Below the pieces are notes generated by a model. That model did not search any database. It was not told the origin of the DNA and worked only from the letters and a program-made list of their open reading frames with translations. This document shows, piece by piece, positions 1 through 40,542 of a stretch of 40,542 bases of DNA (its first letter is position 1; each line of letters begins with the position of its first letter). Origin of the DNA: Spirochaetaceae bacterium. GTDB lineage: Bacteria > Spirochaetota > Spirochaetia > DSM-27196 > SKKC01. Location: positions 1 to 40,542 of the forward strand of contig RECN01000049.1 of NCBI GenBank assembly GCA_007694005.1, read 5' to 3'. The position numbers and the translations under genes are program-made.

Positions 1-1263
1 GGAATGGGACTTCCCTGCGTTGTCGGGTGTAAAGATGCCAAAATTTCGGGTAAGACCGTTATGATCGGCAGCAAGAAGTTCAAGGAAGGCGATTTCATTA
101 CCCTCGACGGAACGACCGGTGACGTTTTCACTGGTGAGCTTAACCTCGTGCAGCCCAAAGTGAAAGGCGAGTTGAACACCTTCCTTTCCTGGTGCGACGA
201 GATTCGTCTTACCGGCAAGCGTGCCAACGTAAGCCAGAAGGGTATGCTGGTCCGTGCAAACGCCGACAAACCTTCCGATGCAAAACGGGCCCGCGAGTTT
301 GGCGCTGAAGGTATAGGTCTGTGTCGCACCGAGCATATGTTCTTCGAGGAACGGCTTCCCATGTTCCAGGAGATGATTGTTGCTGAAGATGAAGCGACGC
401 GACGCAAGGCGCTCAAGAAACTTCTTCCCTACCAGAAACGCGACTTTAAAGGCATCTTCAAGGCCATGTCGGGATTGCCTGTGACCATTCGTCTGCTCGA
501 TCCCCCGTTGCACGAGTTCGTCCCGCATACGGCAAAGGACATCAAGCGTCTTTCCGAACAGACCGGAGTTCCGACAAAGGCCCTCAAGCAGAAGATCGAG
601 TCCCTCCAGGAACTTAATCCGATGCTCGGACACCGCGGTTGCCGGCTTGCAATCACCTATCCGGAAATCTACGAAATGCAGGTCGAAGCGATTATCACAG
701 CCGCCTGTGAAGCACAGAAGGCCGGTGTAAAGGTCTTTCCCGAGATAATGATTCCTCTCGTGGGAAGCGTCGGTGAACTGAAGCCACTTCGTGCGATGGT
801 CGAACGCGTTGCCGCCGAAATCATTGCAGCGAAAAAGGTAAAGCTCAAATATACGATCGGAACCATGATAGAGGTACCACGAGCAGCACTGATCGCGGAC
901 AAGATTGCCGAAGACGCCGACTTCTTCAGCTTCGGTACGAACGACCTTACACAGATGGGCATGGGCTTCTCCCGGGACGATGTGGGAAGCTTCATTCCCC
1001 AGTATGTCGAAGAAGGCATTTACGAGAATGATCCCTTCCAGGTACTCGATCAGGAAGGTATTGGCCAGCTCGTTGAGATGGGTACGATCAAAGGCCGGAC
1101 TACCAAGCCCGAGCTTAAGGTCGGTATTTGTGGTGAGCACGGCGGTGAGCCGGCGTCGGTTGATTTCTGCTATCGAACCGGCCTGAACTACGTGTCGTGT
1201 TCGCCCTTCAGGGTCCCGATTGCCCGCCTTGCTGCGGCCCACTCGGTTCTGAAGAACAGATAA
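1..1263 (+). CDS. ppdK: Pyruvate, phosphate dikinase, C-terminal part (5' end outside window)
   Basis: Interconverts pyruvate + ATP + phosphate and PEP + AMP + PPi in the cytoplasm. The reading frame is open from base 1, so the gene is cut by the window edge. The first visible residues (GMGLPCVVGC) are those that follow the phosphohistidine motif TSHAAVVAR in this family, so the swivelling-domain histidine lies just upstream. About 420 residues follow. Residues numbered from the Met at base 4: the PEP/pyruvate TIM-barrel domain starts near residue 80 and includes GIGLCRTEHMFF. The C-terminal motif GICGEHGGEP carries the catalytic Cys376, and the protein ends about 43 residues later, as usual. 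The Met at base 4 is internal and not a start. A strong intrinsic terminator follows 40 bases after the stop, so this is the last gene of its transcript. The assignment is firm; only the N-terminal half is missing. Confidence 0.96.
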   Translation, partial: GMGLPCVVGCKDAKISGKTVMIGSKKFKEGDFITLDGTTGDVFTGELNLVQPKVKGELNTFLSWCDEIRLTGKRANVSQKGMLVRANADKPSDAKRAREFGAEGIGLCRTEHMFFEERLPMFQEMIVAEDEATRRKALKKLLPYQKRDFKGIFKAMSGLPVTIRLLDPPLHEFVPHTAKDIKRLSEQTGVPTKALKQKIESLQELNPMLGHRGCRLAITYPEIYEMQVEAIITAACEAQKAGVKVFPEIMIPLVGSVGELKPLRAMVERVAAEIIAAKKVKLKYTIGTMIEVPRAALIADKIAEDADFFSFGTNDLTQMGMGFSRDDVGSFIPQYVEEGIYENDPFQVLDQEGIGQLVEMGTIKGRTTKPELKVGICGEHGGEPASVDFCYRTGLNYVSCSPFRVPIARLAAAHSVLKNR

Positions 1264-1304
1264 GCCCCTGACGGTACGTATCGAACGTAGCGCCCGGAAA
1301 TACG

Positions 1305-1339
1305 AAAGGCTGTCCCCATTGCGGGCGACAGCCTTTTTT
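1305..1339 (+). terminator. Intrinsic terminator after ppdK
   Basis: A perfect 10-bp stem (AAAGGCTGTC / GACAGCCTTT) is extended by CCC/GGG around a short loop and followed by a run of six T. It lies about 40 bases downstream of the ppdK stop and points in the same direction, so it should end the ppdK transcript. Confidence 0.9.
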
Positions 1340-1351
1340 ATTGCCTCGCTG

Positions 1352-1392
1352 AGCAGTCAGTTGCGCAGCGGCAGCAGTCAGTTGCGCAGCGG
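1352..1392. repeat. Two-copy tandem direct repeat, 21-base period
   Basis: The 20-base unit at 1352-1371 (beginning AGCAGTCAG and ending GCGCAGCGG) is repeated exactly at 1373-1392. It lies between the ppdK terminator and the 3' end of the minus-strand gene ending at 1406, so it is non-coding. It looks like a recent slippage duplication; no function can be assigned. Confidence 0.85.
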
Positions 1393-1405
1393 TGCCGAAG
1401 GCGCC

Positions 1406-2914
1406 TCAATCGGCTCCGGAATCGAACACCACGTCTCCAACGTCGTGGTCTGTGAGCTTTCGCATTGACCGGAGCTGATCGACATCCTGCTGCTCTCGTG
1501 CGACCTCGGTGAATCGATAGACATAGGCCGGGGGAGCGTTTCCACTCGCGGCGCGCTTCTCCTCGACCTCGGCGCCGCGTTCTGCCGCGTAGTCACGGAC
1601 CGCCTCGAGCAGGAGCGCGCGGGCGCGCGCATCGTCGACTCCCGGAGTGCCGCTGACATCGATCATTTCCGGATCTACGGCCTCCGGGTTACTCAGCACC
1701 GCGTTTATCACCCGTTTTCGCACGTTTTCACGCGCTCTCTGTTCATTGAGTCTCCGCTCTCTCATTCGACGCGTGACGGGTATGAGAAAGAAGAAAGCCG
1801 AGAAGAGAAGCGGAATGACCCCCATCACCCAGAACACCAGACCCACCGGATTCGTCGTGATCTGGGCAAAGAGAGTGGCGACCAGGAGAAAAAACGCTCC
1901 GATGCCTTCTTCAGAAACAGCAGGGAAGCTGAGCGCGAACGCAGTAAAATATGTACCGAATAGCAGATTGAATCCGTTGAAGAAACCGATCCACTTATTC
2001 AGTCCGGGCTTATTTGTGTTAAACGGGATAAGAGGTTTCAGCTCGCGATGAAACTCGGTTCCGCGGGCGGACTGTTCGAGACGGTCTGAACTGCGGAGCA
2101 CCTGATCGAAGCGATAAATCAGTGTACCCGATTCCGTTACGTCGGGTTCTCCCTCGAACTCGAGGGCGAGTCTGTTCAGCAGCTGCTGGCTGTCATTATA
2201 CGAGCGTCCGGTCAGCTGCATGAGATCCTCGACCGTAGATACGCCTTTCGCGGCCCTGAGGTAGGCAATGAACGCCCGGCGTTCACGTTCGTCCCATTCA
2301 GCGGCCGGGTCACCGTCTCCAAAAATAAATGCGAATACCGACTGGTGCAGGGGGCGCTCTTTTGGTTTTCTTCCGCGAGCGTCAGGCCTGCCACCGCTGT
2401 ACAACCAGAGATACATCGACATCTGCATGAGTCGGGTCGTGAGGTAGAAACTTCCGAACCCACCCATGCGGCCCCGTCCACCACCACCACCACCGCTTCC
2501 GCCCTTCGCCTGAGCGGCCATGGAGGCCAGTAGAGCAAGAACGATCAGGAGCACGAACACGACGAAGTACCCGACAAGCATGACCATGGTCCAGACCTTG
2601 AACGCCGTCTTGAGCACTCGACCGCCGACTGAGGCCACTTTCCGGAAAAAGCGTTTCGCACGGGGGATGGCACCCGAAACCTGGTTCTTCATTCCACCTG
2701 GAAAGTGATAGAGGATCTCGCCCGATTCGGTTACCTTCAGATGTCCCTGATAGTCATTGACGATGCGCTTCAGCTGTTCTTCCACCTGAAAGGTAGGTAG
2801 ACCTGTCTCGGCGACGAGATCGGCAACCGTCGCCTCCCTGTTGCGTCGTTTAAGGGTTTTGACCAGCCGTTGTTCAACAGCCTGTACGTTGTACTGATAC
2901 ACTGGAGTGCTCAT
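1406..2914 (-). CDS. Unrecognised membrane protein with winged-helix-like modules
   Basis: I do not recognise a named family. From the ATG at 2914 the protein has 502 residues. An N-terminal helix-turn-helix/winged-helix-like module (about 10-72) ends in GEILYHF. A strong hydrophobic segment follows (about 107-132), then a glycine-rich linker (about 137-154). A second similar module (about 212-270) ends in GTLIYRF. Two or three more hydrophobic segments (about 308-380) lead to a basic stretch, and a C-terminal cytoplasmic part contains AYVYRF. The modules are probably cytosolic and tethered to the inner membrane; what they bind is unknown. An in-frame TTG at 2950 would add 12 residues, but ATG 2914 is preferred because the N-terminal extension is not obviously part of the domain. 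The gene starts about 58 bases after the acyl-CoA synthetase stop, probably in the same transcript. A related module occurs at the C terminus of the gene at 6538-7056. Confidence 0.8.
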   Translation of the reverse strand: MSTPVYQYNVQAVEQRLVKTLKRRNREATVADLVAETGLPTFQVEEQLKRIVNDYQGHLKVTESGEILYHFPGGMKNQVSGAIPRAKRFFRKVASVGGRVLKTAFKVWTMVMLVGYFVVFVLLIVLALLASMAAQAKGGSGGGGGGRGRMGGFGSFYLTTRLMQMSMYLWLYSGGRPDARGRKPKERPLHQSVFAFIFGDGDPAAEWDERERRAFIAYLRAAKGVSTVEDLMQLTGRSYNDSQQLLNRLALEFEGEPDVTESGTLIYRFDQVLRSSDRLEQSARGTEFHRELKPLIPFNTNKPGLNKWIGFFNGFNLLFGTYFTAFALSFPAVSEEGIGAFFLLVATLFAQITTNPVGLVFWVMGVIPLLFSAFFFLIPVTRRMRERRLNEQRARENVRKRVINAVLSNPEAVDPEMIDVSGTPGVDDARARALLLEAVRDYAAERGAEVEEKRAASGNAPPAYVYRFTEVAREQQDVDQLRSMRKLTDHDVGDVVFDSGAD

Positions 2915-2972
2915 GCCCTCAATGTACTCGTCTAGCAGGGCTCCGATCAACAGAGCACGCGAGGTCTGTTGC

Positions 2973-4712
2973 CTACACCGAAACAGCGTGGCGCTTGATC
3001 TTTTTTGTCGTTGTCATTTCCATGGGCTCGTCAAGTACGTGAACCTGTTCGATGCGCTTGTACGGCAGCATGGACCTGTTGACGTCCGAGACTATTCCTT
3101 CGATGTGAGACTGTACCTGGTCAGCGCTCATGATGGTGCCGCGTTTTTCCCCTATGGACTTGATCGCGTCAGGATTCGGATAGATAAACGCCTCAATACC
3201 TTCAATCTTCTGCACCGCGTCTTTCTGATATCCCCGTACCATGACCTGCTCGACTTCGTCGTAGAGCTGGAAGTGGTCTTCGATTTCTTCGGGGAACACG
3301 TTCTTTCCTCCTTCGGTCACAATCAGCGACTTCTTTCGCCCGGTCAGATACAGGTAGCGATCGCTGTCCAGGTAGCCGACGTCTCCGGTAATCAGCCAGC
3401 CGTCGTCGGTGAAGGTTTCACGAGTCGCTTCATCATTCCGGTAGTAGCCCTGCATAACCATGGGGCCACGAACGACGATATCCCCGTTCCCGCGTTCATC
3501 CGGGTCCACGATCTTCATCTCCACCCCGTGGATTACCTGTCCGACGGATTCTTCTTTGTATTGCTCTATGGGATTCAGCGTCAGGATCGGGCTCGTTTCG
3601 GTAAGCCCGTAGCCCTGAACAAAATCGATACCGAGTTCGTTGAACATCCTGAAGGTCGAGCCTGGGAGCGGTCCTCCGCCGCAGATGCAGATTCTGTTGG
3701 TGTCCAGGGCGAGCTTTGCGAGCAGCCCCTTGAATACCCGAGCGCCGGGATTAAACCCGAACACGCGCTTGCAGAAGCCGCTTACGGACATGAGAACACG
3801 AATACCTCCGTACACCAGGATTCCTTTCTCGCGAACTCCACGCATGAGTCCCTTGATCATCTTGTTAAAGAGCATTGGTATTGCGAGAAACATCGTCACC
3901 TGTCCCTGTTTCAGATCCTTCATGATCTGGGCTACCGCCAGGCGTTTTCCGAATACGATTTCCGCTCCGACGGAAATAGACTCAATGAACACCGCGAGCA
4001 TGCAGTAGGCGTGATGAATGGGAAGCAGGGCGTAGAACACGTCCGTGTGATAGATGTTCATGTGCCCCTGAGCGAGAAAACAGTCCGACACGAGATTCTT
4101 GTGGGTCAGCATGACGCCTTTCGGCGTACCCGTGGTGCCCGAGGTAAAGAGGATCGCCGCGAGATCGTCTTCGCCGACCCCGGGCTTTTCCCGGTCTGCC
4201 TTTGCTTCGAGATTCAGGACATAGGTTCCAATTTCGGGCGAAAGCGAGACAGTATCCTTCAGTTTCACGCTCTTCTGGCGCGGCAGGCTGTCGTGTTTCT
4301 CCCTGTCTACGAACAGGAACTTCACCTCCGCAAACGCCATGAGGCGTGCAAGTTCTTCGTCGGTGAGCTGGTAGTCCAGCGGTACAACGGTGCCACCGGC
4401 GGCAAGTATGGCGAGGTAGGTCATGGCCCATTCAGGAGAGTTTTTCCCGGTCAGGGCGACCCGGTCACCCTTCCTGAGCCCCCTCTCGAGCAGCCACACA
4501 GCGATGGTTTCTACGTGTTGTGCAGCCTGTCTGTAGCTGAAGACCTGCGTAACCGGGTCAAAACAGGTAAAAGCGCGCCGGTCGGCGTATCGTTCGCACG
4601 TGATCGCGAACAGTTCCGGGAGAGTCGGCCATTCGCCCGAAAAATGTGTCCCCCGATAGGTGTCGAGTATCTTCCACGGTTGTGTATCACGTGCTCGCAT
4701 ATGGCATGCCAT
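2973..4712 (-). CDS. Long-chain acyl-CoA (or acyl-ACP) synthetase, AMP-forming
   Basis: Activates fatty acids through an acyl-adenylate intermediate, for phospholipid synthesis or recycling. The protein has 579 residues, normal for the ANL superfamily. The ATP-binding P-loop is LFTSGTTGTPKG (about 188-199). QGYGLTETSP is the A5-type motif. WLITGDVGYLDSD and YLTGRKKSLIVTEGGKNVFPEE form the hinge/A8 region. TTTKKIKR near the C terminus contains the catalytic lysine. It resembles bacterial FadD/AAS-type enzymes more than acetyl-CoA synthetases; whether the acceptor is CoA or ACP cannot be decided from sequence. Start uncertainty: the GGGAAGG Shine-Dalgarno abuts ATG 4712 and is 12 bases from the in-frame ATG 4700. 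Two hairpins precede the gene. The membrane protein gene ending at 1406 lies downstream. Confidence 0.9.
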   Translation of the reverse strand: MACHMRARDTQPWKILDTYRGTHFSGEWPTLPELFAITCERYADRRAFTCFDPVTQVFSYRQAAQHVETIAVWLLERGLRKGDRVALTGKNSPEWAMTYLAILAAGGTVVPLDYQLTDEELARLMAFAEVKFLFVDREKHDSLPRQKSVKLKDTVSLSPEIGTYVLNLEAKADREKPGVGEDDLAAILFTSGTTGTPKGVMLTHKNLVSDCFLAQGHMNIYHTDVFYALLPIHHAYCMLAVFIESISVGAEIVFGKRLAVAQIMKDLKQGQVTMFLAIPMLFNKMIKGLMRGVREKGILVYGGIRVLMSVSGFCKRVFGFNPGARVFKGLLAKLALDTNRICICGGGPLPGSTFRMFNELGIDFVQGYGLTETSPILTLNPIEQYKEESVGQVIHGVEMKIVDPDERGNGDIVVRGPMVMQGYYRNDEATRETFTDDGWLITGDVGYLDSDRYLYLTGRKKSLIVTEGGKNVFPEEIEDHFQLYDEVEQVMVRGYQKDAVQKIEGIEAFIYPNPDAIKSIGEKRGTIMSADQVQSHIEGIVSDVNRSMLPYKRIEQVHVLDEPMEMTTTKKIKRHAVSV

Positions 4713-4772
4713 CCTTCCCGGAAATACGATCCGGATAACTGGTTCTCTGCTGTTTCACGAATAAGGGTACTG

Positions 4773-4812
4773 TGAAGCCATGGATGCTTCAATCGGCCGG
4801 TGGACCGGCCGA
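4773..4812. other. Two adjacent perfect inverted repeats in the leader of the acyl-CoA synthetase gene
   Basis: TGAAGC-N7-GCTTCA (4773-4791) is followed immediately by TCGGCCGG-TGGA-CCGGCCGA (4793-4812), an 8-bp perfect stem. They lie 60-100 bases upstream of the minus-strand synthetase start. Read on the plus strand, the second stem is followed after a few bases by ATTTTTA, so it might be a weak terminator. On the minus strand no T-run follows. A weak minus-strand promoter (TTGAAG, 17-base spacer, TACCCT) overlaps the first repeat. Confidence 0.55.
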
Positions 4813-4869
4813 GAGGAATTTTTACCGTGAACATACACGAGGCGGGGTTTCAGACGTAAGATCAGACAT

Positions 4870-4907
4870 AAAAAAAGCTGCCTGAAACGGTGGTTTCAGA
4901 CAGCTTT
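4870..4907 (-). terminator. Intrinsic terminator after tRNA-Phe
   Basis: On the minus strand a stem of AAAGCTGTCTGAAAC and GTTTCAGGCAGCTTT (one T-G pair) with a four-base loop ends in a run of seven T. It begins about 10 bases after the tRNA 3' end, so the tRNA is a single-gene transcript. Confidence 0.9.
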
Positions 4908-4916
4908 CTACTGCTA

Positions 4917-4989
4917 TGCCGCCAATCGGAATCGAACCGATGACACAGGGATTTTCAGTCCCTTGCTCTACCAACTGAGCTACAGCGGC
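4917..4989 (-). tRNA. tRNA-Phe (anticodon GAA)
   Basis: The minus strand folds as a 73-base cloverleaf. The 7-bp acceptor is GCCGCTG / TGGCGGC with G-U pairs at its base. The D-arm is GCTCAGTTGGTAGAGC. The anticodon stem AGGGA/TCCCT encloses CTGAAAA, giving anticodon GAA (Phe). The T-arm is ATCGG-TTCGATT-CCGAT, with discriminator A. The CCA end is not encoded. Its own promoter and terminator flank it. Confidence 0.97.
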
Positions 4990-5010
4990 AGGGTAAAGAT
5001 TGGAAAACGA

Positions 5011-5039
5011 ATACTAAAAGAGCCCGCGTTTCGTGTCAA
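5011..5039 (-). promoter_or_regulatory. Sigma-70-type promoter of tRNA-Phe
   Basis: On the minus strand a perfect TTGACA (-35, 5034-5039) is separated by 17 bases from TAGTAT (-10, 5011-5016). The start site would lie about 15 bases before the mature tRNA 5' end. A perfect -35 suits a strong stable-RNA promoter. Confidence 0.8.
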
Positions 5040-5058
5040 GCGTATCGCATGGAATTTC

Positions 5059-5093
5059 TTGACCTTGGCGCATTCCTGAAGCTACACTTCAGG
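5059..5093 (+). promoter_or_regulatory. Putative promoter of the FliG-like gene with inverted repeat over the -10
   Basis: TTGACC (5059-5064), an 18-base spacer and TACACT (5083-5088) lie 37-66 bases before the ATG at 5125. A perfect inverted repeat, CCTGAAG-CTACA-CTTCAGG (5075-5093), covers the -10. It could be a repressor site or an RNA hairpin at the transcript 5' end. The -10 match is only four of six, so the promoter call is moderate. Confidence 0.5.
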
Positions 5094-5124
5094 TGTTGAC
5101 AGCGTTCATCGCAAGGGAGGGAGC

Positions 5125-6468
5125 ATGAACGAGTATAAAGCACGTGTACGTGCATATCAGAAGGCTGTCGGACAGAAATCGACAGGTCCGAAGGACAGCG
5201 ACGAAGCAACCGCATCCCGAAAACAGAACAGTGAAGTGCCCGGCGTGACTGCGAACGGTGAGAGTCAGCCGTCGGCAGAAAACCGAGCGGGATTTTTCGA
5301 GACCGCACCGTGGTGGCAGAAGGGTACTTCCGAGTCGACAGTTCCCGGGTCAGTCGCGTCGTCTCATTCATCCGCCGAAAGCGCATCAGAGACGGTATCT
5401 GAGGGGCAGACGTCCCTCGACCGGGAACAGGCGGTAGCAATCCTGCTGCAGTCCCTTGAGCCGGACGAGAGCGCGCGCATACTCCGGGCATTACCGTCCG
5501 ATGTATCGGAACGGGTTGCAGCCCGTGCACTGACCATGGAGCAGCCGGACGACGAACAGAAACGTGAGGCGTTCAGACTGCTGCAGGATATACCGGGACT
5601 TGCCGCAATTCGCACCAAAGCCGGGGAAGAAGGCGAGTTCACCGTGTCGGCGAAGTCGCGATCGCTACACGCGCAGGACGCCGCATCGGGACAGCGCACC
5701 GCGACGGCACCGGGGTGGGCGCGTGCGGAAGACGCGCTAACTCGGGCGTTCGGATCGGAGAAAGCCCGGGAGATCATGAGTCGTGCGATTCCGCAGATCG
5801 GCCGGGTCTGGCTGTCGTTTCTTGAAGAACTGCAACCGCGTCAGCTTTCGGTACTGATTGGTCGTGAATCGCTCGAGGTCAAGTCCCTGCTTGTAGCTCA
5901 CGCCGCACCTCAGGTTGGTTCGCGAATTCTTGCGCAGGCAGGGCGTGACGAACAGAACGCTATGGTCCGGCGTGTGGCTCGAATGCGTGAAGTACCGTCT
6001 GATATCGTGCGCACCATCGCGGAGTCACTGAAGGCACGCATGCGTGAGATCGGCACTGACGCCGAACGCGAGGTTCAGGGTGTGTCGACGCTTGCGGAAA
6101 TCATGAAACACCTCAACGATGAGCATCTGCTCAAGGAAATCTCGGATGAACTGCCCGAGCTCGGACAGGCTCTGACCGACGAGCTGTACTCGATAGAAAT
6201 GGTACACCGTGTGCCGGACAGGGCCCTTGAGGATATACTGAACCGGCTCGATGATATTGAAATCGCCCGACTTCTGAAAGGAAAAGAAGAGGCGGTCCGC
6301 AGGCGGATCCTCGAGAACGTCAGCGAGCACAGAGCCCTGATCATCTCCGAAGAGTATCGCGATCTCGGTCCGCAGCTGCGCAAGGATGTCGACGTCCTTA
6401 CGCACGAGTTTGTCCGCATGCTCCGCGAGGTCGAGCCGGACGCCCGGACCGTTTCCGCGCAGGCTTGA
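5125..6468 (+). CDS. FliG-like flagellar motor switch protein (divergent paralogue)
   Basis: FliG couples the MS ring and the stator to switch flagellar rotation; spirochaetes typically carry two paralogues. This 447-residue protein begins with about 95 residues of low-complexity Ser/Glu/Gly-rich sequence, followed by an N-terminal FliG-type helical region (about 97-160). A second linker leads to the middle ARM-like domain (about 200-300), where the usual EHPQ-type motif is replaced by LQPRQLSVLIG. The C-terminal domain is clear (about 318-437). Aligned by eye to E. coli FliG, torque-helix D288/D289 are Glu409/Glu410, K264 is Lys385, and R281 is His402 with an Arg next to it. It stands apart from other flagellar genes and has its own promoter. 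Start ATG 5125 is supported by GGAGG four bases upstream. It is most likely the spirochaetal FliG1-type protein rather than the core switch component; I leave the symbol blank for that reason. Confidence 0.85.
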   Translation: MNEYKARVRAYQKAVGQKSTGPKDSDEATASRKQNSEVPGVTANGESQPSAENRAGFFETAPWWQKGTSESTVPGSVASSHSSAESASETVSEGQTSLDREQAVAILLQSLEPDESARILRALPSDVSERVAARALTMEQPDDEQKREAFRLLQDIPGLAAIRTKAGEEGEFTVSAKSRSLHAQDAASGQRTATAPGWARAEDALTRAFGSEKAREIMSRAIPQIGRVWLSFLEELQPRQLSVLIGRESLEVKSLLVAHAAPQVGSRILAQAGRDEQNAMVRRVARMREVPSDIVRTIAESLKARMREIGTDAEREVQGVSTLAEIMKHLNDEHLLKEISDELPELGQALTDELYSIEMVHRVPDRALEDILNRLDDIEIARLLKGKEEAVRRRILENVSEHRALIISEEYRDLGPQLRKDVDVLTHEFVRMLREVEPDARTVSAQA

Positions 6469-6537
6469 GTGCAGCCTCCGAAGCAGATATATTTACCCCA
6501 GTATCTCTGGTTATAGAGATGTTTCAGGAGCGTATGT

Positions 6538-7056
6538 ATGCATTCGGTTCGTATGGCCTATCTATTGTGGCTGCCCTCTCTGTTCGGGTTTTCCGGCCTG
6601 CACAGGTTTTATCTCGGTAAGTTCGGGACAGGTCTGCTCTTTTTCTTCACCGGTGGCCTTTTCGGTCTGGGAACGCTGTACGACGCATTTACGCTGCCCG
6701 ATCAGGTCAGGGAAGCACGACTGAAATCCCGTTACTCAGCGGCACTGGAAGCGTCCGACCGCGAGTTTCTCCGCAGACTGGGAATTAACACCTCCACAGG
6801 TAGTTCGGAAGGCCGTACCCGTGAAACGGTTGAGCACGTGATACTCCGCACAGCGAAGAAGAATCGTGGTGTCGCGACGCCTGCCGAAGTAGCTCTTGAA
6901 GGCGGAATTTCCACCGACGAGGCCAAGCAGCACCTCGAGTCGCTTGTAGATAAGGGCGTTGCCGAGTTACGCGTCCGACGGGCGGGAGGGACTCTGGTCT
7001 ACGTATTGCCGGACTTCCTCGACGCAGGCGTCGAAGATAGTCTTGAGAGCTTCTAA
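6538..7056 (+). CDS. TM2-domain membrane protein with C-terminal winged-helix-like module
   Basis: A 172-residue protein. Residues 5-52 match the TM2 domain pattern: two hydrophobic helices (about 7-24 and 30-47) joined by a short turn with GLHRFYLGKFGTG, and a Tyr-Asp pair after the second helix. A basic linker follows. Residues about 95-160 look like a winged helix: a helix with RGVATPAEVALEGGISTDEAKQ, a recognition-like helix, then a GGTLVYVLPDF strand. This end motif resembles those in the membrane protein at 1406-2914. The function is unknown; TM2 proteins are widespread and mostly uncharacterised. Start ATG 6538 has AGGAG seven bases upstream. It lies between the FliG-like gene and alaS, on the same strand, 69 bases after the former. 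Confidence 0.82.
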   Translation: MHSVRMAYLLWLPSLFGFSGLHRFYLGKFGTGLLFFFTGGLFGLGTLYDAFTLPDQVREARLKSRYSAALEASDREFLRRLGINTSTGSSEGRTRETVEHVILRTAKKNRGVATPAEVALEGGISTDEAKQHLESLVDKGVAELRVRRAGGTLVYVLPDFLDAGVEDSLESF

Positions 7057-7102
7057 CACGCGATCACTACAACAGTATTTTATCCCACAATAGAGGACAG
7101 TA

Positions 7103-8881
7103 ATGACGGCAAATGAACTGCGAAAGAAATACATAGACTTTTTCACCAGCAAAAACCACGCTCATATCTCGGGTAAGTCGCTGATTCCGGAGAACGATCC
7201 TACGGTTCTGTTTACCACTGCGGGTATGCATCCCCTTGTTCCCTATCTCCTTGGCGAGCAGCATCCCGCGGGCACACGACTGGTGAATCATCAACGCTGT
7301 GTCCGCACGGGTGACATAGACGAAGTCGGCGACTTCAGTCATCTGACGTTTTTTGAGATGCTCGGAAACTGGTCGCTGGGAGACTACTTCAAGGAAGAAG
7401 CCATACAGATGAGCTACGAGTTCATGACGGAGTGGCTGGAGATTCCCGTCGATCGCCTTTCAGTGACGGTGTTCGCCGGAGATGATTCCGTGCCCCGGGA
7501 TGAAGAGTCTGCAGCGATCTGGCGGAGCCTGGGAATTCCCGAAAATCGCATCCATTACCTGCCGAGAAGCGACAACTGGTGGGGGCCCGCCGGCGCAACC
7601 GGTCCCTGTGGACCGGATACCGAAATGTTCATCGATACCGGAGCACAGGGCGTCGAAGGGAGCCGTCCGGGTATAAACGACGGTAAATACATGGAGATAT
7701 GGAACGATGTCTTCATGCAGTACAACAGGAACGGGGATGGTGTGTACGAGAAACTCGACCGCCGCTGTGTCGATACCGGCATGGGCATAGAGCGGACCAT
7801 CACCATACTACAGGGTAAAAAAACGGTTTACGATACCGAAGTATTTCAGCCCATACTCGAACGCATAGGAACGCTCTCCGGGAAACGCTACGGGGAGAAC
7901 GAGGACGATGATCGGGCGTTCCGAATCGTGGCGGACCACGTACGAACGGCAGCATTCATACTCGCTGACGAACGCGGTGTTGCACCGACAAATGTCGGTG
8001 CGGGCTATGTCCTGCGTCGACTCATTCGCCGGGCGGTGAGGTTCGGCCGAAAACTCGGCTTCGACGGGCCGTTTCTGACTGATCCTGCCGAACTTGTGCT
8101 CGAAATGTACCGGGAACCCTATCCGATGCTGCAGAACCGCGCCGAAGAGGCCTTAAGCGAGCTGAAAGCCGAGGAGGAACGATTCCTTCTGACGCTTCGC
8201 AAAGGCGAGCACGAGTTCTCGAAAATGCTGCCGAATTTACAGAAAAGCGCGACTGCGACGATACCGGGTCGTGTCGCATTCAAACTGTACGATACCTACG
8301 GGTTTCCCATCGAAATCACCGAAGAACTCGCGCGAGAGGAAGGGCTGGCAGTCGATCGCGAAGGCTTCGAGGCGGCGTTCAGGAAGCACCAGGAGCAGTC
8401 GAAGCTTGAAGGTGAGAAGAACTTCAAGGGAGGCCTCGCCGATCACTCCGAGCAGACGACACGACTGCACACGGCGACTCATCTACTTCATCAGGCCCTG
8501 CGTGACGTGCTCGGTGACCACGTAGCACAGAAAGGAAGCAACATCACACCCGACAGGCTTCGTTTTGACTTTTCGCATCCTGATAAAATGACACCCGAAC
8601 AGTTGTCTCAGGTCGAAACCATCGTCAACGAACAGATACAGCGGGATCTGCCGGTGAGTTTTGCTACCATGAAGCTGTCGGACGCCAGAAAAGACGGTGC
8701 TATTGCGCTGTTTGTCGACAAGTATGACGAGGATGTCAAAGTGTATTCCATCGGAGACTACTCGAAAGAGGTCTGCGGAGGACCCCACGTGGAGCACACC
8801 GCGGAGCTTGGAAGCTTTCGCATAAAGAAAGAACAGTCGAGTTCTCAGGGCGTCCGGCGTATCAAGGCTGTTCTCGAGTAA
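7103..8881 (+). CDS. alaS: Alanine-tRNA ligase, short form without C-terminal domain
   Basis: Charges tRNA-Ala with alanine in the cytoplasm. The class II catalytic domain at the N terminus shows KSLIPENDPTVLFTTAGM and TFFEMLGNWSLGDYFK, and GTGIERTI-type motif 3 sequence appears as DTGMGIERT. The tRNA-recognition domain follows. The editing domain carries its four metal ligands: His456-x3-His460 (HTATH) and Cys558-x3-His562 (CGGPH). The protein stops 30 residues after the last ligand, at 592 residues, whereas most bacterial AlaRS have about 870. The C-Ala/oligomerisation domain is therefore absent. As far as I recall, spirochaetal AlaRS are about this length, so this is probably a lineage feature rather than damage. 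Start ATG 7103 has AGAGGA five bases upstream. The last 20 bases overlap the convergent TPR gene. Confidence 0.95.
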   Translation: MTANELRKKYIDFFTSKNHAHISGKSLIPENDPTVLFTTAGMHPLVPYLLGEQHPAGTRLVNHQRCVRTGDIDEVGDFSHLTFFEMLGNWSLGDYFKEEAIQMSYEFMTEWLEIPVDRLSVTVFAGDDSVPRDEESAAIWRSLGIPENRIHYLPRSDNWWGPAGATGPCGPDTEMFIDTGAQGVEGSRPGINDGKYMEIWNDVFMQYNRNGDGVYEKLDRRCVDTGMGIERTITILQGKKTVYDTEVFQPILERIGTLSGKRYGENEDDDRAFRIVADHVRTAAFILADERGVAPTNVGAGYVLRRLIRRAVRFGRKLGFDGPFLTDPAELVLEMYREPYPMLQNRAEEALSELKAEEERFLLTLRKGEHEFSKMLPNLQKSATATIPGRVAFKLYDTYGFPIEITEELAREEGLAVDREGFEAAFRKHQEQSKLEGEKNFKGGLADHSEQTTRLHTATHLLHQALRDVLGDHVAQKGSNITPDRLRFDFSHPDKMTPEQLSQVETIVNEQIQRDLPVSFATMKLSDARKDGAIALFVDKYDEDVKVYSIGDYSKEVCGGPHVEHTAELGSFRIKKEQSSSQGVRRIKAVLE

Positions 8882-10040
8882 GGCGGCTGATCATGTCGCT
8901 GACGTAGCGGTTCCGTATTCCCTGTCGGCTGAAGCGCTCGAGCATCTCCACGGCCTCGTGTCGTCGTCCGAGCGAGAGCAGACACTCGGCTGCCTCAATA
9001 TAGAGCCGGTGATTCTGAGGATCAGCGGGAAGCAGCCGTTCAAGACTCCGGAGCGCATCCTCGGATCGCCCGGTGTCTTTGGCGATCATCGCAAGCCCGA
9101 AGACTGCGTACAGGTCGAACTCGATATTCAGCGCACGCGTATAGTAGATCTCGGCTTCTTCGTTACGTCCAAGCGAGCGTAGCGCGTCACCGGCGCGGGT
9201 AAGAATTACCTTGTTTTTGGGGTCCTTCGCGAGGATCTGGTTCCATGCATCCAGCGACTGTTCTGCTTCGTTCATACCCCGGTAGCAGTCCGCAAGTCCA
9301 AAAAGTGCGTAGAAGTTGCCCGGCTCACGATCGAGGGCTTCCTGAAAGTATGCCACTCCCTGTTCGAAGTTTTTCAGTTTCCGGTAACAGTTTCCTATAG
9401 AGGTCAGGACTCTGATGTCGACACTCGCGCCGTGCAGCTCGTGCATGCGCTTCCAGTAGGCGAGGGCTTCTTTGTGCTTGCGGAAATCGTAGTGGAGATG
9501 CCCGAGGCCTATGAGCGCGTACGCATTGTCAGCTTCGATTTCGAGGACCGAAACGTAGAGCTCCTTTGAGCGCTCGAAATTCCGGGCTTTTCGATGTGCA
9601 TCGGCAACGCGGGTCAGGACGGTAACATTCTCGTTGTCGTATTTCAGGTACTCTTCCCACGCAGCAATGGCCTTGTTGTAATGCCGCATTGTCCGGTAGC
9701 AGTCAGCCAGTCCGAACAGGGCGTAGTTATTGTCGGGATAGCGGTCAAGGCAGCGCTGGTAATAGCCCACTGCCTCGGAGAACTGCTTCTGTCTCCGCAG
9801 ACAGTCTCCCATACCGACGAGTGCGTAATTATTGTCAGGCTCTTCGTTCAGTATTTCCTGGAAACAGGATAGCGCCTGATCAATGAGATTCTCTTTGAGA
9901 AACTGATATCCGGTCTTCGACAGTTCGGCCAGCCGTTGCTGCTGCTCATCGTAGACCTCCTGGTCTATGAAACCGTCGACCCCTGTTTCTTCGGGTGATT
10001 GATCAGCTGACTGTTTCTGTTGTTCGTTCATGTCGCTCAT
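8862..10040 (-). CDS. Soluble tetratricopeptide repeat protein
   Basis: A 392-residue protein with no signal peptide or membrane segment. After a polar N-terminal stretch rich in Gln/Glu, it consists almost entirely of about ten TPR units of roughly 34-36 residues. They are recognisable by recurring NNYALxGxGDCxR, AxxxYxxxLxxxPxN and similar blocks, and several repeats are nearly copies of one another (for example YALFGLADCYR occurs twice). It is probably a scaffold in the cytoplasm; no catalytic motif is present. ATG 10040 is the first start; ATG 10031 is an alternative. The small gene 10064-10402 lies 23 bases upstream and is probably cotranscribed. Its 3' end overlaps alaS by 20 bases tail to tail. 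A specific function cannot be inferred. Confidence 0.88.
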   Translation of the reverse strand: MSDMNEQQKQSADQSPEETGVDGFIDQEVYDEQQQRLAELSKTGYQFLKENLIDQALSCFQEILNEEPDNNYALVGMGDCLRRQKQFSEAVGYYQRCLDRYPDNNYALFGLADCYRTMRHYNKAIAAWEEYLKYDNENVTVLTRVADAHRKARNFERSKELYVSVLEIEADNAYALIGLGHLHYDFRKHKEALAYWKRMHELHGASVDIRVLTSIGNCYRKLKNFEQGVAYFQEALDREPGNFYALFGLADCYRGMNEAEQSLDAWNQILAKDPKNKVILTRAGDALRSLGRNEEAEIYYTRALNIEFDLYAVFGLAMIAKDTGRSEDALRSLERLLPADPQNHRLYIEAAECLLSLGRRHEAVEMLERFSRQGIRNRYVSDMISRLTREQP

Positions 10041-10063
10041 ACCTGTCTGACTGTCATGCTGCT

Positions 10064-10402
10064 TCAGTCGTTCGTGCTGTCCTCAGCGATCCACTGGCGC
10101 AGGACATCCGCGAAGCGCCCTGCCATATTGTCGATTTCCCGTCGCGCACCGGCCTGCCAGTACATGCGAAAAGCCTCAATGTGCTCGCTTCGCTTGTAGT
10201 GGTGATTTCCGATACGGATCAGCCCGTCGGTGTATCCGATGGTCAGAAAAATCCGTTTTGCGTCCTCAACTTTACCGGCGTTCAGGAACTCATTACCACG
10301 TCGTACCAGCGCGGTTCGGGTTTCGGGAGGTAGACGGGGTCGCTTCTCTACCGTCAGCCTCTCGAACCCCGATAGTGTTTCGACCTTGCGGGATTTACTC
10401 AT
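10064..10402 (-). CDS. Small helical protein, possible single TPR-like unit
   Basis: About 112 residues from ATG 10402 (115 from GTG 10411). The first 30 residues are basic and polar. The rest is predicted from pattern to be helical: RRGNEFLNAGKVEDAKRIF resembles a TPR helix pair, and GNHHYKRSEHIEAFRMYW resembles a second. No named family is recognised. It lies just upstream of the TPR gene with 23 bases between them, suggesting a shared transcript and related roles. A good promoter (10434-10462) is placed to start transcription only about 25 bases before ATG 10402. Neither start has a convincing Shine-Dalgarno, so the exact N terminus is uncertain. Confidence 0.75.
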   Translation of the reverse strand: MSKSRKVETLSGFERLTVEKRPRLPPETRTALVRRGNEFLNAGKVEDAKRIFLTIGYTDGLIRIGNHHYKRSEHIEAFRMYWQAGARREIDNMAGRFADVLRQWIAEDSTND

Positions 10403-10433
10403 ATTGCTCACATAGGGGCGCAGTGCCCTTTAG

Positions 10434-10462
10434 ACTATAGTCCGTGATCCGGAGAACTTCAA
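10434..10462 (-). promoter_or_regulatory. Sigma-70-type promoter for the helical protein and TPR gene pair
   Basis: On the minus strand TTGAAG (10457-10462), a 17-base spacer and TATAGT (10434-10439; five of six consensus) lie in the short gap between hisB and the gene starting near 10402. The same two hexamers occur before dnaE at 19715-19744. Confidence 0.7.
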
Positions 10463-10490
10463 CGCTGAACTCTGAAATGTCGATACGATT

Positions 10491-11069
10491 TCACACGACA
10501 CCTTTTGTCGACATTGCGTCGTCTCCCCGGGGGCTGAACGCCTTCCCGAGTGCAATCCCGAAGGCTTTGAACATTGCTTCGACCATGTGATGGCCGTTCT
10601 CGCCGTAGCGGGCATGCAGATGTACGTTGCAGCGTGCTCGGACCGCAAAGGCATAGAAGAACTCGCGGACGAGACTCAGATCGAAGGTGCCGGCGTGTGT
10701 CTGTGGAAAATCCGCAACATATACCAGATACGGTCGCCCTCCGGCGTCTATGACCGCTTCGGCGAGGGCATCGTCCATAGGTACCATCGCATCGGCGAAG
10801 CGGGTCAGACCACCCCCACACAGGATCTCTGCGAATGCGTCACCGAGGACCAGTCCGGTATCTTCGACGAGGTGATGGGGGTCCACGTCTATGTCACCAC
10901 GAGCAGTAACGTTCAGGAGGAAACCTCCATGAAACGCCATGGACGTCAGCATATGATTAAAGAAGGGTAGCTCTGTGTCTATCGTGCTGCCGACGCGCTG
11001 GCTGAGATCGATGGACAGCTGAATGTCGGTTTCTGCAGTCTTTCGGCTTTGTGATGCTGTTCGTTCCAT
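10491..11069 (-). CDS. hisB: Imidazoleglycerol-phosphate dehydratase
   Basis: Sixth step of histidine synthesis: imidazole glycerol phosphate to imidazole acetol phosphate, with Mn2+ bound by paired histidine clusters. The 192-residue length is that of the monofunctional enzyme, without a fused phosphatase. Signatures seen: LPFFNHMLTSMAFHGG near the N terminus, DPHHLVEDTG (metal ligands), FFYAFA, and a second cluster GENGHHMVEAMFKA with the C-terminal STKGVV typical of the family. It is the last gene of hisZ-hisG-hisB, 11 bases after hisG, with GGGAG five bases before its ATG. The remaining his genes are not in the window. The assignment is firm. Confidence 0.97.
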   Translation of the reverse strand: MERTASQSRKTAETDIQLSIDLSQRVGSTIDTELPFFNHMLTSMAFHGGFLLNVTARGDIDVDPHHLVEDTGLVLGDAFAEILCGGGLTRFADAMVPMDDALAEAVIDAGGRPYLVYVADFPQTHAGTFDLSLVREFFYAFAVRARCNVHLHARYGENGHHMVEAMFKAFGIALGKAFSPRGDDAMSTKGVV

Positions 11070-11080
11070 GTGTGCTCCCG

Positions 11081-11785
11081 TCAGTTTCCGGAATCAATCT
11101 TCAGTGATTCCGACAATTGTGACACGAATCTGTCGATACGTGCGTGATTCAACTTATAGTAGGCTGGATTTGCGATGATAGATACCTCAATCTGCTTGAG
11201 TTCACAGATTACGCTGAGCTTGTTCGCGCGCAGTGTCGATCCTGTCTCGACGAGATCGACGATATACGGTGTGAGTCCGAGAACCGGCGCGAGCTCGACC
11301 GAACCGTTGAGACGAATAACGTCAACGGGAATTCCTGCGCGGTGAAAATAGTCGCGAGTAAACTCTACGAACTTCGTCGAGACGGAAAAGCGGCCGTCGG
11401 ATGAGTCAAGAAGGCTGTCGATTCCGAGTTCGTCGACGCTTTTCGGAAGATCGTTTCTGCCCGAAAGCAGCGTCTCGGCGCGCTGATTGACCGTAGCCAT
11501 ACACATCCGTGTTCTGCCGAAGGGCAGGCGGAGCAACCTGACGAAATCGTACCCGCTCTCGTACAGGACATCCTCTCCACATACGCCAAGACCCGCGATC
11601 CCGTGGTGAACGTAGGTTGGCAGATCACTGTTTTTTACGAGGAAGCCCCGGATTCCCGCGTTCGTGTCGGTGGCAATGAGTTTCCGGTCTTCAAAGCTGA
11701 GGTGTATGCCGGTCTCGCGCAGATATGAGTCGAGTTGATCGAGTAGACGTCCTTTGGGAAGCGCGATAGTCAGGAGATCTGTCAT
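11081..11785 (-). CDS. hisG: ATP phosphoribosyltransferase, short form
   Basis: First step of histidine synthesis: ATP + PRPP to phosphoribosyl-ATP. At 234 residues it is the short HisG type, which lacks the C-terminal histidine-sensing ACT-like domain and needs HisZ as regulatory partner. Family signatures seen are IALPKGRL at the N terminus, GLGVCGEDVL, and the PRPP-site sequence PYIVDLVETGSTLRANKL. The ATG overlaps the hisZ stop by four bases (ATGA), so the two are translationally coupled, as expected for subunits of one complex. Feedback control by histidine is expected to act through HisZ. The assignment is firm. Confidence 0.97.
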   Translation of the reverse strand: MTDLLTIALPKGRLLDQLDSYLRETGIHLSFEDRKLIATDTNAGIRGFLVKNSDLPTYVHHGIAGLGVCGEDVLYESGYDFVRLLRLPFGRTRMCMATVNQRAETLLSGRNDLPKSVDELGIDSLLDSSDGRFSVSTKFVEFTRDYFHRAGIPVDVIRLNGSVELAPVLGLTPYIVDLVETGSTLRANKLSVICELKQIEVSIIANPAYYKLNHARIDRFVSQLSESLKIDSGN

Positions 11786-12936
11786 ACCGGTTCCTCCCCG
11801 GGGGCAAAACTGAATGCCACGCGATCGCCATCGCGCCTTCGCGCCTCTGCTACGGCGAGCTGTTTCAGGAAATCAGTGCTGTCAGCCGGAATTATCTGCA
11901 CGTCGGGAAGCGGCTCCATGGGCGAGAGCCGTTCGAGTCTGCGGAGCATGATGGAGAAGCCGACCGCCGGTGAGCGTATACCGAAATGGCCGTACAGTGA
12001 GTCGTATCTCCCGCCTGATGCGACAGACGCTTCGGCTCCTTCCACATAGGCCCTGAACGCAAGGCCGGTGTGGTACGACTGTGACCCGAACTCTGAAAGG
12101 TCAATCCGAATAGAGTCGCTTTTAAGCTGTGTTTCCAGTACGGGAAGTGCCTGTTCGAGAAGATTACACAGCAGAAGGATGTGATCGACGTCGGATCTGA
12201 CGGCATCGACCATACCTGCAGGAAGGTGTTCGAGCTCTCCATGCGCGAGGTCTCTGAACGACGTTTGTCCGTGTATTGTTGTGAGAAGGCGGGTCAGTGC
12301 AGCCGCTTCGTCACGGGTATGCGTTTCAGCGAGTCCGCGCCGAAGTGACTGCCGGTCATGGCTTTTCAGCGCGTCGAGGCAGTACTGACGATTCTGCGAT
12401 TCGAGCGTATCGATGACGATGTCGACGATGTGTCGATGGCCTATGTGTATGACACAGCGTCCGGGAACTACGGAGTCGAGTGTCTTCAGTACAAGTGACA
12501 GAGTCTCAAGTTCCCCGGCCAGGCCGGTTGAACCAACGAGTTCCGCTCCGATCTGGAAATACTCGTTGCGGGATATATCCTCCCGACGGGCGTGGCGAAG
12601 AATCGCTTCTGAATAGTAAACCCGCAGGGGAAGCATATCCGGACGGAGGAATCGAGCCATGTGCTTCGCGAGAAACAGGGTTGCGTCAGACCGTATCGCA
12701 ATGAGTTCACCCTCACGGTCTATGAGTCGATAGATCTCGCGTGCGAGTTCGCTGCTCACCAGTCCTGCAAAAGCATCGTGGTAGTCAATCATCGGACTGT
12801 TTACCGGCAGGTACCCCCAGCTTTCGAGCAGGGCACCGAGGCGGGCGGCCGTGTTGCGATGTCTCCATGCATCTTCAAGGTACAGGCCCTCTGTACCGGT
12901 GGGCTGGTCAAGAATGGCCCGTGTGTGCGTGGTCAC
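11782..12936 (-). CDS. hisZ: ATP phosphoribosyltransferase regulatory subunit
   Basis: HisZ is a catalytically inactive relative of histidyl-tRNA synthetase that activates short HisG and mediates histidine inhibition. The 384-residue protein begins like HisRS (GTEGLYLEDA), has IAIRSDATLFLAKHMAR in the motif 2 region with YYSEAILRHARR, and ASGGRYDSLYGHFG plus AVGFSIMLRRLERL near the C terminus. It lacks a full anticodon-binding domain. Start: GTG 12936 is chosen because GGAGG lies nine bases upstream; an in-frame TTG 12942 sits only three bases from the same site. It heads the hisZ-hisG-hisB set, 67 bases after rsmD. Pairing with the short hisG next door supports HisZ rather than HisS. Confidence 0.94.
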   Translation of the reverse strand: MTTHTRAILDQPTGTEGLYLEDAWRHRNTAARLGALLESWGYLPVNSPMIDYHDAFAGLVSSELAREIYRLIDREGELIAIRSDATLFLAKHMARFLRPDMLPLRVYYSEAILRHARREDISRNEYFQIGAELVGSTGLAGELETLSLVLKTLDSVVPGRCVIHIGHRHIVDIVIDTLESQNRQYCLDALKSHDRQSLRRGLAETHTRDEAAALTRLLTTIHGQTSFRDLAHGELEHLPAGMVDAVRSDVDHILLLCNLLEQALPVLETQLKSDSIRIDLSEFGSQSYHTGLAFRAYVEGAEASVASGGRYDSLYGHFGIRSPAVGFSIMLRRLERLSPMEPLPDVQIIPADSTDFLKQLAVAEARRRDGDRVAFSFAPGEEPV

Positions 12937-13003
12937 CTTCAATATCCTCCGGGTAATGCTTCGCCGACTATATCAGAGTTATCAGGCTCCGGAAACCGCG
13001 GGT

Positions 13004-13537
13004 TCACCCCGGTGCAATCGAAAAGAAATCAAGCTGTGAGCCGCCGTACATCCGTGTTTCCGCATGCGCGAGTCCGTCGGGCACGCCGAGCTCGGTTCTT
13101 GGATGGTGTATGAGCAGGAGCGTTTCCGGGTGTACGAGGCGGGAGTGCGCAATCCTTCGCAGAAGGTCCGCGCTGTGACCGTAGTTAAACGGCGGGTCAA
13201 GATAGATGATGTCAAACTGTCGGTTGCGGGTGGCCTGCACGTAGCGCTCGGCCGGTACGAAATGGGTTTCGATCGCGGTCGGAGAGATCGCGATGTTTTC
13301 GAGCACCACGCGGCTCTTTCGTCGATCCTTCTCGACGGTGACCACCGGAGCGGCTCCCCGGCTTGACGCTTCGAGCGCGACGATACCGGAGCCGCCAAAG
13401 AGATCGAGAAATGACAGTCCGTGGAGCGGGCCAAGAATACTGAACATGCTCTCCCGCATGCGGTCCATAGTCGGTCGGATCACGCCAGGGGGGACCTTGA
13501 TCACACGACCCCGCAGGGAGCCACCGGTAATTCTCAT
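13004..13537 (-). CDS. rsmD: 16S rRNA (guanine(966)-N(2))-methyltransferase
   Basis: Methylates G966 of 16S rRNA in the small subunit using S-adenosylmethionine. The protein has 177 residues, the normal length. It starts with MRITGGSLRGR, followed by RPTMDRMRESMF, which is characteristic of RsmD. The SAM-binding loop is DLFGGSG (usually DLFAGSG), and the catalytic motif is LDPPF. ATG 13537 is preceded by GGAGG nine bases upstream and begins 15 bases after the recG stop, so the two share a transcript. The association of recG with rsmD is common in bacteria. Confidence 0.95.
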   Translation of the reverse strand: MRITGGSLRGRVIKVPPGVIRPTMDRMRESMFSILGPLHGLSFLDLFGGSGIVALEASSRGAAPVVTVEKDRRKSRVVLENIAISPTAIETHFVPAERYVQATRNRQFDIIYLDPPFNYGHSADLLRRIAHSRLVHPETLLLIHHPRTELGVPDGLAHAETRMYGGSQLDFFSIAPG

Positions 13538-13552
13538 TCCTGATATCCTCCG

Positions 13553-15628
13553 TTATTCCGACAGCCTTGTCCGGGTGTAGGCTGTAAGCGCGTCCCGTAT
13601 GCGGCCATGCTCCGGTGACAGAAGGCCGGGGTCATCGTCGACGACGTTCTGTGCGATCAGAGCACAGCGTTGCAGTAGTTCTATGTCGTGGGACAGATCG
13701 GCAATTGCAAGCTTCAGATAACCCGACTGTTCCATTCCAGTCACGTTTCCGGGGCCTCGTATCCGCAGGTCTTCCTCTGCAATCTCAAAGCCGTCGCTGG
13801 TCCGGTGCATTACCTGTATTCGCTGCTTTCCGGCTTCGGTCAGTTCGTCGGAGTATACCAGAAAACAGTAACTCTGCATCGAGCTGCGCCCGACGCGGCC
13901 GCGCAGCTGGTGCAGGGCCGAGAGGCCATAGCGTTCGGCGTGCTCGATGACCATACACGTCGCATTCGGTACATCAACCCCGACTTCGACAACGCTCGTC
14001 GCAACCAGAATATCAAGTTCGCCCCGCGTGAAGGACGCCATGGTCGCGGCTTTTTGAGCTTCGGGAACGCGTGAGTGCACCAGACCGACGCCGCGTCCGG
14101 GAAAGATCTCTCGTTCGAGCCGTTCTTTCATAGCTGTCGCGTCTTTCAGACTCAGGCTGCCGGACCCGTCAACGAGCGGGTACACGAAGTATGCCTGTCG
14201 CCCTGCAGCGAGTTCGGTTTCTACGGCACGGTACACTTTCTGCTCGTTTTCCAGGCGCGCGAGATGCGTGATAACCGGCTTTCGTCCTGCGGGCATCGTT
14301 CGTATCGTCGTGACCGAAAGATGTCCGAAAAGGCTCAGGGCGAGCGTGCGGGGAATAGGGGTCGCTGTCATGAAGAGCGTGTCGGGGACCAGACCCTTCT
14401 GCCTCAGCGTCGTTCGCTCGGCCACACCGAAGCGCTGCTGTTCGTCGATAATGACCAGCCGTAGCCTGCGGAAGGCGACGGTAGCGGTGAACACCGCATG
14501 AGTTCCAATCAGAAAATCGATTTCACCGCCCGCGAGAGCCTGCAACAGGGCCTCGCGGACTTTGCCTTTGAGACCTCCGTGGAGCAGGGCAGTGCGGACG
14601 CCGAATGGTTCAAGCAGCCTCGCCGCGTTGTCGGCGTGCTGTCGTGCGAGCAGTTCAGTCGGAGCCATGAGAACGCTCTGGAATCCTGCCTCTTTCTGGA
14701 ATGCGACCGACACAAACGCGACCAGCGTCTTACCCGATCCGACGTCGCCCTGTAGGAGGCGGTTCATTGGGGTGTCCGATGAGCAGTCACGCCAGATGTC
14801 CTCGATCGCATCTGTCTGATCGGCGGTCAGTCGAAAGGGAAGCGCCGCGATGAGCTTTGAAGCGAGCCCGCGCGGAAGGTCACCTGCTTCACGAGCTCCT
14901 GCTACCTTCGTCGATGCCCGATCCACGTGTGTTCGCAGCTGCAGGAGCAGCAGTTCTTCTGTTGCGAGCAGCTCCCGGGCGGCGCGCGCCTCGGAAAGCC
15001 TGCGTGGATTGTGCAGTTCGCTGATCGCTCCCGCCGTCGAGACCGGGGTTGTCGTGATTCCGAGGGACTTCCGAAGCTCTGGAGACAAGGTATCCTCAAG
15101 ATGATCCGCGTAGCCGTGTATGGCCTCTGCGATAACCTTTCGCAGAACACCCTGTGTGAGGCGTCCGGTAAGCGGATAAACCGCTACGATTCGTCCAAAC
15201 CCCCGGCTGTCGGTGCCTTTCGGCTCAACATCAAAACTGCCAGCCTGTACCTCACCGTAGCGTACCGATACTTTGCCGAAGAAGCGGATCTGCGTTTGGG
15301 GCTGCAACACGTTCGCGAGAAAGTCACGACCGAAGCACAGCAGCGAAACGGAGGTCTGTTCGTCGTGCGCAAGAACCTTGAGCGTTCTTCGGCCACCGCG
15401 ACCGCCTATGTACTCGTGGCGGAGTACGGTAAGGACGCAGTTTGCAGGGATATCCTGCTGCAGGGCCTCGAGCAGTGAGACCGGTGTGCTTCGGTCTTCG
15501 TAGGTTCGCGGTGCGTGCAGGAGAAGGTCTCGCACCGTGTGTATGCCGAGAGATCCGAGATCTGCGGTCAGCTGTGAGCCGATACCCCGGACACGGGAGC
15601 AGGGGTCAGATAACTCCCATAGGGTCAT
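13553..15628 (-). CDS. recG: ATP-dependent DNA helicase RecG
   Basis: Remodels stalled replication forks and recombination intermediates. The 691-residue protein has the three RecG regions. A wedge/OB domain occupies about 50-190. Helicase domain 1 has Walker A GDVGSGKT (about 294-301), APTELLARQHA, the DEQQ Walker B box followed by RFGV (DEQH in many homologues), and TATPIPRT. Helicase domain 2 contains VATSVVEVGVDVPNAT and HQLRGRVGRS. The C-terminal wedge-contact region carries RGPGNVTGMEQSG, a RecG hallmark. Start ATG 15628 follows the YggT-like stop by 15 bases. The Shine-Dalgarno is weak, so translation may depend on coupling. Confidence 0.97.
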   Translation of the reverse strand: MTLWELSDPCSRVRGIGSQLTADLGSLGIHTVRDLLLHAPRTYEDRSTPVSLLEALQQDIPANCVLTVLRHEYIGGRGGRRTLKVLAHDEQTSVSLLCFGRDFLANVLQPQTQIRFFGKVSVRYGEVQAGSFDVEPKGTDSRGFGRIVAVYPLTGRLTQGVLRKVIAEAIHGYADHLEDTLSPELRKSLGITTTPVSTAGAISELHNPRRLSEARAARELLATEELLLLQLRTHVDRASTKVAGAREAGDLPRGLASKLIAALPFRLTADQTDAIEDIWRDCSSDTPMNRLLQGDVGSGKTLVAFVSVAFQKEAGFQSVLMAPTELLARQHADNAARLLEPFGVRTALLHGGLKGKVREALLQALAGGEIDFLIGTHAVFTATVAFRRLRLVIIDEQQRFGVAERTTLRQKGLVPDTLFMTATPIPRTLALSLFGHLSVTTIRTMPAGRKPVITHLARLENEQKVYRAVETELAAGRQAYFVYPLVDGSGSLSLKDATAMKERLEREIFPGRGVGLVHSRVPEAQKAATMASFTRGELDILVATSVVEVGVDVPNATCMVIEHAERYGLSALHQLRGRVGRSSMQSYCFLVYSDELTEAGKQRIQVMHRTSDGFEIAEEDLRIRGPGNVTGMEQSGYLKLAIADLSHDIELLQRCALIAQNVVDDDPGLLSPEHGRIRDALTAYTRTRLSE

Positions 15629-15643
15629 TGAGGATCACACCAC

Positions 15644-16231
15644 TCAGACCGGGAGGGAAATCAGCGCGCGGATCAGTACATTCACGAGCAGGGTCAGCAA
15701 TACCGCCGTGACGACTCCGCACGCGGTGACAATCATGAGTCCCTGTCGATACGTCAGTTCGCTTCGCGGCAGCACGCGGCGGCTGATCTTCCACGAGAGC
15801 GGTTGCAGCAGCTGATCCATGGTGACCCAAACTCGGTGTCCGGAAGAGGCGCCGAAGGCAATGGCGGCAGCACGAACTCCGGTCAGCACGGTCAGCAGAA
15901 TGACCAGGAAACGAAGCGTATATCCCAGGCGTGAGACGATCAGGGCAAGGATGAACCCGAGGGTGACCGATCCCGCCAGCGCTATCTGGGTCAGGACACT
16001 CGCGGTGATGCTGAGGGTCGCCAATGCGACAATTGGTGAGAAGTCCACGTATCCAACCCGCATCCATCTCGCCCGGCGAAACATGTTCAGATACGGATCG
16101 GTCGCGCTGCGGAGAATCATTTCGCCGCGCCCGTAGTTCTGCCCGGGGAACCAGGTCAGCATGATGCGGAAAACGATTATCAGGGTGTACAGCGAAATAA
16201 GACTGCTTATCAGCGTCAGTATGCTACTCAT
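15644..16231 (-). CDS. YggT-family integral membrane protein
   Basis: A 195-residue inner-membrane protein with two YGGT repeats: each has a hydrophobic helix, a conserved Trp/Pro-containing turn (FRIMLTWFPGQNYGRGE in the first, VWVTMDQLLQPLSWKISRRVLP in the second) and another helix. YggT proteins have been linked to osmotic or potassium stress and to cell division, but the mechanism is not settled. ATG 16231 is chosen over an upstream in-frame start at 16294 because GGAG lies eight bases before it. It also overlaps the dnaE stop by eight bases, giving tight coupling to dnaE. recG follows 15 bases later. Confidence 0.9.
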   Translation of the reverse strand: MSSILTLISSLISLYTLIIVFRIMLTWFPGQNYGRGEMILRSATDPYLNMFRRARWMRVGYVDFSPIVALATLSITASVLTQIALAGSVTLGFILALIVSRLGYTLRFLVILLTVLTGVRAAAIAFGASSGHRVWVTMDQLLQPLSWKISRRVLPRSELTYRQGLMIVTACGVVTAVLLTLLVNVLIRALISLPV

Positions 16232-19200
16232 GTATTGTGCTCCGGTTTTCCTGCCACACGTCGGCCACAAAGGGCAGGTTTCGTATACCCTCAAGGGTCG
16301 TAGCTTTTGCCGCGATCGTCAACTGATCACCGGCACGAATCACGTGTCCGTTGCTGCCGTCGGGCATGCTTACGTGCAGAAATACCGGGCAGGGGCCATT
16401 ACTGTTGACCATGAGGCTGCGAAGTTCGCACAGGCGGTCTTCCGAGTCTGCTTCCGGCGTGAGTTGTATGTGAATGTTTGAAATTTCGCGTTCGTGAAGG
16501 TCTTCAGGCGCCCGTGCAAGGCTGAGCGCGAGCTGCCGATGTGTGCTCTTCGGATCGTTGCCCCGTCGACGGCGCTGCACCACACCTGTGAGACCGACGA
16601 CACGGTTCACGTCGACGACCCCGGAAACCCTGGAAAGGGACTCCTCGAAGGCGACGAATTCGCAGCTTCCGGTGTAGTCCTCTATGACTCCGAAGGCCAT
16701 GGGGCTGCCCCTTCGTGAGATTATGCTGCGGTATGCGGTAATAAGACCCACGACGACCTGTTCGGAGTCGACATCTGCATCCTGCACGTCGGCGATGTTC
16801 AGGGTGCGGCAGCGTTCCCAGGTTTCTCTGTGGTCATCGAGCGGGTGGCCCGACGAATAGAAGCCGATGAGATCCCGCTCATATCCGAGTCGTTCCGCCG
16901 CCGACCACTCTTCGGTCGTGACCATCTCGAAACTGTTCCCGGATGAATCATCAGCATCATCAAACAGCGATGTCTGACCGCTCTCCCGGGCCGCCCGGTC
17001 GGCAGCCGCGTAGTCGATCATGCGCGGGAGGTTTGCGATCAGCGTTGCCCGACGGGGGTCAAGCGAGTCGAAGGCTCCCGCGTACATGAGTGTTTCGATG
17101 ACCTTGCGGTTTACGGTACGCATGTCGACCCTCGTGAGAAGATCGAGGATGTCGAGAAAGGGTCCGTGTTCGGCGCGTTCCTGCAGAATCGCGTCCACAG
17201 CGCCCCCCCCGACGTTCTTGATGCCAAGGAGTCCGAACCGGATGTGACCGTTCACTACGGTGAATACCTTGTCGCTCAGATTTATGTCCGGAGGGTCAAC
17301 AGAGAGACCCATGGACCGCGCTTCCGCAAGGTATTCGGCGAACTTGTCCGGGCTGTTGATTTCATTGGTAAGGTTTGCGGCCATAAACTCGGCCGGATAG
17401 TTGGCCTTGAGATACGCCGTTTTGTACGCGAGAACCGAGTACGCGGCAGCATGGCTTTTGTTGAAGCCGTAGCCTGCGAAGGGCTCGAGCAGGTTGAACA
17501 GCTCAGCGGCTTTTTCTTCGGAGATTCCGCGTTCCCGCGCACCGTCAAGGAAGCTGACCTTCATCTGCTCCATTTCCTTGACTTTTTTCTTTCCCATGGC
17601 CCGACGGAGAATATCTGCCTGTCCGAGACTGAATCCGGCGATAATCCGGACAATCTCCATGACCTGTTCCTGATAGACGATTACTCCGTAGGTTTCGGTC
17701 AGAATTTCCCGTAGTTTCTCGTGGGGAAAACGGATCGGTTTACGCCCCGACTTGCTGTCGACGAACTGGGGTATGTTTTCCATGGGGCCGGGGCGGTACA
17801 GCGCATTGAGCGCGGTGAGGTCGGAAATGCTGCCGGGTTTCGCGCGGGTGAGGATGTCCTGCATACCCGGACTCTCAAACTGGAAGATACACGCGCTGCG
17901 GCCGGCGCCAAGCAGTTCGTAGGTCTTTTCGTCGTGGTCAGCCACACGCTCGATGTCGAAATTACTGTCGTGTCGTCTGATCAGGTTTTCGGTGTTCCGT
18001 ATAAGGGTCAGAGTCTTCAATCCGAGGAAGTCCATCTTTACGAGCCCGCAGGGCTCGATCTGATCCATGGTGAACTGCGTGGAGATGCTTCCGGTGCGAG
18101 GATCGCGATAGAGTGGTACGTAGTCGGTCAGTGCGGTTTTCCCGATGACTATGCCGGCTGCGTGTGTTGATGCGTGACGATGCAACCCCTCAAGCTTCAG
18201 GCTGGTACGGAGGAGCTCAGCGTAGACGCCACCCTGGTCCCAGATCTTTTTCAAGTCCGCTTCCTGCTCTATTGCGCTCTGCAGGGTGACCTTCGGACCG
18301 TCCGGAATCAGCTTTGCGATACGGTCGGCCTCGGAAAGCGGTATATCAAGCGCGCGAGCGGTATCTCGAATAGCAGCCTTCGCCTTGAGTGTTCCGAAGG
18401 TTATGATCTGTCCAACCCGGTCAGAGCCGTATTTTTCGGTCACGTAGGAGATCACTTCGCCCCTGCGCTCATAGCAGAAGTCAATGTCGAAGTCAGGCAT
18501 ACTCACGCGGTCAGGGTTCAGAAAGCGCTCGAACAGCAGCCCGTACTCTATCGGATCCACGTCCGTTATTTCGAGAGCGTACGCGACGATGCTTCCGGCG
18601 CCGGAGCCCCGTCCTGGTCCAACCGGAATATCGTTATCCTTCGCGTAGCGGATAAAGTCCCAGACGATCAGAAAGTACCCGGTATAGTCCATTCCGATAA
18701 TGGTATCGAGCTCGAAGTTGGCCCTGTTCGTGATGTCCTCGCCTGGATCACCGTAGCGTTTCGAGAGACCGGCGAAGGTCAGATGTCTGAGATAGTCGGC
18801 TGCCGTGGAAAAATCCGGCGGAATGCTATAAATGGGAAGCAGAGGCCCGGGCTGCGCGATTTCAACTGAGCAGTCTGCGGCGATGCGTCCGGTGTTTTCA
18901 AGAGCCTCGGTGCGGGCGTCATCGGGCAGATGCCGGAAGAGTTCGGACATTTCTGCTGAACTTTTGAGATAGAACTCCGCGTTGAACATGCGCGGACGGT
19001 TTGTATCCTGTCGCGTCTTGCCCGATCCTATGCAGAGCAGAATATCGTGCGCGTTCGCATCTTCCTGTCTGACGTAGTGGCAGTCGTTTGCCGCAACGAG
19101 CGGTATATCGAGTTCTCGTGAGAGCTCAACGAGCTGCTCGTTCACGATGCGTTCTTCCGGCGCTCCGTGGTCCTGCACTTCGAGGTAGAAGTTACCGGGA

Positions 19201-19703
19201 CCGAAGGTGTCGCGGTACCAGACGGCACGATCACGCGCGGCCTCGCGCCTGTTCTGCAGAAGCATCGCAGGAATATCACCCTGGAGGCCGCCACTGAGTA
19301 CCATTACGCCTTCGTGATACTCCGAGAGAAGCTCGTTGTCGACGCGGGGTTTATAATAAAAACCTTCGGTGTAGCTGCACGAAGAAATCTGCAGCAGATT
19401 CCGGTATCCCTGCGTATTCCGGGCGAGCAGAACGATACGGGGGTATCGCCCGCGACGATCGGTACTGCTGCGATCGTGCCGCGATCCATCCGCCAGATAG
19501 ACTTCGGTACCGATGATGGGTTTGATGCCGTGTTTGCGGCATGCTTCGTAGAAGAGAAGCACTCCGAACATGTTGCCGTAGTCGCTGATCGCGAGCGAGG
19601 TCATACCAAGCTCGACCGCACGCGCAACGTAATCGTCTATTCGCCCGCCGGCCTGAAGAAGACTGTAATCTGTGTGAAGATGCAGGTGAGTAAACTCGGC
19701 CAC
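16224..19703 (-). CDS. dnaE: DNA polymerase III subunit alpha
   Basis: Catalytic subunit of the replicative polymerase. The 1159-residue length matches DnaE rather than PolC. The N-terminal PHP domain starts with HLHLHTDYSLLQ and includes NDCHYV. The polymerase core has GPGRGSGAGS (about 362-371) and the catalytic PDFDIDF motif (about 403-409). The fingers and thumb contain GYGFNKSHAAAYS. A beta-clamp binding motif QTSLF occurs at 910-914, and an OB-fold follows (VVVGLITAYRSI onward). The start is GTG 19703 with no Shine-Dalgarno. A promoter (19715-19744) would place transcription start only about five bases upstream, so the mRNA may be almost leaderless when made from it. It overlaps the downstream yggT-like gene by eight bases. 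Confidence 0.97.
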   Translation of the reverse strand: MAEFTHLHLHTDYSLLQAGGRIDDYVARAVELGMTSLAISDYGNMFGVLLFYEACRKHGIKPIIGTEVYLADGSRHDRSSTDRRGRYPRIVLLARNTQGYRNLLQISSCSYTEGFYYKPRVDNELLSEYHEGVMVLSGGLQGDIPAMLLQNRREAARDRAVWYRDTFGPGNFYLEVQDHGAPEERIVNEQLVELSRELDIPLVAANDCHYVRQEDANAHDILLCIGSGKTRQDTNRPRMFNAEFYLKSSAEMSELFRHLPDDARTEALENTGRIAADCSVEIAQPGPLLPIYSIPPDFSTAADYLRHLTFAGLSKRYGDPGEDITNRANFELDTIIGMDYTGYFLIVWDFIRYAKDNDIPVGPGRGSGAGSIVAYALEITDVDPIEYGLLFERFLNPDRVSMPDFDIDFCYERRGEVISYVTEKYGSDRVGQIITFGTLKAKAAIRDTARALDIPLSEADRIAKLIPDGPKVTLQSAIEQEADLKKIWDQGGVYAELLRTSLKLEGLHRHASTHAAGIVIGKTALTDYVPLYRDPRTGSISTQFTMDQIEPCGLVKMDFLGLKTLTLIRNTENLIRRHDSNFDIERVADHDEKTYELLGAGRSACIFQFESPGMQDILTRAKPGSISDLTALNALYRPGPMENIPQFVDSKSGRKPIRFPHEKLREILTETYGVIVYQEQVMEIVRIIAGFSLGQADILRRAMGKKKVKEMEQMKVSFLDGARERGISEEKAAELFNLLEPFAGYGFNKSHAAAYSVLAYKTAYLKANYPAEFMAANLTNEINSPDKFAEYLAEARSMGLSVDPPDINLSDKVFTVVNGHIRFGLLGIKNVGGGAVDAILQERAEHGPFLDILDLLTRVDMRTVNRKVIETLMYAGAFDSLDPRRATLIANLPRMIDYAAADRAARESGQTSLFDDADDSSGNSFEMVTTEEWSAAERLGYERDLIGFYSSGHPLDDHRETWERCRTLNIADVQDADVDSEQVVVGLITAYRSIISRRGSPMAFGVIEDYTGSCEFVAFEESLSRVSGVVDVNRVVGLTGVVQRRRRGNDPKSTHRQLALSLARAPEDLHEREISNIHIQLTPEADSEDRLCELRSLMVNSNGPCPVFLHVSMPDGSNGHVIRAGDQLTIAAKATTLEGIRNLPFVADVWQENRSTIHE

Positions 19704-19714
19704 GATTGAGGAAC

Positions 19715-19744
19715 ACTATATCGCCGAGGGCTTGCGTGCTTCAA
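19715..19744 (-). promoter_or_regulatory. Putative promoter directly before dnaE
   Basis: On the minus strand TTGAAG (19739-19744), an 18-base spacer and TATAGT (19715-19720). The -10 is only 11 bases from the GTG start of dnaE. The hexamers are identical to those at 10434-10462. It would let dnaE and following genes be expressed independently of the LoaP-led upstream genes. Confidence 0.6.
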
Positions 19745-19755
19745 CCTGCCACCGA

Positions 19756-20625
19756 TCATCGCCGCGTCAGCGAGCGAAGAAACCAGGACACAAGGCTCTC
19801 AATTCGATACAGGTCGAAATTACTGAAGCCCGGATCGTGTTCGCGGGCGGTGTTTCTCATGCGTTCTGCCGCGGCGGCGATATCCCGTTCGGGCAGGGGG
19901 AGCTTGCGGCCGGTCAGCTCCGCATCGAGTTCACGGTTGTGGATAACCTCCGGAAGCCGGGTTCCGATTACGATGCGGACCGCATCAACACCGCCTTTGG
20001 TTCTGCGGGCGATCGCAGCAAACCCTATTCTCCCGTCCTCGCTTGTCCGGTATACCTGTGCATCCCAGGGTGCGAGTGGAATGCGGAGTCGGGTTACTAC
20101 TTCGCCCGGTTGCAGGAGCGCGTTCTCTCCGCTGCGAAAACGCTGAACTGTCATCCATTTGTTTCCACCGACCCGCCGTATTTCGAGACTGCTGCCGAGT
20201 GCGATCAGCGGGGCGATGGAGGTGGTCGATGTGCCCGGTACACAGACGTTTCCGACCAGGGTAGCCACGGTTCTGAGTCCCGGGGGCACAATGTGCGGCA
20301 GGCAGTCGTACAGGGTCCCGGGAATAACGTTGCTGCCAACCCGCGAAACCGCACGGATGGTGGCGTTCGCACCGATTTCTAGATAGCGGTCGGTTCGCGC
20401 GATACGCCTGAGGTCGTCGACGCCGTACAGCGCGACTATCGTCGACGGAAGGCGAAGCCGTCCGGTCTCTTCGAGGCTCGACAGAGCGGTGCCACCGGCG
20501 TAGATACGCGATTCGGGGTGGCGGCGTAGCAGTTGTAGAAGCTCGTTCTGACTATGCGGAATATAGACTTTTGGAGTCGAGCGCTTACGTGTCCCCGCTT
20601 CGTGAACGTCGTTGCTTTGCGGCAT
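19756..20625 (-). CDS. FAD-binding subunit of a molybdenum hydroxylase
   Basis: Medium subunit of the xanthine dehydrogenase/CO dehydrogenase family; it passes electrons from the 2Fe-2S clusters through FAD to an acceptor. The 289-residue length is typical. The first FAD-contact motif YAGGTALSS (usually AGGTDL) and the second, ATLVGNVCVPGTSTTSIAPL (usually ATVGGNxxxASPxxDxxP), are both recognisable. The C-terminal CO-dehydrogenase flavoprotein-like region begins near 175. ATG 20625 has GGAGG nine bases upstream and overlaps the FeS subunit gene by 41 bases; no later start codon is available in the early part of the frame. It is the last of three hydroxylase genes and lies 52 bases before dnaE. 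The substrate is not identifiable. Confidence 0.88.
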   Translation of the reverse strand: MPQSNDVHEAGTRKRSTPKVYIPHSQNELLQLLRRHPESRIYAGGTALSSLEETGRLRLPSTIVALYGVDDLRRIARTDRYLEIGANATIRAVSRVGSNVIPGTLYDCLPHIVPPGLRTVATLVGNVCVPGTSTTSIAPLIALGSSLEIRRVGGNKWMTVQRFRSGENALLQPGEVVTRLRIPLAPWDAQVYRTSEDGRIGFAAIARRTKGGVDAVRIVIGTRLPEVIHNRELDAELTGRKLPLPERDIAAAAERMRNTAREHDPGFSNFDLYRIESLVSWFLRSLTRR

Positions 20626-21064
20626 TCCGTATCGCCTCCAGAAAGTGTTGGTAGGATGTACATCGGCAGCGAACCGCCTGGGCCTGTACCTGAAGCTCTT
20701 CTTCGCGCGGGCTGGTGTTCTCGCTGATAATCGCGTGTGTCAGAAGGGTCTTCGGAGCGGCGCAGTACCGGCACGGCTCAAAACCGGAGCGCTGAAAACC
20801 GCGTTCGATGTCCCGCAGATCCTTGGAACCGAACAGTCCTTCAACGGTTGTCACTTCGGTTCCGAGGACCCGAAACATCGGTATCATGCAGGATGAAACG
20901 ATCATGCCTTCAAAGATCACCAGGCAGGAGCCACAACGCCCTTCCGAACAGTCCTGCCGGAGAGAGGCAACCGCGAGCTCGTGCAACAGAATTTCCGAGA
21001 GCCGTGTTTCCGGTTCGGCGTCGACCTGAACCGTTTTCCCGTTCAGGGTGAAGCGAATTCTCAT
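20585..21064 (-). CDS. 2Fe-2S subunit of a molybdenum hydroxylase
   Basis: Small electron-transfer subunit with two 2Fe-2S clusters. The 159-residue protein starts with RIRFTLNGKTVQVDAEPE, as in CoxS/XdhC-type subunits. The plant-ferredoxin-like cluster is CSEGRCGSC plus a later Cys in VSSC. The second, helical cluster domain has CRYC (usually CGFC) and CRCT (as in NLCRCTGY). All eight cluster cysteines appear present. The ATG overlaps the stop of the large subunit by four bases (ATGA), so expression is coupled, and its own 3' end overlaps the FAD subunit gene by 41 bases. Confidence 0.93.
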   Translation of the reverse strand: MRIRFTLNGKTVQVDAEPETRLSEILLHELAVASLRQDCSEGRCGSCLVIFEGMIVSSCMIPMFRVLGTEVTTVEGLFGSKDLRDIERGFQRSGFEPCRYCAAPKTLLTHAIISENTSPREEELQVQAQAVRCRCTSYQHFLEAIRNAAKQRRSRSGDT

Positions 21065-23199
21065 CCCGTTTCTCCTTCGGTACGAAGCAGGTCCTGTAGC
21101 GCCGTATACTGATTCCCGGCGGTTGACGGAAGCCTCTCCACGGGCAGACCGAGCGCCTGAGACAGCGCAATCGCGTAGGCCCCGGGAACACAGCTGAACG
21201 CAAGCTCACCGAGACCGAGTGGATGCGCTGCGCTGCTGTCTTTTACCAGAACCACCTTCACCGGTGGCTCGTTTCGGAAGGGAGCGGAGAACCAGACCGG
21301 TCCACCCGAACGTGGCAACGACGCGCGAGGGCCAACGAGCGCCGACTCCCGGCCCGCCCATGTAATCGCGTGCACCGCCGCGGTGGCAAGGGCGTTCCGG
21401 GCGCTTTTTTCGTCGATGATCGTACCTATGTACGCAACAATATGTGCCGATATGACGCGTGTCTCAAGATTTACGGGATCGGACTCCACTTCGACAACAC
21501 AGGCGGCCCAGCTCCGTTCCGGGTACGGCATTCCGGTACGGTTCTCAGCGTCCCAGGTCTGTTTGCGAGGGCGTCGCCATGATCGGGTGACTTCGATCGG
21601 TAGCGGTTTCTGGAATCGCTTCTTTCTGACGGCCTGCAGGCACTGCTCCAGAAGGCGTGTATGTATCATGGACACCCGGGAAATCATACTCGGTCCGCTA
21701 TCGACCGCTGCATCGGTATCGAAGCCGGCGATATGCACCGCGTCAGCATCGATGCCGAGGACTTCGGACACACGAGCCGTCCAGTAGCCGTGAATGACAC
21801 TGGTCGATGCACGCGCCGAAGTAGCGACCCAGGCATGGCCATCCTGATCAAGCCGGAGCGTCACGAGGCTCGGGTACAGTTCCTCCCGGCGACCGCTGAA
21901 TCCCGATCCCTGGGCGGAGAGTGAGATACCAATCCCTCGGGCTGGTTGCGAGTAGGAGACAATAGGTTTTCGCTGCTTACGCTGAAGCTCATACGCTGCG
22001 TGTTTTCGACGGAAGTCCGAGCGGGCGGCGACATCTTCAAGCAGATGGACCGCATGGTCGTGGGCATCGGAAAAATCGTCGAACATCAGGTGAGTGTCGG
22101 ACTTCGGCAGCAGGCGCACGCGCGATTCGACCGGCTCGGTGCCGTTTCGCGTCGTAACATCACTCATCCAGCGCTCGGCAGCGAGCCACGCCAGGGCATC
22201 CATCCCGGAGAACGGGCCGGTAGGAACGGTGTTCGTTGTGTGGCAACGGACCACGACGCGAAGGGCGGGGATCTGATAGGCGCCGAGAGCCGCAACCAGC
22301 AGTCTCTGAGCCGTTTCCCGCGAAAACACCGGGTAGGCTCCGCCGTCAAGATCCATCTGCACCTCGGCAGCCCGGACGGACCCATCCTCTGAAAACGCGG
22401 TGCGAATGCGAACCCAGCCGGGAGGTCGCTTCGGGCTTGTCATGAGATCTTCGCTGCGACTGTACGTAATGACACAGGGTGACCCGGTTACGGATGCGGC
22501 CAGGGCTGCGTGAGCGGCCACGAGTGAGGGAAACCAGACTTTGCCCTCGAGGGTCGGGCCGGCTTCTATACCGTGCACAAGAACTTTGCTCCGCGGACGT
22601 CCGATCGCACACGCGACGGTCTTCTGCACGTGGTGCAGCCATTGAGTAGCCGTCGTAACCTCTATGCGTCCGTCATTGGCTACGCGTGCGAAGGCGCTGT
22701 GCGGATCGGCATAGAAATGCTCCTGTAGTCCGGTTGCGATCTCGGTATTGAGAGTATCCGTGTCCTCGGCAAACAGCGGTGTAAGGTCTCCCGAACTGCG
22801 GACTACCTCGTGGTACAGGCTTTCCTCGTCGCCCCTGCTCGGTCCGAAGTGGGCGGGGTACTCCTCGTAGGTGCACCGGATGCACGAAAGCGCTTCCTTC
22901 AGGCTGTCGCGGTCCGGGCCCACGAGCAGGCCAATCGGTTCGCCGACGTATCGCACCGTATCTTCCGCCAGTATCGGCATGACATCGTCTTCGACGGCAA
23001 GCTCTGCACCGCTTGCCAGTGACTTTGCATCGATTAACACGATATCAGGCGGCAGATCGTGCGCTTCAAGGCGGATTATTCTCGCGTGAGCGCGTTCGCT
23101 GCGGACCGTCAGAACCTGCTTCAGACCCGCTGTCTGCATGGTTCGAGGATTTGACGTCTTGTCCCGAAGCAGGTTTCGAAGCGGGCGATTTACCGTCAT
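21061..23199 (-). CDS. Molybdopterin-binding large subunit of a divergent molybdenum hydroxylase
   Basis: Member of the xanthine dehydrogenase/aldehyde oxidase large-subunit family, 712 residues. Family features seen: VRYVGEPIGLLVG near the N terminus, TQWLHHVQKTVA and a long molybdenum-cofactor domain. GLGELAF near the C terminus holds the expected catalytic glutamate. Several cofactor motifs are degenerate. The position of GGGFGGK reads AGPTLEGK, the RGFGxPQ region reads FSGMDAL, and the usual GQG loop is not recognisable. The active site is therefore unlike standard xanthine dehydrogenase or CO dehydrogenase, and both substrate and activity are open. The ATG overlaps the aminotransferase stop by four bases. 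The intact frame and coupled FeS and FAD genes argue against a decaying gene. Confidence 0.85.
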   Translation of the reverse strand: MTVNRPLRNLLRDKTSNPRTMQTAGLKQVLTVRSERAHARIIRLEAHDLPPDIVLIDAKSLASGAELAVEDDVMPILAEDTVRYVGEPIGLLVGPDRDSLKEALSCIRCTYEEYPAHFGPSRGDEESLYHEVVRSSGDLTPLFAEDTDTLNTEIATGLQEHFYADPHSAFARVANDGRIEVTTATQWLHHVQKTVACAIGRPRSKVLVHGIEAGPTLEGKVWFPSLVAAHAALAASVTGSPCVITYSRSEDLMTSPKRPPGWVRIRTAFSEDGSVRAAEVQMDLDGGAYPVFSRETAQRLLVAALGAYQIPALRVVVRCHTTNTVPTGPFSGMDALAWLAAERWMSDVTTRNGTEPVESRVRLLPKSDTHLMFDDFSDAHDHAVHLLEDVAARSDFRRKHAAYELQRKQRKPIVSYSQPARGIGISLSAQGSGFSGRREELYPSLVTLRLDQDGHAWVATSARASTSVIHGYWTARVSEVLGIDADAVHIAGFDTDAAVDSGPSMISRVSMIHTRLLEQCLQAVRKKRFQKPLPIEVTRSWRRPRKQTWDAENRTGMPYPERSWAACVVEVESDPVNLETRVISAHIVAYIGTIIDEKSARNALATAAVHAITWAGRESALVGPRASLPRSGGPVWFSAPFRNEPPVKVVLVKDSSAAHPLGLGELAFSCVPGAYAIALSQALGLPVERLPSTAGNQYTALQDLLRTEGETG

Positions 23200-24413
23200 G
23201 ACCCCGTTCCCCGTGATTCTTCGCCCTCATCCGAATACACCTCAAGCGCCCGAACGAGCGTGGTGACCACCCGATTCTGTTCCTCCTCGGTCAGGCCGGG
23301 AAACAGTGGAAGCGAAACGGTACCCAGGAACCGCGCGGCAGCCCGGGGAAAGTCACGGTCGTGAAGCGCGTACCGGGAGCGATAATAGCTCATCATATGC
23401 AGGGGGCGATAGTGAACGCTGCAGTTGATCCCTTCGCGGGCCATGTAGTCTATGACACGATCTCGCGTCGCCTGCGCAACCTCAATCATGTACAGATGCC
23501 AGGCATCCGTCTGCAGGAGTGTCGGGTCGGTGTCAGGGTTATTGCGGACGGTAACTCCACTGACCGGGGAAAGGTGCTGTGAGTATCGGTGAGCCAGCCT
23601 CGCCCGGGTTGCGTGTGTTTCCCCGGCACGGGCAAGCTGCACCCGGCCTATGCTCGCCAGGATGTCGGGTAGATTATATTTGTAGCCCGCTTCAACGACG
23701 TCGTACGACCATCCGGCTCCAGGACGTCGGTATCGGTCCCAGACGGTTCGATCGATTCCATGGAGACGCATAAGTCGCACCCGGCGGGCAATCTCGTCAT
23801 CATCGGTCGTTACCATGCCCCCTTCGCCGGAAGTCACCGGCTTGTTGGCATAGAACGAAAACACAGCGGTGCCCTGTGATCCAACCCGTGCGCCGGTGTC
23901 GTCGCTTGTCGGGATGGCGTGTGCGGCGTCTTCGAGCACCGGCAGGCCGAATCGGCGGGCAATGTCGCGAATCCGCCCCATAGCGCAGGCGTGACCGGCG
24001 ATGTGTACGGGCATTATTGCTCGGACCCGTCTACCGTCTTTCCGGGTATCGGTCAGTACGGATTCCAGCGCGTCAGGACAGATATTGTAGCCTTCGGGTT
24101 CGATATCCACGAAAAGCGGGTGTGCTCCGAGATATCGGATCACCTCGGCGCTTGAAGCGAAGGTGTAGGGGCTCAGCGCAACATAGTCCCCGGCTTCGAT
24201 TCCGAAGGCTTCGAGGGCGAGATGCAGACCGGCGGTCGCACTCGAAACTGCTATGGCGTGCCTCGACCCGGTGAACGCGGAGAACTCGGCTTCGAGCGCC
24301 GTCGCCTCTGCACCGGTGGTGAGCCAGCCGCTTTTCAACACCCGGGTCACCGCCTCAATTTCCTCGTTACCGATATCGGGGCGGGCAAATGGAATCTCGG
24401 CTGCTTCGCTCAT
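23196..24413 (-). CDS. DegT/DnrJ/EryC1/StrS-type sugar aminotransferase
   Basis: PLP-dependent transamination of a nucleotide-linked 4-keto sugar, in surface polysaccharide or glycan synthesis. The protein has 405 residues from ATG 24413, which has GGAG seven bases upstream and starts 10 bases after the preceding stop. Upstream in-frame sequence reaches to 24590 but overlaps the CapD-like gene and has no family similarity. Key features are VSSATAGLHLALEA (PLP phosphate site), EDAAHAIPTS (Asp162 contacting the PLP ring nitrogen), and FSFYANKPVTSGEGGMV with the Schiff-base Lys191. The C-terminal half has INCSVHYRPLHMMSYY, typical of the family. It plausibly acts on the keto-sugar made by the adjacent CapD-like dehydratase. 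Its stop overlaps the molybdenum hydroxylase start, an unusual coupling. Confidence 0.92.
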   Translation of the reverse strand: MSEAAEIPFARPDIGNEEIEAVTRVLKSGWLTTGAEATALEAEFSAFTGSRHAIAVSSATAGLHLALEAFGIEAGDYVALSPYTFASSAEVIRYLGAHPLFVDIEPEGYNICPDALESVLTDTRKDGRRVRAIMPVHIAGHACAMGRIRDIARRFGLPVLEDAAHAIPTSDDTGARVGSQGTAVFSFYANKPVTSGEGGMVTTDDDEIARRVRLMRLHGIDRTVWDRYRRPGAGWSYDVVEAGYKYNLPDILASIGRVQLARAGETHATRARLAHRYSQHLSPVSGVTVRNNPDTDPTLLQTDAWHLYMIEVAQATRDRVIDYMAREGINCSVHYRPLHMMSYYRSRYALHDRDFPRAAARFLGTVSLPLFPGLTEEEQNRVVTTLVRALEVYSDEGEESRGTGS

Positions 24414-24423
24414 GGCCGCGCTC

Positions 24424-25896
24424 CTAATACTCCGGCTCGTCTTCCGGCACAGGAAGCGACGGTAGATATTTTGCCAGTATCGATCGGAGTGCTTTCCTGT
24501 TCCGGTAGAGGTCGGGCCGGGAAGGGTCCGGAAAGCATACCGGGCGGAGTTCCCGCAACAGTTCCGGCAGGTCAAGACGGTGTTCATCATCCCTGCTAAT
24601 CTGCAGAATTTTCTGATGCGATGTCGGCTTTGCCTGTTCTCCCCCGGCCAGCAGAGCTTCGTGTATCCGCTCGCCGCGTCTCATACCGATGTACTCGATA
24701 TCGATTTCCTCGTAGGCCTTGAACCCGTGAATTGCGATCAGCTGTTCGGCGAGTTCGCGGATTTTGACAGGCTCACCCATGTCGAGAAGATACAGCCCGC
24801 CGGGCACGCCGACTCCTCCTGTTTTCAGCACAAGACTTGCGGCTTCCGGTATCGTCATGTAGAAGCGGGTTGTTTCCGGGTGGGTTACCGTGACTGGCCC
24901 CCCCTTGCGTATCTGTTTCTGGAACAGGGGGACAATGCTTCCGCGGGCTGAAAGCACATTCCCGAAGCGGACTGCCATGTAGGTGTGGCCGTTTTCGGTT
25001 GCCGAAAGGACGATCTCCTCGGCTATACGTTTGGATGCCCCGTATACACTGACCGGTTCGACGACTTTATCGGTGGAAATGAAAACCACACGTTCGACCC
25101 CGGCGGCGGATGCGGCGTCAATCAGATTTTTGGTCCCGAACACGTTGTTTCGTATCGTTTCCACCGGATTCGCCTCTCCGAGAGGCACATGCTTGTAGGC
25201 CGCCGTGTGAAGCACCACATCTGCCTGCAGTCGCTTCAGGATGAAGTGCATATAGTCTCGATCCTGAATCTCGCCTATGACAGGAACGATAGAGGCGCGT
25301 TCACCGACGCCTTCTTCCTGCAGCAGCCTCAGCTCGCGATCTATTTCGTAAATCGCGTTCTCTCCGTGGCCAAAGAGATACAGGCGTTGCGCTCCTCCGC
25401 TGAGAAGCTGTCGACACAGTTCGCTTCCTATGCTTCCGCCCGCACCGGTCACGACGACCCGCTTCCCGCGCAGGTACTGCATGCTCGCTCGCAGGTCTAT
25501 ATGGACGGGTGTACGTCCCAGCAGATCCTGAGGGTCGACTTCACGGGTCTGTATCATGTGTGCCTGGCCATCTACGATCTGTGACAGACTCGGCAGTATG
25601 CGTATGCGGGCAAAGTTCGCCTGCTCAAGCAGCGCGTAAATCTTCTGCACTCTGTCGGGGCCGGCGGAAGGCAGCGCGATCAGCGCCTCATCGGTCGGCT
25701 GTTTGTCGAGCAGGGTTACAACCGCTTCGATGGGACCGAGAACCGGGATGTCCTCTATGCGCGTGCCGATCTTGTCGGCATCGTCGTCGAGAAACGCGAC
25801 GACTTCGCCGAGGACTTCCTTGTGTTTGAGCTCGAGGGCGAGGGAGACACCGGCAAACCCGGCACCGATAATATAGACACGTGGTGTGCGCTTCAT
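24424..25896 (-). CDS. CapD-like nucleotide-sugar 4,6-dehydratase without membrane domain
   Basis: Member of the FlaA1/WbpM/PglF/CapD group, which converts UDP-GlcNAc-type sugars to 4-keto-6-deoxy intermediates. The 490-residue protein has two Rossmann parts: an N-terminal CoA-binding-like fold (VYIIGAGFAGVSLALEL, 1-130) and the SDR domain (VVVTGAGGSIGSEL, about 147-160). The active site shows STDK (Thr275-Asp276-Lys277) and YGASKR (Tyr285, Lys289). Membrane-bound WbpM/PglF enzymes usually have Met in place of this Tyr, while short soluble FlaA1-type enzymes keep Tyr. The four N-terminal transmembrane helices typical of the long forms are missing, so the protein should be soluble. The ATG overlaps the loaP stop by four bases. 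Confidence 0.92.
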   Translation of the reverse strand: MKRTPRVYIIGAGFAGVSLALELKHKEVLGEVVAFLDDDADKIGTRIEDIPVLGPIEAVVTLLDKQPTDEALIALPSAGPDRVQKIYALLEQANFARIRILPSLSQIVDGQAHMIQTREVDPQDLLGRTPVHIDLRASMQYLRGKRVVVTGAGGSIGSELCRQLLSGGAQRLYLFGHGENAIYEIDRELRLLQEEGVGERASIVPVIGEIQDRDYMHFILKRLQADVVLHTAAYKHVPLGEANPVETIRNNVFGTKNLIDAASAAGVERVVFISTDKVVEPVSVYGASKRIAEEIVLSATENGHTYMAVRFGNVLSARGSIVPLFQKQIRKGGPVTVTHPETTRFYMTIPEAASLVLKTGGVGVPGGLYLLDMGEPVKIRELAEQLIAIHGFKAYEEIDIEYIGMRRGERIHEALLAGGEQAKPTSHQKILQISRDDEHRLDLPELLRELRPVCFPDPSRPDLYRNRKALRSILAKYLPSLPVPEDEPEY

Positions 25897-26432
25897 GAAC
25901 CTTCCGTCTTCGCAGCGTTTTTAACCGATTCCAGTACGTCGAATCCGAAGTCGACCGTGAAACTAGCATTGTACAGATCAAGCTGAACCTTTGCACGTCC
26001 TTTGCGACGATTCACCTTGATGATCCGACCTTCAAGACCTTCAAGCGGCCCTTCCACGACGACAATTCGCTGATTCGCATCAAACTTCACTTTTGATTTC
26101 CGGACGATCTCTCCGTACCCCATAAAGTGCCTGATCAGCGCCAGATCGTCACCAGACAGGGGGCGGGGGCTGGCCGTCGTGTCGAGAATGCGAATGAAGC
26201 CGTCCGCCCTTCGTACGGTGGCTCGTATTGCTTCGTTGAGATCGGCAGTCTGCAGAAACACGTAACCCGGGAATACCGGTGCCAGACTCTGTATCCGTTT
26301 ACCGGCACGACGGATGGTGAGTTCCCGGCGGGGCCTGAACAGTGTAGCGCCGTGACTCGAAAGATCCTCCTGTATCAGTGCGGTGAACTTTGCTTCCGAA
26401 CCGGTACGAAGCTGCAGCACGTATACATTCAT
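25893..26432 (-). CDS. loaP: LoaP-type NusG paralogue (operon-specific antiterminator)
   Basis: A 179-residue NusG-family protein with an NGN domain (about 1-105; starts MNVYVLQLRTGSEAKF, then LFRPRRELTIRRAGK and FPGYVFLQ) and a C-terminal KOW domain (GPLEGLEGRIIKVNRRKGRAKVQL, about 128-155). The RRKGRAKV block and the PRRELxIRR block are those I associate with LoaP rather than with housekeeping NusG or RfaH. LoaP proteins load on RNA polymerase and let it read through terminators in long biosynthetic operons, often for polysaccharides or small molecules. Here it is the first gene of a 16 kb codirectional run and overlaps the next gene by ATGA. No Shine-Dalgarno is visible before its ATG. The exact subfamily would need a tree to confirm. 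Confidence 0.82.
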   Translation of the reverse strand: MNVYVLQLRTGSEAKFTALIQEDLSSHGATLFRPRRELTIRRAGKRIQSLAPVFPGYVFLQTADLNEAIRATVRRADGFIRILDTTASPRPLSGDDLALIRHFMGYGEIVRKSKVKFDANQRIVVVEGPLEGLEGRIIKVNRRKGRAKVQLDLYNASFTVDFGFDVLESVKNAAKTEGS

Positions 26433-26451
26433 AGGTCTGCGACGCTATCAC

Positions 26452-26480
26452 GGAGCCCGGCTCCCATTCAATAAAGCCGG
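26452..26480 (-). promoter_or_regulatory. Overlapping, mutually exclusive hairpins in the loaP leader
   Basis: About 20-50 bases upstream of the loaP ATG, the minus strand can form CCGGCT-N12-AGCCGG (26457-26480), or alternatively a shorter hairpin within the 13-base near-palindrome GGAGCCGGGCTCC (26452-26464). They share bases, so only one can form. LoaP and related factors act through leader RNA hairpins, so this is a candidate recognition or attenuation element; that role is inference. Confidence 0.45.
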
Positions 26481-26516
26481 TGTTTCTGCCGACAAATGAA
26501 TCCAGAGGAGTATGGG

Positions 26517-27011
26517 ATGACTATATCCAGACGCGCATTCCGATTCGCGTTGAGTGTTCTACTTGCCGTGACTGCATCAGCCCCGCTTGTGGCCGATACA
26601 GTCCTTGTACACGTCCACGGGAATACCCGTGAACTCACCCGGCAGGCGTCCGTTTCGCAGATTACCCGTGCGTTTGAAGACGGTCTCATGATCCCTCTCT
26701 TTGAGCGGGGACATATTGTTTTTAATCTGATGGATGATGGTGAACCGCTCGACGTCGATACTGCTCGGTCCGTCGGTGCCGCCGAAGGTGTCGATTGGGT
26801 TGTTCTGGTCGAAATACATCTTGTTTCTGCCAACGGCTCAGCAGACGTCGACTCCGCCCGCTATTCCTTTGTCCGCGTAGCTGCCGGTGAGGATACCGTA
26901 AACGGGTCGTTCACCGCCGGTGAGTTCGACCGGCGTCGTGGGGAGAGCCTGGTGGCTGCCGTTGAACGAGTAGGGCGAAACCTCGCGGACAGCTTCCTCG
27001 ATGAGATGTAA
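26517..27011 (+). CDS. Small secreted protein of unknown function
   Basis: A 164-residue protein from ATG 26517, supported by GAGGAG six bases upstream; an earlier in-frame ATG at 26496 would place the Shine-Dalgarno inside the gene. A signal peptide is clear: basic TISRRAFR, a hydrophobic core, and likely cleavage after PLVA at about residue 27. The mature part has an alternating pattern with VDWVVLVEIHLVS in the middle and a helical, charged C terminus ending in Met. No family is recognised. It is 10 bases from the SPOR-domain gene on the same strand, so both probably act in the periplasm. A weak likeness to small envelope lipoprotein-like folds can be imagined, but nothing is specific enough to name. 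Confidence 0.8.
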   Translation: MTISRRAFRFALSVLLAVTASAPLVADTVLVHVHGNTRELTRQASVSQITRAFEDGLMIPLFERGHIVFNLMDDGEPLDVDTARSVGAAEGVDWVVLVEIHLVSANGSADVDSARYSFVRVAAGEDTVNGSFTAGEFDRRRGESLVAAVERVGRNLADSFLDEM

Positions 27012-27021
27012 GGGAGGAGAA

Positions 27022-28746
27022 ATGCCCATGCGACAGCGAAAACTGGTAAAAGAAACCCGATCGCGGTGCGTTTTTTTCATTGCTGCGCTCGTGCTCTTTT
27101 TACTATCGACGCCGGTATTCTCCGACTACGCATGGGAAGGCATTGCCGCTCGCGGTGCCGCTGCCCTGTTTCCGGATGAAGGTCTGTTTGTCGCCTCTAA
27201 CGTCGTGCCCAGGAATAGCGTCGTTGAAGTGACGAGTCTCGATACCGGTCGAAGCGTACGCGTTATCGTGACGCGGCGTGCTTCCGAACCGGGTCTGCTG
27301 GCGCTCTTGAGCCCCGACGCATTTGATGTACTCGGTGTCTCGGCGGATGAAGACCTGACACGGGTGCTGCTCTCGCCGGTTTCTGTTCCCGGTCTCGCGA
27401 GCGCCGATCGGGATGAGAGCCTTCGCGTTCCCGACGGGGCAGATCGTGTGTCGACCCCCGGCCCGATCAGCAGGCCAGAGCGCATTGTGATACCGGCTCC
27501 CGAACCTGAGCCTGAGCCGGCCCCAACGGAAGAACCCGAACCCGAACCTGAAACGGCTCCCGAACCTGAGCCCGCAGTCGAAGTTGTCGACGCACTCCCC
27601 CGCAGCACTCCGCGCGAGGATCCTGCAGCACCCGACGACGTCGATCTTCCGGTCGAGTTACCGGAACCGGATCAGAGTCTGAGTCTGCCGGTGCCGCCGG
27701 CTGAGCCATCGTTTGTTCTTGCCGAGCTTCCCGAGCCGGACTTGCGACTCGTCGACCCGTCTCCCGATACTCCGGCACCCGAGGAGTTTGTGGCACCGGA
27801 TGCCTTTGTGGATGAGATCGGCATAGACCAAGTGAACCGACTTGCCCGCGTGATCGAACGGGCGGAATCTCTCAGGAATCGTGATCCCGACAGACTGTCT
27901 GTCGCGCCGTTCGGAGAACGCGGCCCTGACGACGTCGCCAGACTGCTGCCCGACCGCGAATCCCCTCCGGTGTTTATCGCCGATGAACCGATTGTGCCGA
28001 TAGACGAAGAACCCGTCATAACCGAGCCTGATGAGGCAGACGCATCATTTCCGCGCATTGCGGCTGCCGATGATCATACGACGGAGGCGACTGACACTCC
28101 TGAAACACCGGCCTTCGCGGAGGCGGGTGTCGAGCGGGTGCAACCCACAGAGATCCCCCCCGTGGTCATCGCTGACGAACCGGCTGAGCCACGCTTCGTG
28201 CTTGACGATCTGCTCGACGACCGACCCCTGCCACCCGAAGAACCTGAACCCGACACCGCGGTGGTGGCCGAACCACCCGAACCACAGCCACACGAGGAAA
28301 GCCCGGCTGAGATCGCTGTAGACGTAATCGTAGAAATGGAACCGGCAGAACCGAGACCCGCTGAACCGGGCCCGGCTGAGCGCGATGCGGCGGCGATTGC
28401 CGAAGCCGAAGCAGAAGCAGCTGAAGTCGAGGAAACGCCGCCGGCTGTAGTCGCGCCGGTTGAAGCTCCTGAAGTGGTCAGTGACCTTCCGCTCGTCGAA
28501 ACGCTTGAGCCCGGTTCGTTCTATCTGCAGATCGGAGCCTGGTCCCGGATCGAATCGGTTGAGGCGGTAACACGCGACCTGAGTGACGTGTATCCTCTCG
28601 TCATAACAAGAGTTGAAACCGAGGAACGGACGCTGTATCGTGTCTTTGTCGGACCACTTGGCGCAGACGAACGGGGCCTGGCCCTGTTCAACATCAGAAC
28701 CCTCGGGTTCCGGGATGCGTTTGTCCGACGTGGAGGCGAATCATAG
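27022..28746 (+). CDS. Exported RlpA-like/SPOR protein with long Pro/Glu-rich linker
   Basis: A 574-residue envelope protein. An N-terminal hydrophobic signal segment (about 17-34) ends near VFSDYA. Residues about 52-108 resemble the RlpA double-psi beta-barrel (VEVTSLDTGRSVRVIV, then a SPDAFDVLGV block as in IDLSxxAAxxLG). The catalytic His and Asp of RlpA glycosylases appear replaced by Ser59 and Arg85, so it is probably inactive. About 380 residues of Pro/Glu/Asp/Ala-rich linker follow, with EPEPEP-type repeats. A C-terminal SPOR domain (about 498-574; FYLQIGAWS, RVFVGPL) should bind denuded peptidoglycan at septa. ATG 27022 is preferred, with GGAGG four bases upstream; ATG 27028 is an alternative. 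Its TAG stop overlaps the ligA start. Confidence 0.85.
   Translation: MPMRQRKLVKETRSRCVFFIAALVLFLLSTPVFSDYAWEGIAARGAAALFPDEGLFVASNVVPRNSVVEVTSLDTGRSVRVIVTRRASEPGLLALLSPDAFDVLGVSADEDLTRVLLSPVSVPGLASADRDESLRVPDGADRVSTPGPISRPERIVIPAPEPEPEPAPTEEPEPEPETAPEPEPAVEVVDALPRSTPREDPAAPDDVDLPVELPEPDQSLSLPVPPAEPSFVLAELPEPDLRLVDPSPDTPAPEEFVAPDAFVDEIGIDQVNRLARVIERAESLRNRDPDRLSVAPFGERGPDDVARLLPDRESPPVFIADEPIVPIDEEPVITEPDEADASFPRIAAADDHTTEATDTPETPAFAEAGVERVQPTEIPPVVIADEPAEPRFVLDDLLDDRPLPPEEPEPDTAVVAEPPEPQPHEESPAEIAVDVIVEMEPAEPRPAEPGPAERDAAAIAEAEAEAAEVEETPPAVVAPVEAPEVVSDLPLVETLEPGSFYLQIGAWSRIESVEAVTRDLSDVYPLVITRVETEERTLYRVFVGPLGADERGLALFNIRTLGFRDAFVRRGGES
28732..28745 (+). promoter_or_regulatory. Shine-Dalgarno and non-canonical ATA start of ligA
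   Basis: GGAGG at 28732-28736 lies six bases before ATA at 28743-28745, in the ligA frame. No ATG, GTG or TTG exists in that frame between the last upstream stop (28614-28616) and GTG 28968, which is inside conserved LigA sequence. ATA overlaps the TAG stop of the previous gene by two bases. Confidence 0.6.
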
Positions 28747-30827
28747 ATCCGAAACAGGAAGCTCGTGAACTCCGCGAGCAGATACGAAAACACGAATACC
28801 TTTACTTTGTAGCAGGCCGTCCAGAACTCAGTGATACCGAGTTCGACGGCCTGTTTCGCAGGCTCGAAGCGCTTGAGGCTGAACACCCGGAACTAAGGAC
28901 GGCCGATTCGCCCAGTTTACGCGTCGGGTCTGATCTGTCCGGGGATTTCCCGGAGGCTGCACATACGGTGCCGGTACTGAGTCTGGACAAGGCGTACAGC
29001 CACGAAGAACTCTCGACCTGGGTGCGGCGCACGTCCGACAAGCTCGGGCATGCCCCCGTTTTCGTCGTGGAAGAGAAACTCGACGGGGTCAGCATCGTGC
29101 TGTACTACGAGCAGGGGGTTCTGGCGCGGGCCGTGACCCGGGGGAACGGCTCTATGGGTAACGATGTGACCGGCAACGTGAGGACCATACGGGATGTTCC
29201 TTTGCGTCTGCAGGATGATGTCGACATAGCGGTCCGGGGCGAGATACTGCTGCCACTGGTGGCATTTCGCCGTTTGAACGAAGACATGGAGACGCCCTAC
29301 GCGAACCCGAGAAACCTGGCGGCGGGTACGCTGCGAAGAGTGAAGTCCCGGGAGACGGCCGGGGTCCCGCTACGGTTTTTCGCCTATGAGGGTTTTCTCA
29401 CCGACGTGCCGGCCGGAAGGTCCGTGTCGACGCATCGCGATATGCTCCTGCGTCTTGCGCGCCTCGGGTTTCGGGTCAATCCGCACATGGGTCTGTTCTC
29501 CGAACAGGACGTGAGTAATCCTTTCCCGGACGACGCGGCGCAACTGCCGGCGTTCTCGCAGGTTCAGACAGGCACGCTTGCCGATCTTGAGGACGCGATT
29601 GCTCAGTGGACCGCAGACCGGGAGAGCCGGGAATACGAGATCGACGGCCTTGTCGTGAAGCTCGACGACCTTTCGCTGCGCGACGAGCTCGGCTATACGG
29701 GACACCACCCCCGGTGGGCAATCGCCTACAAGTTTGAGTCGCCGGTCTCGGTCACGAAGGTTCGCTCAATAGACGTGCAGGTGGGGCGCACCGGTCGTAT
29801 TACCCCCGTCGCCCGGGTCGAGCCGGTCGGCATAGGCGGGACGACGGTCAGTAACGTGACGCTTCACAACCAGGCGTATATCGAAGCGCTTGAGCTTCAC
29901 GTGGGCGATACGGTGGAAGTCAGCAGGCGGGGTGATGTGATTCCCGCGGTCGAGCGGGTAATTGAGCCGAATCCCGAGGCACATCCCTACGCATTCCCGA
30001 CCCGGTGTCCGACCTGTGATTCCGTGCTCGAAGAACGGGGTGCGCATCATTTCTGTCCGAACTTCCGATGTCCCGATCGAATGCGCGGACAGCTCCACTT
30101 CTTCGTGGCGAGTGCGCAGATGGACATACAACACCTTGGATCGGAAACCCTGAATCTGCTTCTCGCCGAGGGTATCGTTGAGGAAATTCCCGACCTGTTC
30201 TGTCTCGACTATGAACGTATAGCCGGGTTACCGGGCTTTGGAGCGCGAAAGATCGAACTGCTGAAAGGGTCAATTGAGCACGCGACGAGCCGCCCCTACC
30301 GCACGGTTCTGGCGTCGCTCGGCATCCCCGATCTGGGTCCGAAATTCGTCGAACTCGTCTGCGACGCCGGGTATCGCAGCATCGATGACCTGCTGCAGCT
30401 CGTGGATGAGGGACGTGTCGAGAGTCTGATCGCTATCGACGGTATAGGCGAAAAGACCGCTGCCCGGGTTGCAGAAGAACTTGCACGCCCGTCGGTACGC
30501 TCCGTCATACAGCGCCTGCGGGAAGCGGGTCTTCAGTTTTCCGAGGAACACGCACCGGAAAAGGCCGAGTCGGTGGAAGCGCAGATATTCGCAGGCGAAT
30601 CCTGGTGCATTACCGGCAGCTTCGAGAACTTTCAGCCACGAAGTCTCGCCGCGGAGGAAATCAAGTCACGCGGCGGCACGGTTGTGTCGGACGTTTCGGG
30701 AAAGACGACACATCTTCTTGCCGGTGCGAATGCGGGTAGCAAGCGTGACAAAGCCGAAAAACGTGGTGTAGAAATCGTCGATGAACAGGAGTTCCTCAGA
30801 CGGATCGCCGCGACAGACGACGTTTAA
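28743..30827 (+). CDS. ligA: NAD-dependent DNA ligase, apparently initiated at ATA
   Basis: Seals nicks in DNA during replication and repair using NAD+. From ATA 28743 it encodes 694 residues, a normal LigA length. Domain Ia (about 5-75) is present: HEYLYFVAGRPELSDTEFD. The adenylation domain has the nucleophile in EEKLDG (Lys112) and TRGNG where most enzymes have TRGDG. The OB region is followed by a zinc finger (CPTC...FCPNFRCP), four helix-hairpin-helix repeats, and a C-terminal BRCT domain (SWCITGSFENF onward). A GTG at 28968 would remove domain Ia and is rejected as the start. Two domain Ia residues important for NAD use in E. coli (His23, Tyr35) align with Phe22 and Phe34. The gene is coupled to the SPOR-protein gene upstream and shares a TTAA with the fabZ stop downstream. 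Confidence 0.9.
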   Translation: MDPKQEARELREQIRKHEYLYFVAGRPELSDTEFDGLFRRLEALEAEHPELRTADSPSLRVGSDLSGDFPEAAHTVPVLSLDKAYSHEELSTWVRRTSDKLGHAPVFVVEEKLDGVSIVLYYEQGVLARAVTRGNGSMGNDVTGNVRTIRDVPLRLQDDVDIAVRGEILLPLVAFRRLNEDMETPYANPRNLAAGTLRRVKSRETAGVPLRFFAYEGFLTDVPAGRSVSTHRDMLLRLARLGFRVNPHMGLFSEQDVSNPFPDDAAQLPAFSQVQTGTLADLEDAIAQWTADRESREYEIDGLVVKLDDLSLRDELGYTGHHPRWAIAYKFESPVSVTKVRSIDVQVGRTGRITPVARVEPVGIGGTTVSNVTLHNQAYIEALELHVGDTVEVSRRGDVIPAVERVIEPNPEAHPYAFPTRCPTCDSVLEERGAHHFCPNFRCPDRMRGQLHFFVASAQMDIQHLGSETLNLLLAEGIVEEIPDLFCLDYERIAGLPGFGARKIELLKGSIEHATSRPYRTVLASLGIPDLGPKFVELVCDAGYRSIDDLLQLVDEGRVESLIAIDGIGEKTAARVAEELARPSVRSVIQRLREAGLQFSEEHAPEKAESVEAQIFAGESWCITGSFENFQPRSLAAEEIKSRGGTVVSDVSGKTTHLLAGANAGSKRDKAEKRGVEIVDEQEFLRRIAATDDV

Positions 30828-31255
30828 TCGGGTAAGGCCGAGGCGTCGGAGACGATACACATCCACTGTGCCTCGGCTGCAATCTCGTCACCCACATACA
30901 CAATACCGGACTGTTTGAGCATGCGACTGCTGGCGCGCAGATTGCGAACCTCGATACGGACCGTATCGCCGGGGCGAACCTGACGCCTGAACTTCGCTTT
31001 TTCTATCGTTGCAAGAAAGAACAGCTTGTCATCGCCTATGATTCCGGTTTTCCTGACACCGGCTCCGCCGACCTGGGCCATCGTTTCTACGAGAACCACA
31101 CCGGGAACGACGGGATAGCCGGGAAAATGGCCCTGAAAGAACTGCTCGGACTCGAAGGTTCGAACGCCAACGATCGTATCCTCATCTGCCTGGCTGATTT
31201 CATCCACGAACAGGAAGGGATCACGGTGAGGGAGAAGACTCTTTATTTCGCTCAT
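30824..31255 (-). CDS. fabZ: 3-hydroxyacyl-[acyl-carrier-protein] dehydratase FabZ
   Basis: Dehydrates 3-hydroxyacyl-ACP in each cycle of fatty acid elongation in the cytoplasm. The 143-residue hot-dog-fold protein has IKSLLPHRDPFLFVDEI at the N terminus. The catalytic His is in GHFPGYPVVPG and the catalytic Glu in VLVETMAQ. KAKFRRQVRPGD is typical of the second half. ATG 31255 is chosen since family similarity begins there; an upstream in-frame extension to 31300 would run into the ccdA gene. It is the last gene of thioredoxin-ccdA-fabZ, 20 bases after ccdA. The stop shares the palindromic TTAA with the ligA stop. Confidence 0.95.
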   Translation of the reverse strand: MSEIKSLLPHRDPFLFVDEISQADEDTIVGVRTFESEQFFQGHFPGYPVVPGVVLVETMAQVGGAGVRKTGIIGDDKLFFLATIEKAKFRRQVRPGDTVRIEVRNLRASSRMLKQSGIVYVGDEIAAEAQWMCIVSDASALPD

Positions 31256-31275
31256 GAGCCGGATTGTACACGAGC

Positions 31276-32232
31276 CTACAGGCCTTCGTACATAAACCAC
31301 GCAACGATGGCTTCATGCAGGGAAAGAGCACCGGTGAGGTTGAGGCCTGCGATCAGAAGCAGGACAAGTGTAATTATGAGGCGAATCGGACCAAGGATAC
31401 GCACCTCCCGGTTTCCCCGCATGCGGCGTATGACGGGTCGGGCAAACGGTATGAGTGCGATTAGCAGCGTAAGTCCACTCAGAACAGAACGTGCGGTAGC
31501 GGGTGACTGTTGTGACCACCGCTCGATTGCAAGCCCGGCGCGGAAAAGGGTCGCCTGTAACTGCTGAAACTGCCCGGAGGCAATGAGTACACCGATGAGA
31601 ATGAGAACGCCGCCGGTGATGGACTTTATCGTACCCAGGTACGGTTTGATGAGTCTGAGTTTCTCAAGAAGCGGGGCGAAGGCCAGGCTTGCGACAAGAA
31701 ACGGCAGGCCCAGGCCAAAGGAGTATGCGAGAAGGTAGATCATACCGGTGCTTACCGAGGCACTGCTTCCGGCGAGGAAGAGAATACCAGCGAGGACCGG
31801 TCCAATGCAGGGCGTCCACCCGGCTCCAAATGCCATGCCGACTGCGGCCGATCCGAGGTAACCTCCGGGAGCTGCCTTGACGTGAACCCGGCGCTCGCGG
31901 TTGAGCAGGCTCATGAAGTCAAACATGACGTTCAGTCCGAGGACGATAACGATGCCGCCAGCAATGAGGTTGATAACCCGGCCGGTTCCTCCGATCAGCG
32001 CGACCGATCCGCTGAAGAGAATTCCGAGAACCACGAACACAAGCGAGAAACCGAGGACGAACATAAGTGTTCGCAGAAAAAGTACCGTCCGGTCTGCGTG
32101 TGCGTCCTGTAACTCATCGAGACTGACGCCACCGACGTAGGAGATGTAGGAGGGAAGGAGCGGCAGCACGCAGGGACTCAGGAAACTCAGGAGTCCGGCG
32201 GCAAAGGCGATAAAGACGTTTATGTCGGTCAT
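31276..32232 (-). CDS. ccdA: CcdA-type thiol-disulfide transporter
   Basis: Carries reducing equivalents from cytoplasmic thioredoxin across the membrane to periplasmic thioredoxin-like proteins. A 318-residue polytopic membrane protein. Six helices of the CcdA/DsbD-beta core carry the redox cysteines Cys21 (FLSPCVLPLLPSY) and Cys142 (GWTPCIGP), each in the typical SPC/TPC context. The C-terminal third adds two or more hydrophobic segments (about 245-265 and 285-310) beyond the usual 230-residue core. The ATG overlaps the stop of the thioredoxin-like gene by four bases, so the transporter and its likely partner are made together. Confidence 0.93.
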   Translation of the reverse strand: MTDINVFIAFAAGLLSFLSPCVLPLLPSYISYVGGVSLDELQDAHADRTVLFLRTLMFVLGFSLVFVVLGILFSGSVALIGGTGRVINLIAGGIVIVLGLNVMFDFMSLLNRERRVHVKAAPGGYLGSAAVGMAFGAGWTPCIGPVLAGILFLAGSSASVSTGMIYLLAYSFGLGLPFLVASLAFAPLLEKLRLIKPYLGTIKSITGGVLILIGVLIASGQFQQLQATLFRAGLAIERWSQQSPATARSVLSGLTLLIALIPFARPVIRRMRGNREVRILGPIRLIITLVLLLIAGLNLTGALSLHEAIVAWFMYEGL

Positions 32233-32807
32233 AGCGAGTCCATCTGCATGATCGTGCCGAACGCGTTCATCGTTTCTTCCTCGTCCCAGTCGTGATAGCC
32301 GAGTTTTACACCGATCACGTTTCCGCTCCGGTCAATGATTACCGTCGTTGGAAAACCGCGGACGTTGTAGAGATTCGTGACGGTGCCGTTACGGTCAAGA
32401 GCGACGGGATAGGTAACGCCGAGCCGGTCGATAAACTCCCGAACCACCGGTTCTTCTTCCCGAACGTTCACGGCCAGGACGACCAGCCCGTCGTCTCTGT
32501 ACCGTTCGTACAGTGTCTGCATTGCGGGCATCTCGGCGACGCAGGGAGCGCACCAGGTCGCCCAGAAGTTCAGAAACACGACATTGCCCCGATACGCTTC
32601 GAGATTAACGTCAGGGTTGTCACCGAGTGACGCGAGCGTGAAGTCAGGAGCAGTCGCGTGTGCCGGGGTCAGGCGCATTACTTCGAACGCATCGCTCAGG
32701 TCTATCGGGGCTGTTTCCTGCCGGGAAGCAACGAAGACCACGGTGGAAAGCACGGCTACGATACCAAGCGTGATGATCATCGATGCAGCAAGAAGCTTTC
32801 TGTTCAT
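32229..32807 (-). CDS. Membrane-anchored TlpA/ResA-type thioredoxin
   Basis: Periplasmic thiol-disulfide oxidoreductase, most likely reduced by the adjacent CcdA. The 192-residue protein has an N-terminal anchor or signal (about 6-27), then a short linker and a thioredoxin fold (about 52-190). The active site is FWATWCAPC (Cys86, Cys89). The cis-proline motif is RGFPTTVIID, and the central insertion typical of TlpA/ResA is present. Roles in cytochrome c maturation or general envelope thiol reduction are possible; no c-type cytochrome gene is nearby. ATG 32807 lacks a clear Shine-Dalgarno. The PilZ gene diverges upstream. Confidence 0.9.
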   Translation of the reverse strand: MNRKLLAASMIITLGIVAVLSTVVFVASRQETAPIDLSDAFEVMRLTPAHATAPDFTLASLGDNPDVNLEAYRGNVVFLNFWATWCAPCVAEMPAMQTLYERYRDDGLVVLAVNVREEEPVVREFIDRLGVTYPVALDRNGTVTNLYNVRGFPTTVIIDRSGNVIGVKLGYHDWDEEETMNAFGTIMQMDSL

Positions 32808-32853
32808 ATCAGTATATAAGCTTTCACATATAAAGCATTTTGGTCAATCGCGC

Positions 32854-32895
32854 TTTACAGCAGCAGGGTCGTTATCCTATACTTTGGGAAGTATA
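32854..32895 (+). promoter_or_regulatory. Promoter of the PilZ gene with inverted repeat over -10 and start site
   Basis: TTTACA (32854-32859), an 18-base spacer and TATACT (32878-32883). The -10 is the left arm of a perfect inverted repeat TATACTT-TGGG-AAGTATA (32878-32895), which continues over the expected start site near 32890. Candidate operator. Confidence 0.6.
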
Positions 32896-32933
32896 AAGAT
32901 GTAACAAATTGTATTGAAGAAAGAGTTTGGCCC

Positions 32934-34013
32934 ATGGGTGTTTTCCTCGTCATCACATCGCTCCTCCTGATCGTAGGTCTGATTTTTTTCAGTCGGGGAG
33001 GGGGTTTCCGTTTTCCCTGGGTTCAGTTCTACGTAAAGGGTAAGGAAAGCGGGTTCAGCATACACGAGTTGAATCTTCTGCGTCGTGTTGCCCTGGAGAA
33101 TCAGCTCAAGAACCCGACTTCGCTGTTCTGGTCCGAGAAAACGCTCGACCGCTGTATTCGAGGTACAATTGTCCGTTTCAGGTCGCAGGATAAGGAAGAT
33201 TCTGAGCAGTCGGTGCAGTTTCTGGGGAAACTGTTTGATTTTCGACGACGCGTCGAGCTGAATCTGCCGAAGTATCGGCTCGGACTTCGCTCTTCGCGAA
33301 ACATCTCGCAGGGGCAGTTCCTCAAGCTGACCTTTCCCGGTGCTTCCGGCGCCTACACCTCGACGGTTGTCGAGAATATGAGAAAATACCTCGCGATCTC
33401 CTACCCGAAAGGGAAAAGCTCGCCAACCGGGTTTTCCTGGCAGGGTCAGCGGGTTAACGTGTATTTCTGGCGACAGGAAGACGCGGGGTACTATTTCGAG
33501 ACCAAGGTCATCGGCGACTATCTTGACCGGAAATTTCCGATACTCCACATCAGCCACGCGGATCAGCTTGTACGAACGCAGAAACGGGGCAGCGTTCGCG
33601 CAGAACTGAAAGGGCCCGGCTATCTATACCCCTTGAAGACGATCGAACAGGCCAACGAAAACCTCGAAAAAAGCGGCGGCTACCGCTGTCGCATGGTTGA
33701 TCTGTCTGAAGACGGCGCGGCGATTCTTGTCGGTGGTAAAGCGAAACCGGGAATGCCGGTAAAGATACAGACCGAAGTGAACGGGCATCCGGTTGTCATG
33801 TGCGGGGTGGTCAAGGGCGTCACGTTCAAGCAGAAGAATAACGCGAGTATTCTGCACATACAGGCGAAGCTCCCGAGTCGCAGCATGCGGAATATTATTC
33901 TTACCTACGTCTACAGCATTTTTCGGGATGGAAACACTAATTCGGGACAGATTTCGAGTCTGCGTACAAAGGATCCGACCCGACCCGCTCAGGACGAAGC
34001 GGTCGCAACCTGA
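32934..34013 (+). CDS. Membrane-anchored PilZ-domain protein (c-di-GMP receptor)
   Basis: A 359-residue protein with one N-terminal transmembrane segment (about 3-20), then a long region (about 30-200) that may be a PilZN/YcgR-N-like beta domain. The C-terminal PilZ domain follows (about 205-330). Both c-di-GMP binding motifs are intact: R214-x3-R218 (RTQKR) and D256-x-S258-x2-G261 (DLSEDG). It should therefore bind c-di-GMP. In spirochaetes, PilZ proteins influence motility and host or surface adaptation; the partner here is unknown. The last 40 residues are polar and probably disordered. ATG 32934 has only a weak AGAAAGAG upstream. The comEC-like gene starts 60 bases downstream. Confidence 0.9.
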   Translation: MGVFLVITSLLLIVGLIFFSRGGGFRFPWVQFYVKGKESGFSIHELNLLRRVALENQLKNPTSLFWSEKTLDRCIRGTIVRFRSQDKEDSEQSVQFLGKLFDFRRRVELNLPKYRLGLRSSRNISQGQFLKLTFPGASGAYTSTVVENMRKYLAISYPKGKSSPTGFSWQGQRVNVYFWRQEDAGYYFETKVIGDYLDRKFPILHISHADQLVRTQKRGSVRAELKGPGYLYPLKTIEQANENLEKSGGYRCRMVDLSEDGAAILVGGKAKPGMPVKIQTEVNGHPVVMCGVVKGVTFKQKNNASILHIQAKLPSRSMRNIILTYVYSIFRDGNTNSGQISSLRTKDPTRPAQDEAVAT

Positions 34014-34073
34014 TACCGGCACCCGTTTAATTATAAACCAATCAACCCGCGTTTCCATCGCGTATCTTCCTGT

Positions 34074-35777
34074 GTGAAGCAATACAATCACGCTGTTCGC
34101 GAAGCGCTGTTTCGCATCGGCCGCCTCCTGTCCGGTCTCGGACCGATCGAGCGTATCGCAGCGACGCTCGCGCTGTGCATCTATGCGTCTCCCGGAGCCG
34201 CTGCAGTCGCCGTATCTACTGTGAGTGCCTGCGTGTTTCTGCCGCAAGCGGCGGGCCGGGAATATTCCGGCCGGGAGACGCGGTTTCTTCTCTTCCTGCA
34301 GTTCCTGCTGATAGGCGCTGCGCTCAGTCTGGGAATCTGGACCGCTGGCCGGGTGGCACGAAGCTCCGATATCGGGGCCACCGGGATACCCGAGCCGGAG
34401 ATACAGGCTGTCGACGTCATCCTTGACGCTGATCCATGGCGTCGCAGTGACGGTGTGTGGGCCGCACGAGGGACGATCAGTCGACTGCACGCCGACTGGG
34501 CCCGTGTTGACGCGCAGCACACAAGCCTGCTCGTGGGGCCGGGTCTCGAGTATCTGGCATGGGGCAACCACGTTCACGTCCGTACTGCCCCCGTTCGCAT
34601 CGGAGAAGGCAGTGACGCCAGGTTCTTTCTTCGAGTGGACCACGCGGAGCTCATCGACCACGGGCACGGTGTGCTCACGGTACGATCCCGCCTGCACGGT
34701 CTCATCCGTGATCGCAGCGGTTCCTGGCCTGTAGAGACCAGAGGCGTGTACATGGCGCTCTTTCTCGGAAACCGCGACGAACTCTCACCTTTTCTCTACG
34801 ATTCCGTACGTCGGGCCGGTGCGGCCCACGTGCTCGCGCTGTCCGGTATGCATCTCGGACTCATTGCCGGCGCCTTTGTGCTGCTGATGTCCCCGCTTCG
34901 GTCGCGAGGGCTGACTGCGGCTGGTGTAAGCCTGCTGTCCGTCTCATACCTCGTCCTCGCCGGTTTCAGGCCGTCGCTCACGCGTGCAGTCATCATGCTT
35001 CATGCTGCTCTGTTTCTGCGTCTGCGGGAGGGAAGGGTTAGTGGCCTTAAGACACTCTGCCTTACGTTCATTGCGCACGCAGCTATCCTTCCGGGCGACA
35101 CACAGTCTCTCGGCTTTACCTTAAGCTTCTCTGCATTGCTCGGTATTTTCGTCCTGACACCGGTTCTGCTACCGCTGCTCGGTGCAACCCGCCACACGAA
35201 AATCAGGGCCGGTATCGCCGCAGGTTTCGCTGCCCAGCTCGCGACGTCGACGATCGCGTGGCGGGTATTCGGGACCGTATATCCTGTAGGCGCGATCAGC
35301 TCACTCATGTTCACGCCGGTCGCCGCTATGGCGCTGGGTTTCGGCTCTCTTGCACTCCTTCCACTCGGTCACCTCGCTACGGTCAGTCTCGCCGGACTTC
35401 ACGCCTGCGTGTGGGCTATTACACTGCTGGCTGACGTAATCTCCCGCGTTCCCGGGTTCAGTTCCCCTCAGGCGCTTGCCGGCTGGCTCCTGACGCCGGC
35501 CTTTCTTTTGCTTCGCGTTCATTTCCGGTATCATAGGGAAACGAGATCAGCCATACCATGTCATCATTCGAAACCGAAGGTCAGAATTTTTTTGCCCGCC
35601 TCGACAACTCACCTGCGGCAATACGTGCGTACCTTGAAGAACGAGGCCTTTCGGCCGGCAAACGATTCGGGCAGAACTTCATGGTCTGTCAGGAAGTCCG
35701 GGCGGAGCTCGTTGCCTCGCTCGGGGCCTCTGCAGGAAGCCGCGTCTGGGAGATCGGGCCCGGGCTCGGAGCGATGA
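34074..35777 (+). CDS. ComEC/Rec2-type DNA uptake channel, without metallo-beta-lactamase domain
   Basis: ComEC forms the inner-membrane channel for transforming DNA. From GTG 34074 the frame is 567 residues. It has N-terminal hydrophobic helices (about 20-105), a soluble OB-like region (about 110-210), and the competence domain with its many helices and the signature VLALSGMHLGLIAGA (about 255-269). The usual C-terminal metallo-beta-lactamase-like domain is missing. Recognisable protein ends at about residue 490. The last 75 residues are basic, low in hydrophobicity and are encoded where rsmA begins, so they are probably an out-of-frame readthrough. No ribosome-binding site is evident at GTG 34074. 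It may be a reduced but working protein or a gene with a lost stop. Confidence 0.8.
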   Translation: MKQYNHAVREALFRIGRLLSGLGPIERIAATLALCIYASPGAAAVAVSTVSACVFLPQAAGREYSGRETRFLLFLQFLLIGAALSLGIWTAGRVARSSDIGATGIPEPEIQAVDVILDADPWRRSDGVWAARGTISRLHADWARVDAQHTSLLVGPGLEYLAWGNHVHVRTAPVRIGEGSDARFFLRVDHAELIDHGHGVLTVRSRLHGLIRDRSGSWPVETRGVYMALFLGNRDELSPFLYDSVRRAGAAHVLALSGMHLGLIAGAFVLLMSPLRSRGLTAAGVSLLSVSYLVLAGFRPSLTRAVIMLHAALFLRLREGRVSGLKTLCLTFIAHAAILPGDTQSLGFTLSFSALLGIFVLTPVLLPLLGATRHTKIRAGIAAGFAAQLATSTIAWRVFGTVYPVGAISSLMFTPVAAMALGFGSLALLPLGHLATVSLAGLHACVWAITLLADVISRVPGFSSPQALAGWLLTPAFLLLRVHFRYHRETRSAIPCHHSKPKVRIFLPASTTHLRQYVRTLKNEAFRPANDSGRTSWSVRKSGRSSLPRSGPLQEAASGRSGPGSER

Positions 35778-36454
35778 CGGCGATGTGCCTTGACGCAAAG
35801 CTGCATACGACTGCATTTGAAATCGATCGGGGCTTCGTCTCGCATCTGCAGGAGCGTTTCGCCTGTGAGTCGGAGTTCAGACTGGTCCCCGGGGACTGCC
35901 TGAAGACGATGCCGACAGAGATGCGTGAGTCCTCCGCTCCGGAGTTCGTGCTGGGCAACCTGCCGTATAACGCGGCAGCCCAGATTATCTGGTACCTGCT
36001 TGGGCGCGAGAACGGGGCACAGCGACTTGTCTTCACCATACAGAAAGAGGCTGCCGACCGCATGCTTGCGGCCGAATCGAGTCGAAGTTTCGGGCCTCTG
36101 GCGATACTCTGCAATCTTGAGTACGAGACTCGAAAGATCCGAACAATTCCGGGCGAATGCTTTTACCCACGACCGCAGGTGACATCGACGGCTATCGCGC
36201 TGACCCGCGTGCGAACGGTTCCACACGATACAAAAACCGCCATACTGGCGGCCGCGGACGCAGCCTTCTCCGCACGCCGAAAGACGCTGCTGAATAACTT
36301 CGGGAAAGCCCTGGGAGATCGCCCCGGCGCCGGGCGTCGGCTGACAGCGATCGGGATTGACCCCTCGCGCAGAGCAGAGAGTCTCCAGCAGGCGGATTTC
36401 CTCAAGCTCGCCGAGGCCTTTCCCGAGCTCGGTCAGGCTCGAATGTCGAGCTGA
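35558..36454 (+). CDS. rsmA: 16S rRNA adenine(1518/1519)-N6-dimethyltransferase
   Basis: Dimethylates two adjacent adenines in helix 45 of 16S rRNA, late in small-subunit assembly (KsgA). The 298-residue length is normal or slightly long. Signatures seen: KRFGQNFMV near residue 35, the SAM-binding loop EIGPGLGAMT, VLGNLPYN (catalytic NLPY), and FYPRPQVTSTAIAL. ATG 35558 lies within the comEC-like frame; since family similarity starts near residue 19, at least 160 bases of true RsmA sequence are inside that frame. The 3' end overlaps convergent dapA by 22 bases. Confidence 0.95.
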   Translation: MSSFETEGQNFFARLDNSPAAIRAYLEERGLSAGKRFGQNFMVCQEVRAELVASLGASAGSRVWEIGPGLGAMTAMCLDAKLHTTAFEIDRGFVSHLQERFACESEFRLVPGDCLKTMPTEMRESSAPEFVLGNLPYNAAAQIIWYLLGRENGAQRLVFTIQKEAADRMLAAESSRSFGPLAILCNLEYETRKIRTIPGECFYPRPQVTSTAIALTRVRTVPHDTKTAILAAADAAFSARRKTLLNNFGKALGDRPGAGRRLTAIGIDPSRRAESLQQADFLKLAEAFPELGQARMSS

Positions 36455-37311
36455 TCCAGGACTCCTTCGATAACGCGCTTATTGTCGTCGGAAAGCTCAC
36501 ACATGGGCAGGCGGTACACCTCATCGATGTATCCGAGGTAGGAAAGCACGTATTTCACCGGAATGGGATTGGTGTCAATGAACATCGCCTTGAACAGCGG
36601 GAGGAGGTGGTAGTGCAGAAGTCTCGCTTCGTCGACATCGCCCGATCGAAGCAGATTCACCATTTTCTGCATCTCCGACGGAATGATGTTGCTTGCAACC
36701 GAAATCACCCCGTCACCACCGAGAAGCATGATCGGAAGCGCGAGATTGTCGTCACCCGCGAGAACATCGAATCCGTCGGGACGGGCGCGAATAACGTCCA
36801 TGACCTGTCCTATGTTTCCGCTTGCTTCCTTGACCGCGACGATCATGTCGTGCGCGGACAGCCGGATCAGAGTTTCCGTTTCAATGTTCCTGCCTGTCCG
36901 TCCGGGAATGTTGTACACGATGACCGGCAGGCCGCCTTCATCGGCCACTTTCGAGAAATGGCGATACAGGCCTTCCTGACTGGGTTTGTTGTAGTAGGGT
37001 GAGACCTGCAGCGTGGCGTTTGCACCGACGTCCATGGCCTTTCGGGTCATATCCACGGCTTCGGCGGTGGAGTTCGATCCTGTTCCCGCGATAACCGGCA
37101 CCCGCCCTGCCGCCTGATCAGCGGTGATCGCGATAATCCGGATGTTTTCCTCATGGCTGACGGTCGGACTCTCTCCGGTCGTACCGACCGGCACAAGCCC
37201 GCTGACGCCGGCCGCGATCTGCCGCTCTACGTGCTCGCGCAGTCGTTCTTCATCTATGGATGAGTCTGCCTTGAACGGTGTGACCAGTGCTGTGCTTATT
37301 CCTTCAAACAT
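36433..37311 (-). CDS. dapA: 4-hydroxy-tetrahydrodipicolinate synthase
   Basis: Condenses pyruvate with aspartate semialdehyde, the first committed step to diaminopimelate and lysine. The 292-residue TIM-barrel has the Schiff-base Lys161 (VAVKEASGN), Tyr133 (VYNIPGRTG) and the pyruvate-binding GTTGE (about 43-47), all at the same numbers as in E. coli DapA. The SPYYNKPSQEGLY loop is also typical. It begins three bases after the dapB stop in a pta-dapB-dapA set. The 3' end overlaps rsmA by 22 bases on the opposite strand. Confidence 0.97.
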   Translation of the reverse strand: MFEGISTALVTPFKADSSIDEERLREHVERQIAAGVSGLVPVGTTGESPTVSHEENIRIIAITADQAAGRVPVIAGTGSNSTAEAVDMTRKAMDVGANATLQVSPYYNKPSQEGLYRHFSKVADEGGLPVIVYNIPGRTGRNIETETLIRLSAHDMIVAVKEASGNIGQVMDVIRARPDGFDVLAGDDNLALPIMLLGGDGVISVASNIIPSEMQKMVNLLRSGDVDEARLLHYHLLPLFKAMFIDTNPIPVKYVLSYLGYIDEVYRLPMCELSDDNKRVIEGVLDQLDIRA

Positions 37312-37314
37312 ACC

Positions 37315-38064
37315 TTACGCTCCTGTCTGCATGGCAGCAAAAAAATCGTCGACAGAGAGAAAGCCCCTGTTCCCCGGCAGCCATTCTGCCGCAAGCACCG
37401 AGCCAAGCGCAAACCCGCTCCGTGTTCGGGCAGTATGCGTTACCGAGATACTGTCAAACGGCGAATCAAAGGATACGGTGTGAGTGCCCGGTACTGAACC
37501 TCCACGCAGTGAGGCGACATGCAGCTCGTCATCCTGCAAGGGACGTCCCGGGAGATCGTGTATGATGCTCCGCTTGCGCTCGAGTACCGCAAGGAGCCGT
37601 TTCGCAGCCTCGAGCGCCGTACCGCTCGGACTGTCCGCCTTCCCGCGGTGATGCGTTTCGCAGAGCATCGCATCGTAACTGTCGAACGCATTCATGATCC
37701 GACCTGCCTCTTGCACCATGGCGAAAAACAGATTTGCTCCGACGCTGAAGTTTGCACCCCAGAGATATGAGCCGTGACCGTCTGTGACGATCTTCCGAAC
37801 CTGTTCGCGATCGGCTTCCCAACCGGTTGTCCCCACAACTGCGGGAATACCGTGCCCGGTATAGAACTGTGCGTTACCCGCCACCGCATCGGCAGTGGCG
37901 AACTCAATCACGGCGTCGGCGGTTCCGTCAAAACCTTCGAGGTCCGGGCTGTCCGATTCGGGTGCCCGTGGATCGATCCTGCCGGCAACCTCATGCCCGC
38001 GTTCGGCGAGTACGCGCTCGACTTCTCGCCCCATGCGGCCGTAGCCGACAATCAGTATCTTCAT
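37315..38064 (-). CDS. dapB: 4-hydroxy-tetrahydrodipicolinate reductase
   Basis: Second step after DapA on the route to diaminopimelate and lysine; uses NAD(P)H. The 249-residue protein has the N-terminal Rossmann loop VGYGRMGREV and the FVVGTTG-like sequence AVVGTTGW. The substrate and catalysis motif is ETHHRGKADSPSGTA (usually EExHHxxKxDAPSGTA), with both histidines and the lysine present. It lies six bases after pta and three bases before dapA, so the three form an operon. Confidence 0.97.
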   Translation of the reverse strand: MKILIVGYGRMGREVERVLAERGHEVAGRIDPRAPESDSPDLEGFDGTADAVIEFATADAVAGNAQFYTGHGIPAVVGTTGWEADREQVRKIVTDGHGSYLWGANFSVGANLFFAMVQEAGRIMNAFDSYDAMLCETHHRGKADSPSGTALEAAKRLLAVLERKRSIIHDLPGRPLQDDELHVASLRGGSVPGTHTVSFDSPFDSISVTHTARTRSGFALGSVLAAEWLPGNRGFLSVDDFFAAMQTGA

Positions 38065-38070
38065 CGCACT

Positions 38071-39066
38071 TTACTCCGACTGGCACATGGTCGCGGCGGC
38101 CGTGTTCACGATATCTTCTACCGAGCAGCCACGGCTCAGATCGCTGACGGGACGGGCAAAACCCTGCAGAAACGGTCCGTATGCCTCGGCCTTTGCCAGA
38201 CGCTGTACCAGCTTATACCCGATATTACCCGACGTCAGGTCGGGGAATACGAGGACATTGGCCCTGCCTGCGACCTTCGACCCCGGAGCCTTCTTTTCTC
38301 CGACACCAGGTACCAGCGCCGCGTCTGCCTGCAGCTCTCCGTCAATCAGGAGGTCAGGTGAACGATCAAGAACGATCTTCAGTGCCTCGCGGACGGTTTC
38401 TATGCGTTCGTGATCTGCCGAGCCCTTTGTAGAAAAGCTCAGCATAGCCACAACCGGTTCGACGCCGATAAAACTCCGGCAGCTGTCGGCTGCAGCGAGC
38501 GCAATCTCGGCGAGCTGTTCAGCGGTCGGGACCGGTATTGTGGCGCAGTCGGCGAAGATCATTGCACCACCGCTGCCAAAGGACTCATCGGGCACCTGCA
38601 TTACAAAACAGGAGCTCGCCGACTTAACGCCTTCGCGGGTACCGATAATGGTGAACGCAGCCCGCAGTACGTCTGCGGTGCTGCTTTCAGCGCCTGCGAC
38701 CATGGCGTCAGCGTCATTCATGCGGACCATCATGCAGCCGAAGCGCAGACGATCGAGGATCTGCTCGCCGGCCTCGGATTCACTGATTCCTTTGTGCTTA
38801 CGCAACTCGTACAGTTCTGTTCCATACCCGGCGGTGCGGTTCGAGGATACAGGGTCTTCTACAACTATGCCCTGAAGCGGGATCCCCGCCGTTCCCGCAG
38901 CAGCCGCCACCTCGGCGGCGGGTCCAACGAGTGTCACGGTTCCGGCAAGACCGGTGTCTATGAGTATTCGCGCTGCCTGTATGGTCCGGGACTCGCTTCC
39001 CTCCGCGAGCACGACGTGTCCCCGAAGCGAGCGGGCCTGTGTATGAATGCTTTCTACGAAATTCAT
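38071..39066 (-). CDS. pta: Phosphate acetyltransferase
   Basis: Interconverts acetyl-CoA and acetyl phosphate, usually the step before acetate kinase in fermentative acetate production. The 331-residue length is the short, single-domain type. Family features seen: [17 protein letters not shown] at the N terminus, [38 protein letters not shown], and [24 protein letters not shown] near the C terminus. ATG 39066 is preceded by AGAGGT four bases upstream. It heads pta-dapB-dapA; a promoter with overlapping palindromes lies directly upstream. No acetate kinase gene is in the window. Confidence 0.96.
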
Positions 39067-39078
39067 GGGTACCTCTGT

Positions 39079-39118
39079 TTGTGTTATTCACAATAACAGG
39101 GCCTGACCGATCGCTCAA
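39079..39118 (-). promoter_or_regulatory. pta promoter with overlapping palindromes at the -10
   Basis: On the minus strand TTGAGC (39113-39118), a 17-base spacer and TATTGT (39090-39095). Two overlapping inverted repeats sit on the -10: TGTTATT-CAC-AATAACA (39082-39098) and TTGTG-TTATT-CACAA (39079-39093). They suit a dimeric regulator, but neither matches the Rex or Crp consensus exactly. Confidence 0.55.
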
Positions 39119-39167
39119 GCTGCAGGCGCTTGTTTCGCGGCCCTTGTCGCTATATCATCGCGTGCAT

Positions 39168-39902
39168 ATGACAGTCGGCGTATACGGATTGGGCAGATTT
39201 GGTGCCCTGTGGGCTTCAATTCTCAGCGAGCGACACGATGTGCGGGCATGGAACCGGTCAACGCGGCCGGTTCCGGACGGTGTACGCCTGGTGAGCGAGG
39301 AAGACCTCGCCGAGTCCGATGCGGTATTTCTCTGTGTGTCCATTCGTGCGATACCCGAGGTCTGCCGACGCCTTGCTCCACACATGAAACCCGGCAGCAC
39401 CCTGATCGATACCTGCTCGGTAAAAGTGCACCCTATCAGGGAGATGATGACTATACTGCCCGAAACGGTTCATGTGCTCGGTACTCACCCCATGTTCGGT
39501 CCGGATTCGGTTGGAGGACTGCGGAGCGAGCTTCCCGTCGTCGTATCGGAGGGGAGGGGGCCTCAGGATCTCGTGAACATCTGGTGCGATGAGTTCACAG
39601 AACTCGGGTTCTCCATACGGCGTATGACTGCCGATGAGCACGATCATGAAGCGGCCCGCACACAGGGGATTACCCATCTCGTCGGTCGCATTCTCAACGA
39701 GCTGGACCTCCATGACAGCGAAATATCGACGGTCGGATACCGGAGAATACGACAGGTCATGGAGCAGACCTGTAACGACGAGCTGGATCTCTTTCTTGAC
39801 CTCTGGCGCTTCAATCCCTACGCTGACGCTGTGCTCACGCGCTTTGAGCGGGCCGTCGATGCGGTGAGCAGCCAACTTGACAGGGCTATCCGGCGCGGGT
39901 AG
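39168..39902 (+). CDS. tyrA: Prephenate dehydrogenase family protein
   Basis: Oxidative decarboxylation of prephenate or arogenate on the tyrosine pathway. The 244-residue protein has the NAD(P) loop GVYGLGRFG at the N terminus, the substrate-site motif LGTHPMFGPDSVGG (His107), and the helical-domain motif EHDHEAARTQGITHLVG. There is no ACT domain or fused chorismate mutase. ATG 39168 is preferred: it starts exactly at the Rossmann motif, and in-frame sequence further upstream (to 39039) would overlap the pta leader. No Shine-Dalgarno is seen. A -10-like TATATC (39151-39156) is only 11 bases from the ATG, so the mRNA may be nearly leaderless. Prephenate versus arogenate preference cannot be told from sequence. 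Confidence 0.9.
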   Translation: MTVGVYGLGRFGALWASILSERHDVRAWNRSTRPVPDGVRLVSEEDLAESDAVFLCVSIRAIPEVCRRLAPHMKPGSTLIDTCSVKVHPIREMMTILPETVHVLGTHPMFGPDSVGGLRSELPVVVSEGRGPQDLVNIWCDEFTELGFSIRRMTADEHDHEAARTQGITHLVGRILNELDLHDSEISTVGYRRIRQVMEQTCNDELDLFLDLWRFNPYADAVLTRFERAVDAVSSQLDRAIRRG

Positions 39903-39914
39903 CATCCGTTGTAT

Positions 39915-40286
39915 ATGTCCGACTTGCGTATCCGCTCAGTTGATGAGTCTGAGCTTTCGACCGTACTTGCATCTGACGTCGAGTTTGAAGGCGAAATGAG
40001 TTTTGATGAGCCGGTTCTCATCAAAGGTTCCTTTCGCGGGCGGATCAGTTCCGGCACCAGCCTGTACATAGGCGAGACGGCGAATGTCATGGCCGACGTG
40101 CACGCTGAGCTCGTCAGCGTGCAGGGCAAGCTGAAAGGGGACATTTCCGCTGCTCGGAGACTCGAACTGTTTTCAGGATCACAGCTTCGCGGAAGCGTCG
40201 TATCACCCGACATAATCATGCAAAGTGGTGCGGAACTCAACGGCACCGTCAAAATGGAGTCGCCCTCCGTGCGGAGGAAGCATTGA
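39915..40286 (+). CDS. Bactofilin
   Basis: Bactofilins polymerise into filaments of a right-handed beta-helix and act in cell shape and envelope organisation. The 123-residue protein has a short polar N terminus and then a repetitive core of about 5-6-residue turns: SDVEFEGEMSFDEPVLIKGSFRG, then TANVMADVHAELVSVQGKLKGDI and onward, typical of the bactofilin (DUF583) domain. The C-terminal tail is short and basic. ATG 39915 follows tyrA by 12 bases; an in-frame TTG 39909 is an alternative. The secreted TPR protein gene starts three bases after its stop. Confidence 0.93.
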   Translation: MSDLRIRSVDESELSTVLASDVEFEGEMSFDEPVLIKGSFRGRISSGTSLYIGETANVMADVHAELVSVQGKLKGDISAARRLELFSGSQLRGSVVSPDIIMQSGAELNGTVKMESPSVRRKH

Positions 40287-40288
40287 CC

Positions 40289-40542
40289 ATGAGGCGTCTG
40301 CCGGCTTTCGTCTGTCTCGTCGGCGTCCTCGTGCTCAATCTTGGTGCCCAGGAACGCGACGCCCTCGGCATGTTCCGGCAGGGCAGATACGTTGACGCGA
40401 TCGAAATCACAAGCGATGAACTCCGCGAGGATCCTTCGAACAGGGACGCGATGACGGTGCAGGGATGGAGCCTCGTAGCACTCGGTAGATACCGGGAAGC
40501 AGCGCAGGTAGCCGACTCGGGGCTCGCGTTCGCTCCGCGCGA
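40289..40542 (+). CDS. Secreted TPR protein, N-terminal part (3' end outside window)
   Basis: The frame is open from ATG 40289 to the end of the window (84 complete codons). Residues 1-21 look like a signal peptide (basic RR, a hydrophobic VCLVGVLVLNL core, likely cleavage after LGA at about residue 20). The rest shows TPR helix pairs: MFRQGRYVDAIEITSDEL followed by GWSLVALGRYREAAQVADSG. It is probably periplasmic or attached to the envelope. GGAGGA lies about 10 bases upstream and the gene starts three bases after the bactofilin stop, so the two are cotranscribed. Length and further domains are unknown because the gene is cut by the window edge. Confidence 0.85.
   Translation, partial: MRRLPAFVCLVGVLVLNLGAQERDALGMFRQGRYVDAIEITSDELREDPSNRDAMTVQGWSLVALGRYREAAQVADSGLAFAPR

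Follow-up and report, generated by a model that had tools for sequence, protein, structure and literature searches.

A conserved AUA codon overlapping the stop codon of a SPOR-domain gene is the probable start of ligA in a spirochaete lineage

In E. coli, infC starts at AUU and is autoregulated by IF3. Conserved AUA starts are known for infC and ccpN in Staphylococcus, and for ccpN in Bacillus subtilis as well (PMC13009471). The Staphylococcus AUA starts, which have extended Shine-Dalgarno sequences, reach approximately 10-30% of AUG; AUA initiation was mapped by ribosome profiling for both genes and measured with reporters for ccpN (PMC13009471). In addition, E. coli and Haloferax have been shown to couple neighboring genes by termination-reinitiation where the stop codon of one overlaps the start codon of the next (PMC6728339). 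Herein, we describe an uncultured spirochaete lineage in which the DNA ligase gene ligA is very probably translated from an AUA codon that overlaps the stop codon of the gene upstream.

The window, that is, the whole stretch of 40,542 nucleotides that was analyzed, corresponds to contig 191 in a draft genome of 3.9 Mb and 204 contigs, hereafter G000. The features of the locus are as follows.

27022..28746, plus strand: upstream gene with a C-terminal SPOR domain (putative start at about 27022; open reading frame 26974-28746)
28732..28736, plus strand: candidate Shine-Dalgarno sequence GGAGG, with a 6-nt spacer to ATA; also present in the related genomes G001, G002, and G006
28743..28745, plus strand: ATA, proposed ligA start codon, overlapping the TAG of the SPOR gene as ATAG (28743-28746)
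28743..30827, plus strand: ligA, NAD-dependent DNA ligase, 694 aa when read from ATA (MDPKQEARELREQIRKHEYLYF...)
28968..28970, plus strand: GTG, first canonical start codon of the ligA frame (codon 76, past domain Ia)

Positions 28617 to 30827 form an open ligA frame (736 codons from stop to stop; preceding stop, 28614-28616; terminator, 30825-30827), and neither ATG, GTG, nor TTG occurs in it between the preceding stop and GTG 28968. The SPOR gene, whose product ends in a SPOR domain (Pfam PF05036, E 4e-6), terminates at TAG 28744-28746, and the ligA frame, which is -1 relative to the SPOR frame, overlaps its end. A sequence-only reading of this DNA had claimed that no canonical start precedes GTG 28968, which follows domain Ia, and that GGAGG lies six bases 5' of an ATA overlapping the TAG; all of these coordinates were reproduced. 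Read from ATA, the protein carries Nlig-Ia at residues 5-51 together with the adenylation, OB, HhH, and BRCT domains (Pfam), and it matches TIGR00575 at 656 bits (curated cut-off, 444), indicating a full LigA domain set. It is the single LigA match in the genome, and is 94% and 63% identical to the LigA proteins of G001 and G006, respectively.

The ligA locus was compared with those of relatives. Of seven genomes examined in the family, five have ligA; the gene is missing from the drafts of G003 and G005. Four of the five, all draft assemblies, share the same junction: G000, G001, and G002, which are three species of one genus, and G006, which belongs to another genus. In G001, G002, and G006, GGAGG is followed by GAATC, GAGTC, or CAGTC immediately 5' of ATAG. 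TCATAG and a GGAGG-type Shine-Dalgarno sequence with a 6-nt spacer are found in all four genomes. None of the four has a canonical start upstream of domain Ia, and the same rare codon is maintained across four species of two genera. Among approximately 100 ligA loci (60 relatives plus the GTDB collection), a canonical start was absent only in these four. One further locus, L081, was also flagged as lacking a canonical start and was discounted, because it begins close to the edge of a contig and its N-terminus fails to align. The order of the SPOR gene and ligA is retained in G001, G002, G004, and G006. In G004 (L033, G004:C251, approximately 5890-6020), however, the SPOR gene ends with TGA, a gap of more than 100 bases follows, and ligA has an ordinary ATG start, located 13 codons upstream of the ATA column, which gives a longer N-terminus. 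Since G004 belongs to the same family, the ATA arrangement is not indispensable. The four ATA rows grouped together beside G004 (support 91/79) in a LigA tree built from 30 proteins; a single gain therefore suffices. The sequences compared offer little independent evolutionary depth, namely one lineage with two genera. The conservation of this junction supports the real ATA start that the sequence-only reading had proposed. We also looked in the relatives for an upstream start in another frame combined with a frameshift, which would have refuted the ATA start, and found none.

Among start-like codons well spaced from the Shine-Dalgarno sequence, ATA alone is common to the four genomes. In its column, 37 of 103 homologues have ATG, more than at any other start position. 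It is improbable that translation begins instead at another non-canonical codon nearby (ATC 28740, or an ATA 13 codons further in) or at GTG 28968. ATC 28740 adjoins ATA, but the codon preceding ATA is ATC in G000 and G001 and GTC in G002 and G006; the in-frame upstream stop position, and hence the length of the open frame, also varies among the four genomes, and no upstream codon is therefore maintained as a start. All three species of the genus share the inner ATA, but G006 has CTG in its place, and a start at this codon would cut domain Ia. A start at GTG 28968 would remove domain Ia altogether, and the first canonical codon of ligA in the relatives is a different one.

Somewhat less likely still is a LigA produced by -1 frameshifting near the stop of the SPOR gene, that is, as a SPOR-LigA fusion. 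The relation of the two frames and their overlap would allow this, but no slippery heptamer is present near GGC GAA TCA TAG or its counterparts, and a conserved downstream structure was not found; what the junction does offer is a good Shine-Dalgarno sequence and a homologous start position. SPOR domains work outside the cytoplasm and LigA works inside it, which also counts against a fusion.

The main alternative of the sequence-only reading, a sequencing or assembly error at 28745 where the true base would be G and the codon ATG, proved very unlikely. One wrong base in a draft genome of 204 contigs would suffice for it, but the same ATA is found in three further genomes of different species, and an ATG would convert the SPOR stop TAG to TGG and lengthen the SPOR protein. 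Finally, it is hardly credible that ligA is decaying or poorly expressed while another ligase does the work, a redundancy that would make a weak start tolerable: LigA is intact in all domains, keeps its identity to the G001 and G006 proteins with synonymous sites near saturation in the G006 comparison, and was the sole LigA found in a genome search that covered LigA.

With AUA as the most probable start, we assessed whether its retention reflects selection. In the SPOR frame, the A at the first position of ATA is the third base of the serine codon TCA and is synonymous. Fourfold sites in ligA are at saturation between G000 and G002 (32% identical vs 31% expected) and near saturation between G000 and G006 (39% vs 34%), and A occupies only 13% of fourfold sites in G002 and 3% in G006. 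Given that A is rare at such near-saturated sites and has nevertheless been retained, its retention in ATA suggests selection. Of the 347 stops in the genome sample, 80 are TAG. Treating the genomes as independent, a rough calculation puts the chance that TCA and TAG would both be retained at a few per cent in G002 and at about one per cent in G006. The SPOR reading may itself constrain TAG and TCA and so account for part of their conservation; because of this possible constraint, and because a single site is concerned, the odds are support rather than proof. A path from ATAG through ATAA to ATGA would keep a SPOR stop at every step (TAG, TAA, TGA), and it appears to have been taken by no family member with the junction.

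Rare starts do not seem to be a general habit of this genome. In a 440-kb sample with 347 predicted genes (inferred starts: ATG, 265; GTG, 56; TTG, 10), ligA was the only credible gene with a coding signal well before any canonical start, and no genome-wide habit was seen. The screen detects approximately 59% of such genes and misses approximately 40%, since a canonical codon is often present a short way downstream. Just one other candidate scored highly: L179 (minus strand, reverse-complement 6843-7488), an extended open frame that lacks an early start and scored as coding. It is probably no gene, as it lies antisense to an rpsF-like frame, which we take by eye to be rpsF. An AUN start for IF3 was considered and rejected, since infC starts with TTG (UUG) in this group. 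Every genome checked, from two families (L122-L131; G000-G007, G014, G020), appears to have this TTG as the infC start, approximately 18 bases before the conserved IF3 N-terminus and preceded by a GGAGG-type Shine-Dalgarno sequence, a milder form of the tendency of infC toward rare starts.

As to how AUA might be used, initiator fMet-tRNA would pair with it through a third-base mismatch or wobble, assisted by GGAGG six bases upstream. Most probably, a ribosome finishing the SPOR gene at UAG is held by GGAGG and restarts at the overlapping AUA. Since the AUAG overlap resembles the AUGA of coupled pairs, ribosomes terminating on the SPOR gene are probably the main supply. The weak codon probably keeps LigA output low and tied to translation of the SPOR gene. 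More tentatively, and with considerable doubt, AUA may be a maintained regulatory device, in which LigA would come almost only from ribosomes that have just finished the SPOR (envelope/division) protein, at an IF3-sensitive level set by the weak codon. If so, the start would link DNA ligase supply to growth or division.

Other elements that might contribute were also sought. No conserved RNA structure was detected at the ligA start: the minimum energy was only 1.4 standard deviations below that of shuffled sequences, and covariation was not convincing in an alignment whose G006 row lacked the Shine-Dalgarno side, because its slice began at the start codon. A special RNA structure at the start was accordingly rejected. 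An unusual initiator or isoleucine tRNA reading AUA was not favored: the scanned tRNA loci contained two CAU tRNAs and no UAU anticodon, with about ten tRNA hits lying outside the scan. The exact 16S 3' end pattern GGNTCACCTCCTTT occurred in none of the G000, G001, G002, and G006 drafts, and the anti-Shine-Dalgarno sequence was thus not located, probably because rRNA operons are absent from these drafts.

Because the start codons recognized by common gene callers are limited to ATG, GTG, and TTG, annotation of the spirochaete ligA probably omits the NAD-binding domain or misplaces the start. The list of conserved AUA starts is very short; with this one it would come to include the gene of a normally essential DNA-replication enzyme, and the gene, the phylum, and the AUAG layout would all be new to it. 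The SPOR-ligA junction offers a natural test case for whether termination-reinitiation relaxes start-codon stringency. Conserved AUA starts as such are already known; judged by their titles, none of the publications found deals with a ligA that has an AUA start, and the AUAG overlap layout was not found described.

Like the AUU of E. coli infC, the spirochaete codon is a rare AUN start on an essential gene. Unlike the product of infC, LigA is no discriminator of start codons, and direct autoregulation by such a route is therefore not expected. The junction shares with the AUGA and UGAUG coupled pairs a four-base overlap of stop and start and a Shine-Dalgarno sequence inside the upstream gene; it differs from them in its AUAG overlap and non-canonical start, a type that the available text of PMC6728339 does not describe. 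The closest resemblance in codon is to infC and ccpN of PMC13009471. Whereas these encode IF3 and a transcription regulator, the spirochaete gene, known from sequence alone, encodes a DNA ligase and has a start that overlaps an upstream stop; in common with both it combines AUA with a strong Shine-Dalgarno sequence and, as with ccpN, the combination is kept between genera.
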